Assembly: GCF_001650405.1 (NCBI RefSeq) | Contig: NZ_LWCU01000001.1 | Coordinates: forward strand, 214,311-278,310 | DNA length: 64,000 bases | Reading direction: 5' to 3' | From: Microbacterium sp. H83 | Lineage (GTDB): Bacteria > Actinomycetota > Actinomycetes > Actinomycetales > Microbacteriaceae | Part shown: piece after piece, positions 1 through 64,000 of the stretch | Position numbering within the stretch: the first letter of the stretch is position 1 | Layout of the letters: the number at the start of each line of letters is the position of its first letter | Position numbers and translations under genes: made by a program | The notes under the pieces: model-generated | The model's input: the letters and a program-made list of their open reading frames with translations, nothing else | Database searches by the model: none | Told to the model about the DNA's origin: nothing

Positions 1-477
1 GAAATTCACGGCGTTCATGACGATGACGATGGCGAACATCGTGATCGTGATGCTCAGCCAGCTCGAGAAGACGATCAGATCCCCGAAGGGCAGCGAGAGG
101 ATCTGCAGGCCCCCGCCGACCGTGATCACCCCTGCGGCGAGGAACTGGGCGCCGAGCTTGATCATCCAGTCCAGATCCCACAGGTCGTCCACGACGCCGA
201 TGATCGCGATGAGCAGCGACGCGGCGAGGATCGACCACATCGTCTGCGGCGGCATCCACATCGTCGCGAAGAACGGGTTCGCGGCCGAGACGCCGATGGC
301 CGCCGCGATGCCGAGGAAGATCGCGACCCCGCCGAGGCGCGGGGTCGGGGTCTTGTGGACGTCGCGCTCGCGGATCGCCGGGTACAGCTTGTACCGCAGG
401 CTCAGCCGCCAGACCGCCCAGGTCAGTGCGAACGTGATCGCGGCGGTGAGGATGACCGTGAAGAGGTACTGCTTCAC
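1..477 (-). CDS. WecA/MraY-like glycosyl-1-phosphate transferase (partial, 3' end outside window)
   Basis: This is the N-terminal 159 codons of a polyprenyl-phosphate N-acetylhexosamine-1-phosphate transferase of glycosyltransferase family 4. The family moves a sugar phosphate onto a membrane lipid carrier, the first step of cell-wall glycopolymer synthesis. Visible signatures are an N-terminal membrane segment, HKTPTPRLGG in the first cytoplasmic loop, and the acidic VDDLWDLDW motif, with several further hydrophobic segments ending at NAVNF. The start is a GTG at 477 that overlaps the tsaC stop codon as GTGA, so translation is probably coupled to tsaC. Whether it makes teichoic acid, galactan or another linker cannot be told from this part. 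Confidence 0.85.
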   Translation of the reverse strand, partial: MKQYLFTVILTAAITFALTWAVWRLSLRYKLYPAIRERDVHKTPTPRLGGVAIFLGIAAAIGVSAANPFFATMWMPPQTMWSILAASLLIAIIGVVDDLWDLDWMIKLGAQFLAAGVITVGGGLQILSLPFGDLIVFSSWLSITITMFAIVIVMNAVNF

Positions 478-1187
478 GAATCCTCGTCCGCGTCCGTCGG
501 CCGCTCCTCGAACTCCGGTTCGAGCAGGTCGCCCAGCACCTCCGCGAGACGCTCGCGGCCGATCGCACCCTCCCGGAGGATGCGGATGCCGCCCGCGACC
601 GTCTCGGAGCCGCGGGAGACGAGGGAGGTCGCGTCGACGATCGTCGAGGCGACTCCCTGGCCGGCGGCGCCGTCCGCGAGATACACGGCCACGCTGTCGC
701 CCAGCATCCGCTCGGCATCCTCCGCGGACGTCGCGGAGGGCTGCCCGGTCAGGTTGGCGCTCGACACCGCGAGCGGTCCCGTCTCGGCGAGGAGCTCGAG
801 TGCGACGCGTCCCTGCGGCATGCGCACCGCCACCGTGCCCGCGGTCTCCCCCAGATCCCACACCAGCGACGGTTGGGCCGGGAGGACGATGGTCAGGCCG
901 CCGGGCCAGAACACGTCGACGAGCCGTTGCACGGGCTCCGGCACGAACTCGGCGAGGGCGACGAGCGTCTCCTTGGTGCCGATCAGGACGGGCGGCGGCT
1001 GATCGCGGCCGCGCCCCTTCGCATCGAGCAGTCGCTGGACCGCAGCCGGGGAGAACGCGTCGGCGGCGACGCCGTAGACGGTGTCGGTGGGCATCACGAT
1101 GAGGTCGCCGCGGCGGATCGCCTGGCGCGCGTGACGCATTCCGGCGAGGAGCTGATCCTCGTCGCCGCAATCGAAGATGGAGGACAT
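474..1187 (-). CDS. tsaC: Threonylcarbamoyl-AMP synthase (Sua5/YrdC family)
   Basis: The 237-residue protein carries the YrdC fold: the nucleotide/carbonate-binding PTDTVYGVAADA segment near residue 33, FWPGGLTIVL near residue 92, and the SSANLTGQPS motif. The family makes threonylcarbamoyl-AMP from threonine, bicarbonate and ATP for the t6A37 modification of ANN-decoding tRNAs. It is shorter than Sua5 proteins, which have an extra C-terminal domain. A TAGAAT -10 element lies at 1197-1202 (minus strand), which predicts a leader of only about three bases. The gene follows prmC after 48 bases and overlaps the WecA-like gene by four, an order common in bacteria (prfA, prmC, tsaC, glycosyltransferase). 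Confidence 0.93.
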   Translation of the reverse strand: MSSIFDCGDEDQLLAGMRHARQAIRRGDLIVMPTDTVYGVAADAFSPAAVQRLLDAKGRGRDQPPPVLIGTKETLVALAEFVPEPVQRLVDVFWPGGLTIVLPAQPSLVWDLGETAGTVAVRMPQGRVALELLAETGPLAVSSANLTGQPSATSAEDAERMLGDSVAVYLADGAAGQGVASTIVDATSLVSRGSETVAGGIRILREGAIGRERLAEVLGDLLEPEFEERPTDADEDS

Positions 1188-1235
1188 GACGATCCGATTC
1201 TAGCCGTGCGGTCTCTGTGCGCCGGGTGAGGACGC

Positions 1236-2096
1236 TCAGGGGCGCAGCGCGGTCGTCGCGCGATCGCGCGACGTGAGATCCCGATGGGTCGCGGCGGCGC
1301 GCCAGCCGTCGCGGGTGAGGATGCTGCGGATCGCCTCGCCCTGCAGCTCCCCGTGCTCGATCACGAGCAGTCCCCCCGGACGCAGCAGCTCCTGCGCACG
1401 GGTGCTGAGCACGCGCACGACATCGAGTCCGTCCTCGCCGCCGTACAGCGCCATCGCCGGGTCGAACAGCCGCACCTCGGGATCTCGCGGCACCGCGGCG
1501 TCGGGGACGTACGGGGGGTTGGAGATGACCACGGACGCCGTGCCGTCGAGCTCCCGGAACGCGTGCCCGAGATCATCGTGGACGAGCGTGATGTTCGCCG
1601 CCTGCGCGGTGTTGCGCAGCGCCCACGGATAGGCGTCGGGAGAGAGCTCGGCCGCGAAGATCCGGGAGTGCGGGACCTCCGTCGCCATCGCCAGGGCGAT
1701 CGCCCCGCTGCCGGTGCCCAGATCGACGCCGATCGGCGCCGGCTCTCCGGCGCCCAGGAGGCCGTCGATCGCGAACTGCACGACCGTCTCGGTCTCGGGG
1801 CGCGGGACGAAGACGCCCGGCCCGACCGCGAGCTCGAGGTGGCGGAACGGCGCGGTGCCGGTGATATGCTGCAGCGGCTCGCGGGCGGCCCGCCGTGCCA
1901 CGACCGTGTCCAACGACTCCGCGTCCTCTGCCTCCACCCGGTCGCCGCGGACGATCGCCGCCTGGATCTCTCCGCGGCGCATGTCGAGCACATGACCGGC
2001 GAGGAGCTCCGCATCGACGAGCGGATCGGTCACGCCTGCATCGGCGAGCCGCTGAGCCGCGGCGCGCACCAGTGCCGCGAGAGAGGTGTCAGGCAT
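1236..2096 (-). CDS. prmC: Peptide chain release factor N5-glutamine methyltransferase
   Basis: PrmC (HemK) methylates the GGQ glutamine of RF1 and RF2 using S-adenosylmethionine. The 286-residue protein shows the helical N-terminal domain, PRPETE near residue 98, the SAM motif DLGTGSG at about 125-131 and the diagnostic NPPY at about 193-196. I place the start at the ATG at 2096 rather than an in-frame codon 27 bases upstream, because a TACGCT -10 element at 2104-2109 leaves only seven bases before this ATG and because [10 protein letters not shown] fits the family N-terminus. It is normally next to its substrate gene prfA; here cysK, cysE and a membrane protein gene intervene. Confidence 0.92.
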
Positions 2097-2155
2097 GGGA
2101 TCCAGCGTAGAGCGCGTCGACACGTCACAATGCCCGGCGCTCCGGGGCCCTCGCC

Positions 2156-2161
2156 TAGGCT
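2156..2161 (+). promoter_or_regulatory. Putative -10 element for cysK-cysE
   Basis: TAGGCT matches the actinobacterial TAnnnT -10 pattern and would start a leader of about 30 bases before cysK. The same hexamer occurs before kgd (55515-55520), the 47.9-kb MFS gene and the holin-like gene. I see no convincing -35 element. Confidence 0.45.
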
Positions 2162-2196
2162 GGACCCGCAGTCACCCGCACAGGAAAGGCTCTCTC

Positions 2197-3135
2197 ATGC
2201 CCGGCATCCACCCCGACATCACGACCGCGTTCGGCAACACCCCGCTGGTGAGGCTGAACCGGGTCACGGAAGGCCTCGGCGCCACGGTGCTGGCGAAGCT
2301 GGAGTTCTACAACCCCGCCTCGAGCGTCAAGGACCGCATCGGCATCGCGATGATCAACGCCGCCGAGGCGTCCGGCGAGCTGAAGCCCGGCGGGACCATC
2401 GTCGAGTCGACGAGCGGCAACACCGGCATCGCTCTCGCCATGGTCGGCGCCGCGCGCGGGTACAAGGTCATCCTCACGATGCCCGCCTCCATGTCGAAGG
2501 AGCGCCGTCTGCTGCTCAAGGCCTTCGGCGCGGAGATCGTGCTCACCGATCCCACCAAGGGCATGAGCGGCGCGATCGAGGAGACGAAGCGGATCGTCGA
2601 GGAGACTCCGGGCGCCGTCTGGATCAAGCAGTTCGAGAACGCCGCCAACCCGCAGATCCACCGCGAGACGACGGCGCAGGAGATCCTCCGCGACACCGAC
2701 GGGCAGATCGACATCTTCATCGCCGGGGTGGGCACGGGCGGGACGGTGACAGGGACGGGTCAGGCGCTGAAGGCGGCGAAGCCCGACGTGCAGGTCATCG
2801 CCGTGGAGCCGAAGGACTCCCCCGTGCTGACCGAGGGCCACCCCGGACCCCACAAGATCCAGGGCATCGGGCCGAACTTCGTCCCGCCCGTCCTCGACCG
2901 CGACGTCCTCGACGAAGTGATCACCGCCGAGTTCGAGGAGTCGCTGCGCGTCGCACGCGACCTCATGGCGAAGGAGGGACTGCTCGTGGGCATGTCGTGC
3001 GGCGCCGCCGTCTCCGCCGCCCTCAAGGTCGCCGCGCGTCCCGAGAACGAGGGGAAGACGATCGTCGTCGTGCTGCCCGACACCGGGGAGCGCTACCTCT
3101 CGACCGCGCTCTTCGAGGACCTGCGCGAGGCCTGA
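2197..3135 (+). CDS. cysK: Cysteine synthase A (O-acetylserine sulfhydrylase)
   Basis: The enzyme is a PLP-dependent beta-replacement catalyst that makes cysteine from O-acetylserine and sulfide in the cytoplasm. The 312-residue protein has the PLP lysine in SSVKDR (Lys45), the substrate-binding loop STSGNTG (71-77) and the glycine-rich phosphate cup [12 protein letters not shown]. The start is fixed by the AGGAAAGG ribosome-binding site at 2182-2189; longer in-frame extensions upstream lack one. cysE follows after seven bases, so both cysteine-forming steps are in one operon, diverging from prmC. A full-length, intact gene. Confidence 0.96.
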
Positions 3136-3142
3136 ACGCCCG

Positions 3143-3712
3143 ATGGACATGATCGGCCGAATGCGCGAGGACATCGCGGCAGCCCGACTTCGCGACCCCG
3201 CGGCTCGCAGCGCCGCGGAGGTCGCCCTGCTCTACCCGGGTCTTCACGCGATCTGGGCGCACCGTCTCTCGCATTCGCTGTGGAACCGTCGACTCCGCCT
3301 CGTGGCGAGGACCTTCTCACAGCTCTCCCGCTGGCTGACCGGAGTCGAGATCCATCCCGGAGCGCGAATCGGACGCCGGTTCTTCATCGACCACGGCATG
3401 GGGGTGGTCATCGGCGAGACAGCCGAGATCGGCGACGACGTCATGCTCTATCACGGCGTGACGCTGGGCGGTCGGACCCGCGACGCGGGCAAGAGGCACC
3501 CGACCCTCGGCGACGGCGTGGCCGTGGGCGCCGGGGCGAAGATCCTCGGTCCTGTCGTGATCGGAGCGCACTCGGTGATCGGCGCGAACGCCGTGGTGAC
3601 GCGGGATGCGCCCGCCGACAGCATCCTCGTGGGCGTCCCGGCGAGGCCGCGTGCCCGCGCCGCGGGTGAGGACAGCCGGGCTCTCCTGACGGCTCCGGAC
3701 TACTCGATCTGA
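3143..3712 (+). CDS. cysE: Serine O-acetyltransferase
   Basis: CysE acetylates serine with acetyl-CoA to give O-acetylserine, the substrate of the CysK encoded just upstream. The 189-residue protein has the short helical N-terminal domain of the compact EpsC-like CysE type, then left-handed beta-helix hexapeptide repeats with the catalytic-region signatures [15 protein letters not shown] and YHGVTLGG. The start follows the cysK stop by seven bases; a second in-frame ATG lies two codons further in, so the exact start is uncertain by a few residues. The gene ends two bases before the oppositely oriented holin-like gene. Confidence 0.95.
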
Positions 3713-3713
3713 G

Positions 3714-4115
3714 TCAGCGCTTCCTGCGCTCGTCGACCTTCTTGCGGAGGAAGAGGAGCGGGAGCAGCACACTGCCCAGCGCGGTGACGAGCCACACGAT
3801 CACGGCGCCCAGCAGCCACCCGGTGGCGTCGACGATGCGCAGACCGCCGATCGGCAGCAGCACGACGAGGACCAGGGCGATGAGGGTGGAGAAGATCCCG
3901 ATGCCGCCCATCAGCACGGGAGCGTAGCGATCGGCGATCTTGCCGACCCAGGGGGCGAGGACGCTCTGCAGGATCGCGAAGATCAGCACGCAGACGACGA
4001 AGCCCCACCACCGATCCCACTGGATCTGGAAGCCGTCGAGCAGCAGATCGGCGGCGATGAGGCCGAGGCCCGCCGACACGACGTACATGAGCGAGCGGAA
4101 CAGGAACGTGATCAC
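3714..4115 (-). CDS. Small membrane protein, holin-4-superfamily-like
   Basis: The 133-residue protein has about four hydrophobic segments, short loops and a basic C-terminus (LRKKVDERRKR). The general pattern resembles the phage_holin_4_2 group of chromosomal membrane proteins, which despite the name are not phage genes and have no settled role. The start is a GTG at 4115 with a TAGGCT -10 element at 4122-4127, six bases upstream, so the mRNA is probably leaderless. It lies alone between prfA and cysE, facing cysE tail to tail. I cannot assign a function. Confidence 0.75.
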   Translation of the reverse strand: MITFLFRSLMYVVSAGLGLIAADLLLDGFQIQWDRWWGFVVCVLIFAILQSVLAPWVGKIADRYAPVLMGGIGIFSTLIALVLVVLLPIGGLRIVDATGWLLGAVIVWLVTALGSVLLPLLFLRKKVDERRKR

Positions 4116-4152
4116 GGCCCGAGCCTAGCGCTCCCCCTGCTCGCGCAGGGGG

Positions 4153-5232
4153 TCAGGATTCGGTGCCCACCGCGGCGAGGCGCGCCTCCTCGTCGGCGGT
4201 GATCGCGCTCTCGATGATCGGCTCGAGCGCGCCGTCCATCACCTGATCGAGGTTGTACGCCTTGAAGCCGGTGCGGTGGTCCGCGATCCGGTTCTCCGGG
4301 AAGTTGTAGGTGCGGATGCGCTCGGAGCGATCCATGCCGCGGATCTGCGACTTGCGCGCGTCGGACGCGGCGGCGTCCAGCTCCTCCTGCTGCTTCGCCA
4401 GCAGTCTCGCCCGCAGCACGCGCATCGCGGCCTCGCGGTTCTGCAGCTGCGACTTCTCGTTCTGCATCGAGACGACGATCCCGGTGGGCACGTGCGTGAT
4501 CCGCACCGCAGAGTCCGTGGTGTTGACCGACTGGCCGCCCGGTCCCGACGAGCGGAACACGTCGATCTTGAGGTCGTTCTGATTGATCTCGATCTCGTCG
4601 GGCTCGTCGACCTCGGGGAACACCAGCACGCCGGTGGTCGACGTGTGGATGCGTCCCTGCGACTCGGTCGCCGGCACCCGCTGCACGCGGTGCACACCGC
4701 CCTCGTACTTCAGGTGGGCCCAGACGCCCTGAGCCGGGTCGGACGAGGAGCCCTTGATCGCGACCTGGACGTCCTTGTAGCCGCCGAGGTCCGACTCGTT
4801 GCGCTCGAGGAGCTCGGTCTTCCACCCCTTGGATGCGGCGTACTGCACGTACATGCGCAGCAGGTCCGCCGCGAACAGGGCCGACTCCGCGCCGCCCTCG
4901 CCCGCCTTGATCTCCATGATCACATCACGGGCGTCGTCGGGGTCCCGCGGGATGAGCAGTCGACGCAGACGCTCCTGCGCCGCCTGGAGTCCCGCTTCGA
5001 GAGCGGGGACCTCGTCCGCGAAGGCGTCGTCCTCGCGGGCGAGCTCGCGAGCCGCATCCAGATCGTCCGTCGCCGCGACCCACGCGTCGTGCGCCGCGAC
5101 GATGCGCGAGAGCTCGGCGTAGCGGCGGTTGACGCGCTTCGCCCGGGCGGCGTCGGCGTGCACCGCCGGGTCGGAGAGCTCCTCCTGCACCCGGCGATGC
5201 TCGTCGATGAGAGTCTGGACGGACTCGAACAC
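4153..5232 (-). CDS. prfA: Peptide chain release factor 1
   Basis: RF1 recognises UAA and UAG in the ribosomal A site and triggers peptidyl-tRNA hydrolysis. The 359-residue protein has the stop-codon-reading PAT tripeptide (187-189) followed by ESQGRIHTS, and the catalytic GGQ loop (232-234) in [12 protein letters not shown]. The start is GTG at 5232 (MFESVQTL); the reading frame stays open far upstream through rho, but those residues are not part of the protein. It follows rho by 11 bases, so the two are probably one transcript. rpmE, often between rho and prfA, is absent here. Confidence 0.96.
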
Positions 5233-5243
5233 GGCTACTCCGC

Positions 5244-7169
5244 TCAGCGGATGTTGTTGTCGTGCCCGTGGCCGCCGGCCGGCAGACCGGGGATGGCCTT
5301 CTGCATCTGCACGAGGAACTCCACGTTCGAGTGGGTCTCCTTGAGCTTGCCGAGCACCACCTCGAGAGCCTGCTGCTGATCGAGGCCGGCGAGGGCGCGA
5401 CGCAGCTTCCAGGTGATCTTGACCTCGTCGGCCGAGAGCAGCATCTCCTCGCGGCGCGTGCTCGACGCGTTGACGTCGACGGCCGGGAAGATCCGCTTGT
5501 CGGCCAGCTGACGAGACAGACGCAGCTCGCTGTTGCCGGTGCCCTTGAACTCCTCGAAGATGACCTCGTCCATCTTGGAGCCGGTCTCGACGAGAGCCGT
5601 GGCGAGGATCGTGAGGGATCCGCCGTTCTCGATGTTGCGCGCTGCGCCGAAGAAGCGCTTGGGCGGGTACAGCGCCGACGCGTCGACGCCGCCGGTCAGG
5701 ACGCGACCGGATGCCGGTGCGGCGAGGTTGTACGCACGACCGAGGCGCGTGATCGAGTCGAGCAGCACGACGACGTCGCGGCCGAGCTCCACCAGACGCT
5801 TGGCGCGCTCGATCGCGAGCTCGGCCACCGTCGTGTGGTCCTCCGCGGGGCGGTCGAAGGTCGAGGCGATGACCTCGCCCTTGACCGTGCGCTCCATGTC
5901 GGTGACCTCTTCGGGGCGCTCGTCCACGAGCACGACCATGAGGTGCACCTCGGGGTTGTTCTGCGCGATCGCGTTGGCGATCTGCTGCAGGACGATCGTC
6001 TTCCCGGCCTTGGGCGGTGCGACGATCAGGCCGCGCTGGCCCTTGCCGATGGGCGCGACCAGGTCGATGATGCGCTGCGTGAGCTTCTCGGGAGCCGTCT
6101 CCAGGCGCAGGCGCTCCTGCGGGTACAGCGGCGTGAGCTTGCCGAACTCGACGCGCGTGGCGGCGTCGTCGATCGACAGCCCGTTGATCGAGTCGACCTT
6201 GACCAGCGCGTTGTACTTCTGCCGGCCCTGCTGCTCGCCCTCGCGGGGCTGCTTGATCGAGCCGACGATCGCGTCGCCCTTGCGGAGGTTGTACTTCTTG
6301 ACCTGACCGAGCGAGACGTAGACGTCGCTGGGCCCGGCGAGGTAGCCGGTGGTTCGCACGAAGGCGTAGTTGTCGAGCACGTCGAGGATGCCGGCGATCG
6401 GGATAAGGACGTCGTCCTCGCCGATCTCGGTGTCGAACTCGTCGGTCGGGGCTCCCCCGCGGCGCTTGTTGCGCTGACGGTTGCGGCCGTTGCCGCCCTC
6501 GTCGTCCGCCGCGGCGCTCTGCTGCTGCTGGGGCTGCTGCTGCTCGGCCTGGCCGTTGCCGTTCTGGCCCCGCCCGCGGTTGCGGCTGCGGTTGCGGCTG
6601 CGACCGCGACCGCCCTGCTCGTCGCCGCTCTCGGCCTGCTCCGACGGCGCGTCGGAGTTCTGAGCGGGCTCGGCGGCGGGTGCCTGCTCCGCCGGCTTCT
6701 CGGCCGCGGGAGCCTCCGCCTCGGCGGCGGGCTTCTTCGTCGTGCGCCGGCCACGGCCGGTCTTCTTCGGCTCCTCGGACGCGTCCGCGGACTCGGCGGC
6801 AGCGGGGGCAGGGGCAGCCGGTGCCTCCGTCGTCGGCTCGGCCGCGGGGGTCGCGTCGGCGGCAGCCGTGGGCTCGGCGTCGGCCTTCTTCGCGCGGCTG
6901 CGGCGCGGAGCCTTCGCCTTCGGCGCCTCGGCGGCGTCCGTCGCGGCAGCATCCGCCGCCGGAGCCTCGGTCGGAGCGGATGCGGAATCGGCCGCAGCCT
7001 TCTCGGCCTTCGCCGCCGCCGTCGCGGTGGTCGCCCGGCGCGGTGCGCGCTTGCGAGCGGGTGCCGTCTCGGTCGCCGCGGGCGCCGCCGCGTCGGAGCT
7101 CACGGACTTGGTCGGTGCTTCGGCTGCAGGTGCGGCCTGATCGTTCTGGGTCTCGGAGAAATTCTCCAC
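5244..7169 (-). CDS. rho: Transcription termination factor Rho with long low-complexity N-terminal insert
   Basis: Rho is a hexameric RNA-dependent ATPase that ends transcription. The 641-residue protein begins with about 235 residues of Ala/Pro/Glu/Lys/Arg-rich sequence, including [15 protein letters not shown], typical of high-GC Gram-positive Rho and thought to bind RNA. The canonical core follows: the cold-shock-like RNA-binding domain around [12 protein letters not shown], the Walker A motif APPKAGKT near residue 385-392, Walker [10 protein letters not shown], and the Q/R-loop region. The start is GTG at 7169 with an AGGGAGT ribosome-binding site. The usual N-terminal helical domain is largely replaced by the disordered insert. 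Confidence 0.95.
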
Positions 7170-7282
7170 GAGTACTCCCTCTTTGGTCTCGGAGACATGA
7201 GCGGTACACGCGCAACGGGTGCTGCGCGCGGTCGCACGGGCTGACGCTCGGCGCCAGCCAGCCTTGGCACTGCGCTGGTGTA

Positions 7283-7297
7283 GAGAACCGGGTTCTC
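7283..7297. promoter_or_regulatory. 15-bp palindrome in the rho leader region
   Basis: GAGAACC-G-GGTTCTC is a perfect odd-centred palindrome 114 bases upstream of the rho start, in the 197-base gap between rho and the thrB stop. It could be a repressor site for rho, a small hairpin helping to end thrB transcription, or chance. The rest of this gap holds no gene I can see. Confidence 0.35.
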
Positions 7298-7366
7298 AGG
7301 AAGAGCAGTGCATCAGGGGTTCACGTGCGGGTCTTGCAGAGTTGCAATGGGGCCAGATTCACGCAG

Positions 7367-8302
7367 TCACGTGGAGCCCTCCGCTCGGTTCCCCACTGTA
7401 CCACCACGGACGTCGACCGCGAGCAGGAGCGCATCCCACGGGGTGTCGGTCGTCGCGGCGGCGAGCTCGACGGCGTCCTGGCGGCTTCCCGGTCCGTCGG
7501 CCAGGACCAGCACGCTGGGGCCCGCTCCCGACACGACCGCGGCGAATCCGGCCGCCCGCAGCGCCTGCACGAGCCGCTGGGTCTCGGGCATCGCCTCCGC
7601 CCGGTAGTCCTGGTGCAGCCGGTCGGCGGTCGCGTCGAGCAGGAGCTCGGGGCTCTGCGTGAGTGCGGCGATCAGCAGCGCCGACCGCGAGACGTTGAAG
7701 ACGGCATCCGCCGTGGACACGTGCGGCGGCTGCAGCGATCGCGCCTTCGAGGTCGACATCGTGTACGACGGCACGAGCACGAGCGGCGAGACGCCGCGGT
7801 GCACCAGCAGCTTCTTGTGCTGGGGGCCCCGCTCGCCCGTCCAGGCGATGGTGAGTCCGCCGAACAGCGCGGGCGCGACGTTGTCGGGGTGACCCTCGAT
7901 CTCGGTGGCGAGACGCAGCATGTCGGTGTCGCCGATCTCGACGTCGCCCGCGAGCAGCCCCTTCGCCGCGAGGATGCCGGCCGTCACCGCGGCGCCCGAC
8001 GAGCCCAGGCCGCGACCGTGCGGCACGCCGTTCTCGGCGACGATCCGCAGACCGGGAACGGGGCGGTCGACATCGGCGTAGACATGGGCGATCGTGCGCA
8101 CGATCAGGTTGGACGCATCGCGCGGGATGTCCTCCGCCCCTGACCCGGAGACCTCGATCTCGAGTCGCCCCGCCGGCAGCTCGGTCACCTCGAGGACGTC
8201 GTAGACGCTGAGCGCGAGTCCGAGGGTGTCGAATCCGGGGCCCAGGTTCGCGCTGGTCGCCGGGACGGTCACCTCGACCGTGCGCCCTGCCGCCATCGTC
8301 AC
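7367..8302 (-). CDS. thrB: Homoserine kinase
   Basis: ThrB phosphorylates homoserine on the way to threonine. The 311-residue protein has the GHMP-kinase hallmarks: N-terminal VPATSANLGPGFD, the ATP-binding loop PHGRGLGSSGAA near residue 93, and the C-terminal SGAGPSVLVL motif. The GTG start at 8302 overlaps the hom stop as GTGA; an ATG two codons in is the alternative. It is the last gene of the lysA-hom-thrB run. Threonine synthase (thrC), which in many relatives lies between hom and thrB, is not in this window. Confidence 0.95.
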   Translation of the reverse strand: MTMAAGRTVEVTVPATSANLGPGFDTLGLALSVYDVLEVTELPAGRLEIEVSGSGAEDIPRDASNLIVRTIAHVYADVDRPVPGLRIVAENGVPHGRGLGSSGAAVTAGILAAKGLLAGDVEIGDTDMLRLATEIEGHPDNVAPALFGGLTIAWTGERGPQHKKLLVHRGVSPLVLVPSYTMSTSKARSLQPPHVSTADAVFNVSRSALLIAALTQSPELLLDATADRLHQDYRAEAMPETQRLVQALRAAGFAAVVSGAGPSVLVLADGPGSRQDAVELAAATTDTPWDALLLAVDVRGGTVGNRAEGST

Positions 8303-9606
8303 TCGCCTTCCACGCGCAGCACCGAGACCACGCGCTCGACCACCGCGCTGTCGGCGAGGGCGCCGACGGTCGCGGAGAGCGCCTGATCGGTCGCCCGGTG
8401 CGTGCCGATGATGAGGCGCGCCGTCGGCTCGTCCTCGCCCTCGACCGTCTGGACGACGGTCGCGACGGAGACGCCGCCGTCGCTGAGGATGCCGGCGACG
8501 GTGGCGAGCACGCCCGGCGCATCCGACACCTCGAGCGTGATCTGGTAGCGGGTGGTGACGTGTCCGATCGGGACGACGGGGAGGTTCGCCCGCGTCGACT
8601 CCCCCACTCCGACACCGCCGGCGATGTGACGCCGCGCAGCCGAGACCACGTCGCCGAGCACGGCGGACGCGGTCTGCACGCCGCCGGCTCCCGCGCCGTA
8701 GAACATCAGCGAGCCTGCGGCCTCGGCCTCGACGAAGACCGCGTTGTTGGCTCCGTGCACGGAGGCGAGCGGGTGCGACTGCGGAACGAGGGCCGGGTAC
8801 ACGCGCACCGAGATCGACTCGGCGCCATTGGCCTCGATGCGCTCGCAGACCGCGAGGAGCTTGATGACGAAGCCCGCCGTACGCGCCTCCTCGATCATCG
8901 ACGCCGTGATCGACGTGATGCCCTCGCGGTGCACCGCGTCGAGCGGCACGGCGGTGTGGAACGCGAGACTCGCGAGGATCGCCGCCTTCTGCGCGGCGTC
9001 GTAGCCCTCGACGTCGGCCGTCGGGTCGGCCTCGGCGTACCCGAGGCGCTGGGCGTCGGCGAGCACGTCGGCGAAGTCCGCCCCCTCGGTGTCCATGCGG
9101 TCGAGGATGTAGTTCGTGGTGCCGTTCACGATGCCCATGATGCGCACCACGCGATCGCCGGCGAGCGAGTCGCGCAGCGGACGGATGATGGGGATGGCTC
9201 CCGCCGCGGCCGCCTCGTAGTAGACCGATGCTCCGACGCGGTCAGCCGCTTCGAACAGCTCGGGGCCGTGCGTCGCGAGGAGCGCCTTGTTCGCGGTGAC
9301 GACGTCGGCGCCCGAGCCGATCGCCTGCAGGATGTTCGTGCGGGCCGGCTCGATGCCGCCGATGAGCTCGATGACGATGTCGGATCCGAGGATGAGCGAC
9401 TCCGCGTCGGTCGTGAAGAGGTCCTTCGGCAGGTCGGCGTCGCGCGGGGCGTCGAGGTCGCGCACCGCGATGCCCGCCAGCTCGAGCGAGGCGCCTGCGC
9501 GATCGGCCAGCTCGTCGCCGTGGCGCAGCAGAAGGGCTGCGACCTGGGAGCCGACCGCTCCGGCGCCCAGCAGCGCCACGCGAAGTCGTCGGTACTCAGT
9601 CGTCAT
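8299..9606 (-). CDS. hom: Homoserine dehydrogenase
   Basis: The enzyme reduces aspartate semialdehyde to homoserine, the branch point to threonine and methionine. The 435-residue protein has the N-terminal nucleotide-binding LLGAGAVGSQV, VTANKALLA, the catalytic-domain signature GIVNGTTNYIL, and a C-terminal ACT domain (about 355-430) that usually mediates threonine feedback. An AGGAG ribosome-binding site precedes the ATG at 9606. It lies 57 bases after lysA with no terminator between and overlaps thrB by four bases. Its product homoserine also feeds MetX, encoded at 44.8 kb in this window. Confidence 0.96.
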   Translation of the reverse strand: MTTEYRRLRVALLGAGAVGSQVAALLLRHGDELADRAGASLELAGIAVRDLDAPRDADLPKDLFTTDAESLILGSDIVIELIGGIEPARTNILQAIGSGADVVTANKALLATHGPELFEAADRVGASVYYEAAAAGAIPIIRPLRDSLAGDRVVRIMGIVNGTTNYILDRMDTEGADFADVLADAQRLGYAEADPTADVEGYDAAQKAAILASLAFHTAVPLDAVHREGITSITASMIEEARTAGFVIKLLAVCERIEANGAESISVRVYPALVPQSHPLASVHGANNAVFVEAEAAGSLMFYGAGAGGVQTASAVLGDVVSAARRHIAGGVGVGESTRANLPVVPIGHVTTRYQITLEVSDAPGVLATVAGILSDGGVSVATVVQTVEGEDEPTARLIIGTHRATDQALSATVGALADSAVVERVVSVLRVEGE

Positions 9607-9663
9607 TGCTTCTCCTTCGGAGGGTGGATCGGTGGTCTCGGAGACCGGCGCCGACGGCGCCGG

Positions 9664-11082
9664 TTACCGGGCGTGCGGCGCCTGCGCCGAGGCGTCGACC
9701 CCGGCGTCGCGCGAGAGGAGATCGGCGACCGTCTCCCCGCGGACCATGACCGTGGCCGTGCCCGCTCGCACGGCGACGATCGGCGGACGCGGCACATGGT
9801 TGTAGTTGCTGGCGAGCGACGCGCAGTAGGCGCCGGTCGCCGGCACGGCGAGCAGATCGCCCGGGGCGAGATCGCTCGGGAGGTACTCGTGATCCACGAC
9901 GATGTCCCCGGACTCGCAGTGCTTGCCCACCACTCGGCTCAGCTGCGGGGCTCCCCCGCCGCGGCGCGAGGCGAGGCGGGCGGAGAACTGGGCGCCGTAC
10001 AGCGCCGTCCTCGCGTTGTCGCTCATGCCGCCGTCGACGCTGACGTATCGGCGCACCGTGCCGCCGTCGAGCTCGACGTCCTTCGTGGTGCCGACCTCAT
10101 ACAGGGTGACCCCGGCGGTGCCGACGATCGCGCGGCCGGGTTCGAACGACAGGGCGGGGACGTCGATCCCCCGGGCGGCGCAGCCCTCTGCCACCGCCGC
10201 GACGATCTCCCCCGCGAGGGTCTCGATCGGCGTGGGGTCGTCTGCGCTGGTGTACGCGATGCCGAAGCCGCCGCCCAGATTGAGCATCGGGACAGGGCCA
10301 TCCTCGAGCAGCGCCGCATGGAGGTCGAGCACGCGGGAGGCGGACTCGCGGAATCCGGCGACGCCGAAGATCTGCGATCCGATGTGGCAGTGGAGGCCGG
10401 CGAAGTCCAGACCGGGGAGCTCTCGGATGCGGGCGACGGCCTGCTGCGCCTCGGGCAGGGGGAATCCGAACTTCTGATCCTCGTGCGCGGTGGCGAGGAA
10501 ATCATGGGTCTCGGCGTGCACGCCGCTGATCACGCGCACCAGCACGCGCTGGGTGGTGCCGGTCCGCGCCGTGATCGCGGCCAGGCGCTCGATCTCGATC
10601 GCGCTGTCGACGATGATGGAGCCGACCCCGACCTCGACGGCGCGCTCGAGCTCGGGGACCGACTTGTTGTTGCCGTGGAACCCGAGGGATGCCGGGGCGA
10701 CGCCGGCCGCCAGCGCGACCTCGAGCTCGCCGCCGGTGCACACGTCGACGCGCAGCCCCTCGTCCACGACCCAGCGGGCGACCGTCGTGCTCAGGAAGGC
10801 CTTGCCGGCGTAGTAGACCTGAGCCGTCGTGCCGTGCTCTGCCGTCGCGGCGTCGAAGGCCGAGCGGAACGCGCGCGCACGGGCCCGGACCTCGTCCTCG
10901 TCGAGCACGAGAAGGGGTGTGCCGAACGAGCGCGCGAGCTCCGGAGCGGGGATGCCGGCGAGGACCAGTGCGCCGTCCCGGTCGCGCTCCGCCGATGCGG
11001 GCCAGACGGCGGACGGGAGGTCGTTCGCGTCCTCGGGGACGACGAGCCACTCCGGGGCCAGTGAGTCGGCAGGAGGAAGCAC
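9664..11082 (-). CDS. lysA: Diaminopimelate decarboxylase
   Basis: LysA decarboxylates meso-diaminopimelate to lysine. The 472-residue protein is a fold-type III PLP enzyme with the PLP lysine in YYAGKAF (Lys94), HGNNKS, the glycine-rich LNLGGGFG loop, EPGRAIVG, and the active-site cysteine in KHCESGD. The length, with a roughly 30-residue N-terminal extension, is usual for actinobacterial LysA. The start is a GTG at 11082 with only a weak ribosome-binding site, so it is less certain than the rest. A TAGAAT -10 element at 11140-11145 (minus strand) would give a leader of about 50 bases. Confidence 0.95.
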   Translation of the reverse strand: MLPPADSLAPEWLVVPEDANDLPSAVWPASAERDRDGALVLAGIPAPELARSFGTPLLVLDEDEVRARARAFRSAFDAATAEHGTTAQVYYAGKAFLSTTVARWVVDEGLRVDVCTGGELEVALAAGVAPASLGFHGNNKSVPELERAVEVGVGSIIVDSAIEIERLAAITARTGTTQRVLVRVISGVHAETHDFLATAHEDQKFGFPLPEAQQAVARIRELPGLDFAGLHCHIGSQIFGVAGFRESASRVLDLHAALLEDGPVPMLNLGGGFGIAYTSADDPTPIETLAGEIVAAVAEGCAARGIDVPALSFEPGRAIVGTAGVTLYEVGTTKDVELDGGTVRRYVSVDGGMSDNARTALYGAQFSARLASRRGGGAPQLSRVVGKHCESGDIVVDHEYLPSDLAPGDLLAVPATGAYCASLASNYNHVPRPPIVAVRAGTATVMVRGETVADLLSRDAGVDASAQAPHAR

Positions 11083-11229
11083 GGAACACCAATCGTGGGA
11101 GGGGCGCGCCGCGGTTCGGGCACGGCGAGGTCGCCCCCGATTCTAGGGCACGCGCCATTCCGCATCCGTCATGGTGACGCCCGGCGTCAAGCCCCTGTGC
11201 CGGGACGCCCTGGCCTCATAGGGTGAGCG

Positions 11230-12300
11230 GTGATGAGCGACGACACGACGACTGACACGACGACTTCCGAACCGAAGCGCCCCGGTCTGATCCAGCGCGT
11301 GAGCAGCGCGGCGATCCGATGGGCCCTCATGCGGCGCCCCGTCCGCGCCTTCCTCCTGTACAGCGAGCGGCGCGGCGCGATGCTCGCCGACAGCGTCACC
11401 TATCGGGCGCTGTTCAGCGTGTTCGCCGCGGTGCTGCTCGGCTTCTCCATCGCCGCGCTCTGGCTCGCCGGGAACCCCGACGCCTGGCGCGCGATCATCG
11501 CCGCCGTGCAGTCGGTGGTACCGGGCCTGATCGGCGAGGGAGGCGTGATCGATCCCGACGATCTGCGGGTGCCGGTGTCGCTGTCGATCGCGGGCGCGGT
11601 CTCGTCCGTCGCCCTCGCCGGCTCCGCCCTCGCCGCGGTCGGCTCGCTGCGTACCGCGGTGCGCGTCATCTCCGGCACCGCGCAGGACGACATCCTGTGG
11701 ATCTGGGTGCTGCTGCGGAACCTCCTTCTCGCCGTCGGCGTCGCCGTCCTCTTCGTGGCCGCCGCGGCCGTCACCTTCATCGGCCGCATCGGCATCACGT
11801 GGGTCGCCGGGCTCATCGGCATCGAGGACGATTCGCCGCTCGCCGCCTGGGGCATCCGGATCGTGTCGCTGATCGTCGTGCTCGCGCTCGACACCGTCCT
11901 GATCGCCGGGGTCTTCCGCCTGCTCTCCGGCGTCGACGCCGCCGCCCGGTCGCTGTGGATCGGCGCACTGATCGGCGGAGCGGGTCTGCTCGTGCTGCAG
12001 GAGCTGTCGGGTCTGTTCGTGGGCGGCGCGACCAGCAACCCGCTGCTGGCTTCGTTCGCCTCGCTGCTGGCTCTCCTGATCTGGCTCAACCTGTCGACGC
12101 AGGTCATCCTCATCGCGTGCGCGTACATCGTCACCTCGGAGGAGGAGAGGCACGATCGCGTGCACGCCCGGTTCGGGGCGACGACGTTCGAGCAGCGACG
12201 AGTGCAGCGTGCCGAGGCCGAGGTCGCGCTCGCCACCGCCACCCTGCGGACGGCGCAGAAGGCCGAGCGCGAGTCGCGCGGCGCACCGGCCGGAGACTGA
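11230..12300 (+). CDS. YihY/BrkB family inner membrane protein
   Basis: The 356-residue protein has a basic cytoplasmic N-terminus, about six membrane segments, and the family pattern around LADSVTYRALFSVFAAVLLGF and the LLIWLNLSTQVILIACAYI segment. The C-terminal tail is charged and helical. The family is widespread and often labelled tRNA-processing or virulence factor, but neither role is established. GTG at 11230 or ATG at 11233 are both possible; a TAGGGT hexamer at 11219-11224 places the likely transcript start beside them. It stands alone between lysA and the DUF2993 gene. Confidence 0.85.
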   Translation: MMSDDTTTDTTTSEPKRPGLIQRVSSAAIRWALMRRPVRAFLLYSERRGAMLADSVTYRALFSVFAAVLLGFSIAALWLAGNPDAWRAIIAAVQSVVPGLIGEGGVIDPDDLRVPVSLSIAGAVSSVALAGSALAAVGSLRTAVRVISGTAQDDILWIWVLLRNLLLAVGVAVLFVAAAAVTFIGRIGITWVAGLIGIEDDSPLAAWGIRIVSLIVVLALDTVLIAGVFRLLSGVDAAARSLWIGALIGGAGLLVLQELSGLFVGGATSNPLLASFASLLALLIWLNLSTQVILIACAYIVTSEEERHDRVHARFGATTFEQRRVQRAEAEVALATATLRTAQKAERESRGAPAGD

Positions 12301-12313
12301 GCAGCGCCCGGGG

Positions 12314-13162
12314 CTACGGGCACACGCCCTTCTCGAGCAGGCTCTCGTCGGTGGCGATGCGCCCGTCGACGTCGACGTCGATCACCGCTTCGCTCCCGTC
12401 CACCGCGAGTCCGGTGAGGAGGATCCCCGCGGGCAGCTGATCGGCGATGCAGATGCGCTGCGTCTCGGTGAGGCGCTCGCCGAGGTTGCCCAGGGATGCC
12501 CCGACCTGGTCGGCGTCGACCTCGAGCCCGCCGATCGTCAGACCGACGGGCGTGAGCTCCAGATCGCCCTCCGCGATGCCGGGCGTCACGGTGAGCGACA
12601 CGGGGATCGCGATCCCGAGCACCGTGACCGACCCAGCGACCGTGGCATTCGGCGTCTCGAGAGTGACCGTCTCGATCGGCAGATCGGTGCCGTCGAGAAG
12701 CGCCGTGAACTGCGACTCGTCGATCCGGATCGTCCCCGATGCGCCGCCGAGGTCGCCGCCGCGCAGCGGCACGCCCGTCGCCGTCACGTCCGCCGCTCCG
12801 GTGATGCCCTCGAGCGTCACGGAGTCGGTGGTCAGGTGCAGACGGTCGAGGCTGCCGCCCAGCAGCTGCGGGATCAGGATGCCGTCGGCCGTGACCTCGA
12901 GCTCCTGATCGGCGGGGAGATCGAGCTGCTCGATCACGATCGAGCGGACGATCCCCGGCAGGACGGCCCGAGCGACGAGCTCCGCGGCGACCGCGAGCAG
13001 CGCGAGGACCACGACGACGATGAGCAGCACCCATGGCCACCGGCGTCGCCGGCGCGGTCGGCCGACCTCGGCATCCGCGCCGTTCCCCTCGCCCGGGATG
13101 ACGAGCGTCGGATGCTCGGAATCCGCAGCGGGGTACGGGAGGGTGCGGTTGTCGTCGCTCAT
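12314..13162 (-). CDS. DUF2993/LmeA-like membrane-anchored lipid-binding protein
   Basis: The 282-residue protein has a cytoplasmic N-terminal tail of about 45 residues with an RPRRRRRWPW basic patch, one membrane anchor (VLLIVVVVLALLAVAAELVA), and an extracytoplasmic DUF2993 domain of about 200 residues. The mycobacterial member LmeA binds phosphatidylinositides and affects lipomannan synthesis; transfer of that role here is inference. The ATG at 13162 is preferred over one six codons upstream because a CAGGAT -10-like element sits exactly six bases upstream (13169-13174), implying a leaderless mRNA. It lies 37 bases after the argS stop's position, reading leftward. Confidence 0.8.
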   Translation of the reverse strand: MSDDNRTLPYPAADSEHPTLVIPGEGNGADAEVGRPRRRRRWPWVLLIVVVVLALLAVAAELVARAVLPGIVRSIVIEQLDLPADQELEVTADGILIPQLLGGSLDRLHLTTDSVTLEGITGAADVTATGVPLRGGDLGGASGTIRIDESQFTALLDGTDLPIETVTLETPNATVAGSVTVLGIAIPVSLTVTPGIAEGDLELTPVGLTIGGLEVDADQVGASLGNLGERLTETQRICIADQLPAGILLTGLAVDGSEAVIDVDVDGRIATDESLLEKGVCP

Positions 13163-13199
13163 GGTGCCATCCTGCCGCACCCGGAGGCGGCGGCGCGGC

Positions 13200-14864
13200 T
13201 CACATGCGCTCGGGCGCGGACACTCCCAGCAGGTCGAGGCCGTTGCGGAACACCTGTCCGGCCGCGTCGTTCAGCCACAGTCGCGTGCGGTGCACGCTCT
13301 CGATCGGACCGTCGCCCAGCGGGATCACGCGGCAGTTGTCGTACCAGCGGTGGTACAGCCCGGCGAGCTCCTCGAGATAGCGCGCGACGCGGTGCGGCTC
13401 GCGCACCTCGGCCGCGAACGCGACGACGCGCGGGAACTCCTGCAGCGCGCCGAGGAGCGCGGCCTCGGTCTCGTGCGTGAGCGTCTCGGGCGCGAACTCC
13501 GAGCGATCGACGCCCGAATCGGCGGCGTTGCGCGCCACGTTGTGGGTGCGGGCGTGCGCGTACTGCACGTAGAACACGGGGTTGTCGTTCGTGCGCTTCT
13601 GCAGGAGCTCGGGGTCGAGCGCCAGGGGCGAGTCCGCCGGCGATCGCTCGAGCGAGTACCGGAGGGCATCCGTGCCGAGCCACTCGCGCAGATCGTCCAT
13701 CTCGATGATGTTGCCCGCGCGCTTGCTCAGTCGAGCACCGCCGACCGAGACCAGCTGGCCGATCAGCACCTCGACGTTCTTCTCCGGGTCCTCCCCCGCG
13801 GCGCCCGCGATCGCCTTCAGGCGGTGCACGTAGCCGTGGTGGTCGGCGCCCAGGAGGTAGAGCTTGTACTCGAAGCCGCGGTCGCCCTTGTTCAGGTAGT
13901 ACGCGGCATCCGCGGCGAAGTAGGTGTACTCGCCGTTCGAGCGGCGGATCACGCGATCCTTGTCGTCGCCGAAGTCGGTGGTGCGCACCCACACCGCGCC
14001 CTCGTCGTCGAACACGTGGCCCTGTTCGCGGAGGCGGTCGACCGCCTGGTCCACGACGCTGACTCCGTCGTCGTTCCTGGCGTGCAGCACGCGCTCGGAG
14101 AACCAGACGTCGAACTCGACGTTGAACTTCGCCAGCGACTGCTTCTGCTCGTCGAGCTGGAACTCGTAGGCGAGCTCACGGGTCACCAGCAGCTGCTCGT
14201 CCGCAGGCAGGTCGAGGAGATCGGGTCGGGCTGCGAGGACGCGGACGGCGAGATCGCCGATGTAGCTGCCCGCGTAGCCGCCCTCCGGAGTCGGCTCGCC
14301 CGTGGCGGCGGCGAGCACGGAGCGCGCGAAGCGCTCCATCTGCACTCCGGCGTCGTTGATGTAGTACTCCCGGGCGACATTCGCTCCGGATGCCGCGAGC
14401 ACGCGTGCGATCGCGTCGCCGAGAGCAGCCCACCGCGTGTGCCCGATGTGCAGTGGACCGGTCGGGTTCGCGCTCACGAACTCGATGTTGATGCTGCGGC
14501 CGGCCTGCGTCTCGTTCTGCCCGTAGCTCGCACCGGCGTCGACGATCACCTTCGCGAGCGCACCGGCGGCCGCCGCGTCGAGACGGATGTTGATGAATCC
14601 GGGGCCGGCGACCTCGGCGCTCTGGACGCCCTCGACCTGCGCCAGACCGTCGACGATCTGCTGGGCGAGCTCACGGGGGTTCGTGGCCAGCTGCTTGGCC
14701 ACCCGCATCGCGACGTTCGAGGCCCAATCGCCGTGATCGCGGTTGCGCGGGCGCTCCAGCACGATGTCGGTCGCGGTCAGCGCGAGCGGTTCGCCGGGAC
14801 GTCGTTCCTCGGCGATCGGTGCGAGGACGGCGAGGAGGGCTTCGGCGAGCGTTTCAGGGTTCAT
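13200..14864 (-). CDS. argS: Arginyl-tRNA synthetase
   Basis: ArgRS charges tRNA-Arg and is a class I synthetase. The 554-residue protein has the N-terminal Add-1 domain, the HIGH signature at 139-142 (NPTGPLHIGHTRWA), the catalytic core ending in a variant of KMSKS (LSKRAGN), and the C-terminal DALR anticodon-binding domain (RYLEELAGLYHRWYDNCRV). A GGGAGG ribosome-binding site lies just upstream of the ATG, with TAAACT at 14874-14879 as the likely -10. In actinobacteria argS often heads the lysA operon; here two other genes separate them. A tRNA-Arg gene lies 0.9 kb away. Confidence 0.97.
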   Translation of the reverse strand: MNPETLAEALLAVLAPIAEERRPGEPLALTATDIVLERPRNRDHGDWASNVAMRVAKQLATNPRELAQQIVDGLAQVEGVQSAEVAGPGFINIRLDAAAAGALAKVIVDAGASYGQNETQAGRSINIEFVSANPTGPLHIGHTRWAALGDAIARVLAASGANVAREYYINDAGVQMERFARSVLAAATGEPTPEGGYAGSYIGDLAVRVLAARPDLLDLPADEQLLVTRELAYEFQLDEQKQSLAKFNVEFDVWFSERVLHARNDDGVSVVDQAVDRLREQGHVFDDEGAVWVRTTDFGDDKDRVIRRSNGEYTYFAADAAYYLNKGDRGFEYKLYLLGADHHGYVHRLKAIAGAAGEDPEKNVEVLIGQLVSVGGARLSKRAGNIIEMDDLREWLGTDALRYSLERSPADSPLALDPELLQKRTNDNPVFYVQYAHARTHNVARNAADSGVDRSEFAPETLTHETEAALLGALQEFPRVVAFAAEVREPHRVARYLEELAGLYHRWYDNCRVIPLGDGPIESVHRTRLWLNDAAGQVFRNGLDLLGVSAPERM

Positions 14865-14900
14865 AGGCCTCCCAGTTTACGGCGCGTCACCGGCCGGAAT

Positions 14901-14928
14901 TTGCGGGGGCGGATTCGTGATCTACAGT
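14901..14928 (+). promoter_or_regulatory. Promoter of the SGNH hydrolase gene
   Basis: TTGCGG (14901-14906), a 16-base spacer and TACAGT (14923-14928) form a near-consensus housekeeping promoter. The -10 ends six bases before the ATG at 14935, so +1 should fall on the start codon. Confidence 0.65.
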
Positions 14929-14934
14929 CATGCC

Positions 14935-15741
14935 ATGACGCCCGCCTCCACCCGCCGCCGCCTGCCCCTGGCAGGGGTCTCGATCGCCGTCGTCCTGGCG
15001 TTCGCAGCGGTGGTCCTCGGGGTCTGGCGTCCCTGGGTCTCGGCGCCGTCGTCCGCCCCGGCGGGAGCCGCCGCGTCGGGTGAGTCCGTCGCCGCCGTCG
15101 CGCCCGCTCCGCTGATCCTCCCCGAGCACCCGACCGTGCTCGTCTTCGGCGACTCCTGGACGTACGGGTCGGCGGCCACCGAACCCACCCAGGGATACGC
15201 CTACGTGCTCGCGGATCTGCTCGACGGCGAGACCATCGTGAACGGCGTGCGCGGCAGCGGGTACCTCAAGCCCGGCCTCGACGGCCCGGCCTTCGGAGAG
15301 CGGATCGCCGCCCTCGACCCCGCCCTCGCCCCGGACCTGATCGTCATGCAGGGGTCGATCAACGACCGCGAGCAGGGAGTCGCCGGGTACCGGGACGCCG
15401 TGAACGCCGCCTGGGACGCCCTGTCGGCGACCTATCCCGATGCGACCATCGTGGTCCTCGGACCCGCGCCGCACGAGCTCCCGGTCGGAGCAGGCACCGC
15501 GCGCATCGACACGGACCTGCGCGAGCTCGCGGGTGCGCGCGGCTGGTGGTACATCTCCCCCATCGCCGACGAGTGGATCACGACCCAGAACTACCTGTCG
15601 GTCATCGACGTCGAGGTCGGGCGCAAGCACCCCTCGACCGACGGGCACCGCTACCTCGCCGAGAGGCTCGCGGCAGCCCTGGGCGAGCTCGGCGACGCGC
15701 CCGTGACGGAGGCCGGGTCGGAGACCGCCCCCGAGCAGTGA
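14935..15741 (+). CDS. Membrane-anchored or secreted SGNH/GDSL hydrolase
   Basis: The 268-residue protein has a basic N-terminus (RRRLP), a hydrophobic signal or anchor segment (about residues 9-30), an Ala/Ser/Pro linker, then a GDSL/SGNH hydrolase domain. Block I is VFGDSWTYG (nucleophile Ser), block III contains QGSINDR (the Asn), and block V contains KHPSTDGH (Asp and His). It acts outside the membrane, probably as an esterase or acetylhydrolase on an unknown substrate. The start follows the leaderless promoter described separately. The gene is immediately followed by tRNA-Arg. Confidence 0.82.
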   Translation: MTPASTRRRLPLAGVSIAVVLAFAAVVLGVWRPWVSAPSSAPAGAAASGESVAAVAPAPLILPEHPTVLVFGDSWTYGSAATEPTQGYAYVLADLLDGETIVNGVRGSGYLKPGLDGPAFGERIAALDPALAPDLIVMQGSINDREQGVAGYRDAVNAAWDALSATYPDATIVVLGPAPHELPVGAGTARIDTDLRELAGARGWWYISPIADEWITTQNYLSVIDVEVGRKHPSTDGHRYLAERLAAALGELGDAPVTEAGSETAPEQ

Positions 15742-15747
15742 TATCGT
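15742..15747 (+). promoter_or_regulatory. Putative -10 of tRNA-Arg
   Basis: TATCGT is positioned to start transcription about four bases before the mature tRNA 5' end. No good -35 is visible, and it overlaps the end of the SGNH gene. Confidence 0.4.
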
Positions 15748-15757
15748 CGTTCGGTAC

Positions 15758-15830
15758 GCCTCCGTAGCTCAGTGGATAGAGCGCCGGTTTCCGGTACCGT
15801 AGGTCGCAGGTTCGACTCCTGTCGGGGGCA
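15758..15830 (+). tRNA. tRNA-Arg (anticodon CCG)
   Basis: The 73-base sequence folds as a cloverleaf: acceptor stem GCCTCCG with CGGGGGC (one G-T pair), D arm GCTC-AGTGGATA-GAGC, anticodon stem-loop with loop TTCCGGT (anticodon CCG, reading CGG), and T arm GCAGG-TTCGACT-CCTGT. The discriminator base is A, and CCA is not encoded. The outer anticodon-stem pair (27-43) is a C-T mismatch, the only irregularity. Confidence 0.93.
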
Positions 15831-15844
15831 CATACAGCATTCGA

Positions 15845-15872
15845 AAGACCCCGCCCGTCCGGGCGGGGTCTT
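15845..15872. terminator. Bidirectional terminator hairpin between tRNA-Arg and copB
   Basis: AAGACCCCGCCCG and CGGGCGGGGTCTT form a perfect 13-bp inverted repeat around a TC centre. It lies 14 bases after the tRNA and 44 bases beyond the copB stop, so it can serve both strands; the flanking A and T bases give a short U tract each way. Confidence 0.88.
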
Positions 15873-15916
15873 CGTCGTTCACCGGGTGCAGAGCATCGCC
15901 CCCGCCGCCCGTCGGT

Positions 15917-18007
15917 TCACCGTGAAGAAGCCCTCGATCCGGCGACGACGGCGTCCGGGGCGAGGTTCAACCGGCGCAGCAGCTGCGCGTTGAGGGCCAC
16001 GACGATGGTCGACAGCGACATCAGCACCGCACCGACCGACATCGGCAGCACGAACCCGAGCGGCGCGAGGACACCGGCGGCGAGCGGGACGGACAGGAGG
16101 TTGTAGCCGGCCGCCCACCACAGGTTCTGCGTCATCTTCCGATAGCTTGCCCGGGACAGCTCGATGACCGACAGCACGGACCGAGGGTCATCGCTGGCGA
16201 GGATCACTCCGGCCGAGGCGATCGCGACATCGGTTCCCGCGCCGATGGCGATCCCGACGTCGGCCTGCGCCAGCGCGGGTGCGTCGTTGACGCCGTCGCC
16301 GACCATCGCGACCTTCCGCCCCTCGGACTGCAGCTCCTTCACCGTCGACGCTTTGTGCTCGGGGCGGACCCCGGCGAAGAACCGGTCGATGCCGAGTTCC
16401 GACGCCACGGATGCGGCGACGGCCTCGGCGTCGCCGGTGATCATGACGACCTGCACGTCCCGGTCGCGAAGGGCGCGGACGGCCTCTCGGGACTCGCCCC
16501 GTATCGCGTCCGCGAGCCGCAGCGCACCCGCGACCGTGCCGTCGACGAGGACGTGGAGGATGATGGCGCCCTCCTGGCGCCATCCTTCGGCCACGCTCAG
16601 CTCGGCAGCCTGCTCCTGCTCCAGCAGGTGCGGGCCGCCGACCTCCACCGTGCGCCCGTCCACCTCGGCGCGGACGCCGACTGCCGGCGACGACGCGAAT
16701 CCGCGGGAGGTCAGGAGGGTGAGATGTCTCTCCTTCGCGGTGGCGACGATGGCGCGGCCGAGGGGGTGCTCCGAATCCGACTCGGCTGATGCCGCGAGAA
16801 CCAGCACCTCGTCGGCGGACAGGTCTCCCGCGGGCTCGACGGCGGTGACGGCAGGCGTGCCCGTGGTGAGCGTGCCGGTCTTGTCGAAGAGCACGGTGTC
16901 CACGGAGCGCATGCTCTCCAGCGCGAGGCGATCCTTCACCAGGACGCCGGCGCGAGCGGCGCGCTCCGTCGCGATCGACACCACCAGCGGGATGGCGAGG
17001 CCCAGTGCGTGCGGGCAGGCGATGACGAGGACGGTGATGGTGCGGATCACCGCCTGATCCGGCAGACCGAGCAGCGTCCATACGACGGCGGTGATCACTC
17101 CGGCACCCAGCGCGAACCAGAACAGCCAGCCCGCTGCGCGGTCGGCGAGGCGCTGTGCGCGCGACGACGAGTTCTGCGCGTCCGCGACGAGCCTCCGGAT
17201 GCCGGCGAGCGCGGTGTCCTGCCCGACGGCGGTGACCTCCACTCGCACGCCCGAGTCCGTGGCGACCGTGCCGGCGATGACCTGATCGCCGGCGGCACGA
17301 CGCACCGGCCGCGACTCCCCCGTGATCATCGACTCGTCGAGGCTCGCCGAGCCCTGGACGATCCGCCCGTCTGCAGGAACCCTGCCACCGGGGCGGATGA
17401 CGACCACGTCACCCACCCGCAGATCCGCCGGTGCGACCGTGACCGTCTCCGCGCCGTCGATCTTCTCCGCCTCGTCGGGCAGCAGGGCCGCGAGCGAATC
17501 CAGCGCCGACGTGGTCTGCGCGAGCGAGCGCATCTCGATCCAGTGGCCGAGCAGCATGATGACGATGAGGAGCGCCAGCTCCCACCAGAAGTCCAGCTCG
17601 TGGTGCAGGAGTCCGAGGCTCGCTCCCCACGACGCGACGAACGCCACCGTGATGGCGAGCGCGATGAGCAGCATCATGCCGGGCGCGCGCACGCGGAGCT
17701 CGCTCACCGCGCCGGTCAGGAACGGCGCCCCGCCCCAGACGAACATGACGGTGCCGAGGACCGGCGACATCCACATGACCCACGTCGCCGCGGGCAGCGG
17801 GTAGCCGAGCAGCATCGAGAACATCGGAGAGAAGGCGACCACCGGGACGGCGAGCGCGAGCATGATCCAGAAGAGCCGCCGGAACTGTCCGACGTGGTCG
17901 CCGTGGGTGGCGTGGCCGCCGTGGGCGGTGTGGTCGCCGTGGGAGGCGTGGGCGCCGGGAGAAGCGTGGCCGCTGTGGCCATCGGAATCGCTGTGAAGTC
18001 CGCTCAT
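15917..18007 (-). CDS. copB: Copper-type P1B ATPase (CPH type) with His-rich N-terminus
   Basis: The 696-residue protein is a heavy-metal P-type ATPase. It begins with a 40-residue segment of GH/HGDH/HATH repeats instead of CxxC metal-binding domains, then eight predicted membrane helices. The ion-binding motif is CPH (331-333), the class linked to copper or silver export (P1B-3, CopB-like). DKTGT (375-379) carries the phosphorylated Asp; the HP motif is SEHPLG and the hinge is GDGVNDAP (573-580). The ATG at 18007 lies inside the 39-bp copper operator, with TATAGT six bases upstream, so the mRNA should be leaderless. No csoR gene or copper chaperone is in the window, so the regulator must be elsewhere. 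Confidence 0.93.
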   Translation of the reverse strand: MSGLHSDSDGHSGHASPGAHASHGDHTAHGGHATHGDHVGQFRRLFWIMLALAVPVVAFSPMFSMLLGYPLPAATWVMWMSPVLGTVMFVWGGAPFLTGAVSELRVRAPGMMLLIALAITVAFVASWGASLGLLHHELDFWWELALLIVIMLLGHWIEMRSLAQTTSALDSLAALLPDEAEKIDGAETVTVAPADLRVGDVVVIRPGGRVPADGRIVQGSASLDESMITGESRPVRRAAGDQVIAGTVATDSGVRVEVTAVGQDTALAGIRRLVADAQNSSSRAQRLADRAAGWLFWFALGAGVITAVVWTLLGLPDQAVIRTITVLVIACPHALGLAIPLVVSIATERAARAGVLVKDRLALESMRSVDTVLFDKTGTLTTGTPAVTAVEPAGDLSADEVLVLAASAESDSEHPLGRAIVATAKERHLTLLTSRGFASSPAVGVRAEVDGRTVEVGGPHLLEQEQAAELSVAEGWRQEGAIILHVLVDGTVAGALRLADAIRGESREAVRALRDRDVQVVMITGDAEAVAASVASELGIDRFFAGVRPEHKASTVKELQSEGRKVAMVGDGVNDAPALAQADVGIAIGAGTDVAIASAGVILASDDPRSVLSVIELSRASYRKMTQNLWWAAGYNLLSVPLAAGVLAPLGFVLPMSVGAVLMSLSTIVVALNAQLLRRLNLAPDAVVAGSRASSR

Positions 18008-18044
18008 GCCACGACTATACCCCTGGGGGGTATAGTCGTGGCAT
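18006..18044. promoter_or_regulatory. CsoR-like copper operator overlapping the copB promoter and start
   Basis: The arms ATGCCACGACTATACCCC (18006-18023) and GGGGTATAGTCGTGGCAT (18027-18044) are perfectly complementary around a TGG centre. The core TATACCCC-TGG-GGGGTATA resembles CsoR-family operators. On the minus strand it includes the -10 TATAGT (18014-18019) and the first two bases of the copB ATG. It also lies 50 bases beyond the adh stop codon and could act as a terminator hairpin for adh. Confidence 0.82.
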
Positions 18045-18093
18045 CATCTCCTGGTCTTGCTCGGGTCGATGGTGACGGTGCCGGAGCGAGCGG

Positions 18094-19149
18094 TCATGAT
18101 GCCTCGCCCCGGAAGGTCTCCGCGTCGATGACGAAACGGTAGCGGACGTCGCTGGAGAGCACGCGCTCGTAGGCGTCGTTGATCTGCGCGGCGGAGATCA
18201 GCTCAGTCTCGGGGGCGATACCGTGCTCGGCGCAGAAGTCGAGCATCTCCTGCGTCTCGGCGATGGAGCCGATGCCCGATCCGGCGAACGAGCGCCGGTT
18301 GCCGAAGAGCGTGAAGACTGTGATGGGCAGCGGCTCGGCCGGCGCGCCGACGTTGACCATGGTGCCGTCGAGGCGGAGCAGCGCGAGGTAGTCGTCCAGC
18401 GGGAGCGGAGCGCTCACCGTGTTGAGGATGAGGTCGAAGTGGTTCGCGAGCTTCTCGAAGGTCGAGGCGTCCGAGGTGGCGTAGTGGTGAGAGGCGCCGA
18501 AGGCGCGTGCATCCGCCTCCTTGTCGAGAGTCCGAGAGAGCACCGTGACCTCGGCTCCCATCGCCGCGGCGATCTTCACCGCCACGTGGCCGAGTCCGCC
18601 CATGCCGACGACCGCGACGCGCTTGCCGGGACCGGCGTTCCAGTGCGACAGGGGCGAATAGGTCGTGATCCCTGCGCACAGCAGGGGCGCGGCGGCCTCG
18701 TACGGGATGTTCTCCGGGACCTTCAGGACGAAGTCGGCATCGACGACGATGTGCGTCGAGTACCCGCCCTGAGTGATGGTGCCGTCGCGGTCGACGGATG
18801 CGTAGGTCTGGGTGTTGCCCTTCAGGCAATAGTTCTCCATGCCGGCGAGGCAGTTCTCGCACTCACGGCACGAGTTCACCATGCATCCGACGCCGACGCG
18901 GTCGCCGATGGCGTGGGTCGCGACGTCGGCGCCGATCTCGACGACCTCGCCGACGATCTCGTGCCCGACGACCTGCGGGTAGGCGATGGGCCCCCAGTCG
19001 CCACGGACCGTGTGGATGTCGGAGTGGCAGATCCCGGCGTACCGGATCGCGATGAGGACGTCGTTCGGGCCGACCTCGCGGCGCTCGATCGTGGTCCGGA
19101 CGAGCGGCTCGGAGGCGGACGGAGCGGCGTATGCGGAGACGGTGGTCAT
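18094..19149 (-). CDS. Zinc-dependent NAD(P) alcohol dehydrogenase (YahK/CAD-like)
   Basis: The 351-residue medium-chain dehydrogenase has the catalytic zinc motif GHEIVGEV, the structural-zinc cysteines in [15 protein letters not shown], the zinc ligand Cys in [10 protein letters not shown], and the Rossmann motif [13 protein letters not shown]. This pattern matches cinnamyl-alcohol-dehydrogenase-like, usually NADPH-dependent aldehyde reductases. The true start is the ATG at 19149: a TACCGT -10 element lies at 19156-19161, exactly six bases upstream. A large dyad is centred in the upstream region. The MarR gene upstream on the same strand is a candidate regulator, but there is no direct evidence. 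Confidence 0.9.
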
Positions 19150-19177
19150 GCATCGACGGTACGTCCGCCGCGACGGT

Positions 19178-19213
19178 CCCTGGCAGTCCCTGGTGAGACA
19201 GGGACTGGCAGGG
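19178..19213. promoter_or_regulatory. Large imperfect dyad upstream of adh
   Basis: CCCTGGCAGTCCCTG and CAGGGACTGGCAGGG form a 15-bp inverted repeat with one mismatch around GTGAGA. Each arm itself holds a direct repeat of CCCTG. It spans roughly -17 to -52 relative to the predicted adh transcript start and so is placed like an operator or activator site. Confidence 0.6.
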
Positions 19214-19269
19214 CCTCCCACCGGCGGAGTCGCCGCGAGCGCGGCGAGCGGCCGAGACGACGCCGCCCG

Positions 19270-19764
19270 TCACTCCCCCGACGTCGTCGGCGCATCGCCC
19301 CCCAGCGAGGCGAGCAGCGCCGTGAAGTGGTCGAGGTCGGCGGCTGTCCAGCGCCGCAGCCGGTCGCCGATGCGCTCCTCATAGCGGGCGCGGGCGAGGG
19401 CGATGCGCTCCTGCGCGAGAGCCGTGGCCACGAGGACCCGCGCGCGGCGGTCTTCCGGGTCGTGCACGCTCTCGACGAGGCCGAGCTGCTCGAGCTGACG
19501 CACCTGACGGCTCACCGCCGACTTGTCGGTCTGGAGTCGCTCGATGATCGCTCCGGCCGAGGTGGCCCTGCCGGAGGCGATCGATGTGAGCACCTGGTAC
19601 CCGAGGGGCTGCAGGTCGGGGTGCACCGTCACCGCGGCCTCGCGCCAGCTCACCCGGATCCGGGCGAAGAGGCGTCCGAGCTCCTGCTCGACCCGGGTGA
19701 CGGCCTCGTCCAGCTCGGAGATCGGGGCGTCGGGGTCGACACGGTCGTCGGGCACGGCGCTCAT
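19270..19764 (-). CDS. MarR family transcriptional regulator
   Basis: The 164-residue protein has the winged-helix DNA-binding core with TDKSAVSRQVRQLEQLGLVES as recognition helix region and a DPEDRRARVLVAT wing. It is a clear paralogue of the regulator at 19829-20284 (shared VHPDL...GY...LT, DKS-VSRQVR-LE-LGLIES). A TAAGCT -10-like element ends seven bases before the ATG, so the mRNA is leaderless or nearly so. It sits directly upstream of adh on the same strand, 120 bases away. Ligand and targets are unknown; autoregulation and adh control are possible. Confidence 0.88.
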   Translation of the reverse strand: MSAVPDDRVDPDAPISELDEAVTRVEQELGRLFARIRVSWREAAVTVHPDLQPLGYQVLTSIASGRATSAGAIIERLQTDKSAVSRQVRQLEQLGLVESVHDPEDRRARVLVATALAQERIALARARYEERIGDRLRRWTAADLDHFTALLASLGGDAPTTSGE

Positions 19765-19828
19765 ACCCGCCAGCTTACGGCGACGCCCCGCCGTCGATCA
19801 CGACAGCGGGGCGTCGGGCGGGTCACGA

Positions 19829-20284
19829 TCAGACCTCGGCGAGGAGCCGGAAGGCCTTCGACGCCGCACTGACCTCGTCGGGGGTCAGCTCGCCGATGAC
19901 GGCGCGCAGGCGCGTCGCATGCTCACGACGAAGCTCGACGAGCGCCTCGGACGCCGCAGGCATGGCCGACAGCACGCGAAGCCGTCCGTCGCGCTCATCG
20001 GGGCGCGACTCGATCAGACCCAGGTCCTCCAGCATCCGCACCTGTCGGCTCACCATCGACTTGTCCATCTCGAATCGCTCGGCCAGCTCGTGCGCGTTGG
20101 CGGTGCCGGCGCGGTCGATGAAGGTGAGCAGCTTGTAGCCGCCGACCGTGAGGTCGGGGTGCACGCGCACGGCCGACTCCCTCCAGAGCGACCTCGTCCT
20201 TGCGAAGATGAGGTTGAGGTGCGCCTGGAGGTCGCCGAGGGCGGTGTCGACGTCCTGCGACACGGCCGCGTCCGAGGCGATCAT
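19829..20284 (-). CDS. MarR family regulator paired with the MFS exporter
   Basis: The 151-residue winged-helix protein has the MarR DNA-binding segment FEMDKSMVSRQVRMLEDLGLIES and a DERDGRLRVL wing. The ATG at 20284 lies one base after the stop of the exporter gene (TGACATG), so the two are one transcription unit with probable translational coupling. That arrangement, with a palindrome over the operon promoter, suggests that it represses the operon including itself. It is paralogous to the regulator just downstream, perhaps a local duplication that split its targets. Confidence 0.9.
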   Translation of the reverse strand: MIASDAAVSQDVDTALGDLQAHLNLIFARTRSLWRESAVRVHPDLTVGGYKLLTFIDRAGTANAHELAERFEMDKSMVSRQVRMLEDLGLIESRPDERDGRLRVLSAMPAASEALVELRREHATRLRAVIGELTPDEVSAASKAFRLLAEV

Positions 20285-20285
20285 G

Positions 20286-21998
20286 TCAGCGCCCCTGCTC
20301 CCGGTCCTCGCGCTCGAGGACGGTGACGGAGCCCGTGGTCGGCGTCGACGAGTCGACGCCGGCGATGCGGATGGTGCCGGTGGACATCGTGGCCCCGACC
20401 TCCGCCTCCGAGACCTCGAGCACCGACTCCTCCGCCTGGTCGCGCAGCTGCTCCGCGGCGTTCTTCGTCGAGAGCGGCTTGTTGCGGATGAACGCGATCG
20501 CGATGATCGAGATCACGGCGAGCGGGATGGCGATGATGAAGGCGTCGGCGATGCCGTGTCCGTACGCGCTCTCGACGATCGTGCGGATCGTGTCGGGCAG
20601 CTGCGTCACCTTCGGCACGTCGCCAGAGGCGAGGTGCTTCAGCGCGTCGACCTCGTCGGGCGTCGTCGGCGTGAAGCCATCGAGCGCATCGGTCATGTAG
20701 TTCGCGACGCTCGTCGAGAGCAGCGATCCCATGATCGTGACGCCGATGGTGCCCGCGATCGTACGGAAGAAGTTCACGTTCGACGACGCCGCGCCCAGCT
20801 GCTGCGGGGCCGTGTCGTTCTGGACGATGAGCGTGAGGTTCTGCATCACCATGCCGAGACCCGCGCCGAGCACGAACATGTAGACGGCGACGAGACCGAA
20901 GGGGGTGTCGTAGCGGAGAGTCGCCATGAGGCTGACCCCGACCGTCGCGAGGACGGAGCCGGTCAGCATCCAGCCCTTCCACTTGCCGAACCGGCTGACG
21001 AGCTGGCCGATGACGATCGATGCGCCCATCTGGCCGATGATCATCGGGATCGTCATGAGACCCGACTCGGTGGGCGTGGCACCGCGCGCGAGCTGGAAGT
21101 ACTGGGCGAGGAACACCGACGTGGCGAACATCGAGACGCCGATCGCGATGGAGGCGATGACCGACAGCGTGAAGGTGCGGTTGCGGAACAGCGACATCGG
21201 GACGATCGGCTCGGTCACGAAGAACTCGACCGTGATGAACGCGGCGATCGCGACCGCGGCGATGACCGCGAGGATGATGCTCGTCGACGAGTCCCAGTCG
21301 AACTGGCTGCCGCCCATCGACACCCAGATGAGGAGGGTCGACACGCCGACCGCGAGCAGGACGATCCCGAAGTAGTCGATCGAGACCTTGCGGTCGCGCT
21401 GCGGCTTGGGCAGGTGGAGCGTGAACTGCAGCAGGACCAGCGCCAGGAGGGCGAACGGCACGCCGACGAAGAAGTTCGAGCGCCATCCCCACACGTCGGT
21501 GAGGAGTCCGCCGAGCAGCGGGCCGCCGATGGTGCCGAGGGCCATGATGCCGCCGACGACGCCCATGTACTTGCCCCGCTCGCGCGGAGAGATGATCAGC
21601 GCGACGGCGATCATCACGAGCGACATCAGTCCGCCGACGCCGATGCCCTGGATGACACGGACGGCGATGAGCATGTTGGTGTCGGTGGAGAACCCGGCGA
21701 TCACCGTGCCGGCGGTGAAGAGGATGAGGGAGATCTGCACGAGGATCTTGCGGTCGACGAGGTCGGCCAGCTTGCCCCAGATCGGGGTGGAGACGGCGGT
21801 CGCGAGGAGGCTCGCGGTGATGACCCAGGTGTACTGGGACTGCGTGCCGCCGAGGTCGGCGATGATGACCGGCATCGAGGTCGACACCACGGTGCCCGAG
21901 AGCACGGCGACGAACATGCCGACGACGAGTCCGGAGATCGCGGTGAAGACCTCGCGGGCCGAGCGGGTCTCGGCGGAAGAGGATGGGGTTGTTGTCAC
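20286..21998 (-). CDS. DHA2 (EmrB/QacA) family MFS drug exporter
   Basis: The 570-residue protein has 14 predicted membrane helices, the proton:drug antiporter motif C-like segment GPLLGGLLTDVWGWR, and motif A (GKLADLVDRK). It most likely exports toxic lipophilic or cationic compounds with proton motive force. The charged C-terminal tail of about 60 residues is longer than usual. The start is GTG at 21998, set by the AGGAG ribosome-binding site ten bases upstream; further in-frame codons upstream overlap the operator and are not translated. Expression is probably controlled by the MarR protein encoded next. Confidence 0.92.
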   Translation of the reverse strand: MTTTPSSSAETRSAREVFTAISGLVVGMFVAVLSGTVVSTSMPVIIADLGGTQSQYTWVITASLLATAVSTPIWGKLADLVDRKILVQISLILFTAGTVIAGFSTDTNMLIAVRVIQGIGVGGLMSLVMIAVALIISPRERGKYMGVVGGIMALGTIGGPLLGGLLTDVWGWRSNFFVGVPFALLALVLLQFTLHLPKPQRDRKVSIDYFGIVLLAVGVSTLLIWVSMGGSQFDWDSSTSIILAVIAAVAIAAFITVEFFVTEPIVPMSLFRNRTFTLSVIASIAIGVSMFATSVFLAQYFQLARGATPTESGLMTIPMIIGQMGASIVIGQLVSRFGKWKGWMLTGSVLATVGVSLMATLRYDTPFGLVAVYMFVLGAGLGMVMQNLTLIVQNDTAPQQLGAASSNVNFFRTIAGTIGVTIMGSLLSTSVANYMTDALDGFTPTTPDEVDALKHLASGDVPKVTQLPDTIRTIVESAYGHGIADAFIIAIPLAVISIIAIAFIRNKPLSTKNAAEQLRDQAEESVLEVSEAEVGATMSTGTIRIAGVDSSTPTTGSVTVLEREDREQGR

Positions 21999-22019
21999 GG
22001 GGTGAACGCTCCTGCGTAC

Positions 22020-22064
22020 TAGTTGATTTCGATCAACTATACGCCGATGGTTGCCAAAGCACAA
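22020..22064 (-). promoter_or_regulatory. Promoter and MarR-type operator of the MFS-marR operon
   Basis: On the minus strand TTGTGC (22059-22064), a 17-base spacer and TATAGT (22036-22041) make a near-consensus promoter. The perfect palindrome TAGTTGAT-TTCG-ATCAACTA (22020-22039) covers the -10 and transcript start, the place where a MarR repressor would block polymerase. Confidence 0.8.
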
Positions 22065-22101
22065 CTATTGAGCCCCGCGGTCAGTGCGAGAGGATGACAC
22101 T

Positions 22102-22494
22102 GTGGAGCCGTGGGAGATGCGCGAGTGGTACGCGGAGTTCCTCGACGCCTGCAATCGTCACGACCTGACGGCCGTGCGCGAGTTCGTGGCTCCCGGCGTG
22201 CGCCGCGCACATCTGCCGGGGGGCGTCGAGTCCTGGATCTCCGATCTCGCGGAGCTGTTCCATGCCTTCCCGGACTGGCAGTGGAAGCGCATCCAGCTCG
22301 TCGTCGAGGACGACCGACTCGCCGCACACCTCCGAGGCGGCGGTAGGCACCTCGGCGATCTCCGCGGGACTCCCCCCACCCGGCGCCGGGTCAACATCGC
22401 GGAATTCTCGATGTACCGCGTCGAACGCGGCCTGATCACCGAGCACACGAGCTCGGACTCCGATCCGCTGATCCGCGCTCAGCTCGGAATCTGA
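22102..22494 (+). CDS. SnoaL-like ester cyclase/NTF2-fold protein
   Basis: The 130-residue protein has the small cone-shaped NTF2 fold pattern of SnoaL-like proteins: WYAEFLDACNRHDLTAVREFVAP near the N-terminus, FPDWQW, and AEFSMYRVERGLITEH toward the end. The family includes polyketide cyclases and many proteins of unknown role. A GAGAGGA ribosome-binding site favours GTG at 22102; a GTG six codons upstream (22084) is the alternative. It is divergent from the MFS operon, so the shared 100-base region may also be controlled by the MarR palindrome. Confidence 0.75.
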   Translation: MEPWEMREWYAEFLDACNRHDLTAVREFVAPGVRRAHLPGGVESWISDLAELFHAFPDWQWKRIQLVVEDDRLAAHLRGGGRHLGDLRGTPPTRRRVNIAEFSMYRVERGLITEHTSSDSDPLIRAQLGI

Positions 22495-22532
22495 GCCGCG
22501 CGCCCCCTGTTCGCCGAGCGACCGAGGGCGAC

Positions 22533-22562
22533 CTGCACACGATAGATTGTGCACAATACAAT
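22533..22562 (+). promoter_or_regulatory. ohrR promoter with OhrR-type palindrome
   Basis: The perfect 12-bp palindrome ATTGTGCACAAT (22546-22557) lies between a weak -35 (CTGCAC, 22533-22538) and TACAAT (22557-22562) with 18-base spacing. A second, imperfect copy (ATTGCACGCGATTG on the reverse strand) follows. This fits autorepression of the ohrR-ohr operon. Confidence 0.7.
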
Positions 22563-22581
22563 CGCGTGCAATACTCGATGC

Positions 22582-23043
22582 ATGGCCGTGACCGATGAGA
22601 TGGTGTGCTTCTCGCTGTACTCCGCCGCCCGTGCGACCACGCAGGCCTATCGCTCGCTGCTCGCGCCCTGGGGACTCACGTACCCGCAGTACCTCGTCCT
22701 CGCGATCCTGTGGCATGAGGGAGAGCAGACGATCGGCTCTCTCGGCGACGCGATGCAGCTGGATTCCGGCACGCTCTCCCCGCTGGTACGCCGCATCGAG
22801 CAGGCAGGGTACGTGCGCAGAACGCGAAGCCCCCACGATGAGCGGGTGGTCCTCGTGCAGCTCACGGAGGCGGGTCATGCGCTGCGAGCCGAGGTCGCGC
22901 CGATGCAGGCGCGCGTGGCCGAGCTCGCCGGCGTGCAGGACGACGCCCGCCGGCATCGCCTGATCAGCGAGCTGCACGGGCTCACGGAACTGCTGCAGCG
23001 GGTCGCGACCGACTCCCCGGCGGAGACCCGCGCCGACCACTGA
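22582..23043 (+). CDS. ohrR: Organic hydroperoxide-sensing repressor OhrR (MarR family)
   Basis: The 153-residue protein is a MarR-fold repressor with the conserved peroxide-sensing cysteine at position 9 (MVCFSLYSAARATTQAYR), the hallmark of OhrR, and the LDSGTLSPLVRRIEQAGYVRR DNA-binding segment. Oxidation of that cysteine by organic hydroperoxides releases the operator. No second cysteine is present, so it should be a one-cysteine OhrR that needs a small thiol for full oxidation. It heads an operon with ohr 43 bases downstream; the palindrome before it is the likely operator. Confidence 0.92.
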   Translation: MAVTDEMVCFSLYSAARATTQAYRSLLAPWGLTYPQYLVLAILWHEGEQTIGSLGDAMQLDSGTLSPLVRRIEQAGYVRRTRSPHDERVVLVQLTEAGHALRAEVAPMQARVAELAGVQDDARRHRLISELHGLTELLQRVATDSPAETRADH

Positions 23044-23086
23044 CGTCGACCGACGTCTGCCCCACCACAACGGAAGGATCCACACG

Positions 23087-23509
23087 ATGGACGCTCTCTA
23101 CACCGCAGAAGCACTCGCGACCGGCGCAGGACGCGACGGACGCGTCGCCACGAGCGAGGGACGGCTCGAGCTCGACCTCGCCGTCCCGAAGGAGCTCGGC
23201 GGCAGCGGCGACGGGGCGAACCCCGAGCAGCTGTTCGCCGCCGGATACGCGGCCTGCTTCCACTCCGCGCTGCAGACCGTCGCGCGGTCGCAGAAGGTGA
23301 AGCTCACCGACACCTCGGTCGGCGCCCGCGTGCAGATCGGCTCGAACGGCGACGGCGGCTTCGGCCTCGCCGTGGAGCTCGAGGTGGTCATCCCCGAGCT
23401 TCCGCACGAGCAGGCGCAGGCTCTCGCGGACGCCGCGCACCAGGTCTGCCCCTATTCGAACGCCACGCGCGGCAACATCGACGTCCGGATCACCGTCTCC
23501 GACGACTGA
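23087..23509 (+). CDS. ohr: Organic hydroperoxide reductase Ohr
   Basis: Ohr is a cytoplasmic dimeric thiol peroxidase that reduces fatty-acid and other organic hydroperoxides. The 140-residue protein is full length, with the peroxidatic cysteine Cys57 in YAACFHSAL and the resolving cysteine Cys121 in QVCPYSNATRGN; PEQLFAAGYAAC is the family signature. A GAAGGAT ribosome-binding site precedes the ATG. It follows its regulator ohrR and precedes a zinc-free quinone reductase gene, all on one strand with short gaps. Confidence 0.96.
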   Translation: MDALYTAEALATGAGRDGRVATSEGRLELDLAVPKELGGSGDGANPEQLFAAGYAACFHSALQTVARSQKVKLTDTSVGARVQIGSNGDGGFGLAVELEVVIPELPHEQAQALADAAHQVCPYSNATRGNIDVRITVSDD

Positions 23510-23553
23510 CCCGCCCCGACCATCGCACCCGATCCCACAAGGAGAACACGACC

Positions 23554-24531
23554 ATGCGCGCACTGATCCACGACACGTTCGGCGAACCCGAAGACGTCCT
23601 CCACCTCGACGAGCGTCCCCTGCCCGAGCCCGGCCCCGGCCAGGTCCGGCTCAAGATCGTCCTGTCGCCGATCCACAATCACGACCTCTGGACGATCCGC
23701 GGCACGTACGGCTTCAAGCCCGAGCTCCCCGCCGCATCCGGCACCGAGGCTCTCGGCGTCGTCGACGCCCTGGGAGAGGGCGTCGAGGGGCTGACGATCG
23801 GTCAGCGCGTGGCGACGGGAGGCACGTTCGGAGCGTGGGCCGAGTACGTGGTCGCGACGGCTGCGGGGCTCATCCCGGTGCCCGAGTCGCTGAACGACGA
23901 GAGCGCCGCACAGCTCGTGTCCATGCCGTTCAGCACGATCAGCCTGCTCGAGTTCCTCGGCGCGAAGGAGGGCGACTGGATCGTCCAGAATGCGGCGAAC
24001 GGCGCTGTCGGGCGGATGCTGGCGCAGATGGGCGCCGCACGCGGCGTGAACGTGCTCGGTCTCGTCCGTCGCTCCGAGGGCGTGGACGAGCTCCGCGAGC
24101 AGGGCATCGATCGCGTCGTCACGACGGATGACGAGGGGTGGCGCGAGCGCGTCGCCGAGATCACCGGCGGCGCACATGTGGCCTTCGGAGTCGACTCGGT
24201 CGGCGGAGCGTCGTCGGGCGAGGTGCTGTCCCTGCTCGGCGAGGGCGGGACCCTCGTGGCGTTCGGCGCGATGTCGTCGCCCACGATGGAGATCGCCTCG
24301 GGAGACGTGATCTTCTCGCAGGCCACGATCAAGGGATTCTGGGGCAGCAAGGTCATCCAGACGATGGACGCCGCGACCCGAAGCGCGCTCTTCGGCGAGC
24401 TCATCCAGCGCGTGACCGACGGCACCCTGACCCTTCCCGTCGCCGGGGTGTTCGACGCCGCGGAGGCCGCGGACGCGGTGCGGGCGAGCAACACGGCCGG
24501 CCGGGTGGGCAAGGTCCTCCTGTCCTTCTGA
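23554..24531 (+). CDS. Quinone oxidoreductase-like medium-chain dehydrogenase
   Basis: The 325-residue protein belongs to the MDR superfamily, without the zinc-ligand set of alcohol dehydrogenases (the catalytic-site region reads SPIHNHDLWTIRG). The N-terminal GroES-like half runs to about residue 120, followed by a Rossmann half with NAANGAVGRMLAQMG as the NADPH-binding loop. It resembles crotonyl-CoA reductase/quinone reductase-type (ETR-like) enzymes. Position behind ohr, with an AAGGAGAA ribosome-binding site, suggests repair or removal of reactive carbonyls or quinones during peroxide stress; this role is inferred. A strong terminator follows directly. Confidence 0.85.
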   Translation: MRALIHDTFGEPEDVLHLDERPLPEPGPGQVRLKIVLSPIHNHDLWTIRGTYGFKPELPAASGTEALGVVDALGEGVEGLTIGQRVATGGTFGAWAEYVVATAAGLIPVPESLNDESAAQLVSMPFSTISLLEFLGAKEGDWIVQNAANGAVGRMLAQMGAARGVNVLGLVRRSEGVDELREQGIDRVVTTDDEGWRERVAEITGGAHVAFGVDSVGGASSGEVLSLLGEGGTLVAFGAMSSPTMEIASGDVIFSQATIKGFWGSKVIQTMDAATRSALFGELIQRVTDGTLTLPVAGVFDAAEAADAVRASNTAGRVGKVLLSF

Positions 24532-24536
24532 GCCTG

Positions 24537-24567
24537 CTCGGGTCCGGCCCCCGGGGCCGGACCCGAG
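24537..24567 (+). terminator. Terminator of the ohrR-ohr-quinone reductase operon
   Basis: CTCGGGTCCGGCCCC and GGGGCCGGACCCGAG form a perfect 15-bp inverted repeat around one C, ending in TT. It begins six bases after the TGA of the dehydrogenase gene. Confidence 0.85.
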
Positions 24568-24610
24568 TTGCGCGACGCGGACCGAGCGCGGCCAGCCGGC
24601 CGTTCTGCCG

Positions 24611-24769
24611 GTGGAACGCCTTCTCCAACCCGCTGGCCTCGACGCGAAGAGGGTCGAGACGGTGGACCCCGGCCACGGCACGCGGATGCGGTGAGCACTC
24701 GTCTCCGGACTCGGCGTCCCGGGAGCGGTCATCGAGGTCAGCGCGATCGCTGCGGTCATCCGCGACTGA
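24611..24769 (+). pseudogene. Probable RidA (YjgF) family remnant
   Basis: One frame reads VERLLQPAGLDAKRVETV, then an in-frame TGA at 24692-24694, then ALVSGLGVPGAVIEVSAIAAV and a final stop at 24767-24769. The second piece closely matches the C-terminal strand of RidA enamine/imine deaminases, and the first resembles the helix before their central strand. About 50 residues of the middle and the whole N-terminus are missing. It is therefore best read as a decayed ridA copy rather than a gene. Similarity is judged by eye only. Confidence 0.45.
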
Positions 24770-24797
24770 TCCGCGCTCGCGAGGCCGCGGAGCCGCT

Positions 24798-25877
24798 TCA
24801 GATCCGCCCGCGCATCGGCGTGCGTTCCACGGGATCGGGCGCGCCCTCCGGGGGCACCATCTCGGCGCGCACACCGAGCAGTCGTACCTCTCTCGACCGG
24901 TCGAGCGTGGCCCCGAGCGCGAGCGCCGCATCGATCACCTCGCCCCGCTCCGCGGTCGGCGCGAGCAGCTTACGGCCGAACGTCTTCGTCTCGAACGGCG
25001 CGTACCGCACCTTGAGGTGCACGCGCATCACCGGCCGTCCTTCCGCGGCGCAGTCGTCGAAGGCCGCTCCGGCGAGCTCCCTCAGCGCGTCGTCCACCTG
25101 CCCAGCCGTCGTGAGGTTCTGCTGGTAGGTCGTCTCCCTGCTGTGGCTGCGCGCGACCCAGGGCGTGGCATCCACGACCGCCGGACCCCGCCCGGATCCC
25201 AGCCCGTGATACCAGACACCCATCTTCGGTCCGAACTCGGCGACGAGCGCCGACTCCTCGGCATCGGCCAGTTCCCTGACCGTGTGGATGCCATGTGTCG
25301 CGAGTCTCTTCTGCACCTTCGGCCCGACGCCCCACAGGTCTCTGGTGGGCTTCTCCCCCATGACGGCGAACCAGTTCTCTGCCGTCAGTCGGAAGACGCC
25401 GCGGGGTTTGCCGAACTCGGTGGCGATCTTCGCCCGCACCTTGTTGTCGCCGATGCCGACCGAGCAGTGCAGTCCCGTCGCCGCGAGCACGGCGGCACGA
25501 GCGCGCTCCGCGACCCCCTCGGGGTCGTCGGTGGCGGTGCCCAGGAAGCACTCGTCCCACCCGATGACCTCGAGGACCACCCCGGGCAGCGCACGCAGGG
25601 CCGCCATGACCTCGGCGGACGCCTGCTCGTAGGCGGCGTGGTCGACCGGGAGGAAGACCGCGTCCTCGGGAGCCTTTCGCGCGGCGATCTTCAGGGGCAT
25701 GCCGGAGCCGATGCCGAAGGCGCGGGCCTCGTACGACGCTGTGGAGACGACCGCCCGCTCCGTCGGATCGCCGCGCCCGCCGACGATGACGGGCCTGCCG
25801 ATCAGCTCGGGGCGACGCAGCACCTCGACGGCCGCGATGAACTGGTCCATGTCGACGTGCAGCACCCACTCGGCCAT
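24798..25877 (-). CDS. dinB: Y-family DNA polymerase IV (DinB-like)
   Basis: The 359-residue protein is a translesion polymerase: VDMDQFIAAVE carries the first catalytic Asp, SYEARAFGI is the fingers/nucleotide-binding loop, and GWDECFLGT carries the Asp-Glu pair. It then has the helix-hairpin-helix GVGPKVQKRL and the little-finger domain. Differences from classical DinB include MDQF for MDAFF, GWDE for S-DE, and no obvious C-terminal beta-clamp motif, as in some actinobacterial DinB paralogues. A CACACT -10-like element six bases before the ATG suggests a leaderless mRNA. No LexA-type box is apparent. Confidence 0.92.
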   Translation of the reverse strand: MAEWVLHVDMDQFIAAVEVLRRPELIGRPVIVGGRGDPTERAVVSTASYEARAFGIGSGMPLKIAARKAPEDAVFLPVDHAAYEQASAEVMAALRALPGVVLEVIGWDECFLGTATDDPEGVAERARAAVLAATGLHCSVGIGDNKVRAKIATEFGKPRGVFRLTAENWFAVMGEKPTRDLWGVGPKVQKRLATHGIHTVRELADAEESALVAEFGPKMGVWYHGLGSGRGPAVVDATPWVARSHSRETTYQQNLTTAGQVDDALRELAGAAFDDCAAEGRPVMRVHLKVRYAPFETKTFGRKLLAPTAERGEVIDAALALGATLDRSREVRLLGVRAEMVPPEGAPDPVERTPMRGRI

Positions 25878-25953
25878 GCGTCGAGTGTGCTCCGTCGACG
25901 GGCGACGACGCCACCCCCTTGCACGGAGAGGCGCCGGAAGTCGACGGTATCCG

Positions 25954-26346
25954 TCAGCCGATCGCGACCCCGATCGCGGTCGCGATCACCGCGAGCAGGG
26001 GCAGCGTGCCCTGCATCAGCGCGGCCCGCGCCTTCGAGCGGTCCGACAGGATGAGCACGAGCGCGGCGGCCAGCATCATCCCGGTCCCCGCGAAGACGAG
26101 CGTGAGCCCGACCGTCTGCAGGCCGACGATGACGAACCCGACGCCGAGCAGAGCCGTCAGCGCGAGGAAGAGGTTGTAGAAGCCCTGGTTGAACGCGAGC
26201 TGCTTCATGGTGACGGCATCGGCTTCGCTCGGAACGCCGAAGATCCTCCTCGTCTCGGGCTCGGTCCATCGGAGCGACTCCAGCGCGAAGATGAAGACGT
26301 GGAAGGCGGCGGCGGCGGCGGCGAGGACGAGTCCGACGATGAGCAT
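25954..26346 (-). CDS. DUF1304 family membrane protein
   Basis: The 130-residue protein has four hydrophobic segments and the DUF1304 pattern: HVFIFALESLRW in the first helix, RIFG, and NQGFYNLFLALTALLG in the second. Function is unknown across the family. A TACGAT -10 element at 26353-26358 lies exactly six bases upstream of the ATG, indicating a leaderless transcript independent of the CPBP gene 40 bases upstream. Confidence 0.85.
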   Translation of the reverse strand: MLIVGLVLAAAAAAFHVFIFALESLRWTEPETRRIFGVPSEADAVTMKQLAFNQGFYNLFLALTALLGVGFVIVGLQTVGLTLVFAGTGMMLAAALVLILSDRSKARAALMQGTLPLLAVIATAIGVAIG

Positions 26347-26385
26347 GTGTCGATCGTAGCGATCGAGCGGCGTCGGACGGCGAGC

Positions 26386-27279
26386 TCAGAGCAGGAAGAT
26401 GGGGAGCAGGCCCGGATTGTGCGCGTGGACCAGCACGGCGAAGACGACCGCGTCGAAGAGCAGGTGCACGGTGACGACGTAGGCGAGCGAATGCGTGCGG
26501 AAGAAGATGGATCCCTGCAGGAGCGCGAAGGGGATCGTGAGCAGCGGACCCCATTCCCGATAGCCCAGCTCCCACAGGAACGACACGAAGACGACCGCCT
26601 GGAGGACGTTCGCCGTCGCGTCGGGAAAGTGCCTGCGGAGCAGGGCGAACACGGTGCAGATGAAGAAGAGCTCGTCCCAGATGCCGACCGCGCCGACACC
26701 CACGAAGAGACGCGCGATGAGGTCGGGAGTGTCGACCACCGGCCAGTTCTGGTAGACGCCGCTCGTGATGAAGTAGAACGGGAGGATCAGCCAGCCGAGC
26801 ACGAGCACGGCGACCAGCCACCCCCACTGCAGCGGGCCCCAGCGCCGACGGGTCCGCCACGGGAAGCCGATCGCCCGATCCTTGAAGACGAAGCGGGAGA
26901 CGAGGTACGGCACGGCGACGGCGCCGCCGAGCACGATCGTGAAGCGCAGCATCGCGAGGTCATCGAGCTCCGCCTTCAAGGGGATCACGCTGACGATGAG
27001 CATGCCCAGTGCGATGAGCGCGAGGTCGCGCGTGAGCGAGGGCGCGCGACTCTCGCCGACGGCCTCCGGTGAAGGCCCATGTGGGGCGACGCGCACGGCC
27101 TCGAGTGCGGGACGTGCCGCCCGACGCTCCAGGGCCCACGCGACGACGACGCCGACCGCGAGCAGCACCCACCCCAGCCAGGGGGTCTCCAGCACGAAGA
27201 ACGCCGGGGCGGCCGCGCACACCAGCACGGCCGGCAGGAGCTCGATGCGCAGTGCGGTGGTGCGGCCGAGGTCGGTCAC
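26386..27279 (-). CDS. CPBP-like intramembrane protein with altered active-site motif
   Basis: The 297-residue protein has about eight membrane segments and C-terminal ABI/CPBP topology. The first CPBP motif (EExxxR) appears as DELFFICTVFALLRR, with Asp in place of the first Glu; the third (HxxxN/D-type) as VHLLFDAVVF; the middle histidine motif is not clear (FVSFLWELGY). It may be an inactive or divergent CPBP glutamic protease. The GTG at 27279 overlaps the trmB stop as GTGA, so the two are co-translated. The biological link to tRNA methylation, if any, is unknown. Confidence 0.75.
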   Translation of the reverse strand: MTDLGRTTALRIELLPAVLVCAAAPAFFVLETPWLGWVLLAVGVVVAWALERRAARPALEAVRVAPHGPSPEAVGESRAPSLTRDLALIALGMLIVSVIPLKAELDDLAMLRFTIVLGGAVAVPYLVSRFVFKDRAIGFPWRTRRRWGPLQWGWLVAVLVLGWLILPFYFITSGVYQNWPVVDTPDLIARLFVGVGAVGIWDELFFICTVFALLRRHFPDATANVLQAVVFVSFLWELGYREWGPLLTIPFALLQGSIFFRTHSLAYVVTVHLLFDAVVFAVLVHAHNPGLLPIFLL

Positions 27280-28001
27280 CTGCGGGCCCTCCGCCGGTAG
27301 GCGAGATCGCGGATGTCGCGCCCCTTCGCGATCCCCTTGCGCTCGAACGCGGTCATGACGCGACCGTCGAACCGCTCGGCCCAGTCGCCGTCGAACGCCC
27401 GCTCGAACAGCGGATCCTCGTCGAGGACCTCCCGCATCTGCAGGGCGTAGTCCTCCCAGTCCGTGGCCAGGCGCAGGATGCCCCCGTCACGCAGCGCGCG
27501 CGCGGCTGTCGCACCGAATCCGTCCCGCACGAGCCGCCGCTTCGTGTGCTTCTTCTTGTGCCAGGGATCGGGGAAGAAGATCCAGACCTCGGCGGCCGCC
27601 GCCTCGGGCAGGTACGAGGCGAGGACCTCGGGGGCGTTCGCCTCCACGACCCGGAGATTGCGCGCGCCCTCGCGATCGGCGTCGAGCATGGTCCGGGCGA
27701 GTCCCGCCCGGAAGACCTCGACGGCGAGGAAGTCGTCGTCCGGACGCGACGACGCGGCAGCGACGATGGCGTGCCCCTGTCCTGATCCGATCTCGACGTA
27801 CAGGTCCGCGTCGCGGCCGTACTCGTCGACCGGGTGGAGCCTCGCCTCGGGGTGCACGGACGTCCAGGCGACGTCGCGGGGCACATCCAGGAGATAGTGC
27901 GGGCCGAGCTCGTCGAACGCGCGCTCCTGTGCATCGGACATCCGGCCGCTGCGGCGCACGAAGGACACCGGCTCGTCACGGAAGGTGCGGGGTTCGGGCA
28001 T
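27276..28001 (-). CDS. trmB: tRNA (guanine-N7-)-methyltransferase
   Basis: TrmB methylates G46 in the tRNA variable loop. The 241-residue protein shows the SAM-binding VEIGSGQGHAI, the FPDPWHKKKHTKRRL signature with the catalytic Asp, and the C-terminal TAFERKG motif. A TACCCT -10 element at 28008-28013, six bases upstream of the ATG, indicates a leaderless mRNA. It overlaps the CPBP-like gene by four bases. Confidence 0.96.
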   Translation of the reverse strand: MPEPRTFRDEPVSFVRRSGRMSDAQERAFDELGPHYLLDVPRDVAWTSVHPEARLHPVDEYGRDADLYVEIGSGQGHAIVAAASSRPDDDFLAVEVFRAGLARTMLDADREGARNLRVVEANAPEVLASYLPEAAAAEVWIFFPDPWHKKKHTKRRLVRDGFGATAARALRDGGILRLATDWEDYALQMREVLDEDPLFERAFDGDWAERFDGRVMTAFERKGIAKGRDIRDLAYRRRARR

Positions 28002-28043
28002 GCTTCCAGGGTAGTCGGCGAGTGTCGGCGGCCCGACCGCGGT

Positions 28044-28883
28044 TCAGGACGCGGGGGCGGTGACGAAGTCGATCAGCTCTTCGACCCGACCCAGCAGGGC
28101 AGGCTCCAGGTCGCGGTACGTGTGCACCTTCGACAGGATGTGCTGCCACGCCCTCGCCGTGTCGGCCTGGGTCTCGTGCGGCCACCCGAATGCCCGGCAG
28201 ATGCCCGTCTTCCAGTCGATCCCGCGCGGGATCTCCGGCCACTTCGCGATCCCCAGCGCGCGAGGCGTCACGCACTGCCAGACGTCCACGAACGGGTGTC
28301 CGACGATCCGGACGTGCCGGCCGTGCGGTCCGCGGGCGACGGCCTCCGCGATGCGGGTCTCCTTCGAGCCCGCGACCAGGTGATCGACGAGCACGCCGTA
28401 GCGTCGGGTCGCGCTCGGGGGCTCCGCGGCGAGAAGCTCGTCGAGGAGATCGACGCCCTGGAGGAACTCCACGACCACGCCCTCGACACGGAGGTCCGCT
28501 CCCCACACCTTCTCGACGAGCTCCGCGTCGTGCTTCCCCTCGACGAGGATGCGGCTGGGGAGCGCCACGCGCGCACGCTGGTCGCCGACCGCGAACGATC
28601 CGGATGCCGTGCGCCGCGGTCCCTGCGCCTTCGCCGCCGGGGCTGTGAGACGGACCGGGGCTCCGTCGATCAGGAAGCCGCCGCCGAGGGGGAAGAGCCG
28701 TGTGCGTCCCCGTCGATCCTCGAGCGCCACGGTGCCGCCCTGCACTCCGGTCACCGCGCCGCAGTAGCCGTCGTCGGCGACCTCCACGACGAGATCGAGC
28801 TCCGCGGGCACCTGCGGAACCGGCTTCGCCGCGCGCTCTCGCCAGCCCGCGGCGAGCACATCCGATCCGTACCTGTCGTCCAT
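28044..28883 (-). CDS. DUF3097 protein with TOPRIM-like VEGKHD motif
   Basis: The 279-residue protein is a member of DUF3097, a family confined mainly to actinobacteria. The first third is a beta-rich domain (AVTGVQGGTVALEDRRGRT). The second contains RILVEGKHDAELVEKVWG and later VLVDHLVAGSKE, which look like the Glu and Asp motifs of a TOPRIM metal-binding fold. TOPRIM domains cut or join nucleic acids, so a nucleic-acid role is plausible but unproven. A TACGCT -10 element lies seven bases before the ATG. Confidence 0.85.
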   Translation of the reverse strand: MDDRYGSDVLAAGWRERAAKPVPQVPAELDLVVEVADDGYCGAVTGVQGGTVALEDRRGRTRLFPLGGGFLIDGAPVRLTAPAAKAQGPRRTASGSFAVGDQRARVALPSRILVEGKHDAELVEKVWGADLRVEGVVVEFLQGVDLLDELLAAEPPSATRRYGVLVDHLVAGSKETRIAEAVARGPHGRHVRIVGHPFVDVWQCVTPRALGIAKWPEIPRGIDWKTGICRAFGWPHETQADTARAWQHILSKVHTYRDLEPALLGRVEELIDFVTAPAS

Positions 28884-29003
28884 GCCTTCCAGCGTATGTG
28901 TCTCCGCTCAGGGCGAACGGCGATCGGGGCGCCGAAGCTGTCGCGTGTCGGACTCTGTGCATAGACTCGTGCCATGGGGCGGCTGTCTGTCAGAGGTACG
29001 ACG

Positions 29004-31040
29004 ATGAAGACTCGGTGGCTCGCGCTGGCCGCCGTCACGGCGGCTGCGATCGGAGCGCTGGCCGCGTCGCCCGCCTTCGCCACCGATCCCGTCACGCTCG
29101 ATCCCGGGTACGTGACCGACGATGTCGGAGCGCTCAGCGCCGCGGAGAAGGATGCCGTCGAGACGCGACTGCAGACCCTCACCGAGAACTCCTCGGCCGA
29201 TCTGTTCGTGGTGCTCGTCGACGAGTTCACGTCCCCCTCGGACAACGTCGGCTGGGCCGACACCGTGGCCGAGGACAACAACCTGGGTCCTGAGCAGTAT
29301 CTGCTGGCGATCGCGGTCGACGGCCGCAGCTACTACATCTCGGCCGCCGCGGGCGGACCGCTCAGCGACGGGAAGCTCGACGATGTCGAGGAGAAGATCC
29401 AGCCGCTCCTCGCTCAGGAGGACTGGGACGGCGCGATCCTGCTCGCCGCCGACGAGATCCAGGGCGACGGCGGCGCAGGGGCGATCCGGGCGACTCTCAT
29501 CGTCGTCGGCATCGTCGCAGCCGGTCTCCTCGTCTGGCTCGCGGTCGCGCTGATCCGACGCTCCCGCCGGGCCGCCGAGGTCCGGCGTCGCGGCGCCATG
29601 CCGGAGACCCCCGATCCGAACGATCCCTTCTCGACTCTCACCGACGCGCAGGTGCAGACGCAGGCGGGTGCGGCGCTCGTGCAGGCCGACGACGCGATCA
29701 CCTCGAGTCGCGAGGAGCTCGGCTTCGCCGTCGCCCAGTTCGGCGAAGCGGCCACCGCCGAGTTCAGCGGTGCGATCGAGACGGCCACGGCGAAGATGTC
29801 CGAGGCCTTCGATCTGAAGCAGAAGCTCGACGACGAGGTCGAGGATTCCGTGTTCGACCGCCGTGCCTGGCACATCCGCATCATCGGTCTGTGCGACGAG
29901 ATCGACGACGTCCTCGACGACAACACCGAGGCCTTCGACGCCCTGCGCAAGCTCCAGGAGAACGCGCCGCAGGAGCTCGAGCGGGTGCGCGCCGAGCGAC
30001 AGGCCCTGGAGCCGCTCCTCGCCGGTGCCGCGCAGCAGCTCGCCGCGCTCTCCGGGGCGTACGATCAGGCGGCGCTCGCCACCGTCTCGGACAACCCGGC
30101 TCAGGCCGAGGAGCGAGCCGCGCTGGCCGACCGCGCGATCGGGGCGGCGGCGCAGGCCGTCACCGCAGGACGCTCGGGCGAGGCGGCTTTCGCGATCCGC
30201 ACGGCCGAGCAGTCCGTGGCGCAGGCCACTCAGCTCATCCACGCCATCGGCACGCTCGGCCAGGAGCTCGCCGCGATCGAGGCGCAGGCTCAGGCGCTGA
30301 TCGCCGAGCTGCAGACCGATCTGGTCACCGCGCAGCAGCTTCCCGACAGCGGAGGGACCATCGCCGCCGCGGCGAGCGTCACCGCGCAGCAGCTGCAGCG
30401 GGCGCAGGCGAACCTCGCCGGCTCCGCCCGGAGCCCGCAGCTGGTGCTCGAGGCGCTCACCGCGGCGAACACGCAGATCGACAGCGCCATCGCGCAGGGC
30501 ACCGCGGCCGTCGAGCGCGCACGGCGGACGCAGCAGATGCTCGAGCAGACGCTGTCGCAGGCCGGCTCCGAGATCCGCGCGGCGCGCGAGTTCATCGAGA
30601 CGCGCCGCGGCACGGTGGGCTCGACGGCCCGCACGCGGCTGTCGCAGGCCGAGTCGACGTTGACGCAGGCGCTGGATCTCCGCACGTCGAATCCAGACGC
30701 CGCCCTCGCCGACGCGGGTCGCGCCCTCGATCTCGCCCGACAGGCCACGGCGTCGGCGAAGGCCGATGTGACCGCCATGAGCCCGAGCCGCTACGAGAAC
30801 GACGGCTGGGGCGGCGGCGGCATCTTCGGCGGCAGCTCGTCCGGATCCGGACTCGGCGGCGACATCCTCGGCGGCATCATCGGCGGACTCCTGTCCGGCG
30901 GCGGAGGCGGCGGCGGTTCGTCCCGCAGCAGCAGCTGGCGCTCGAGCGGCGGCGGCGGGTTCCGCAGCTCGGGATTCGGCGGAGGCGGTGGCGGCCGCTC
31001 GAGCGGTCGCAGCGGCCGCTCCGGAGGAGGACGCTTCTGA
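29004..31040 (+). CDS. TPM-domain membrane protein with coiled-coil and Gly/Ser-rich tail
   Basis: The 678-residue protein has a signal peptide (cleavage likely after SPAFA, about residue 26), an extracytoplasmic TPM domain (about 30-150, starting DDVGALSAAEKDAVE), one membrane helix (about 165-190), a long helical and partly coiled-coil cytoplasmic region rich in AQ, and a Gly/Ser/Arg tail ending SGGGRF, like YgcG-type proteins. An AGAGG ribosome-binding site supports ATG 29004. A TAGACT -10 (28962-28967) puts +1 exactly on an in-frame ATG at 28974, so a leaderless form ten residues longer is a real alternative. pspA follows after 55 bases, suggesting an envelope-maintenance role. Confidence 0.85.
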   Translation: MKTRWLALAAVTAAAIGALAASPAFATDPVTLDPGYVTDDVGALSAAEKDAVETRLQTLTENSSADLFVVLVDEFTSPSDNVGWADTVAEDNNLGPEQYLLAIAVDGRSYYISAAAGGPLSDGKLDDVEEKIQPLLAQEDWDGAILLAADEIQGDGGAGAIRATLIVVGIVAAGLLVWLAVALIRRSRRAAEVRRRGAMPETPDPNDPFSTLTDAQVQTQAGAALVQADDAITSSREELGFAVAQFGEAATAEFSGAIETATAKMSEAFDLKQKLDDEVEDSVFDRRAWHIRIIGLCDEIDDVLDDNTEAFDALRKLQENAPQELERVRAERQALEPLLAGAAQQLAALSGAYDQAALATVSDNPAQAEERAALADRAIGAAAQAVTAGRSGEAAFAIRTAEQSVAQATQLIHAIGTLGQELAAIEAQAQALIAELQTDLVTAQQLPDSGGTIAAAASVTAQQLQRAQANLAGSARSPQLVLEALTAANTQIDSAIAQGTAAVERARRTQQMLEQTLSQAGSEIRAAREFIETRRGTVGSTARTRLSQAESTLTQALDLRTSNPDAALADAGRALDLARQATASAKADVTAMSPSRYENDGWGGGGIFGGSSSGSGLGGDILGGIIGGLLSGGGGGGGSSRSSSWRSSGGGGFRSSGFGGGGGGRSSGRSGRSGGGRF

Positions 31041-31095
31041 CCCGCCTCGCGATCGCTCACAGACCTCGACTACGACCCTCTGAAAGGAACAACGC

Positions 31096-31839
31096 ATGAC
31101 CAAGCAGTCCATCTTCGGACGTATCTCGACCCTCGTCCGCGCGAACATCAACTCCCTTCTGGACTCTGCGGAAGACCCGCAGAAGATGATCGACCAGCTC
31201 GTCCGCGACTACACGAACAGCATCTCCGACGCCGAGTCCGCGATCGCCGAGACCATCGGCAACCTTCGTCTGCTCGAGCGCGACCACGAGGAAGACGTCC
31301 AGGCGGCGACCGAATGGGGCAACAAGGCTCTCGCGGCGAGCCGCAAGGCCGACGAGATGCGCGGCAGCGGCAACGCCGCGGATGCCGACAAGTTCGACAG
31401 CCTCGCCAAGATCGCGCTGCAGCGCCAGATCAGCGCCGAGCGCGAGGCGACCGGCGCCGAGCCGCAGATCGCGGCGCAGACCGAGATCGTCGACAAGCTC
31501 AAGTCCGGCCTGAACGGCATGAAGGACAAGCTGGGCGAGCTGAAGAACAAGCGCAGCGAGCTCCTCGCCCGCGCCAAGGTGGCCGAGGCGCAGACCAAGG
31601 TGCAGGACGCGGTGTCGTCGATCAACGTCCTCGACCCGACCAGCGAGCTGGGCCGCTTCGAGGACAAGGTCCGTCGCCAGGAGGCGCTCGCTCAGGGCAA
31701 GGCCGAGCTCGCGGCGTCGAGCCTCGACGCGCAGTTCGAGAGCCTCGAGGACCTCGGCGAGCTCACCGAGGTCGAGGCGCGCCTCGCCGAGCTCAAGGCC
31801 GGGGGCTCCGCGCCGCGTCAGGCGATCGAAGGCTCCTGA
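31096..31839 (+). CDS. pspA: PspA/IM30 family membrane-stress protein
   Basis: The 247-residue protein is almost entirely helical: MTKQSIFGRISTLVRANINSLLD forms the amphipathic membrane-contact helix, DPQKMIDQLVRDY is the family signature, and long coiled-coil segments follow to about residue 220. PspA/Vipp1-type proteins are ESCRT-III-like and shield damaged membranes. A GAAAGGA ribosome-binding site precedes the ATG. With the TPM protein upstream it probably forms an operon ended by the hairpin at 31847. No phage-shock regulator (clgR, pspF) is nearby. Confidence 0.93.
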   Translation: MTKQSIFGRISTLVRANINSLLDSAEDPQKMIDQLVRDYTNSISDAESAIAETIGNLRLLERDHEEDVQAATEWGNKALAASRKADEMRGSGNAADADKFDSLAKIALQRQISAEREATGAEPQIAAQTEIVDKLKSGLNGMKDKLGELKNKRSELLARAKVAEAQTKVQDAVSSINVLDPTSELGRFEDKVRRQEALAQGKAELAASSLDAQFESLEDLGELTEVEARLAELKAGGSAPRQAIEGS

Positions 31840-31846
31840 TCCACCC

Positions 31847-31882
31847 GCGGATGCCCCGGACGATCACGTCCGGGGCATCCGC
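31847..31882 (+). terminator. Strong hairpin after pspA
   Basis: GCGGATGCCCCGGACG and CGTCCGGGGCATCCGC pair perfectly (16 bp) around ATCA and are followed by TCTT. It starts eight bases after the pspA stop and ends 22 bases before the arginase-like gene, so it ends pspA transcription or attenuates read-through. Confidence 0.88.
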
Positions 31883-31904
31883 TCTTCCGCAGCTGGAGGC
31901 ACTC

Positions 31905-32708
31905 ATGGTGCGATTCCTCGTGGTTCCGCAGTGGCAGGGCTCTCCCGCTGCGCGCGCGATGCTCCTGATGGACGGCGCATCGGCCATCGCCGGCGACCTG
32001 CCCCGTGCGGCGACGTCGGTGCTCGATGTGCCCATCGAGGCCGGCGAGTCCCTCGGCACCGGGGTGCGCAGGCTCAGTGCGATCCGCCGCACGCGAGAGC
32101 TCGTCGCCGAGAACATGACGACCGACACGGTGGTGATCGGCGGGGACTGCAGCGTCACCGTGGCCGCGCTGGCCTCGCTGCCCGGCGGCACGGACGATCT
32201 CGCGGTCGTCTGGTGCGACGCGCACGGCGACCTCCACACGCCCGACTCCTCGCCCTCCGGCGCCTTCTCCGGTATGGCGCTCCGCGCCGTCCTCGGGGAG
32301 GGCGAACCGCAGCTCGCGCTCTCCCCCGGCATCCCTCGGGAGCGCATCGTCACGGTCGGGATGCGGAACCTCGACGACGACGAGGTCCCGGTGAAGGACG
32401 AGCTCCGCGGCGTGTCCGTGGCCGATCTCGCCGACCCCGATGCACTGGCCGACGCCGTGGCGGCCACCGGTGCCGCCCGGGTCTGGGTGCACATCGATGT
32501 CGACGTGCTCGACCCCTCCGCGATCGCGGGCGTCTCGTCTCCCGCGCCGTTCGGCGTGGCGCCGGCAGACCTCAGCGCATCCATCCGCGCGCTCCGCGCG
32601 CGACTCCCTCTGGCGGGTGCGACGATCGCCGGGTTCGCACCCCGGACCCCGGTCGACGCCGTCGACGACCTCGGTGCCCTGCTGCGACTCGTGGGCGCCG
32701 TCGCATGA
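31905..32708 (+). CDS. Arginase/ureohydrolase family protein with a Cys at the first metal-ligand site
   Basis: The 267-residue protein has the ureohydrolase fold motifs: GGDCS (79-83), DAHGD (105-109) and HIDVDVLDP (196-204). These correspond to the GGDHS, DAHxD and SxDxDxxDP binuclear manganese motifs, except that the first His ligand is Cys82. The substrate (arginine, agmatine, formiminoglutamate or another guanidino compound) cannot be told. A GGAGG ribosome-binding site precedes ATG 31905. It overlaps the next gene by four bases (ATGA), so they are co-translated. Confidence 0.85.
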   Translation: MVRFLVVPQWQGSPAARAMLLMDGASAIAGDLPRAATSVLDVPIEAGESLGTGVRRLSAIRRTRELVAENMTTDTVVIGGDCSVTVAALASLPGGTDDLAVVWCDAHGDLHTPDSSPSGAFSGMALRAVLGEGEPQLALSPGIPRERIVTVGMRNLDDDEVPVKDELRGVSVADLADPDALADAVAATGAARVWVHIDVDVLDPSAIAGVSSPAPFGVAPADLSASIRALRARLPLAGATIAGFAPRTPVDAVDDLGALLRLVGAVA

Positions 32709-33184
32709 GCGACGACTGGCGCCCCGCGGCCGAGAGAGCGCTCGATCACGGAAGACGGCTCGATCGCCGCATCCCCTCCGTCCTCCTCCGCTCGCCGATC
32801 AGTCGCGCCGGGTACTGGTGGGGCACCGCGGTCGGTTGGATGTGGGGGTCGCTGTGGAGCACCGGACCGGTGGAGCGCCGCGGCGGGCTCTGGATCTTCC
32901 AGGGGATGCCGGAATGGACCTTCAACCGAGGCGGCGTGTGCGTGGGCGGCTGCTTCCTGACCGGCAGCAGACGACCGACCGATGCCGTGCTGCGCCACGA
33001 GGCCGTGCACAAGGCGCAGTGGCTCCGCTACGGGATGCTGATGCCGGTCCTCTACCTGATCGCGGGTCGCGACCCGCTGCGCAACCGCTTCGAGATCGAG
33101 GCGGGCCTGGAGGACGGGAACTACGTGCGACGCGGCAGCGGTCAGCGACCGGAGGGCAGCAGCCCGAAGCGCTCCGGCGCGTAG
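32705..33184 (+). CDS. Small conserved protein with HExxH motif
   Basis: The 159-residue protein has a conserved core: GYWWGTAVGWMWGSLWSTG, GLWIFQGMPEWTF, a C-x3-C pair (Cys79, Cys83), then LRHEAVHKAQW with HExxH at 98-102, and RFEIEAGLEDGNY with glutamates at 130 and 132. HExxH plus a downstream Glu is the layout of gluzincin-type zinc peptidases, and the DUF4157-like HExxHxxQ pattern is similar. Related proteins may be labelled Fe-S oxidoreductase in databases, which the sequence does not support. The 3' end overlaps the convergent SIP-domain gene by 43 bases. Confidence 0.72.
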   Translation: MSDDWRPAAERALDHGRRLDRRIPSVLLRSPISRAGYWWGTAVGWMWGSLWSTGPVERRGGLWIFQGMPEWTFNRGGVCVGGCFLTGSRRPTDAVLRHEAVHKAQWLRYGMLMPVLYLIAGRDPLRNRFEIEAGLEDGNYVRRGSGQRPEGSSPKRSGA

Positions 33185-33612
33185 ATCTGCTCTGCGCGCA
33201 CGGCGAGCTCGCCGGTCAGGTGCTCGACGATGTCGGCGGTGCCGAGGTAGCCGCCGAGCAGGGTCACGCGCGTCTCGAACTCGTCGTCGCAGAGCATCTC
33301 GTCGGCCCACGCGCAGGTGGCGCGGGCGAGCGCGAGCCCCGGCGTGCACGAGCGTCCCGTACCCGGGGCACCGGAGCGATCGGCCCGGACCAGCCAGGTG
33401 ACGGTCATCCGCGCAGGGGCGTCGATCACGCCGACGTCGGACTTCTCGGGGACCTCGATGAACACGCGTCCCGAAGCGCACAGGGGCAGCGTGGTCAGGA
33501 ACGCTTCGAGTTCGACCAGCGAGGTCTCGTCGGCCGTGACCAGGTTGTGCGCACGACGACGCGCGGCGCGACGCTCGGCGCGCGTGCTGCGGGTTTCGAG
33601 GGAGGTGCTCAT
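33142..33612 (-). CDS. Stand-alone SIP-domain (siderophore-interacting protein-like) protein
   Basis: The 156-residue protein begins with a basic RAERRAARRR tail and then has the C-terminal half of siderophore-interacting ferric reductases: ADETSLVELEAFLTTLPLCASGRVFIEVPE and VTWLVR. The FAD-binding N-terminal half is missing, so it cannot be a full reductase by itself. The family reduces ferric siderophores in the cytoplasm. The start at 33612 has a GGAGGA ribosome-binding site and a TACGAT -10 (33622-33627). An IdeR/DtxR-like box overlaps the -35 region, which supports iron-limitation control. Confidence 0.8.
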   Translation of the reverse strand: MSTSLETRSTRAERRAARRRAHNLVTADETSLVELEAFLTTLPLCASGRVFIEVPEKSDVGVIDAPARMTVTWLVRADRSGAPGTGRSCTPGLALARATCAWADEMLCDDEFETRVTLLGGYLGTADIVEHLTGELAVRAEQIYAPERFGLLPSGR

Positions 33613-33635
33613 CGTTCCTCCATCGTACACCAGGA

Positions 33636-33654
33636 GAAGGGTTGCCTAACCTTG
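33636..33654 (-). promoter_or_regulatory. IdeR/DtxR-like iron box upstream of the SIP-domain gene
   Basis: GAAGGGTTGCCTAACCTTG matches 13 of 19 positions of the DtxR consensus (TTAGGTTAGCCTAACCTAA), with one half-site (GCCTAACCT) complete. It covers the likely -35 of the SIP gene and also the stop codon of the neighbouring phosphatase gene. Confidence 0.65.
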
Positions 33655-34374
33655 CTCGTCCGGTTCGTCGACGTCGACGAGAGCACGACGCAGATCGATC
33701 AGCTCGGCGTCGGTCATGCCGTTCGCGCGCAGGTAGCCGGCGGCGGAGCCCCATCGCTCGTCGACGCCGTCGAGGAGGGCGCGCATCACCGGTGCGGGCG
33801 ACTGCGTCGCCAGGGCCGCCGCGTGGACGGCCTCGGGATGCTGGTCACGGAGGTATGCGAGGATCCGGCGGGACCGTTCCGGCGGCAGCTGAGACTCCGT
33901 GAGCGCGTAGTCCTCGATGATGGCCTCGCGGTCTGCGCCGACGGCGGCCAGGGCGAGCGCGACGGTGACACCCGTGCGGTCCTTGCCGACGGTGCAGTGG
34001 ATCAGCGTCGGCTCCCCCTTCGCGATGATCCGGATGGCCGCGACGAGACGTTCGGCACTCTCCTCGAGGAGGTGGAGGTACAGGTCGTCGAGGCTGGTGT
34101 CCGCCTCGAAGAAGGAGCGCACCGAGCCGAGGAAGAGCGGGAGGTGGGTGGTGTCCGGCCCTTCGATCTCGGTCGGCTCCGCGGCGACCTCCTCGCCGTC
34201 CCGCAGGTCGACGATGTGCGAGACCCGCCGACGGAGCTCGACCGCTCCCGCCGTCGTCGCAGCGGAGAGCTGGCCGGAGCGCAGCAGCACACCCGATCGG
34301 ATGCGTCCGCCGTCGGCGGGCATCCCACCGACGTCGCGGACGTTGTTGACGCCCTCGATGTCGAGGACGCTCAT
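33646..34374 (-). CDS. Tyrosine/dual-specificity protein phosphatase (PTP-like, Cx5R)
   Basis: The 242-residue protein has the phosphatase loop HCTVGKDRTG (His126, nucleophile Cys127, Arg133) and the N-terminal NVRDVGGMP motif shared with MptpB/LpmA-type lipid and protein phosphatases. KDR in the P-loop is typical of enzymes that act on phosphoinositides as well as phosphotyrosine. It looks cytoplasmic, without a signal peptide. The start ATG at 34374 overlaps the stop of the AhpD-like gene (ATGA), so the two are translationally coupled. Longer upstream extension of the frame is a shadow of that gene. Confidence 0.9.
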   Translation of the reverse strand: MSVLDIEGVNNVRDVGGMPADGGRIRSGVLLRSGQLSAATTAGAVELRRRVSHIVDLRDGEEVAAEPTEIEGPDTTHLPLFLGSVRSFFEADTSLDDLYLHLLEESAERLVAAIRIIAKGEPTLIHCTVGKDRTGVTVALALAAVGADREAIIEDYALTESQLPPERSRRILAYLRDQHPEAVHAAALATQSPAPVMRALLDGVDERWGSAAGYLRANGMTDAELIDLRRALVDVDEPDEQG

Positions 34375-34847
34375 GCGGATGCCTGGCTGTCGCGCGGGGG
34401 AACCGGGTAGCGGCCCGCGATGACGACGCGGTTGAACGCGTTGATCGACACGCACGCCCAGCTGAGCGCCGCGTACTCCTTCTCGGTGAAGATCGCGCCG
34501 ACGCGGTCGTACACGTCGTCGGAGATCCCGTCCTCGGAGATGAAGGTGAAGGCCTCGGCCAGCTCCAGGGCGGCTTCCTCGCGCTCGCTGAACACGTCGC
34601 TCTCCCGCCAGGTCGCGATCTGCATGAGGGTGTCCGTGTCGATCCCCGCGGCGAGCGCCCTGTCGACGTGGATGCGCGTGCAGTAGCCGCAGCCGTTGAG
34701 CTGCGAGCAATGGATCATCACGATCTCCTTGAGGCGGTCGTCGATCCCGTTCGCCGCGCAGATCTGTCCGACCGTCCGCGAGAACGCGTCGAGGGCCTTG
34801 TACGCCGCCGGCTCGGTCTTGGACAGATGCACACGCGTCTCGCTCAT
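34371..34847 (-). CDS. Carboxymuconolactone decarboxylase/AhpD-like protein
   Basis: The 158-residue alpha-helical protein carries the AhpD-type redox motif CGYCTRIH (Cys53, Cys56, His60) and the surrounding EIVMIHCSQLNGC pattern. Proteins like this are small peroxidase-like or thiol-relay enzymes; a true decarboxylase role is unlikely given the CxxC. A TACTAT -10 (34854-34859) lies exactly six bases before the ATG, so the transcript is leaderless. It forms a two-gene operon with the phosphatase. Confidence 0.9.
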   Translation of the reverse strand: MSETRVHLSKTEPAAYKALDAFSRTVGQICAANGIDDRLKEIVMIHCSQLNGCGYCTRIHVDRALAAGIDTDTLMQIATWRESDVFSEREEAALELAEAFTFISEDGISDDVYDRVGAIFTEKEYAALSWACVSINAFNRVVIAGRYPVPPRDSQASA

Positions 34848-34860
34848 GGATCAATAGTAT

Positions 34861-35025
34861 TCCGAAGTGCACGTCGGCTCGCCTCGCGGCCGTACAGGTC
34901 GTAGATCACATATGCACAAGCAGAAGTCAATTTGGTATGGCATTAAGCGCCATTCAGTGGACACTACGACGCACATTCTGCTCCCGCATTTCTCGTGCAC
35001 CTTCCACCCAGAGCAGAATGAGGGC
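34861..35025. other. AT-richer intergenic segment without a recognisable gene
   Basis: The 165 bases between the AhpD-like gene and the alpha/beta hydrolase are visibly richer in A and T (for example around 34910-34990) than the surrounding genes. Short open frames run through it, but none has family features. It contains the two divergent promoters and no clear repeat, tRNA or attachment-site feature. Confidence 0.5.
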
Positions 35026-35940
35026 GTGGCGATCGACATCGACGAGTTCAGCTATCTCCCCCTCCAGGCCGAGACCCTCGGGGTTGCTCTCCCCCGGGCC
35101 GAGCGCGTGGCAGTGGACCTCCCGGACGGGCGACGGCTCAGCGCTCTGCGCTACGGCGAGGGAGAGCCGAGGATCACGCTGCTGCACGGCGCGGGACTCA
35201 ACGCGCACACGTGGGACACGACCGCCCTCGCGCTGGGGCACCCCGTGCTCTCGATCGATCTCGCGGGTCACGGGGATTCGTCCTGGCGCAGCGACGCCGA
35301 TTACACCCCGCGAACCCTGGCAGCCGACGTCGCCGCCGCACTCGACGAATGGACGAACGCGCCGCAGCTGATCGTCGGACAGTCCCTGGGCGGTCTCACC
35401 GGCGCGGCGCTCGCGGCGTCGCGTCCCGACCTCGTCGCCGCGCTGCTCGTCGTGGACATCACTCCGGGGATCGACACGACCGCGGGTCCCGCGGCGCTGC
35501 GCGACTTCTACGCCGGCCCCACCGACTTCGCCACGCGCGACGAGCTGGTCGACCGCGCGATCGCCTTCGGCTTCGGCGGCGCGAGGCCCGACACCGAGCG
35601 CGGTGTGTTCCTGAACACGCGCGTCCGACCCGACGGTCGCGTCGAGTGGAAGCATCACTTCGCCCACCTCGCCGCACACGCTCTCGCGGCGCCCGACGCG
35701 GAAGTCGCGGCTGCCCCGGCGGTGCTGGACGGCTCGGGATGGGACGACCTCTCCGGCGTCGAGTCGCCGCTGACCCTCGTCCGTGCGACCGACGGGTTCG
35801 TCGCCGAGAGCGACGCGGAGGAGTTCCTCCGCAGGCTCCCCCATGCACGCGTGGTGGTCGTGCAAGCCACGCACAACGTGCAGGAGACGGCCCCGACCGA
35901 ACTCGCCGCGCTGATCGGAGCATCCGCCCCCGCCGCCTGA
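35026..35940 (+). CDS. Alpha/beta hydrolase
   Basis: The 304-residue protein is an alpha/beta hydrolase: oxyanion segment LLHGAGLNAHTWD, nucleophile elbow GQSLGG, acid Asp in RATDGFV, and His in QATHNVQ. Similarity is to esterase/epoxide- or haloalkane-hydrolase-like actinobacterial enzymes; the substrate is unknown. I choose GTG 35026 because CAGAAT at 35014-35019 lies exactly six bases upstream and MAIDIDEFSYLP fits the family start. In-frame codons reach 159 bases further upstream but through the AT-rich leader. It is 98 bases before the ABC importer operon and on the same strand. Confidence 0.82.
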   Translation: MAIDIDEFSYLPLQAETLGVALPRAERVAVDLPDGRRLSALRYGEGEPRITLLHGAGLNAHTWDTTALALGHPVLSIDLAGHGDSSWRSDADYTPRTLAADVAAALDEWTNAPQLIVGQSLGGLTGAALAASRPDLVAALLVVDITPGIDTTAGPAALRDFYAGPTDFATRDELVDRAIAFGFGGARPDTERGVFLNTRVRPDGRVEWKHHFAHLAAHALAAPDAEVAAAPAVLDGSGWDDLSGVESPLTLVRATDGFVAESDAEEFLRRLPHARVVVVQATHNVQETAPTELAALIGASAPAA

Positions 35941-36038
35941 TTGTGACGCTCCGTTCCACAGGGGCCCGCACCACCCCGAGACATCCCTAGGCTCGATCCA
36001 CCGGCACACAGCACCTGCCGCACCGAGAGGAAACACCC

Positions 36039-37559
36039 ATGTTCCGACGTACGCGACGATTCGCGCTGATCTCCGCACTCGCGGCGAGCGCCGTCATCCT
36101 CAGCGCCTGCTCCGGCTCTGCGGAGCCCGAGACCACGACCCCGGTCGGCGAACCCGATCCCGATGCCACGCTCCAGGTCGGTCTGGTCCTCGAGCCGACG
36201 AACCTCGACATCCGACGCACCAGCGGTGCGGCGCTCGAGCAGATCCTGATCGACAACATCTACGAGGGACTGGTCAGCCGCACTCCGGAGAACGAGATCG
36301 TCCCGCGCCTCGCTGCGGAGTACGAGGTCTCCGACGACGGACTGACCTACACGTTCACGTTGAACGAGGGCATCACGTTCCACAGCGGCACGGCGCTCAC
36401 GTCCGCCGACGTGGTGGCGTCCTACGAGGCGGTCCGCACCGACACCACGCTGCAGGGCAACGCGGAGTTCGCCCCGGTCGCCTCGATCACCGCCCCCGAT
36501 CCCGCGACCGTGCAGATCGTGCTGTCGGAGCCGAACCAGAACTTCCTGTTCTCGCTCACCGGTCCGGCCGGGCTCGTCTTCCAGACGGGAGACACCACCG
36601 ACCTCAAGACGGCGGAGAACGGCACCGGCCCCTTCACCCTCACCCGGTGGAGCAAGGGCAGCGCGATCACGTTCGCGCGGAACGACGCCTACTGGGGCGA
36701 GCCGGCGGGCGTCGCCGAGGTCGAGTTCCAGTACATCCCCGACTTCACGGCCGGTGTCAACACCGCGCTCGACGGCGGCGTCCAGGTGCTGACGGCGGTC
36801 GACCCCAACCTCGCGCCGCAGCTCGAGGACTCCGGCGATTTCACTCTGACGACGGGGCGGACCACCGACAAGGCGACCCTCGCGTTCAACAACGCCAAGG
36901 CACCGCTCGACGACGTGCGCGTGCGCGAGGCCCTGCGCCTGGCGATCGATCACGAGGCGCTCGTGGAGGCCGTCGGGTCGGGCTCGACGCTCTACGGCCC
37001 CATCCCCGAGCTCGACCCCGGATACGAGGACCTCTCCGATGTGATCTCGTACGATCCGGAGAAGGCCAAGCAGCTGCTCGCCGAGGCCGGGCAGGAGGAC
37101 CTCGAGCTCACCCTCACGATCCCCGGGTTCTACGGCACGACCGTTCCGAAGGTCCTGATCTCCGATTTCCAGAAGGTCGGAGTCACCCTGGAGGTCGACT
37201 CCGTCGAGTTCCCCACGTGGCTCGAGGACGTCTACACCAACAAGGACTACGACCTGAGCTTCGTGCTCCACGTCGAGCCGCGCGACTTCGGCAACTTCGC
37301 CGACCCGGACTACTACTTCGGCTACGACAACAGCGAGGTGCAGGCGCTCTACACCGAGGCCCTCGCTGAGGTCGACCCCGACAGGTCCGCCGAGCTGCTG
37401 GCCGAGGCCGCGCGCATCGTCTCCGAGGATCACGCCGCGGACTGGCTGTACAACGGCGCCACCATCACCGCCGTCAGCCCGCTGGTCTCCGGCTTCCCGA
37501 AGGACTCGATCAACTCGCGGATCGACCTCGCCGGCGTCACGGTCGCCGCCGAGCAGTGA
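36039..37559 (+). CDS. ABC transporter substrate-binding lipoprotein (SBP_bac_5 family)
   Basis: The 506-residue protein is a lipoprotein: signal peptide with lipobox LSAC, Cys24 lipidated. The mature part is a family 5 (oligopeptide, dipeptide or nickel-type) binding protein with the LEPTNLDIRRTSG start, EGLVSRTPENEIVPRLAAEYEVS, and VREALRLAIDHEALV. It captures a peptide or similar solute outside the membrane for the importer encoded next. A TAGGCT -10 lies before it (around 35988), and GAGAGGAAA serves as ribosome-binding site. Confidence 0.93.
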   Translation: MFRRTRRFALISALAASAVILSACSGSAEPETTTPVGEPDPDATLQVGLVLEPTNLDIRRTSGAALEQILIDNIYEGLVSRTPENEIVPRLAAEYEVSDDGLTYTFTLNEGITFHSGTALTSADVVASYEAVRTDTTLQGNAEFAPVASITAPDPATVQIVLSEPNQNFLFSLTGPAGLVFQTGDTTDLKTAENGTGPFTLTRWSKGSAITFARNDAYWGEPAGVAEVEFQYIPDFTAGVNTALDGGVQVLTAVDPNLAPQLEDSGDFTLTTGRTTDKATLAFNNAKAPLDDVRVREALRLAIDHEALVEAVGSGSTLYGPIPELDPGYEDLSDVISYDPEKAKQLLAEAGQEDLELTLTIPGFYGTTVPKVLISDFQKVGVTLEVDSVEFPTWLEDVYTNKDYDLSFVLHVEPRDFGNFADPDYYFGYDNSEVQALYTEALAEVDPDRSAELLAEAARIVSEDHAADWLYNGATITAVSPLVSGFPKDSINSRIDLAGVTVAAEQ

Positions 37560-37572
37560 CGACCCCCACGTC

Positions 37573-38520
37573 GTGATCCGCTACGCGCTCGGCCGAGGAG
37601 CCCTGCTCATCGCAGGGCTCCTCGTGTCGAGCGTGCTCATCTTCCTGACCCTCCGCGTGTTCCCCGGCGATGTGGCTCAGCTGATCGCCGGGACGCAGGC
37701 GTCTCCCGACGAGGTGGACGCACTGCGAGAGTCCCTGGGTCTCGATCGCCCGCTCCCCGCGCAGTACGCGGAGTGGATCGGCGGCATCCTCCGCGGAGAC
37801 CTCGGGACCTCTCTGCTGTCCGGCGCCTCGGTCGGCGAGGAGCTGCTCCTGAAGTCCCAGGTCACCGTGCCTCTCGGGGTCATGTCCCTTCTCATCGCCG
37901 TGCTCATCGCGGTGCCCTTCGGCATCCTCGCTGCGCTTCGTCGGGGCGGCGCCGGCGGAACGGCGCTCAGCGTCGGAGCGCAGGCCCTGGCGGCGGTCCC
38001 CGTGGTGTGGGCCGGGATGATGCTGATCGTGGTGTTCTCCGTATGGCTGGGATGGCTTCCCCCGCAGGGCTTCCCCCGTACGGGATGGAGCACCCCGGGG
38101 CAGGCGATCGAATCCCTGCTGCTCCCCGCGCTCACCATCGGGATCGTCGAGGGCGCGATGCTGATGCGCTTCGTCCGCAGCGCGACGCTGCAGGCCGCGA
38201 GCGAGGACTTCGTGCGCACGGCGGCGGCGAAGGGGCTCACGCGCACCCGGGCGCTCATCTCGCACGGCATCCCGGCCGTGGGTCTCTCGATCATCACGGT
38301 GCTCGGCCTGCAGGTCGCGGGGATCATCGTGGGATCCGTCGTCATCGAGCAGCTGTTCACGCTGCCCGGCATCGGACGGATGCTCGTCGCCGACGTGGGC
38401 ACGCGCGACCTGATCAAGGTGCAGAGCGAGCTCCTCGTCCTGACGGGCTTCGTGCTGATCGTCGGCTTCCTCGTCGATCTCCTGCACCGCGCCGTCGACC
38501 CGCGGCAGAGGGAGGCGTGA
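37573..38520 (+). CDS. ABC importer permease, DppB-like
   Basis: The 315-residue protein has the six-helix BPD_transp_1 fold of DppB/OppB permeases, with the N-terminal TLRVFPGDVAQLIAG signature and the cytoplasmic EAA-like loop FVRTAAAKGLTRTRALISHGIPA that contacts the ATPases. The GTG at 37573 follows the binding-protein stop by 13 bases. With the next permease it forms the transmembrane channel. Its stop overlaps the next start (TGATG). Confidence 0.94.
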   Translation: MIRYALGRGALLIAGLLVSSVLIFLTLRVFPGDVAQLIAGTQASPDEVDALRESLGLDRPLPAQYAEWIGGILRGDLGTSLLSGASVGEELLLKSQVTVPLGVMSLLIAVLIAVPFGILAALRRGGAGGTALSVGAQALAAVPVVWAGMMLIVVFSVWLGWLPPQGFPRTGWSTPGQAIESLLLPALTIGIVEGAMLMRFVRSATLQAASEDFVRTAAAKGLTRTRALISHGIPAVGLSIITVLGLQVAGIIVGSVVIEQLFTLPGIGRMLVADVGTRDLIKVQSELLVLTGFVLIVGFLVDLLHRAVDPRQREA

Positions 38521-39386
38521 TGCCCCGCTGGATGCCACGACTGTGGCGGACCGCGACCGGTCGCTTCGGCCTCGTCGTCGTCGCGCTCGTCGGGATCGCC
38601 GCCCTCGTGTCCCTCTTCTGGACGCCCTTCGATCCACAGGAGTCCGACCTGCGCAGCCGCTGGGGGACGCCGGGATGGCCTCACCTCCTCGGAACGGACG
38701 ACACCGGGCGCGACATCCTCAGCCTGCTGATGGCCGGCGCCCGTACGACGGTCTTCGTGAGTGTCGGTGCGGGGATCATCGCCACCCTGCTCGGCATCGC
38801 CCTCGCGGCGCTCGGCGCTCTCACCGCCCGCTGGGTCCGGGAGTCGGTCGCGGTGCTCGTCGACATCCTCATCGCCTTCCCCGTGCTCCTGATCGCGATG
38901 ATGATCTCGTCCGTGTGGGGAGGATCGCTGTGGGTCGTGATCTGGGCCGTCGGCATCGGCTTCGGCGTGAACATCGCCCGCGTGACGCGCCCCGAGCTGC
39001 GGCGGGTGCAGCGCAGCGACTTCGTCCTCGCGGCGCGTGCCTCCGGGCTCACAAGCGGCCAGAGCCTCATCCGCCATCTGCTCCCCAACGTGGCTCCGGT
39101 CTTCATCGTGCAGCTGTCGTGGTCGATGGCGGTCGCGGTCCTCGCCGAGGCCGGGCTGTCGTACCTCGGCTTCGGCGCGTCGGTCGTCGAGCCCAGCTGG
39201 GGTCTTCTCCTCGCCGACCTGCAGCGCTACATCGGCGTGCATCCGCTCTCGGTGATCTGGCCGGGGCTCGCGATCACCGTCACGGTCCTCGCGTTGAATC
39301 TCCTCGGCGACGGCCTGCGGGAGGCGACCGACCCAACTCTGCGACACCGGACGGCCGAGACCCACACCCCGGCGGTGGTCGCATGA
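38520..39386 (+). CDS. ABC importer permease, DppC-like
   Basis: The 288-residue protein has an N-terminal OppC_N segment (DPQESDLRSRWGTPGWPHLLGTDDTGRDILS) and the BPD_transp_1 domain with EAA loop FVLAARASGLTSGQSLIRHLLPN. The real start is the ATG at 38520, overlapping the TGA of the first permease by one base. Longer open frame upstream is a shadow of the preceding gene. The stop overlaps the next ATPase start (ATGA). Confidence 0.94.
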   Translation: MPRWMPRLWRTATGRFGLVVVALVGIAALVSLFWTPFDPQESDLRSRWGTPGWPHLLGTDDTGRDILSLLMAGARTTVFVSVGAGIIATLLGIALAALGALTARWVRESVAVLVDILIAFPVLLIAMMISSVWGGSLWVVIWAVGIGFGVNIARVTRPELRRVQRSDFVLAARASGLTSGQSLIRHLLPNVAPVFIVQLSWSMAVAVLAEAGLSYLGFGASVVEPSWGLLLADLQRYIGVHPLSVIWPGLAITVTVLALNLLGDGLREATDPTLRHRTAETHTPAVVA

Positions 39387-40174
39387 GCCTCGTGGTGCAG
39401 GACCTCGTGATCCGCATCGACGGACGGGCGGTGGTCGACGGCGTGTCCTTCGACGTCCCCGACGGCACCCGTCTCGGACTCATCGGCGAGTCCGGATCCG
39501 GGAAGTCCCTCACCGCCCTGGCGCTGCTCGGACTCCTGCCCGACGGAGCGGAGGCCTCCGGCAGCATCCGCTGGAACGGCGTCGAGCTCATCGGGATGCC
39601 CGACCGCGAACTCGCGAGGCTCCGCGGCGACGACATCGGGATCGTCTTCCAGGAGCCGCGCACAGCCCTGAATCCGATCCGCACGGTGGGAAGGCAGATC
39701 GCCGAGTCGATCCGCATCCACGAGGGCGTCGGTCGCCGCGAGGCGCGGGACCGGGCCATCGAGGAGGCGGCGCGCGTGCGGCTCCCCGATCCGCCGACCA
39801 TCGTCGACCGCTACCCGCACCAGCTCTCCGGAGGCCAGCGCCAGCGCGTCGCCATCGCCATGGCGCTCGCCTGCCGTCCCCGACTGCTCATCGCCGATGA
39901 GCCGACGACTGCTCTCGACGTCACGATCCAGGCGGAGATCCTCACGCTCCTCCTCCGGCTCGTCGAAGAGGAGGGCATGTCCCTGGTGTTCATCACGCAC
40001 GACCTCGCGGTGCTGGCCCAGATCGCCACCCACGGCGTGGTGCTCGATCGCGGCCGGGTCGTGGAGTCGGCCCCCATCGGCACCCTGCTCACGAGCCCAG
40101 CGGCCGACGTCACCCGGGCGCTGCTCCGCGACGCGACCGCGACGCTGTGGCGTCCGGAAGGAGATGAGGGATGA
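39383..40174 (+). CDS. ABC importer ATPase, DppD-like
   Basis: The 263-residue ATPase has Walker [10 protein letters not shown]-loop, the ABC signature [12 protein letters not shown], Walker [13 protein letters not shown] and switch His in FITHDLAVL. It energises import together with the second ATPase encoded next. The C-terminal oligopeptide-specific extension of DppD is short. It is coupled on both sides by ATGA overlaps. Confidence 0.94.
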
Positions 40175-40965
40175 ATCTCATCGAAGCACGGGGTCTGCAG
40201 AGGGACTTCCCGACACCGGGGCGCTCGACCTTCGGACGCATCGGCACGCAGACCGCGCTCGCGCCGACCGACCTCGACATCGTCGCGGGATCGTCCGTCG
40301 GCATCATCGGCGAGTCCGGATCGGGCAAATCGACCCTCGTCCGACTGCTGCTGGGTCTCGATCGCCCCACCTCCGGCACCGTCGCCGTCGACGGCAGGCC
40401 CGTCGACCCGAGCGCTCCGGCCCGGTCGCTGCACTGGCTGCGCAGGCTCACCGGACTGGTGTTCCAGGACCCCTACGCCTCCCTGGACCCGCGCATGTCG
40501 GCGGGGCAGATCATCGGCGAGCCGCTGTGGGCGCTCGACATCCCCGGCGATCGACGCGCCCGCGTCCGGGAGGTGCTGCAGCAGGTGGGTCTCGACCCGG
40601 AGATGGCCGAGCGCTACCCGCACGAGTTCTCGGGAGGGCAGCGCCAGCGGATCGCGCTCGCCCGCGCGATCGTGCACCGCCCGCGCATCCTCGTCGGCGA
40701 TGAACCGCTGTCCGCGCTCGACGTCACCGTGCGCGCCCAGATCCTGGAGCTGCTCGTCGAACTGCGCCGGAGCACGGAGCTGACCCTGGTCCTCGTCTCG
40801 CACGACATCGGCGTCGTGCAGAGCGTCTGCGACACGGTGGTCGTCATGAAGGGCGGCAGCATCGTCGAGCGCGGCGGCACGGCGGCCGTGCTGCGTGCCC
40901 CGCAGCATCCGTACACCAGGACGCTGCTGGCGGCGATACCGGTCATCCCCGCTCCCCCGGCCTGA
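40171..40965 (+). CDS. ABC importer ATPase, DppF-like
   Basis: The 264-residue ATPase has Walker [10 protein letters not shown], signature [14 protein letters not shown], Walker [13 protein letters not shown] and switch His VSHDIGVV, and ends with the oligo_HPY-type [12 protein letters not shown] motif usual in OppF/DppF proteins. It is the last gene of the five-gene importer. A short GC-rich dyad at 40976-40990 after the stop may be a weak terminator. Confidence 0.94.
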
Positions 40966-41000
40966 TCCGCTCCGGCGCGGCTCCGCCGCGGCGGCCGCGC

Positions 41001-41618
41001 TCAGCGACCGGCGGACGCGCCGAAGAGCCTGCGACGGCGGTCCGGGGTGAGAGCGCGCTTCATGTACACCGTCCCGAGCTCACGGCCGAACTTGTGCCCG
41101 ACCCGCCCCATGCGGCCCGCCTCCTCGAAACCGAGCGCGGCGTGCAGCCGGATCGACGCCTCCGCCTTGGAGTCGCTGATCACCGCCACCATCTCGCGGA
41201 TGCCGAGCTGCTCGCACGCATCGATGAGGGCCTGCAGCAGGGCCCGCCCGAGTCCCTTGCCGCCGGCGCCCGGACCGAGGTAGATCGAATCCTCGACCGT
41301 GTACCGGTAGGCGTTCTTGCCCGCCCAGGGCTGCGCGAGGGCGTACCCGAGCAGGACCCCCGACGGCGACACCGCCACGAGGAACGGCAGCCGGAGCTTC
41401 GTCAGGAGCGCGAACTTCTCCCGCCAGTACGGGATGCTGCTCCGTCGGTCGTCGAGCGTCACGACCGAGTTGCTCACGAAATGGTTGTAGATCTCCCGCA
41501 CGTACGGGAGGTCCGCGGAGCGCGCCGCGCGGATCGAGTAGGCGAACACGTCGGGAGACGACGGCGGACGCAGATGGCGCGGCAGCACCCGGCGACGATC
41601 ACCGGGTTCGAACTGCAT
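41001..41618 (-). CDS. GNAT acetyltransferase, phosphinothricin-acetyltransferase-like
   Basis: The 205-residue protein has a GNAT fold: the acetyl-CoA loop of the form [12 protein letters not shown], the [14 protein letters not shown] start region, and [13 protein letters not shown]. This resembles the PAT/MnaT subgroup, which acetylates amino-acid-like substrates such as methionine sulfoximine. Extra residues at both ends (including PDRRRRLFG) are not typical. A TAAGCT -10 (41625-41630) six bases before the ATG indicates a leaderless mRNA. It is separated from ung by only four bases. Confidence 0.85.
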
Positions 41619-41622
41619 GCGA

Positions 41623-42333
41623 TCAGCTTAGGGGGCGCTCTCCCTCGACGCGCCAGTCCACCGCGGACGCGCCGAGACCCTCCAGCAGGGCGTTCGCCCG
41701 GGAGAAGGGCCGAGAGCCGAAGAAACCGCGACTCGCCGACAGCGGCGACGGGTGCGCCGAGGCGATCACGGGGGTCGTGCCGAGCAGGGGCTCGAGCTTC
41801 GCCGCATCCCGGCCCCAGAGGATCGCGACGAGCGGCTCCTGCCGCGCGACGAGGGCCCTGATCGCGAGCTCCGTCACGGCCTCCCACCCCCACCCGCGAT
41901 GCGAGGCGGCGGCGCCCGGCCGCACGGTGAGCACGCGGTTCAGCAGCAGCACGCCCTGATCGCTCCAGGCGGTGAGGTCGCCGTGCGGTGCCGGCGGGAT
42001 GCCCAGGTCGCTCTCGCGCTCCCGGTAGATGTTGCCGAGGCTGCGCGGGAGCGGGCGGACCTCCCGGTCGACGGCGAACGAGAGGCCGATGGGGTGCCCG
42101 GGCGTCGGATACGGGTCCTGTCCCGTGATGAGCACTCTGACGTCGGCGAGCGGGCGCTGGAAGGCGCGCAGCACGTGGTCACCGGCCGGGAGGTATCCGC
42201 GGCCGGCGGCCTGCTCGGCGCGCAGGCGCTCGCCGAGCGTCGTGACGACGTCCTGGGCGGGAGCGAGGGCGCGCGCCCAGCCCGGATCCATGAGGCCGTC
42301 GGCGGCGAGCTCCGCGAGGGTGCGCGGCGTCAC
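41623..42333 (-). CDS. ung: Uracil-DNA glycosylase
   Basis: UNG removes uracil from DNA, the first step of base-excision repair. The 236-residue family 1 enzyme has the catalytic water-activating loop [13 protein letters not shown], the uracil-pocket LLLNRVLTV, and the minor-groove [14 protein letters not shown] loop. The start is GTG at 42333, three bases after the SDR gene's stop, so it is probably read from the same transcript. Confidence 0.96.
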
Positions 42334-42336
42334 GGG

Positions 42337-43119
42337 TCAGCCGACGGGGCGCACGCGCAGCGGACCGCGTGCGAGCAGATGATTCGCGGACTGCGCGACA
42401 GGGCGCATGGTGATGAGGTCCAGATTCACGTGGCCGGGCGCGTCGAGCGCGTAGGCGATGACGTCGGCGACGTCCTCCGCGCGCAGCGGCGCCTCGACTC
42501 CGGAGTACACGGCCTCGGCCGCCACGCTGTCGCCGCCGAGGCGGTTCAGGGTGAACTCCTCGGTGTGGACCATGCCGGGGGCGACCTCCGCGACGCGGAT
42601 CGGCTCGCCGTTCAGCTCGAGCCGCAATGCGTGCACCAGCATCGACTGCGCGGCCTTCGCGGCGTTGTATCCACCGCCGCCGGCGTAGGCCACCTGCGCC
42701 GCGGTCGACGTCACGAAGAGCGTGTCGGCGTGCCCGTCCTGGGCCGCGGCGCGACGCAGCAGAGGCAGCAGGCCCGCGACCAGCCGCTGGCTGGACAGCA
42801 CGTTCGCGTCGTACATCCACTGCCAGTCGCTGACGGACGCGTCCTCGACCCGGTCGGTGCCGCGGGCTCCGCCCGCCACCTGCACCAGCGCGTGCACCGG
42901 CCCCGACCGCTCGACCTCCTCGACCAGCGCCGTCACCGCGTCCCCGTCCGTGAGATCGCAGGCGATCGCGGATGCCCCCGTCTCCTGCGCCAGGGCCGAC
43001 AGCCGATCGGCGCGCCTCGCCACGCCGATCACATCCCAGCCCGCGGCGCGGAGCCTGCGCACTGTCGCCTCTCCGATCCCCGAGCTCGCACCGGTCACGA
43101 CTGCACGCCTGATCACCAT
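42337..43119 (-). CDS. Short-chain dehydrogenase/reductase (SDR)
   Basis: The 260-residue classical SDR has the cofactor motif TGASSGIGEA, ARRADRL after the second strand (Arg after beta-2 favours NADPH), and the catalytic YNAAK. The expected catalytic serine lies in VTSTAAQVA, where Ser is followed by Thr. Substrate unknown. A TACGGT -10 (43126-43131) six bases before the ATG indicates a leaderless mRNA. It heads a unit with ung and the GNAT gene. Confidence 0.87.
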   Translation of the reverse strand: MVIRRAVVTGASSGIGEATVRRLRAAGWDVIGVARRADRLSALAQETGASAIACDLTDGDAVTALVEEVERSGPVHALVQVAGGARGTDRVEDASVSDWQWMYDANVLSSQRLVAGLLPLLRRAAAQDGHADTLFVTSTAAQVAYAGGGGYNAAKAAQSMLVHALRLELNGEPIRVAEVAPGMVHTEEFTLNRLGGDSVAAEAVYSGVEAPLRAEDVADVIAYALDAPGHVNLDLITMRPVAQSANHLLARGPLRVRPVG

Positions 43120-43185
43120 GCCTCCACCGTACGATGTTCCGGGCGGAAACGCGGGCGCACACTGTTACGTCACATTTCCCGTCCG

Positions 43186-43215
43186 TTGTTGACAGGAATC
43201 GATGTTCCGTACTCT
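43186..43215 (+). promoter_or_regulatory. Putative metY promoter
   Basis: TACTCT (43210-43215) with TTGTTG (43186-43191, 18-base spacer) or TTGACA (43189-43194, 15-base spacer) fits a housekeeping promoter. The dyad GGAA-TCGATG-TTCC lies between the elements, and TGTTACGTCACA, a near palindrome, lies about 30 bases further upstream; either could bind a methionine-responsive regulator. I do not see the conserved core of a SAM riboswitch in the 50-base leader. Confidence 0.5.
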
Positions 43216-43267
43216 CGCTGCAACGGCATCAGCCGTCCCGACCTTCCAACCGTTCCAGGGGGAACAC

Positions 43268-44590
43268 ATGTCCGCACCCGAGACCTGGCGCTTCGAGACC
43301 AAGCAGATCCACTCCGGCGCTGCACCCGACCCCGTCACCAAGGCGCGCGCGACGCCGATCTACCAGACCACGTCGTACGTCTTCGACAGCGCGGACCACG
43401 CGGCGAACCTCTTCGCCCTCGCCGAGTTCGGCAACATCTACACCCGCATCCAGAACCCGACCCAGGACGTCCTGGAGCAGCGCCTCGCCGCGCTCGAGGG
43501 GGGCACCGGCGCCCTCGTCCTCTCCAGCGGCCAGGCCGCCTCGACGTTCGCGGTGCTCAACATCGCCCAGGCCGGCGACCACATCGTGTCGTCCAGCTCC
43601 ATCTACGGCGGCACGTACAACCTCTTCAAGTACACGCTCGCGAAGCTCGGCATCGAGGTCACCTTCGTCGAGAACCAGGACGACCCCGAGGAGTGGCGTC
43701 GCGCCCTCCGCCCGAACACCAAGCTGTTCTTCGCCGAGACGATCGGCAACCCGCAGATCAACATCCTCGACATCCGCGCGGTCGCCGACGTGGCGCACGA
43801 AGGCGGCGTGCCGCTCATCGTGGACAACACGATCGCGACGCCGTACCTCATCCGCCCGTTCGAGCACGGCGCCGACATCGTCGTGCACTCCGTCACCAAG
43901 TTCCTCGGCGGACACGGCACCACGATCGGCGGCGTCATCATCGACGGCGGCACGTTCGAGTGGTCGAAGAACGTCGACCGGTTCCCGGGCCTGACGGTGC
44001 CGGACCCCTCCTACCACGGCGCCTCGTACACGGCGGCCGTCGGCGACCCGCTCGCCTACATCATCAAGGCGCGCGTGCAGCTGCTCCGCGACCTCGGCTC
44101 GGCCATCGCGCCGCAGAGCGCATGGAACCTCATCCAGGGCATCGAGACGCTGTCGCTGCGCATCGAGCGCCATGTCCAGAACGCGCAGGAGATCGCGGAA
44201 TGGCTCGACGGCCGCGATGACGTCGCATCGGTCAACTATTCGGGGCTGCCGTCCTCGCCCTGGTACGCGAAGGCGAACGAGTACGCGCCCAAGGGCGTCG
44301 GCGCGGTGCTGTCGTTCGAGCTCAAGGGCGGCGTCGAGGCCGGACGCGAGTTCGTGAACAGCCTGTCGCTGTTCAGTCACCTCGCCAACATCGGCGACGT
44401 GCGCTCGCTCGTCATCCACCCCGCCTCCACGACCCACGCCCAGCTCACGCCGGAGCAGCAGCTCACCGCCGGCGTCACCCCCGGGCTCATGCGCCTCTCG
44501 GTCGGCATCGAGAACATCGACGACCTCAAGGCCGATCTCGACCAGGCGCTCGCCGCCGCGCGACGCGTGTCGGAGGCTGCTCGGGCCTGA
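43268..44590 (+). CDS. metY: O-acetylhomoserine aminocarboxypropyltransferase (sulfhydrylase)
   Basis: The PLP enzyme makes homocysteine from O-acetylhomoserine and sulfide, bypassing cystathionine. The 440-residue protein is full length with the PLP lysine in HSVTKFLGGHG, PLP-ring stacking Tyr in the YGGTYN segment, and the long C-terminal domain with SLGDVRSLVIHPASTTH-type motif (here NIGDVRSLVIHPASTTHAQ). The start follows GGGGGAACAC; an in-frame ATG 22 codons upstream lacks support. A strong hairpin separates it from metX, the enzyme making its substrate. Confidence 0.96.
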   Translation: MSAPETWRFETKQIHSGAAPDPVTKARATPIYQTTSYVFDSADHAANLFALAEFGNIYTRIQNPTQDVLEQRLAALEGGTGALVLSSGQAASTFAVLNIAQAGDHIVSSSSIYGGTYNLFKYTLAKLGIEVTFVENQDDPEEWRRALRPNTKLFFAETIGNPQINILDIRAVADVAHEGGVPLIVDNTIATPYLIRPFEHGADIVVHSVTKFLGGHGTTIGGVIIDGGTFEWSKNVDRFPGLTVPDPSYHGASYTAAVGDPLAYIIKARVQLLRDLGSAIAPQSAWNLIQGIETLSLRIERHVQNAQEIAEWLDGRDDVASVNYSGLPSSPWYAKANEYAPKGVGAVLSFELKGGVEAGREFVNSLSLFSHLANIGDVRSLVIHPASTTHAQLTPEQQLTAGVTPGLMRLSVGIENIDDLKADLDQALAAARRVSEAARA

Positions 44591-44608
44591 CCGCCCCCGC
44601 AAGCGATC

Positions 44609-44642
44609 GGCGATGCCCCGGGCCGTGGTCCGGGGCATCGCC
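44609..44642 (+). terminator. Hairpin between metY and metX
   Basis: GGCGATGCCCCGG and CCGGGGCATCGCC pair perfectly (13 bp) around an eight-base loop, 19 bases after the metY stop. It should end or reduce metY transcription before the separate metX promoter. Confidence 0.82.
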
Positions 44643-44759
44643 GCGTTCGGAGGGGAGACGCGCCGCGCGGCGGTGCCTCGGAGCCGGCGCCGACGTGCGC
44701 GGCTCACCCGGCGGCGTAACGTTCGGCCGCCCGACCGCGGCCCACGCGAGAATGGACAT

Positions 44760-45968
44760 ATGGACTGGCAGACGACCTCGGAGGACACGGTGCCGTCGGC
44801 ACCCGTGACGGAGGCCGACGTCCGGCTGCTCCGTGCCCGGCCGCCCGCGACCGGAGCGTGGCGCGACGGCGACGCGGTCGGCGGACGTCGCTTCGCCTCG
44901 TTCGGCGCGTTCCGGACCGAGAGCGGCGCCGAGCTGCCCGGCATCCGCCTCGCGTACGAGTCCTGGGGAGAGCTGAACTCCGCTCGGGACAACGCCGTGC
45001 TCGTGCTGCACGCACTGACGGGCGACAGCCATGTGCGCGGCGACGCCGGCGCCGGCCACCCGACCGCAGGCTGGTGGGAGGACGTCACCGGACCCGGCGC
45101 TCCGCTCGACACCGATCGCTGGTTCGTGATCGCCCCGAACATGCTGGGCGGATGCCAGGGGTCCACCGGTCCCGCGAGCATCGCCCCGTCCGGCTACGAG
45201 TGGGCCTCCCGCTTCCCGTACCTGACCATCCGCGATCAGGTCGCCGCGCAGGTGCGCCTCGCCGACGCGCTGGGCATCGACAGGTGGGCCGCCGTCGTGG
45301 GCGGATCGATGGGCGGCATGCACGCCCTGGAGTGGGCGGTGTCGCACCCCGACCGCGTCGAGCGCCTCGCCGTGCTCTCCTCCCCTCCCGTGACGACCGC
45401 GGACCAGATCGCACTGAACACCGTGCAGCTCGAGACGATCCGCATGGATCCGCGTTTCCAGGGCGGCGAGTACTACGACCTGGGCGACGGAGACGGACCC
45501 CACCGCGGTCTGGCCCTCGCCCGCCGCATGGCTCTGCTGAACTACCGCAGCCCGATCGAGCTCAACCACAGATTCCAGCGCTCGTGGCAGTCGACCGTGT
45601 CGCCGCTCGGCCATGGCGGGCGGTTCGCGGTCGAGTCGTACCTCGACTTCCACGGCAACAAGTTCACCCGGCGCTTCGATGCGAACAGCTACATCACGCT
45701 GGTCGAGGCCATGAACTCGCACGACGTCGGGCGCGACCGCGGCGGTGTCGAGGAGGCGCTGGCCTCGGTGTCCGCCACGACGCTCGTGCTCGGCATCGAC
45801 AGCGATCGCCTGTTCCCCGTCGACGGTCAGCACCGGATCGCGCACGGCATCCCGCACACGCTGGACGGCGATGAGGCGATCGTCCTGCACAGCGACTTCG
45901 GGCATGACGGCTTCCTCATCGAGACCGACGCCGTCGGCCGGCACCTGCGACGGCTGCTCGCGGCCTAG
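44760..45968 (+). CDS. metX: Homoserine O-acetyltransferase
   Basis: MetX acetylates homoserine with acetyl-CoA for methionine synthesis. The 402-residue alpha/beta-hydrolase-fold enzyme has the nucleophile elbow GGSMGGM, HALTGDSHV near the N-terminus, NMLGGCQGSTGP, and the Asp/His catalytic pair in IDSDRLFP and DFGHDGFLIE. It has the acetyl-transferase length, without signs of succinyl specificity. The start ATG 44760 lies exactly six bases after GAGAAT (44748-44753), so the transcript is leaderless. The 3' end overlaps the convergent NUDIX gene by four bases. Confidence 0.95.
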   Translation: MDWQTTSEDTVPSAPVTEADVRLLRARPPATGAWRDGDAVGGRRFASFGAFRTESGAELPGIRLAYESWGELNSARDNAVLVLHALTGDSHVRGDAGAGHPTAGWWEDVTGPGAPLDTDRWFVIAPNMLGGCQGSTGPASIAPSGYEWASRFPYLTIRDQVAAQVRLADALGIDRWAAVVGGSMGGMHALEWAVSHPDRVERLAVLSSPPVTTADQIALNTVQLETIRMDPRFQGGEYYDLGDGDGPHRGLALARRMALLNYRSPIELNHRFQRSWQSTVSPLGHGGRFAVESYLDFHGNKFTRRFDANSYITLVEAMNSHDVGRDRGGVEEALASVSATTLVLGIDSDRLFPVDGQHRIAHGIPHTLDGDEAIVLHSDFGHDGFLIETDAVGRHLRRLLAA

Positions 45969-46573
45969 TCCTCGACGAGCCGCCACGGCAGCGTCCCGGT
46001 GTGCAGTCGCATGCCCTCCCACTCGAACACCGGCCCGGCGGGCGACGGGGTCACGCGTGTCGAGAAGAGCCCGGGGATGCCCGACGCTGCGACGGCATCG
46101 GCCACGGTGTCGAAGCGACTCAGCCGATCGAGGGTCACCCACGTGGGCGGATACAGCGTCCAGTCCCCCGAGGCGTGCGCGGCCAGCGCGTCGGCAGGTC
46201 GGATCCACCGGGCATCGACGACCTCATCGGGGGACGTCCGAAGCTCGGACGAGGACGTCTCGGCGATGAAGAACCAGGTGCGGATGCGCACCGGCGCCTC
46301 CGGGGGCGGCTGCCAGCGCGACAGGACGACGGGCTCGGCGATCTCGAGCCCCACCTCTTCGCGCGTCTCCCGGATGCCGGCGCGGCGGGCGTCGTCGACC
46401 TCGCGTGCGCCGGGGCGGTGGTCGACGTCCTCGATCCGACCGCCGGGGAAGACCCAGGCGCCGGAGAAGGATCCGCGATCGGGGCGGCGCATCAGGAGCA
46501 CCTCGACGCCGCGGCTGCCCGATCGGATCACGACGACCGTGCCTGCCACCGGGATCGGGTCGTCGTCGTCCAC
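45965..46573 (-). CDS. NUDIX hydrolase
   Basis: The 202-residue protein has a NUDIX box with a 10-residue insert: GGRIEDVD, then HRPGAREVDD, then ARRAGIRETREEVGLE with the RExxEE metal-binding core. The insert and the C-terminal region resemble NUDT19-like CoA-diphosphatase or nucleotide hydrolases; the substrate is unknown. I choose GTG 46573 over GTG 46579 because a TAGAGT -10 (46580-46585) lies exactly six bases before the former, and the TAGAGT overlaps the other candidate's surroundings. Upstream of it the mRNA would have no leader. Confidence 0.85.
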   Translation of the reverse strand: MDDDDPIPVAGTVVVIRSGSRGVEVLLMRRPDRGSFSGAWVFPGGRIEDVDHRPGAREVDDARRAGIRETREEVGLEIAEPVVLSRWQPPPEAPVRIRTWFFIAETSSSELRTSPDEVVDARWIRPADALAAHASGDWTLYPPTWVTLDRLSRFDTVADAVAASGIPGLFSTRVTPSPAGPVFEWEGMRLHTGTLPWRLVED

Positions 46574-46640
46574 GCTCACACTCTACGGGGACCATCCGCT
46601 CGGAGGCGGGCGCCCGTCGGCGGGCCGGGCTCCGTCGACA

Positions 46641-47861
46641 TCAGGCCGGGACGAGCACGCGGCGGCGGGACTCGACGCGGTACGACACCAGGGCGATCAC
46701 GAGTCCGGCGACGGCGAGCGCCGCGCCGGTCCAGGACGGCGCCGTGAAGCCCCATCCGATCGCGATCACGACGCCGCCGAGGAACGCGCCCAGGCTGTTG
46801 CCGATGTTGAGAGCCGAGTGGTTGAGCGCGGCCGCGATCGACTGGTTGTCCCCCGCGACATCCATGAGGCGGGTCTGGATCGTCGGGCTCAGGACCGAGG
46901 ACACGAACCCGACCACCACCACGAGGATGCACAGGGTGACGATCCAGAACGACAGCGCCGCGAGCAGGCCGAGCACCGCCGCCAGCGTGGCGAGGCCGAC
47001 CAGGAGTGTGCGTCGCAGGTCGATGTCCGCCAGGTGCCCGCCCACGAGGTTGCCGGCCGTCATCCCGAGTCCCATCAGGACCAGCACGATCGGCACCACC
47101 CACTCCGGCGAGCCGGCGACGTCCGTCACCAGCGGCGCGATGTAGCTGTAGACGGCGAAGAAGCCGCCGAACCCGATCGATCCGATCCCGAGCGCGAACC
47201 ACACCTGCGGGATGCGGAACACGCCGAGCTCCTGCCGCATGGTACGCCCCGGCGATCCGGGATGCCGGGGGACGAAGAACGCGATGGAGAGCGTGGCCAG
47301 CGCGAAGACGAGAGCCACGACGGCGAAGGCGACCCGCCACCCCCACTGCTGCCCGAGGAAGGTTCCGAGCGGGACGCCCACCACGTTGGCGACGGTCAGA
47401 CCGGTGAGGATGAAGGCGACGCCCTTTGCGCGATTGCCCGGGCCCATCACGTCGGCGGCCACGAGGGCGCCGATGCCGAAGTAGGCGCCGTGCGGGAGTC
47501 CCGCGAGGAGGCGGGACACGCCGACCAGCTCGAAGGTCGGCAGCACGACCGTGAGCGCATTGAAGACCGTGAGCGCCAGGGCGAGGCCGATCATCACGCG
47601 GTGCCGCGGAAAGCGCGCGACGAAGCCGGCGATCGTCGGCGCGCCGATCACGACGCCGAGCGCGTAGAGCGAGATCAGCCATCCCGCCTGGCTCAGCGCG
47701 TCTTCAGGGCTGGACGCCCATTGGGTCGGGAGCAGCTCGGCGGCGATGTTGGGCAGCAGGCCCATGATCACGAACTCGGTCATGCCGATGCCGAAGCTGC
47801 CTATGGCGAGGGAGAGGAGCGCCCACTTCGCCGCACCCCTCGATTCAGTCGAGGGATTCAC
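46641..47861 (-). CDS. DHA1-type MFS transporter
   Basis: The 406-residue protein has 12 predicted membrane helices and the MFS motif pattern of the AraJ/PbuE/YdhP group (GMTEFVIMGLLPNIA, GLPHGAYFGIGALVAADVM, HSALNIGNSLGAFLGG). Members export sugars, purines or drugs; the substrate is not predictable. GTG 47861 is supported by TAGGCT (47868-47873), six bases upstream, for a leaderless mRNA. Confidence 0.9.
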   Translation of the reverse strand: MNPSTESRGAAKWALLSLAIGSFGIGMTEFVIMGLLPNIAAELLPTQWASSPEDALSQAGWLISLYALGVVIGAPTIAGFVARFPRHRVMIGLALALTVFNALTVVLPTFELVGVSRLLAGLPHGAYFGIGALVAADVMGPGNRAKGVAFILTGLTVANVVGVPLGTFLGQQWGWRVAFAVVALVFALATLSIAFFVPRHPGSPGRTMRQELGVFRIPQVWFALGIGSIGFGGFFAVYSYIAPLVTDVAGSPEWVVPIVLVLMGLGMTAGNLVGGHLADIDLRRTLLVGLATLAAVLGLLAALSFWIVTLCILVVVVGFVSSVLSPTIQTRLMDVAGDNQSIAAALNHSALNIGNSLGAFLGGVVIAIGWGFTAPSWTGAALAVAGLVIALVSYRVESRRRVLVPA

Positions 47862-47916
47862 CCGTACAGCCTACCGGCCGGACGAGGCTCGGAACGCACC
47901 CCGGACGCACTCCGGG

Positions 47917-48246
47917 TCAGTCGCCCGACTCGTCGATCGCCGCCTCGAGCCGCTCGATCTTGGCGTCGAGCTCGCCCGAGTACCCGGGGCGGATATCCGC
48001 CTTGAGCACGAGTGAGACGCGGGATCCGAACGGCATGACGGCCTCGGTCGCACGCTTGACGACCGCCATCACCGAATCCCAGTCCGGTCCCTCGATCTCG
48101 GTGAACATGCTCGTGGTGCGGTGCGGCAGCCCGGACTCGCGGACGACGCGCACGGCCGCGGCCACCGCGTCGTGCACGGATGCGTCGGAGCGGTCGGAGC
48201 CGTCGGCGGGGGTGCCGCTCGGTGCGACGGAGAAGGCGATCAGCAT
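47917..48246 (-). CDS. MTH1187/YkoF-like thiamine-binding protein
   Basis: The 109-residue protein has the ferredoxin-like fold pattern of the MTH1187 family: MLIAFSVAPSGT at the start, a mid-region EIEGPDWDSVMAVVKRATEAVMPFG and a final KIERLEAAI helix. Members bind thiamine or hydroxymethylpyrimidine. It follows the GT87-like gene by four bases and is likely co-transcribed. The functional link to these genes is not clear. Confidence 0.85.
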   Translation of the reverse strand: MLIAFSVAPSGTPADGSDRSDASVHDAVAAAVRVVRESGLPHRTTSMFTEIEGPDWDSVMAVVKRATEAVMPFGSRVSLVLKADIRPGYSGELDAKIERLEAAIDESGD

Positions 48247-48250
48247 GGGT

Positions 48251-49489
48251 TCACTCCCGGGGGTCGGTGGTTCGGAGGACGGGCACGCGCACGAGGGCGC
48301 GGATGCCGACGACGAGCAGCACGATCAGCAGCGCGTTGCGGGCGGTGAGGACGACCACCGCGAGCGCATCCGCACGCAGCAGCGCGTCGTAGTTCAGCGG
48401 GTACACCAGGCAGGTGAGGGCGCACAGCGTCAGCACGAGGACGGCCGGCGCCGCTGCCCGCGTCCGGTCCCACACCATCCACAGCAGCGCGGGGGCGATC
48501 AGCCACGTCTGGAACTGCGGCGAGCCCACCTTGTTGACGACGATCAGGGCGACGACGAGCGACAGCGCGAGCGGCGGGAACAGACGCGACGCGGATGCGC
48601 CGCGCATCGACCGGGAGACCCCGAGCACGGCGATGGTCGCGACGACCACCACCATCACGGGCGTGAGCGCGGCGCCGACGGCGTCCGCGCCGGGTGCGGC
48701 GATCTGGAACGTGAGGATCTCCGTGCTGTACTCGATGCGCGCCGCGCCCATCACGGCCATCCACAGGAAGGGCGTCGCGGCGACGGCCTCGATCTGCAGG
48801 CCGCGCCCCGTCTGCTCGGTGAGGAAGCCGAAGAGCTCCGTGCCGGCTCCGAGAAGGAGCAGGGTCCCGATGATGCCCGCCGTCACGGCGGCGGCCGTGA
48901 CGAGCATCCGCATCCGGTGCCTCGCGGCGACGACGGCGGCGAGCACGAGGGCTCCGGGCCAGATCTTGATCCAGGCGCCGATCGTCAGGAGAGCGGCGGC
49001 CGCGGCGGGCCGTCGCGTCAGCCACAGGCCGCCGATCACGGCCAGTGGCACCGTCACCGCGTCGATGCGGTAGAGCGCGATGGGACCCAGCAGAAGGATC
49101 GCGGCGGTCCAGAACCAGGCGGCGAGGCGGCGTGGAGACGACGGCGTCCGTGCCACGAGCACCCCGAACGCGACGGCATCCAGCACGGTCACGAGCACCG
49201 CCCAGGCGATCAGGTACGCGCCGGAAGCACCGAGAGCACCGATCAGCGGGAGGGACATCGCCTTCGCCGCCAGCATCGGGAGGAGGGCGACCTGCGGGTA
49301 CACCCACGGCTCCGTGACGCCCACCACCGCTCCCCCGGCGAGCGCGGACGTCGCCCACGGCTCGTACACCAGCACGACGTCGCCCATCGGCTGACTGGGA
49401 TAGACCCAGCCGACCACGGCCGTGAGCACGTGCACCGACAGGAAGGCGCCCCACAGGATCGCGGTGCGCAGGGTCGCGGCGCGGCTCAC
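48251..49489 (-). CDS. Polytopic membrane protein, glycosyltransferase family 87-like
   Basis: The 412-residue protein has about ten membrane segments and the overall pattern of GT87/GT-C mannosyltransferase-like proteins: YEPWATSALAGGAVVGVTEPWVYPQVALLPM near the N-terminus (a candidate catalytic-loop region), KIWPGAL, and QFQTWLIAPALLW. Substrate is unknown; it may add mannose to lipoglycans. GTG 49489 overlaps the NAD(P)HX dehydratase stop as GTGA, so they are translationally coupled. Confidence 0.8.
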   Translation of the reverse strand: MSRAATLRTAILWGAFLSVHVLTAVVGWVYPSQPMGDVVLVYEPWATSALAGGAVVGVTEPWVYPQVALLPMLAAKAMSLPLIGALGASGAYLIAWAVLVTVLDAVAFGVLVARTPSSPRRLAAWFWTAAILLLGPIALYRIDAVTVPLAVIGGLWLTRRPAAAAALLTIGAWIKIWPGALVLAAVVAARHRMRMLVTAAAVTAGIIGTLLLLGAGTELFGFLTEQTGRGLQIEAVAATPFLWMAVMGAARIEYSTEILTFQIAAPGADAVGAALTPVMVVVVATIAVLGVSRSMRGASASRLFPPLALSLVVALIVVNKVGSPQFQTWLIAPALLWMVWDRTRAAAPAVLVLTLCALTCLVYPLNYDALLRADALAVVVLTARNALLIVLLVVGIRALVRVPVLRTTDPRE

Positions 49490-50331
49490 GCCAGAAGGTC
49501 CGCGACCGCGCGCGGCAGCGCCTCGGCGACGTCGAGCGCGACGATCGGATGCCCGGGGCGACCGCGCTCCGGATCGACGCCCGCTGCGATCCTGCCGGCC
49601 AGGCCGTGGAGCCATGCCCCCGCCGCGGCGACCTCGGCGATCGGCGCGCCGGGATTCGCCGCGAGCAGCGCTCCCAGGACTCCGCCGAGCACGTCGCCGG
49701 TTCCGGCGGTGGCGAGCCACCCGGTGCCGCCCGACACCTGCAGCACCTCGCCGTCCGGTGAGGCGATCAGCGTGTTCGCCCCCTTCAGCAGCACCACGGT
49801 CTCGAGGGCCTCCGCGGCGCGCGCCGCCGACCACGCGCGGTCGGCGTCGACGTCGGGGCCCATCCCCGCACGGGCCTGAAGCCGCGCGAACTCCCGGAGG
49901 TGCGGCGTGAGCAGCACGGGGGCGGTCGCGGCATCCAGCGCCAGGTCCAGCGCGCCGGCATCGACGACCACCGGCTGCTCGCCGAGGAACAGGCCCCGCA
50001 GCTCCTCCTCCTCGCCCTCGGCCCGATGCGCGGAGTCCGTCCCCGATCCGATCACCCAGGCGCCGACGCGCGCACCCTCGACGTCCGGGCTGACCACGGT
50101 CTCGGGGCGACGGGCCAGAACCGCATGGGCGGCCGGACCCTCGCCGATGTAGCGGACGAATCCGGCGCCGGCGCGCCATGCCGCCTCCACGCCGAGGACC
50201 GCCGCTCCGGGGTACGCCGGGGAACCGGTGCGCAGTCCCACGACGCCCCTCGAGTACTTGTCGTCGTCGGCGCCGGGGACGCGCACGAAGCGCGCCGTGT
50301 CGTCGCGGGTCCACTCGCGCACCTCGAACAT
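49486..50331 (-). CDS. nnrD: ADP-dependent NAD(P)H-hydrate dehydratase
   Basis: The enzyme repairs hydrated NADH and NADPH. The 281-residue protein is the YjeF C-terminal (ribokinase-like) domain alone, with DKYSRGVVGL near the N-terminus, LTPHLREFARL, LLKGANTLI and the active-site GTGDVLGGVLGALLAA. The epimerase domain (YjeF N-terminal) is absent; it may be encoded elsewhere. A TAACGT -10 (50338-50343) six bases before the ATG indicates a leaderless mRNA, diverging from the oxidoreductase at 50388. Confidence 0.92.
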   Translation of the reverse strand: MFEVREWTRDDTARFVRVPGADDDKYSRGVVGLRTGSPAYPGAAVLGVEAAWRAGAGFVRYIGEGPAAHAVLARRPETVVSPDVEGARVGAWVIGSGTDSAHRAEGEEEELRGLFLGEQPVVVDAGALDLALDAATAPVLLTPHLREFARLQARAGMGPDVDADRAWSAARAAEALETVVLLKGANTLIASPDGEVLQVSGGTGWLATAGTGDVLGGVLGALLAANPGAPIAEVAAAGAWLHGLAGRIAAGVDPERGRPGHPIVALDVAEALPRAVADLLA

Positions 50332-50387
50332 GACTCCACGTTAGCGGCGCGGCCCCCGATCCCCCTGCCGCGCACTACCGTCGAAGG

Positions 50388-51455
50388 GTGAGCATCCTCT
50401 TCTCCCCCGTCACCATCCGATCGCTCGAACTCCGCAACAGGCTCTGGGTCTCGCCCATGTGCATGTACAGCGCCGTCGACGGCGTCGTGCAGGAATGGCA
50501 CCACACCCACCTCGCGCAGTTCGCGTCGGGCGGCGCCGGGCTGATCGTCGCCGAGGCGACCGCGGTCGTCCCCGAGGGACGCATCTCACCGCGGGACGCC
50601 GGTCTGTGGAACGACGCCCAGCGCGATGCCTGGGCGCCCATCGTCCGAGCGATCCATGAGCGCGGGGCGGCCGCCGGGATCCAGCTCGCGCATGCCGGTC
50701 GCAAGGCGTCGACGTGGTGGCCGTGGGCCGATGCTCGGGGATCGGTGCCCGAGGCGGACGGCGGCTGGCAGACCACGGCGCCCTCTGCCGTCGCCTTCGA
50801 CGGGTTCGACGCCCCGGTCGCTCTGGACGCCGCGGGGATCGACGCCGTGGTCGAGGGCTTCGCCGCAGCGGCTCGCCGCGCGCGGCAGGCGGGGTTCGAC
50901 GTGCTGGAGATCCACGGCGCGCACGGCTACCTCCTGCATCAGTTCCTCTCCCCGCTGTCGAACCTCCGCAGCGACGAGTACGGCGGGTCGCTCGAGAACA
51001 GGGCGCGTCTGCTGCTCCGCGTGATCGATGCGGTCCGCGGCGCCGTGGGCGAGGCCGTGCCGGTGTTCGTCCGCATCTCGGCCACCGACCACGCCGAGGG
51101 GGGATTCACCGCGGAGGAGGCGGCCGCCGTCGGCGACTGGGCCACCGCGCACGGCGCCGACCTCATCGACGTCTCGAGCGGCGGGCTCGTCGCCCACCAG
51201 CAGATCGACGTCTTCCCCGGCTATCAGGTGCCCCTCGCGGAGACCGTGCGCCAGGGCGGTCGCATCCCCACCACCGCGGTCGGACTCATCACCGCCGCAG
51301 CGCAGGCCGAGCAGGTCCTCGCGGACGGCGCCGCCGATGCGATCTTCGCGGGGCGAGAGTGGCTGCGCGATCCGCACTTCGCCCTGCGCGCCGCGCACGA
51401 CCTGGGCGCGGACGTCGCCTGGCCTCCGCAGTACGAGCGGGCGCACTGGCGCTGA
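50388..51455 (+). CDS. Old yellow enzyme-type NADH:flavin oxidoreductase (YqjM-like)
   Basis: The 355-residue FMN TIM barrel has YqjM-type features: RNRLWVSPMCMYSA with the FMN-tuning Cys, AEATAVVPEGRISPRD, IQLAHAGRKA, and GFDVLEIHGAHGYLLHQFLSPLSN. Such enzymes reduce activated C=C bonds, including in stress products. GTG 50388 is supported by TACCGT (50376-50381) exactly six bases upstream. A shared hairpin ends both this gene and the opposing CNNM gene. Confidence 0.92.
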   Translation: MSILFSPVTIRSLELRNRLWVSPMCMYSAVDGVVQEWHHTHLAQFASGGAGLIVAEATAVVPEGRISPRDAGLWNDAQRDAWAPIVRAIHERGAAAGIQLAHAGRKASTWWPWADARGSVPEADGGWQTTAPSAVAFDGFDAPVALDAAGIDAVVEGFAAAARRARQAGFDVLEIHGAHGYLLHQFLSPLSNLRSDEYGGSLENRARLLLRVIDAVRGAVGEAVPVFVRISATDHAEGGFTAEEAAAVGDWATAHGADLIDVSSGGLVAHQQIDVFPGYQVPLAETVRQGGRIPTTAVGLITAAAQAEQVLADGAADAIFAGREWLRDPHFALRAAHDLGADVAWPPQYERAHWR

Positions 51456-51460
51456 CACGA

Positions 51461-51497
51461 CGAAGCCCTCCGGTCCCTGCGGGATCGGAGGGCTTCG
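51461..51497. terminator. Bidirectional terminator between OYE and CNNM genes
   Basis: CGAAGCCCTCCG and CGGAGGGCTTCG form a 12-bp outer stem; the inner bases TCCC-TGC-GGGA extend it after a weak G-T pair. It lies five bases after the OYE stop and 12 bases beyond the CNNM stop, and serves both. Confidence 0.88.
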
Positions 51498-51509
51498 CGC
51501 TGTCCGGGG

Positions 51510-52571
51510 TCAGTGACCGCGCACGCGTCTGGTCGCGTCCTGCACCTCGCCCACGAGCTCCTCGAGGATGTCCTCCAGGAAGAGCACCGCTGTCGTGTTC
51601 CCCTGTGGATCGCGCACCTTCGCCAGGTGACGTCCGGCGCGACGCATCACCGCCAGGGCGTCCTCCAGATCCGTGTCCTCCTGGACGGGCACCATGTGAT
51701 GGATGCGCTTGGCGGGCAGCGGCTCGACGAGCTTCGCTGCCGCATCGGGGCCCTCGGATGCGCGGAGGATGTCCTTCAGATGCACGTAGCCGACCGGTAT
51801 CCCCTCGCCGTCGACGATCACGTAGCGCGAGAACCCGTACCGGGCGACCGCCCTCTCGATCTCGTCCGGCGTCGTCGTCTGCGGAAGCGTGACGAGATCT
51901 CCGAGCGGCACCGCGATGTCGCGGGCCTTCTTGTCGGTGAACTCCACCGCCGCGGCCACCGCGCCGACCGTGTCGGCGAGGATGCCCTCCCGACGCGACT
52001 GGTCGACGATCGTCGCCACCTCGCCCAGGGTGAACGTCGAGGCGGCCTCGTTCTTCGGCTCCACGCGGAAGAGCCGCAGGACGCCGTTGGCTGCGGCGTT
52101 GAGCACCCAGATGACCGGCATGAACGCCTTCGACACCCAGACGAGCGGCGGCGCGAGGATCAGCACGGCGCGATCCGGGACCGAGAACGCCAGGTTCTTC
52201 GGCACCATCTCGCCGAACACCACGTGCAGGAACGACACGAACAGGAGCGAGATGGTGAACGACACCGCGTCGACGACCCCCTCCGACCATCCGACCGCCT
52301 GCAGCGGTGTGGCGAGGAGGTGGTGGATCGCCGGCTCGGAGACGTTCAGGATCAGCAGCGAGCAGATGGTGATGACGAGCTGCGACGTCGCCAGCATCAG
52401 GGTGGCGTGCTCCATCGCGTAGAGCGCGGTCTTCGCCGCGCGCGAGCCCTGCTCGGCACGCGGCTCGATCTGCGAGCGTCGCGCCGAGATCACGGCGAAC
52501 TCGGCGCCGACGAAGAACGCGTTCGCGACGAGCAGCACGACGAGCCAGGCGATTCCTGCCCAATCGTTCAT
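51510..52571 (-). CDS. CNNM-type (CorC/HlyC) membrane protein with CBS domains, second of pair
   Basis: The 353-residue protein has the DUF21/CNNM membrane domain (about residues 1-190, ending HVVFGEMVPKNLAFSVPDRA) followed by a CBS-pair region (FTDKKARDIAVPLGDLV, YGFSRYVIVDGEGIPVGYVHLKD). The acidic GEMVPKNLA motif is the family signature of magnesium or other divalent cation transporters. It lacks a full CorC C-terminal domain. ATG at 52571 overlaps the stop of its larger paralogue (ATGA), so the pair is translated together and may form a heterodimer. Confidence 0.9.
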   Translation of the reverse strand: MNDWAGIAWLVVLLVANAFFVGAEFAVISARRSQIEPRAEQGSRAAKTALYAMEHATLMLATSQLVITICSLLILNVSEPAIHHLLATPLQAVGWSEGVVDAVSFTISLLFVSFLHVVFGEMVPKNLAFSVPDRAVLILAPPLVWVSKAFMPVIWVLNAAANGVLRLFRVEPKNEAASTFTLGEVATIVDQSRREGILADTVGAVAAAVEFTDKKARDIAVPLGDLVTLPQTTTPDEIERAVARYGFSRYVIVDGEGIPVGYVHLKDILRASEGPDAAAKLVEPLPAKRIHHMVPVQEDTDLEDALAVMRRAGRHLAKVRDPQGNTTAVLFLEDILEELVGEVQDATRRVRGH

Positions 52572-53884
52572 CGGGTCACCTCCTCGTCCGCCGTCTGCGG
52601 AGTCGCGATGTAGCGGATGCGGTCGACGCGTCGGCCGTCCATGCGGACCACCTGGAGCGTGCCGGTGTCGACGGCGACCTCGTCGCCGACGACCGGGACC
52701 CGCTCGAGGACGCTCATGATGTAGCCGGCGACGGTGTCGTACACATCGCCCTCCGGCACGTCCACGCCGGCGCGGCGCCGGAGCTCGTCCGGACGCAGCT
52801 CGCCGGGGAACGTCACCCCGCCGCGCCCGACGACGACGCCCGCCCGTGAGCGGTCGTGCTCGTCCGACACCTCGCCGACGATCTCCTCCACCAGGTCCTC
52901 CAGCGTGACGAGCCCGGCGGTGCCGCCGTATTCGTCGACGACGACGGCGAGCTGGTATCCGCGCGCCCGGAGCTCGGTGATGAGCCCGTCGACGTGGGCG
53001 GTCTCCGGCACGCGCAGAGGCTCCGTCGACAGCGCGCCCACCGGGACCTCGGCGCGGCGCTCGCGCGGCACCGAGATGGCGGCCTTGAGGTGCACGACGC
53101 CCGTGATGTCGTCCAGGTCCTCCCCGTACACGGGGAAGCGGCTGTGGCCGGTGCGCCGAGCGAGCTGGATGACCTCGTCCGCGGGGTCGCTCGCCGCGAG
53201 CGCGTGCATGCTCGGCCGCGCCGTCATGACGTCGGCGGCCGAGAGACGCGAGAACGTGAGCGTGCGGTCGAGCAGCGTGGCCGTGTCCGCTTCGAGCACG
53301 CCGGCGCTGGCCGACCGCCGGACGAGGGACGAGAGCTCTTCCGCCGTGCGGGCGCCCGAGAGCTCCTCCTTGGGCTCGATGCCCATGCTGCGCAGCACGC
53401 CGTTCGCGCTGCCGTTGAGGACGACCACCGCGGGCTTGAACACCGTCGTGAAGGCGACCTGGAACGGCACGACGAGCTTGGCCGTCGCGCGGGGCAGCGC
53501 GAGAGCGAAGTTCTTCGGCACGAGCTCTCCGAGGATCATCGACAGCGCGGTGGCCACGACCATCGCCACCACAGTGGCGATGGGAGCGATCGCCGGCTCC
53601 GGGATGCTCCAGGCGACGAGCGTCGGGCGCAGCAGATTCGAGAGCGCGGGCTCCATCGTGTATCCGGTGAGCAGGGTCGTCAGGGTGATGCCGAGCTGCG
53701 CCGCCGAGAGGTGCGTGGAGGTGTGGCGGAGGGCGCCGATGGTCATTGACAGACGTGACTCACCCCTGGCCTGTCGAGCCTCGAGATCGGCGCGGTCGAG
53801 GTTGACCAGGGCGAACTCGCTCGCCACGAAGAGTCCGGTGCCGACCGTGAGCAGCAGCCCCACGCCCAACAGGATGTAATCCAT
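52568..53884 (-). CDS. CNNM-type membrane protein with CBS pair and CorC domain, first of pair
   Basis: The 438-residue protein has the DUF21/CNNM transmembrane domain (GELVPKNFALALPRATAK), two CBS repeats (VMTARPSMHALAASDP, HSRFPVYGEDLDDITGVVHLKA, YQLAVVVDEYGGTAGLVTLEDLVEEIVGE) and the C-terminal CorC_HlyC domain. It probably exports or senses divalent cations such as magnesium. The ATG at 53884 overlaps the stop of a 22-codon upstream reading frame (TGATG), with GAGGGGAA as ribosome-binding site inside that frame. Confidence 0.92.
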   Translation of the reverse strand: MDYILLGVGLLLTVGTGLFVASEFALVNLDRADLEARQARGESRLSMTIGALRHTSTHLSAAQLGITLTTLLTGYTMEPALSNLLRPTLVAWSIPEPAIAPIATVVAMVVATALSMILGELVPKNFALALPRATAKLVVPFQVAFTTVFKPAVVVLNGSANGVLRSMGIEPKEELSGARTAEELSSLVRRSASAGVLEADTATLLDRTLTFSRLSAADVMTARPSMHALAASDPADEVIQLARRTGHSRFPVYGEDLDDITGVVHLKAAISVPRERRAEVPVGALSTEPLRVPETAHVDGLITELRARGYQLAVVVDEYGGTAGLVTLEDLVEEIVGEVSDEHDRSRAGVVVGRGGVTFPGELRPDELRRRAGVDVPEGDVYDTVAGYIMSVLERVPVVGDEVAVDTGTLQVVRMDGRRVDRIRYIATPQTADEEVTR

Positions 53885-53952
53885 CAGTGGTTCCCCTCAC
53901 GTCGGAGAGGCGGGCGGTGGGGCGATCTACTGCAACTGGGAGGGTCGTCCAT
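53884..53952 (-). CDS. Putative 22-codon leader ORF coupled to the CNNM gene
   Basis: ATG at 53952 (MDDPPSCSRSPHRPPLRREGNH) reads to a TGA that overlaps the CNNM ATG by one base (TGATG). A TACAAT -10 (53962-53967) ends nine bases before its ATG, so it would be translated from a near-leaderless transcript. Its 3' end contains the CNNM ribosome-binding site. It is proline- and arginine-rich, so a role as a regulatory leader peptide is possible. No homologue is known to me. Confidence 0.4.
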   Translation of the reverse strand: MDDPPSCSRSPHRPPLRREGNH

Positions 53953-53992
53953 AGTGTGACGATTGTACGGGATCGGGCCGTCGCGGAGGGCG

Positions 53993-55447
53993 TCACCAGC
54001 TGACCGGCAGCGCCTTCCCCTCCTCGTAGCCGGAGGCGGACTGCAACCCGACGAGCGCCCTGTCGTGGAACTCCGGCACCGATGAGGCGCCGGCGTAGGT
54101 GAACGACGATCTGACGCCCGAGGTGATCATGTCGAGGAGGTCCTCGAGTCCGGGGCGCAGGGGGTCGAGATAGATGCGCGACGAGGAGATCCCCTCCGCG
54201 AACAGCTCCTTGCGCGCCCGCTCGTAGGCGTCCAGCCGACCGAACCGCGCCTGGACCGCCTTCGTCGACGCCATCCCCCACGACTCCTTGAAGAGCCGAC
54301 CGTCCGCGTCGCTCTGGAGCTCGCCGGGGGCTTCGATCGTCCCCGCGAACCACGAGCCCACCATCACCGACGCCGCGCCCGCGGCGAGCGCCAGGGCGAC
54401 GTCGCGCGGGTAGCGCACACCACCGTCCGCCCACACGTGCGCGCCGAGCCCGCGCGCCGCTTCCGCGGTCTCGAGGACCGCGGAGAACTGCGGCCGTCCG
54501 ACGGCCGTCATCATGCGCGTCGTGCACATCGCGCCGGGACCGACGCCGACCTTGAGGATCGTCGCTCCGGCGGCGACGAGGTCCTCGACGCCGTCCGCGG
54601 TGACGACGTTGCCGGCGACGATCGGGATGCCGAGGCCGAGGTCCGCCACGGTGCGCAGGGCCCGCAGCATCCCCTCCTGGTGCCCGTGGGCGGTGTCGAC
54701 GACGAGGACGTCGACTCCCGCGGCCGCGAGCGCCCTCGCCTTCGACGCGACGTCGCCGTTGATCCCCACGGCGGCCGCGACGGCGAGACGTCCGTCGCCG
54801 TCCAGTGCGGGCGCGTAGAGCGTCGACCGCAGAGCGCTGCGCGCGCTGAGGGTGCCGACCAGATGCCCGTGCCGGGTGACGGTGACCATCTCGGCACCGG
54901 CATCCGTGATCACGTCGAAGGCGTGCCTCTCGGAGCCGATGTCGTCCGCGTCCAGCGACGGCGTCCCCGAGTGCACGAGGTCTCCGAGCTGAGCGTCGGG
55001 CAGCGCCGTGGCGAGTCGCGTGGCCGGGAGCACCCCGACGATGCGCTCGACGTCGTAGGGGGCGTCGCCGGTCGCGACGACGATCCCCTGGCCTGCGGTC
55101 GGAGGGAGCCAGCGCAGGGCGTCGGCGACGGAGGCCTCCGGCGGCAGCACGATCGGGGTGTCCCAGGGCACGGGCTGCGCCTTCACCTCGCGGATCGCGG
55201 CGTCCAGCGCCTGCAGCGGCATGTCCTGGGGGAGGACGCCGAGGCCGCCGCGACGCGCAAGCACCGCCGCCAGCCGGGGACCGGTGACGGAGTTCATGTT
55301 CGACGCGACGAGCGGCAGCGTCGCCGGCGTGCCGTCCAGGGGCGACAGATCGACCTGCAGTCGACTGGTGACGTCCGAACGTCGCGGGACGAGGAAGACG
55401 TCCGAATAGGTCAGATCGACAGTGGGTGACTCGCCGGAGAACTCCAT
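53993..55447 (-). CDS. guaB1: GuaB1-type IMP dehydrogenase-related enzyme (probable GMP reductase)
   Basis: The 484-residue protein has the IMPDH/GMPR barrel with catalytic Cys308 in VGVGPGAMCTTRMMT, GNVVTADG, the phosphate loop VWADGGVRYPRD, and a CBS pair inserted at about residues 95-215. The actinobacterial GuaB1 group was long called IMP dehydrogenase-related; at least one mycobacterial member is a GMP reductase regulated by its CBS domains. That function here is by family. ATG 55447 is supported by TACCGT (55454-55459) six bases upstream, leaderless. Confidence 0.9.
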   Translation of the reverse strand: MEFSGESPTVDLTYSDVFLVPRRSDVTSRLQVDLSPLDGTPATLPLVASNMNSVTGPRLAAVLARRGGLGVLPQDMPLQALDAAIREVKAQPVPWDTPIVLPPEASVADALRWLPPTAGQGIVVATGDAPYDVERIVGVLPATRLATALPDAQLGDLVHSGTPSLDADDIGSERHAFDVITDAGAEMVTVTRHGHLVGTLSARSALRSTLYAPALDGDGRLAVAAAVGINGDVASKARALAAAGVDVLVVDTAHGHQEGMLRALRTVADLGLGIPIVAGNVVTADGVEDLVAAGATILKVGVGPGAMCTTRMMTAVGRPQFSAVLETAEAARGLGAHVWADGGVRYPRDVALALAAGAASVMVGSWFAGTIEAPGELQSDADGRLFKESWGMASTKAVQARFGRLDAYERARKELFAEGISSSRIYLDPLRPGLEDLLDMITSGVRSSFTYAGASSVPEFHDRALVGLQSASGYEEGKALPVSW

Positions 55448-55514
55448 ACGCCCACGGTACTCAGATCAAGGGGGCCGAGGTGCATGCCTTGGACGATCCG
55501 GCAGGGAAACACGT

Positions 55515-55520
55515 TAGGCT
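55515..55520 (+). promoter_or_regulatory. Putative -10 of kgd
   Basis: TAGGCT lies about 92 bases before the kgd start, giving a leader of roughly 80 bases. TTGGAC (about 20 bases upstream of it) is the best, but too distant, -35 candidate. Confidence 0.4.
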
Positions 55521-55606
55521 TGTCAGTCGAGAGTGTGCGGGCCCGGACGCATCCTGCGTCGCGGTGTGCACATGTGAGATTCAGCGATGAAAGAGGGCGA
55601 TCGAGC

Positions 55607-58600
55607 GTGTCGAACCAGGTGACCGGCGTCGGGGGCGACGGGGGGTTCGGAGCCAATTCCTGGCTCGTGGAAGAGCTCTACGAGCAGTTCAAGGTGAACC
55701 GCGATTCCGTGGACAAGGAATGGTGGCCCATCCTCGAGAAGTACCACTCGGAGGCCGCCTCGACGCCCGCTGCCCCGGCGGCGCCCGCCGCCGAGCAGCC
55801 GGCGCACCCGGTCACCGCCCCGATCCCCGTCATCGGAGCGCAGCCCGTCGCCCGCACGACGACGAAGCCCGCGGCCGCCGCTCCGATCCCCGCGCAGGCG
55901 CCGAAGCCCGCGACGACGGATGCCCAGGACCCGGCCGAAGAGGACAAGGTCACGCCGCTGCGCGGCCTGCCGAAGACCCTGGCCGCGAACATGGACGAGT
56001 CCCTCACAGTTCCGACGGCCACCAGCGTCCGCACGGTGCCCGCGAAGCTGATGATCGACAACCGCATCGTCATCAACAACCACATGGCGCGCACCCGCGG
56101 CGGGAAGATCAGCTTCACCCACCTGATCGGGTGGGCGCTCATCCGCACGCTCGACGAGTTCCGCAGCCAGAACGTGTTCTACGCCGAGGTCGACGGCAAG
56201 CCCTCGGTCGTCGCCCCCGCGCACGTGAACCTCGGCATCGCGATCGACCTGCCGAAGCCCGACGGCACCCGCGCCCTCATGGTGCCCAGCATCAAGCGCG
56301 CCGAGACCATGACCTTCAGCGAGTACCTCTCGGCGTACGAGGACCTCGTCACGCGCGCCCGCGGCAACAAGCTGACCGCCGCCGACTTCCAGGGCACCAC
56401 CGTGTCGCTCACGAACCCCGGCGGCATCGGCACCGTGCACTCCGTCCCCCGTCTCATGAAGGGACAGGGCTGCATCATCGGCGCCGGCGCACTCGAGTAC
56501 CCGGCCGAGTTCCAGGGCGCGAGCCAGAAGACCCTCAACGAGCTCGCGATCGGCAAGACGATCACGCTGACGAGCACCTACGACCACCGCGTCATCCAGG
56601 GTGCGGGCTCCGGCGAGTTCCTCAAGAAGGTCCACGAGCTGCTCATCGGCCAGCGCGGCTTCTACGACGACATCTTCGCCGCGCTGCGCATCCCGTACGC
56701 GCCGATCCGCTGGAACCCCGACATCGCCGTCGACCTCGCCGAGCGCGTGGACAAGCAGTCGCGCGTGCAGGAGCTCATCAACTCCTACCGCGTGCGCGGG
56801 CATCTGATGGCCGACATCGACCCGCTCGAGTACGTCCAGCGCTCGCACCCCGACCTCGAGATCGAGAGCCACGGACTCACGTTCTGGGATCTCGACCGCG
56901 AGTTCGTGACCGGCGGCTTCGGCGGCCGGCGCATCGCCAAGCTCCGCGACATCCTCGGCGTGCTGCGCGACTCGTACTGCCGCACGCTCGGCATCGAGTA
57001 CATGCACATCCAGGACCCCGAGCAGCGTCGGTGGTTCCAGGAGAAGGTCGAGGTGAAGTACCAGAAGCCCGGACACGACGAGCAGCTGCGCGTGCTGCGC
57101 AAGCTCAACGAGGCGGAGGCATTCGAGACCTTCCTGCAGACGAAGTTCGTCGGCCAGAAGCGCTTCTCGCTCGAGGGCGGCGAGTCCCTCGTCCCGCTCC
57201 TCGACGAGATCCTCCAGGGAGCTGCGACCGCAGGCCTCGAGGGCGCGGCGATCGGCATGGCCCACCGCGGCCGCCTCAACGTCCTGACGAACATCGCGGG
57301 CAAGACCTACGGTCAGGTCTTCCAGGAGTTCGAGGGCACGCAGACCCCGGGCAACCAGCGCGGATCCGGAGACGTGAAGTACCACCTCGGCACCGAGGGC
57401 ACCTTCGTCGCCGACGACGGCTCGCAGCTCCCCGTCTACCTCGCCGCCAACCCGTCCCACCTCGAGACCGTCGACGGCGTGCTCGAGGGCATCGTCCGCG
57501 CGAAGCAGGACCGCAAGCCGATCGGCACCTTCACCTGGCTGCCGATCCTCGTGCACGGCGACGCGGCGTTCGCGGGTCAGGGCGTCGTCGTCGAGACGCT
57601 GCAGATGTCCCAGCTGCGCGGCTACCGCACCGGCGGCACCGTGCACATCGTCGTCAACAACCAGGTCGGCTTCACGACCCTCCCCAACGACTCCCGCACC
57701 TCGGTCTACGCCACGGACGTCGCGAAGACCATCCAGGCGCCCGTGCTGCACGTGAACGGAGACGACCCCGAGGCCGTCATCCACGTGGCCCAGCTCGCGT
57801 TCGAGTACCGTGAGCGCTTCCACCGCGACGTCGTGATCGATCTCGTCTGCTACCGCCGCCGCGGCCACAACGAGGGCGACGACCCCTCGATGACGCAGCC
57901 GCTGATGACCGACCTGATCCAGGCGAAGCGCTCGGTGCGCAAGCTGTACACGGAGTCGCTCGTCGGTCGCGGTGACATCACCGAGGAGGAGTACGACGAG
58001 GCGAAGGCCGACTTCCAGAACCGTCTGGAGATCGCGTTCGCCGAGACCCACGCCGCGGAGACCGGCGCGATGTCGGTGGGCCAGGATCTGCCGGCCGCCG
58101 ACGAGCAGACCGGTGCACCCGAGGTGACGGGCGTGCCGAACGAGGTCATCCAGCTGATCGGCGACGCCTTCGTGAACAAGCCGGAGGGCTTCACGGTGCA
58201 CCCCAAGCTGCAGCAGCAGCTTGAGAAGCGTCTCGACATGAGCCGCAACGGCAACATCGACTGGGGCTTCGGCGAGCTGCTCGCCTTCGGTTCGCTGCTC
58301 GTCGAGGGCACCCCCGTGCGACTCGCCGGACAGGATTCCCGCCGAGGCACGTTCGTGCAGCGTCACGCGACTCTGCACGACCGCGCCAACGGGCAGGAGT
58401 GGCTGCCGCTGGCGAACCTCTCCGAGTCCCAGGGCCGCTTCTTCGTCTACGACTCGCTGCTCAGCGAGTACGCGGCTCTCGGATTCGAGTACGGCTACTC
58501 GGTCGAGGCGCCCGAGGCGCTCGTCCTCTGGGAGGCGCAGTTCGGCGACTTCGTCAACGGCGCCCAATCCGTGATCGACGAGTACATCTCCGCGGCGGAG

Positions 58601-59281
58601 CAGAAGTGGGGCCAGCAGTCCAGCGTCACGCTGCTGCTCCCCCACGGCTACGAGGGCCAGGGACCCGACCACTCGTCATCCCGCATCGAGCGCTTCCTCC
58701 AGCTGTGCGCGCAGGAGAACATGATCGTCGCGCGTCCGTCGGCCCCGGCATCGTACTTCCACCTGCTGCGTCGCCAGGCGTACGCCCGTCCGCGCAAGCC
58801 GCTGATCGTCTTCACGCCGAAGGCGATGCTGCGCCTCCGCGGCGCGACCAGCCCGGTCGAGGCGTTCACCCAGGGCCGCTTCGAGCCGGTCATCGACGAC
58901 GCACGCGACCTCGACCGGTCCGCGGTGAAGCGCGTGCTCGTCCACTCGGGCAAGGTGCACTGGGACCTGCGGGCCGAGCTCGAGAAGAAGCCGAACCCCG
59001 AGGTGGCCCTCGTCCGGCTCGAGCAGCTCTACCCGACTCCGATCGACGCGCTCAAGGCGATCACCGACTCCTACCCGAACGCGGAGCTCGTGTGGGTCCA
59101 GGAGGAGCCGGAGAACCAGGGTGCATGGCCGTTCCTGGCGCTGGCCTTCGCCGACGTCCCGGGAGATCGGTCGTTCCGGCCGGTGTCGCGGCCCGCCTCC
59201 GCGTCGCCCGCCACGGGGTCGTCGAAGGTGCATGCCGCCGAGCAGGCGAAGCTGCTCCGCGACGCGCTGACGACGTCCTGA
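55607..59281 (+). CDS. kgd: Multifunctional 2-oxoglutarate dehydrogenase E1/E2-type enzyme
   Basis: The 1224-residue protein fuses an E2-like domain to the E1 subunit of 2-oxoglutarate dehydrogenase, the actinobacterial Kgd/OdhA type. Its N-terminal signature is FGANSWLVEELYEQF. After an Ala/Pro linker (about 50-110) comes an acyltransferase domain with the catalytic His near residue 327 (TYDHRVIQGAGSGEF), then the ThDP-dependent E1 domain, including GMAHRGRLNVL and the C-terminal transketolase-like PHGYEGQGPDHSSSRIERFLQ. It acts in the TCA cycle; FHA proteins such as GarA/OdhI normally inhibit it. The start is GTG 55607, with AAGAGGG upstream. Confidence 0.96.
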   Translation: MSNQVTGVGGDGGFGANSWLVEELYEQFKVNRDSVDKEWWPILEKYHSEAASTPAAPAAPAAEQPAHPVTAPIPVIGAQPVARTTTKPAAAAPIPAQAPKPATTDAQDPAEEDKVTPLRGLPKTLAANMDESLTVPTATSVRTVPAKLMIDNRIVINNHMARTRGGKISFTHLIGWALIRTLDEFRSQNVFYAEVDGKPSVVAPAHVNLGIAIDLPKPDGTRALMVPSIKRAETMTFSEYLSAYEDLVTRARGNKLTAADFQGTTVSLTNPGGIGTVHSVPRLMKGQGCIIGAGALEYPAEFQGASQKTLNELAIGKTITLTSTYDHRVIQGAGSGEFLKKVHELLIGQRGFYDDIFAALRIPYAPIRWNPDIAVDLAERVDKQSRVQELINSYRVRGHLMADIDPLEYVQRSHPDLEIESHGLTFWDLDREFVTGGFGGRRIAKLRDILGVLRDSYCRTLGIEYMHIQDPEQRRWFQEKVEVKYQKPGHDEQLRVLRKLNEAEAFETFLQTKFVGQKRFSLEGGESLVPLLDEILQGAATAGLEGAAIGMAHRGRLNVLTNIAGKTYGQVFQEFEGTQTPGNQRGSGDVKYHLGTEGTFVADDGSQLPVYLAANPSHLETVDGVLEGIVRAKQDRKPIGTFTWLPILVHGDAAFAGQGVVVETLQMSQLRGYRTGGTVHIVVNNQVGFTTLPNDSRTSVYATDVAKTIQAPVLHVNGDDPEAVIHVAQLAFEYRERFHRDVVIDLVCYRRRGHNEGDDPSMTQPLMTDLIQAKRSVRKLYTESLVGRGDITEEEYDEAKADFQNRLEIAFAETHAAETGAMSVGQDLPAADEQTGAPEVTGVPNEVIQLIGDAFVNKPEGFTVHPKLQQQLEKRLDMSRNGNIDWGFGELLAFGSLLVEGTPVRLAGQDSRRGTFVQRHATLHDRANGQEWLPLANLSESQGRFFVYDSLLSEYAALGFEYGYSVEAPEALVLWEAQFGDFVNGAQSVIDEYISAAEQKWGQQSSVTLLLPHGYEGQGPDHSSSRIERFLQLCAQENMIVARPSAPASYFHLLRRQAYARPRKPLIVFTPKAMLRLRGATSPVEAFTQGRFEPVIDDARDLDRSAVKRVLVHSGKVHWDLRAELEKKPNPEVALVRLEQLYPTPIDALKAITDSYPNAELVWVQEEPENQGAWPFLALAFADVPGDRSFRPVSRPASASPATGSSKVHAAEQAKLLRDALTTS

Positions 59282-59341
59282 CCAGAACAGCGTCCTGATC
59301 AGAACGGCACCTGAACAGAACAGCACCTGAGCAGAGAAGTG
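59277..59341 (+). repeat. Short tandem repeat covering the kgd stop codon
   Basis: Four adjacent units of 16-17 bases share CCTGAnCAGAACnGCn: CCTGACCAGAACAGCGT, CCTGATCAGAACGGCA, CCTGAACAGAACAGCA and a decayed CCTGAGCAGAGAAGTG. The kgd stop TGA is in the first unit. The last unit runs into the terminator stem. Confidence 0.75.
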
Positions 59342-59378
59342 AAGGGGGCGTCGCGACCGAGGTCGGGACGCCCCCTTC
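59341..59378 (+). terminator. kgd terminator
   Basis: GAAGGGGGCGTC and GACGCCCCCTTC pair perfectly; the inner CGACC-GA-GGTCG extends the stem. It is also 18 bases beyond the Eis-like gene's stop on the other strand and so probably serves both genes. Confidence 0.88.
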
Positions 59379-59395
59379 GCTGTTCCTGCGTGCGA

Positions 59396-60700
59396 TCAGT
59401 ACCAGATGTCCAACGCGGGCGCCGGGAACGAGGCGAACGCGCGGTCGAGCGTCTCGACGACCGCAGCGTCGGCGGTGATGCGGCCCGCGGCGGCCAGAGC
59501 GGACGCCCGCACGCCGCCGGCCACCAGGATCGAGAGGGCCGAGATGTCCAGCTCGACGTCCTCCGCCGCATCGGCTGCGTGCTCGACCGCCGCGCGACCG
59601 CTCTCGTCGATCCGCAGCCGCCACGCGCCCTCGGCGAGGCCGAGCGGGTCGTGGACCCGTATGACGAGATCCGCGGGAGCCGAGTACCTCCTCGCCTCGA
59701 GCGATGCCCGCACGTCGAGGATCCGGAGCCAGCCGTGGTCGTGCACCGTCTGCGTGATGCCGCGCGGATCGCGGACGAGCCATGGCAGCGGATCGTCGAT
59801 GGGTCGCAGGTCGGCGCGCACCTCGTCGACGAGGTCATGCTGGAGGGCGAATCCCCAGAGCGCGGCCGTCGCCGCGGGCGTCTCCGCGACGAGCAGGCGC
59901 ACGGTCAGGGTGAAGCGGAACGAGCCGCTCCGCTCGCCGAGCGTGAACGCCAGCGCACCGCGCACAGCGCCGGACTCGTCGCGGAACCGCACCCCGCGCA
60001 CCTGGTCTCGGTCGGTGTCACTCGGCGAGAGCCCGGCCATGCCCCGCCAGCGTGCGTCCCACCCCGGGATCGACCCCGGTCGATCGCGACGCGCGCGCTC
60101 GTGCACGGCGCCGAGCTCCGCGGCGAGCGTGTCCCGGTCGATGTACTCGAGCGAGCCGGCCACGGGCGGCCCCGACCATCCGGCGCGGCGCGTGTCGACC
60201 GCGAACTGCGCCATCGGCACGGCGGAGCCGAATCCGTAGCGTCCGTAGATCGTGGCCTCGGTGACCGTGAGCCCGGCGATCGGCACCCCCGCGTCGGCCG
60301 CAGCCCGCAGCTCGCCTTCGAGCAGAGCCCGTGCGATCCCGCGTCGCCGATGCGTGCCCGCCACGGTGACGCCGCTGATCGCCCACATCGGGATCTCCGC
60401 TCCGCCGCCGAGGGCGAGGGGCGTGACCCAGGCATCGACCGTGGCGACGGGTCCGGCGTCCTCCGGAGCGACGTCGTCGTACACGCCGACGTTGCGGCGA
60501 GCGTCCACCGTCGACCGGCCGAAGGCGACAGCCTCCGGCGACGGCTCGGGTCCCAGGAATCCGCGCGCCATCGTGCGCTGGAACCTCTCGACATGCGGGT
60601 CGTCGCTCAGATCGACGACGCGATACGACAGGGACTGCGCGGCGAGTCGCTCGGCGGAGGTCGGGTCTGCGGGGATGTCGCGGGAGTCGATGAGCGTCAT
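59396..60700 (-). CDS. Eis-like GNAT N-acetyltransferase
   Basis: The 434-residue protein has the Eis layout: an N-terminal GNAT domain with ISGVTVAGTHRRRGIARALLEGEL (acetyl-CoA loop), a second GNAT-like domain with AEATIYGRYGFG-type motif (TEATIYGRYGFG), and a C-terminal SCP2-like domain. It ends in DIWY; in Eis the C-terminal carboxylate is catalytic. The mycobacterial member acetylates aminoglycosides and proteins; the natural substrate here is unknown. A TAGGGT -10 (60707-60712) six bases before the ATG indicates a leaderless mRNA. Confidence 0.9.
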   Translation of the reverse strand: MTLIDSRDIPADPTSAERLAAQSLSYRVVDLSDDPHVERFQRTMARGFLGPEPSPEAVAFGRSTVDARRNVGVYDDVAPEDAGPVATVDAWVTPLALGGGAEIPMWAISGVTVAGTHRRRGIARALLEGELRAAADAGVPIAGLTVTEATIYGRYGFGSAVPMAQFAVDTRRAGWSGPPVAGSLEYIDRDTLAAELGAVHERARRDRPGSIPGWDARWRGMAGLSPSDTDRDQVRGVRFRDESGAVRGALAFTLGERSGSFRFTLTVRLLVAETPAATAALWGFALQHDLVDEVRADLRPIDDPLPWLVRDPRGITQTVHDHGWLRILDVRASLEARRYSAPADLVIRVHDPLGLAEGAWRLRIDESGRAAVEHAADAAEDVELDISALSILVAGGVRASALAAAGRITADAAVVETLDRAFASFPAPALDIWY

Positions 60701-60748
60701 GCCCCTACCCTACGGGCGCACGCCGACGTCGCCGGCGGGCCTCCGGGA

Positions 60749-60994
60749 TCAGTGCTGGGCGGCCTGCACTTCGCGCAGGCGCGCGAACACCTGATCGCGC
60801 AGCTCCTCCGGAGCGGTCTCCTTGCACGCGCGCGCCACCACCTCGGTCAAGGTCGTGGCGACGAGCGCCTCATCGCGGCACGAGGGGCAGTTCTCCAGGT
60901 GCTCGCGGATCTCGGTGTGCTCGGTGTTGCACACCTCGTTGCGGAGGTACTCCTCCAGGTCTTTCCGGGCCTTGTCGCAGCCGCAGTCGGTCAT
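60749..60994 (-). CDS. rshA: Zinc-containing anti-sigma factor (RsrA/RshA type)
   Basis: The 81-residue protein has the zinc anti-sigma motif HxxxCxxC (His32, Cys36, Cys39, EHLENCPSC) plus further cysteines near the N-terminus (Cys4, Cys6, Cys22). In this family oxidation of zinc cysteines releases the partner sigma factor. ATG 60994 overlaps the sigma gene stop (ATGA), the usual sigma/anti-sigma coupling. Confidence 0.93.
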
Positions 60995-61653
60995 TTCCTG
61001 CTCCTCGGGTCGGCCGCGGAGATTCCCCGCTCCGCGGCGTAATCAGCCAGCAGCTCCCGCAACATCCGCCTGCCTCGGTGCAGACGGCTCATCACGGTGC
61101 CGATGGGCGTCTTCATGATGTCCGCGATCTCCTGGTAGGCGAAGCCCTCGACGTCGGCGAGGTACACCGCCAGCCGGAAATCCTCGGGCACGGCCTGCAG
61201 CGCGTCCTTCACGACGGATGCGGGCATGTGGTCGATCGCCTCCGCCTCGGCCGACCGGCTGTGCGAGGCGGTGGTCGACTCCGCGCCGCCCAGCTGCCAG
61301 TCCTCGAGCTCGTCGATCGTGCCCTGGAAGGGCTCGCGCTGCTTCTTGCGGTACATGTTGATGTACGTGTTGGTGAGGATGCGGTACAGCCACGCTTTGA
61401 GATTGGTCCCCTGCGTGAAGGTCGACCACGAGCCGTACGCCTTCACGAAGGTCTCCTGCACGAGGTCGGCGGCGTCCGCGGGGTTCCTCGTCATGCGCAT
61501 GGCAGCGGCGTACAGCTGATCCATGAACGGGATCGCCTGTTCCTCGAATTCGCGGCGAGGGTCGTCGACCGAGGCTGCGGGTGCGGTGTCATCCATCACC
61601 GGCCAGTCTAGGCCGCTGAGGTCCGCGAACCCGCGTTCCAGCGTGGCGAGCAT
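60991..61653 (-). CDS. sigH: Redox-responsive ECF-type sigma factor (SigR/SigH family)
   Basis: The 220-residue protein has sigma-70 region 2 ([17 protein letters not shown] with the -10 recognition helix) and region 4 ([29 protein letters not shown]), typical of SigR/SigH that control thiol-oxidation genes. ATG 61653 has a strong GGAGAGAG ribosome-binding site; the following region starts [15 protein letters not shown] shorter start at 61599/61596 could be used from an internal promoter. A GGAAT-N18-GTT promoter lies upstream in the aroA 5' end, so the gene is probably autoregulated. rshA overlaps the 3' end. Confidence 0.94.
61605..61610 (-). promoter_or_regulatory. Possible internal -10 within sigH
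   Basis: TAGACT (minus strand) is five bases before GTG 61599 and eight before ATG 61596, both in frame. A transcript starting here would make a shortened sigma factor lacking about 18 residues. No good -35 is visible; this may be chance. Confidence 0.35.
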
Positions 61654-61718
61654 ACTCTCTCCTTCTCGGCGAGCGCACCGGATTCGATGGGCCTGCGACT
61701 CGCGTTTACTAAGGTGGG

Positions 61719-61744
61719 AACCGATGAGCGCCAACAGGTATTCC
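61719..61744 (-). promoter_or_regulatory. SigR/SigH-type autoregulatory promoter of sigH
   Basis: On the minus strand GGAAT (61740-61744), an 18-base spacer and GTT (61719-61721) match the GGAAT-N18-GTT consensus of SigR/SigH promoters. It is 66 bases upstream of the sigH ATG and lies across the first codons of aroA. Confidence 0.8.
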
Positions 61745-63049
61745 CCCTCCCCTGTCCAGGGCGCCTACGTGGCGCCGACGACCTCTGATCCCGTTCGTGC
61801 CACCGTGACGGTTCCGGGGTCGAAATCGCTCACGAATCGCGAGCTCATCATCGCCGCGATCGCCGATGGACCGGGTCGCCTGGTCTCCCCTCTGCACTCG
61901 GACGACTCCCGGAGGATGGTCGATGCGCTGCGTGCGCTCGGCGTCGGCATCGAGGAGGTCGAGGGCTCCGGCGAGTTCGGCCCCGATCTCGTCGTGACCC
62001 CCGCGAAGCTCCTCGGGGGCACCACCGTGGACTGCGGTCAGGCCGGCACCGTCATGCGGTTCATCGCCCCGCTGGCCGGACTCGCGCAGCACGATGTCCA
62101 CCTGACGGCGCACGAGACGGCTCTGCACCGCCCCATGGGCGGTCTGATCAGCGCTCTTCGCGATCTCGGCGTCGACATCGACGACGAGGGCACCTGGGCG
62201 CTCCCGTTCACCATCCGCGGCCACGGACGCATCCGGGGCGGGCGCGTCGAGATCGACGCCTCGGCGTCCAGTCAGTTCGTGTCCGGTCTGCTCCTCGCGG
62301 CGCCGCGCTTCGATGTCGGACTGCACCTCGTGCACACCGGCGACCACCTGCCGAGCCTCCCCCACATCGACATGACGATCGAGGCGCTCAGCCGCCGCGG
62401 CATCCGCATCGAGCGGCCGGCGACGGGTGAATGGCTCGTCGAGGCGGGGGTCCCGCGCGCGAAGGAGATCGCGATCGAGCCCGATCTCTCGAACGCCGCC
62501 CCCTTCCTCGCGGCTGCGCTGGTCACCGGCGGCGCGGTGTCGGTCACCGGCTGGCCCGTGCACTCCACGCAACCCGGCGCACTCCTGCCGGAGATCCTGC
62601 AGGCGATGGGTGCGCACGTCGGACGGCACAGCGGCGTCCTCACCGTCCGAGCGGGCACCGAGATCCGCGGACTCGAGCTCGATCTCTCCGCCGCGAGCGA
62701 GCTCACCCCGACCCTGGTCGGTCTCGCCGCCTTCGCTTCGGGCCCCACCACGATCCGCGGCATCGGTCACATCCGGATGCACGAGACCGACCGCATCGCC
62801 GCCCTCATCGGCAACATCCGCGCGCTCGGCGGCGAGGCCGAGGAGCTCCCTGACGGGCTCCGCATCATCCCCCGCGAGCTCCGCGGCGGCGGCTGGGCCG
62901 CCCATCACGATCACCGCATGGCGACGACGGGAGCTCTCATCGGACTCCGCGTCCCCGGCGTCGAGATCGACGACATCGGCACGACGTCGAAGACCCTCCC
63001 CGAGTTCACGATGCTGTGGGAGCGGATGCTGGGGGGCGCCCCCGCGTGA
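61724..63049 (+). CDS. aroA: 3-phosphoshikimate 1-carboxyvinyltransferase (EPSP synthase)
   Basis: EPSP synthase joins shikimate-3-phosphate and PEP in aromatic amino-acid synthesis. The 441-residue protein has [11 protein letters not shown] near the N-terminus, the [14 protein letters not shown] region corresponding to the class I-type GTAMRFL motif, and the [17 protein letters not shown] and [15 protein letters not shown] motifs. A TAAGGT -10-like hexamer (61710-61715) leaves an eight-base leader to ATG 61724. The stop overlaps the next start (GTGA). Confidence 0.96.
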
Positions 63050-64000
63050 GCTGGCTCGACGACGCTGACGACCTCGAGGGCGACTTCGAGGACTACGACG
63101 AGAGCAGCATCCGCACCCGTCCGAACCCGAAGGCGAACCGCCCCCGCACGAAACGACGACCCGCGCACGAGGACGCCCAGATCGGGCGCGTGCTCGGCGT
63201 CGATCGCGGCCGCTACTCCGTGCTCCTCCTCGAGGGGTCGGACGACGAGCGCACCATCACCGCGGCTCGTGCACGGGAGCTGCGTCGCACGCCGATCGTC
63301 ACCGGCGACCAGGCGCGCGTCGTGGGCGACACCTCGGGCGAGGAGGGGACGCTCGGCAGGATCGTGGGCATCGTCGAGCGCACGTCGCTGCTGCGGCGCA
63401 GCGCGGACGACACCGACCAGGTCGAGCGCGTCATCGTGGCGAATGCGGACCAGATGCTCGTGGTGGTCGCCGCCGCCGACCCGGAGCCGCGCGCCCGTCT
63501 CGTCGATCGCTACCTCGTCGCAGCTCTCGACGCGGGCATCCGCCCGCTCCTGGTCGTCACGAAGACGGACATCGCCGACCCGACCGCCTTCCTCGCTCAC
63601 TTCGACGGGCTCGATCTGCGCGTCTTCACGAGCGCCCGGGACGAGATGCCGGTCGACGAGATCGGCGCCGCCCTGGTCGGCCACTCGACCGTGTTCGTCG
63701 GCCATTCCGGGGTGGGCAAGTCGACCCTCGTGAACGCCCTGGTCCCCAGCGCGCTCCGGGCGACCGGGCACGTCAACCAGGTGACAGGGCGCGGTCGCCA
63801 CACCTCGTCCTCGACGGTCTCGCTCCGCTACGAGGGCCCGGAGGGCAGCGGGTGGGTCATCGACACACCCGGGGTTCGCTCCTTCGGACTGGGGCACGTG
63901 AATCCCGAGAACATCCTCGCCGCCTTCACGGAGCTCGCCGAGATCGCGGAGGACTGTCCCCGCGGCTGCACGCACCTGCCGGACGCCCCGGACTGCGCCC
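63046..64000 (+). CDS. rsgA: Ribosome small subunit-dependent GTPase A (partial, 3' end outside window)
   Basis: RsgA is a circularly permuted GTPase that helps late maturation of the 30S subunit. The first 318 codons include an acidic/basic N-terminal extension, an OB-fold-like segment (IGRVLGVDRGRYSVLL), the G4 motif VVTKTD before the P-loop, G1 GHSGVGKST near residue 220, G3 DTPG and the start of the zinc-binding region (CPRGCTHLPDAPDC). GTG 63046 overlaps the aroA stop as GTGA. Confidence 0.93.
   Translation, partial: MSWLDDADDLEGDFEDYDESSIRTRPNPKANRPRTKRRPAHEDAQIGRVLGVDRGRYSVLLLEGSDDERTITAARARELRRTPIVTGDQARVVGDTSGEEGTLGRIVGIVERTSLLRRSADDTDQVERVIVANADQMLVVVAAADPEPRARLVDRYLVAALDAGIRPLLVVTKTDIADPTAFLAHFDGLDLRVFTSARDEMPVDEIGAALVGHSTVFVGHSGVGKSTLVNALVPSALRATGHVNQVTGRGRHTSSSTVSLRYEGPEGSGWVIDTPGVRSFGLGHVNPENILAAFTELAEIAEDCPRGCTHLPDAPDCA

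Follow-up and report, generated by a model that had tools for sequence, protein, structure and literature searches.

The CNNM/CBS/CorC_HlyC gene on the minus strand of the window (the whole 64-kb stretch of DNA that was analysed) is preceded by a short leader ORF, or uORF, which begins a few bases behind a -10 box, encodes Met-Asp-Asp-Pro-Pro as its first residues and ends on the CNNM start codon. The conservation of this uORF is far beyond chance. As judged from comparison with relatives, its variation has the pattern of a translated, coupled ORF and not that of a DNA operator or a frameshift site. The conserved uORF is almost certainly translated, and translation of CNNM is very probably coupled to it. 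The observation is much stronger than could be seen from the sequence of the window alone. The control of magnesium export in bacteria is less understood than that of import, and a conserved leader before an Actinobacterial CNNM gene provides a defined, testable switch.

The leader and its genomic surroundings

A preliminary description of this DNA had proposed a 22-codon uORF sharing a TGATG overlap with the CNNM ATG. This is borne out by the coordinates and by the Pfam assignments (Table 1), and the A of the uORF TGA doubles as the first base of the CNNM ATG (53884). The near-leaderless start that it placed nine bases after TACAAT is confirmed in its spacing, with the box at 53967-53962 and the ATG at 53952, and the CNNM ribosome-binding site that it located in the last codons of the uORF corresponds to GAGGGG in codons 19-20. 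The -10 box is identified by its conservation alone; a scan for sigma-70 consensus promoters between 52500 and 56000 found none, and neither did a terminator scan of the same region find a terminator.

Table 1. Positions of the leader, its parts and the neighbouring genes in the window.
Feature	Position	Strand	Remark
-10 box TACAAT	53967-53962 (53962..53967)	minus	TANNNT conserved at this place in relatives
Nine-base spacer, -10 box to uORF ATG	53953..53961	minus	Transcript probably starts here
Leader ORF, 22 codons + TGA, MDDPPSCSRSPHRPPLRREGNH	53884..53952	minus	From translation; kept in relatives
Conserved head ATG GAC GAC CCT CCC AGT (MDDPPS)	53935..53952	minus	Proposed elongation checkpoint
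Hairpin 5' arm CCTCTC, uORF codons 15-16	53905..53910	minus	Best 6-bp register in 42 Microbacterium leaders
Hairpin 3' arm GAGGGG, the CNNM Shine-Dalgarno, uORF codons 19-20	53893..53898	minus	
TGATG stop/start overlap of uORF and CNNM	53882..53886	minus	TGA 53886-53884, ATG 53884-53882
CNNM/CBS/CorC_HlyC gene, putative regulated gene	52568..53884	minus	Pfam CNNM, CBS, CorC_HlyC
Second CNNM gene, CNNM + CBS domains	51510..52571	minus	Pfam
guaB1 (GMP reductase), upstream neighbour	53993..55447	minus	NF052358, 739.6 bits, cutoff 675

The first and second CNNM genes share ATGA at 52568-52571, and the second is probably co-translated with the first via this overlap. The protein encoded by the first gene has its best named match, at 97% identity, in Microbacterium sp. 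3J1; its top NCBIfam match is the polyamine exporter PaeA, with 154 bits far below the cutoff of 500. Upstream, guaB1 is not part of the element because the uORF is kept where guaB1 lies far off or outside the fetched stretch, and the gap to guaB1 is variable. Divergent from guaB1 is a 1265-aa ORF on the plus strand (55484-59281), which resembles a 2-oxoglutarate decarboxylase/dehydrogenase E1; the first ATG seems to lie too early, and translation may in fact begin further downstream.

Conservation of the leader ORF

Three samples of CNNM loci were compared. The genus sample comprised 138 loci from Microbacterium or its nearest named relatives (L001-L138, the window included), of which 124 were left after the removal of 14 duplicates. 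The first family sample comprised 86 loci of other Microbacteriaceae genera (L151-L237 without L157), mostly one genome per genus together with six second copies or second genomes, and was reduced to 82 distinct leaders by setting aside a duplicate and the loci L175, L193 and L237, which lack a usable start codon. The second family sample consisted of 29 loci from second genomes (L307-L335).

All 124 distinct Microbacterium leaders begin with the head M[DEG][DE]PP, which is MDDPP in 123 and MDDPPS in 122, and non-conservation of the uORF in related genomes, a point that the preliminary description had left to be checked, is excluded. The same head opens 64/82 and 21/29 leaders in the two samples of other genera. 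On the promoter side, TANNNT is found 6-11 nt before the uORF ATG in every one of the 124 Microbacterium leaders, and in 186 of 198 leaders the distance from the end of the box to the ATG is 9 or 10 nt. On the CNNM side, the uORF stop falls 1-13 nt past the CNNM start in 122/124 Microbacterium leaders and in 61/64 and 19/21 of those from the other genera. The uORFs of L133 and L136 stop 6-8 nt short of the CNNM start, and the leader of L142 is broken off after seven codons. Some Microbacterium genomes hold paralogous CNNM copies that are approximately 58-60% identical (L141, L142 and L340), and each copy has an MDDPP leader of its own.

Where the head is missing, a different near-leaderless ORF often ends at the CNNM start, as seen in 18 of the 26 exceptions from the two family samples. 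The first family sample has 18 exceptions: 11 with another such ORF, for example MDDHHHRHSPY, MDDPGHSP or MTDDHSHSPEPEP, and seven with none that starts with ATG or GTG, one of which (L185) has a TTG-start candidate. In the second (n = 29), seven of the head-less leaders have another such ORF and one has none.

In the genome of the window the start motif ATGGAYGAYCCNCC has a single occurrence, which is the one in this uORF. The motif is present at least once in 99/99 genus genomes, and a reversed control pattern in 14/99. Twelve of the listed matches that lay outside the known CNNM leaders were inspected, of which eight turned out to be CNNM leaders and four looked incidental (L336, L338, L345 and L347). 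Of 87 long ORFs in the window with high GC3, only this CNNM gene was positive in a mechanical test for a near-leaderless short ORF that ends at a gene start (0/86 of the other ORFs).

Peptide, codons and the Shine-Dalgarno hairpin

Selection on the peptide was assessed without a motif filter. In the 124 Microbacterium leaders, residue 2 is Asp in 123 and Glu in one, and residues 3, 4 and 5 are Asp, Pro and Pro in all 124, while residues 7-10 have heterozygosities of 0.36-0.75. As the Asp codons hardly vary within Microbacterium, one leader apart (codon heterozygosity 0.00-0.02), the argument for selection is made by comparing genera. Here, 73 leaders from other genera were used, taken for having a near-leaderless ORF of whatever sequence that ends at the CNNM start. 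At residues 2-5 their amino-acid heterozygosity is 0.08-0.27 against a codon heterozygosity of 0.40-0.73, and at residues 7-10 their amino-acid heterozygosity rises to 0.77-0.87. In 28 leaders of the second family sample the values for residues 2-5 are 0.14-0.37 for amino acids against 0.37-0.79 for codons. The persistence of Asp-Asp-Pro-Pro across genera through synonymous changes argues that the peptide is under selection, and the unfiltered set of 73 thus has the signature of coding selection on a coupled leader ORF.

The substitutions themselves can be seen in leaders of other genera that were chosen by the motif M[DG][DE][PHSG], a choice that tilts the counts toward conservation at residues 2-4. 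Codon 2 is GAC in 44 and GAT in 23, codon 4 is CCT in 45, CCC in 20 and CCG in 2, codon 5 is CCT in 28, CCG in 20 and CCC in 19, and codon 6 includes TCT (39), TCA (6) and AGT (6). Serine 6 is encoded by TCN in some leaders and by AGY in others. The leader had been described as rich in proline and arginine; the prolines are conserved, but the arginine positions vary among leaders and the conserved part is Asp-Asp-Pro-Pro.

Beyond the head, uORF lengths run from 11 to 53 aa while the head and the overlap stay, so the middle of the uORF is dispensable. The frame relative to CNNM is one of two different frames in 146 and 44 leaders, respectively, and the CNNM frame itself in 2. The use of two relative frames argues against programmed frameshifting into CNNM, which was rejected. 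A second block, H[RKSQ]P, follows residue 5 in 96/198 leaders and is often spelled CAT AGA CCC; AGA makes up 39% of the arginine codons at uORF codons 7-14, compared to 0.5% in CNNM bodies.

The codons of the head are unlike those of the gene that follows. Proline in codons 2-6 (n = 399) is CCT in 55%, CCC in 37% and CCG in 8%, where the CNNM bodies have 3%, 38% and 58%, and codon 4 is CCT or CCC in 191/198 leaders. Serine in the uORF head (n = 181) is AGT in 64% and TCT in 28%, compared to 4% and 1% in CNNM bodies. The early codons of the window ORFs are without this bias (CCT 10/79, AGT 3/136), so that an A/T bias common to early codons does not by itself account for the choice. A plain A/T preference is likewise disfavoured because Asp prefers GAC, at 92% against a background of 82%. 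The choice fits either a less folded 5' end or the use of m1G37-dependent CCU/CCC codons, which have been described for mgtL together with a strict need of TrmD for Mg2+ (PMC6335274). In 72 leaders, 5'-end accessibility is 0.574 versus 0.502 in a synonymous null; it may contribute to the codon choice, and because the 5' end is also more accessible, the T-ending codons need not reflect tRNA modification.

A hairpin that would cover the CNNM Shine-Dalgarno was found in a set of 42 distinct Microbacterium leaders, close relatives whose uORF and CNNM start codons have 68 nt between them. When all 6-bp registers are compared, the best one pairs uORF nt 42-47 with nt 54-59 (counted from 0), the latter being the Shine-Dalgarno, and 93% of the cells are paired. 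One pair of the main stem is T-A in 18 leaders, C-G in 15 and T-G in 7, and another is T-A in 29, C-G in 11 and T-G in 2; on the CNNM tree these states require 12 and 4 steps. In 2000 permutations, the number of paired cells reached at most 224 and that of double changes at most 21, compared to the 234 and 32 found in the 42 leaders. In the window, the arms at 53910-53905 and 53898-53893 form six pairs, one of them U-G.

Over 173 leaders, Shine-Dalgarno pairing averages 0.736 versus 0.698 with the upstream sequence shuffled, and in the other genera it is 0.723 versus 0.693. With this small excess, and with uORFs of 11-16 aa that leave little room for a hairpin, the hairpin is not the general device. 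Its compensatory changes point to an accessory role in part of Microbacterium; elsewhere it is predicted to be weak or absent. In the same 42 leaders the early CCTCCC also forms a register with the Shine-Dalgarno, the best one besides shifts of the main stem, with 82% of the cells pairing. This pairing does not track Shine-Dalgarno changes, and one of its pairs is C facing A in 29/42 leaders. As the register is present without covariation, it is a doubtful second switch state in this group of 42.

A candidate switch, its parallels and its rivals

The direction of control is suggested by a natural variant. L193 lacks the uORF stop and the CNNM start, and its CNNM protein opens with MDDPPSAELLLLIAG, the head being joined in frame to CNNM downstream of a promoter of this kind. 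In L327, from the same genus, the uORF is a separate one of 12 codons with TGATG. In the fused gene, stalling or drop-off at DDPP can only lower CNNM, so that completion of the uORF would turn CNNM on elsewhere if the head does the same job there. Extrapolating from this one locus, we infer that uORF completion switches CNNM on, a sign opposite to that of MgtL and MgtQ. The reversed sign is sensible if this CNNM exports Mg2+. Proteins of the CNNM/CorC type have been linked to Mg2+ export or protection (PMC6711546, PMC12421838), and the CNNM homologue MpfA, a proposed Mg2+ exporter of S. aureus, is reported to be required for growth in high Mg2+ (PMC6711546). The putative Mg2+ role suggested in the preliminary description finds partial support, but the sign to be expected is the opposite one and the key residues are Asp-Asp-Pro-Pro.

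The switch could work in four steps. Transcription would start a few bases before the ATG, as the conserved promoter suggests, and ribosomes would enter at the near-leaderless uORF. Met-Asp-Asp-Pro-Pro would then be a weak point at which the young ribosome complex stalls or falls off. Ribosomes that pass would reach the stop, in some species opening the hairpin over the CNNM Shine-Dalgarno, and by terminating on the CNNM start codon they could begin CNNM by termination-reinitiation, such that CNNM output would be set by how large a share of the ribosomes completes the uORF. These three steps, which one of the rivals below has in common, have together a slightly better than even chance, and the role of Asp-Asp-Pro-Pro as the elongation checkpoint is by itself reasonably probable. 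The fourth step is the least certain: passage may depend on Mg2+, ample Mg2+ turning on the Mg2+-exporting CNNM, by intrinsic destabilisation of the ribosome and/or by Mg2+-dependent m1G37 methylation of the tRNA for CCU/CCC proline codons. The MgtL-like motif and these proline codons make Mg2+ plausible as the main signal, at somewhat less than even chances.

The boldest reading is a Mg2+ meter with positive logic, near-leaderless, built on MDDPP and spread throughout the Microbacteriaceae, to which we give less than even chances. When Mg2+ is short ribosomes would drop off, and only those that finish would start the CNNM Mg2+ exporter. Diverged versions may exist in other Actinomycetes, and the fused head would do the same sensing with no ORF of its own, as a natural counterpart of CorC/YbeX. 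The same head occurs in a long uORF with a hairpin, in an 11-codon uORF and fused to the transporter, which makes this a comparative system. Should Mg2+ be the signal, distant phyla would be using destabilisation of the ribosome as a general cation sensor, with one sign for import and the opposite sign for export.

We know of no homology between MgtL and the MDDPP leader. MgtL, which precedes mgtA in enterobacteria, is likewise a short leader ORF before a gene for (here putative) Mg2+ transport, has acidic and proline residues in its first codons (EPDP in MgtL, DDPP here) and uses m1G37-type proline codons; ribosomes are reported to drop off at EPDP in low Mg2+ (PMC11282234). MgtL is described as acting on downstream Rho-dependent termination, where its failure turns the importer on (PMC11282234), whereas the present ORF overlaps CNNM with no leader region between, should turn CNNM on by its completion and comes from a different phylum. 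The element would work as a checkpoint of the MgtL type joined to a coupled start, but it was not placed in the MgtL class, which is defined by an attenuator leader that is absent here. MgtQ of the Salmonella mgtCBRU operon is another uORF with acidic residues and controls MgtB translation through a hairpin at the ribosome-binding site, but it has its own strong Shine-Dalgarno and lies within an operon, and its weak translation promotes that of MgtB (PMC8092293).

The nearest parallel is a hypothesis published for Salmonella, which suggests that both CorC and MgpA rise with Mg2+, the former by means of an early destabilising sequence and the latter by means of its overlapping leader YoaL (PMC12421838). 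YoaL resembles the present leader in overlapping the upstream region of a CorC-domain gene, YoaE (MgpA), and loss of its start is reported to lower MgpA; CorC/YbeX, with an early destabilising sequence inside a Mg2+-protection gene, resembles the fused L193 (PMC12421838). The proteins are different, since MgpA is of the TerC type and CorC is a cytoplasmic CorC protein, and both belong to Salmonella/E. coli. The N-terminal destabilising sequence of CorC was reportedly the subject of work by Chadani in 2021. The present element would combine the ideas of MgtL, MgtQ and CorC/MgpA in one device. The M-box (ykoK) riboswitch also links Mg2+ to transport control in Actinobacteria, where a mycobacterial form that precedes uORFs is described (PMC12810186). 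Here, the region 53600-54300 matches no Rfam family up to E 1, and an aptamer would not fit ahead of the uORF on a near-leaderless RNA. In the open-licence literature, no description of an MDDPP leader was found among the titles and abstracts of the best-ranked matches, and the string 'MDDPP' occurs there in two unrelated papers.

Several other explanations must be weighed against a Mg2+ meter. The first three steps could hold with another signal, DDPP sensing EF-P capacity, charging or modification of tRNA-Pro, polyamines, or energy via ABC-F, and this is possible, if rather doubtful. MgtL is reported to respond to EF-P via its proline codons (PMC6460261) and to EttA via its acidic residues (PMC11282234), and the best partial NCBIfam match of the CNNM protein is a polyamine exporter; set against this are the link of CNNM/CorC to Mg2+ and a head that is like the Mg2+-sensing motif of MgtL, which is resemblance only. 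An unlikely reading has no sensing at all, the near-leaderless uORF merely feeding ribosomes to CNNM by reinitiation, which is reported to be common at overlaps (PMC6728339). Several relatives indeed do without the uORF and have CNNM directly behind a -10 box (L166, L173, L190, L235, probably L330, and five loci from the family f18). Constitutive coupling, however, explains neither the constancy of residues 2-5 in an otherwise variable peptide nor the use of CCT in the head, which is so much higher than in the CNNM bodies and in the early codons of the window ORFs.

Attenuation in the manner of MgtQ would have the sign turned around, a stalled or lost ribosome exposing the CNNM Shine-Dalgarno and turning CNNM on. 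MgtQ works in this way in Salmonella (PMC8092293) and the early CCTCCC is able to pair with the Shine-Dalgarno, but that pairing does not follow the Shine-Dalgarno changes, and the scheme is unworkable for the fused L193 gene and for very short uORFs; we regard it as improbable. The DNA itself is nearly invariant over ATGGACGACCCTCC in Microbacterium, as it would be for an operator or RNA-binding site over +1 that is open only by accident. Across genera, however, synonymous codon changes leave the amino acids in place, and serine is encoded by either TCN or AGY. The uORF stop stays at the CNNM start despite many different uORF lengths, and in L193 the head is part of the CNNM reading frame. 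The synonymous drift largely refutes this reading, which retains very little probability. A functional small protein acting in trans is just as hard to credit: its N-terminal residues are conserved, yet only five or six are kept while the remainder varies in sequence and length, and the paralogous CNNM copies of L141 and L340 own separate leaders.

Outside the Microbacteriaceae the MDDPP motif is diverged or absent. In other families of the order, 25/40 loci pass the mechanical test, a permissive one, for a near-leaderless ORF that ends at the CNNM start; some of these have related heads (MDDPSHKPMP, MDPDSCSPS, MDSDSHTS and MSSDARVDSDPPSTSHHP) and many others are unlike. At the level of the class, 3/25 loci pass this test. 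Short ORFs also precede CNNM homologues in further families of the class, and these could be leader ORFs that arose independently or have diverged. By eye, short ORFs recur as MDGSS[CG]STC in f21 loci (L289, L291 and L296) and as MSxPDPWSTxPC in f75 loci (L303 and L305), and the short peptide DDAGCSSGRPTR recurs in f76 loci (L282 and L290).
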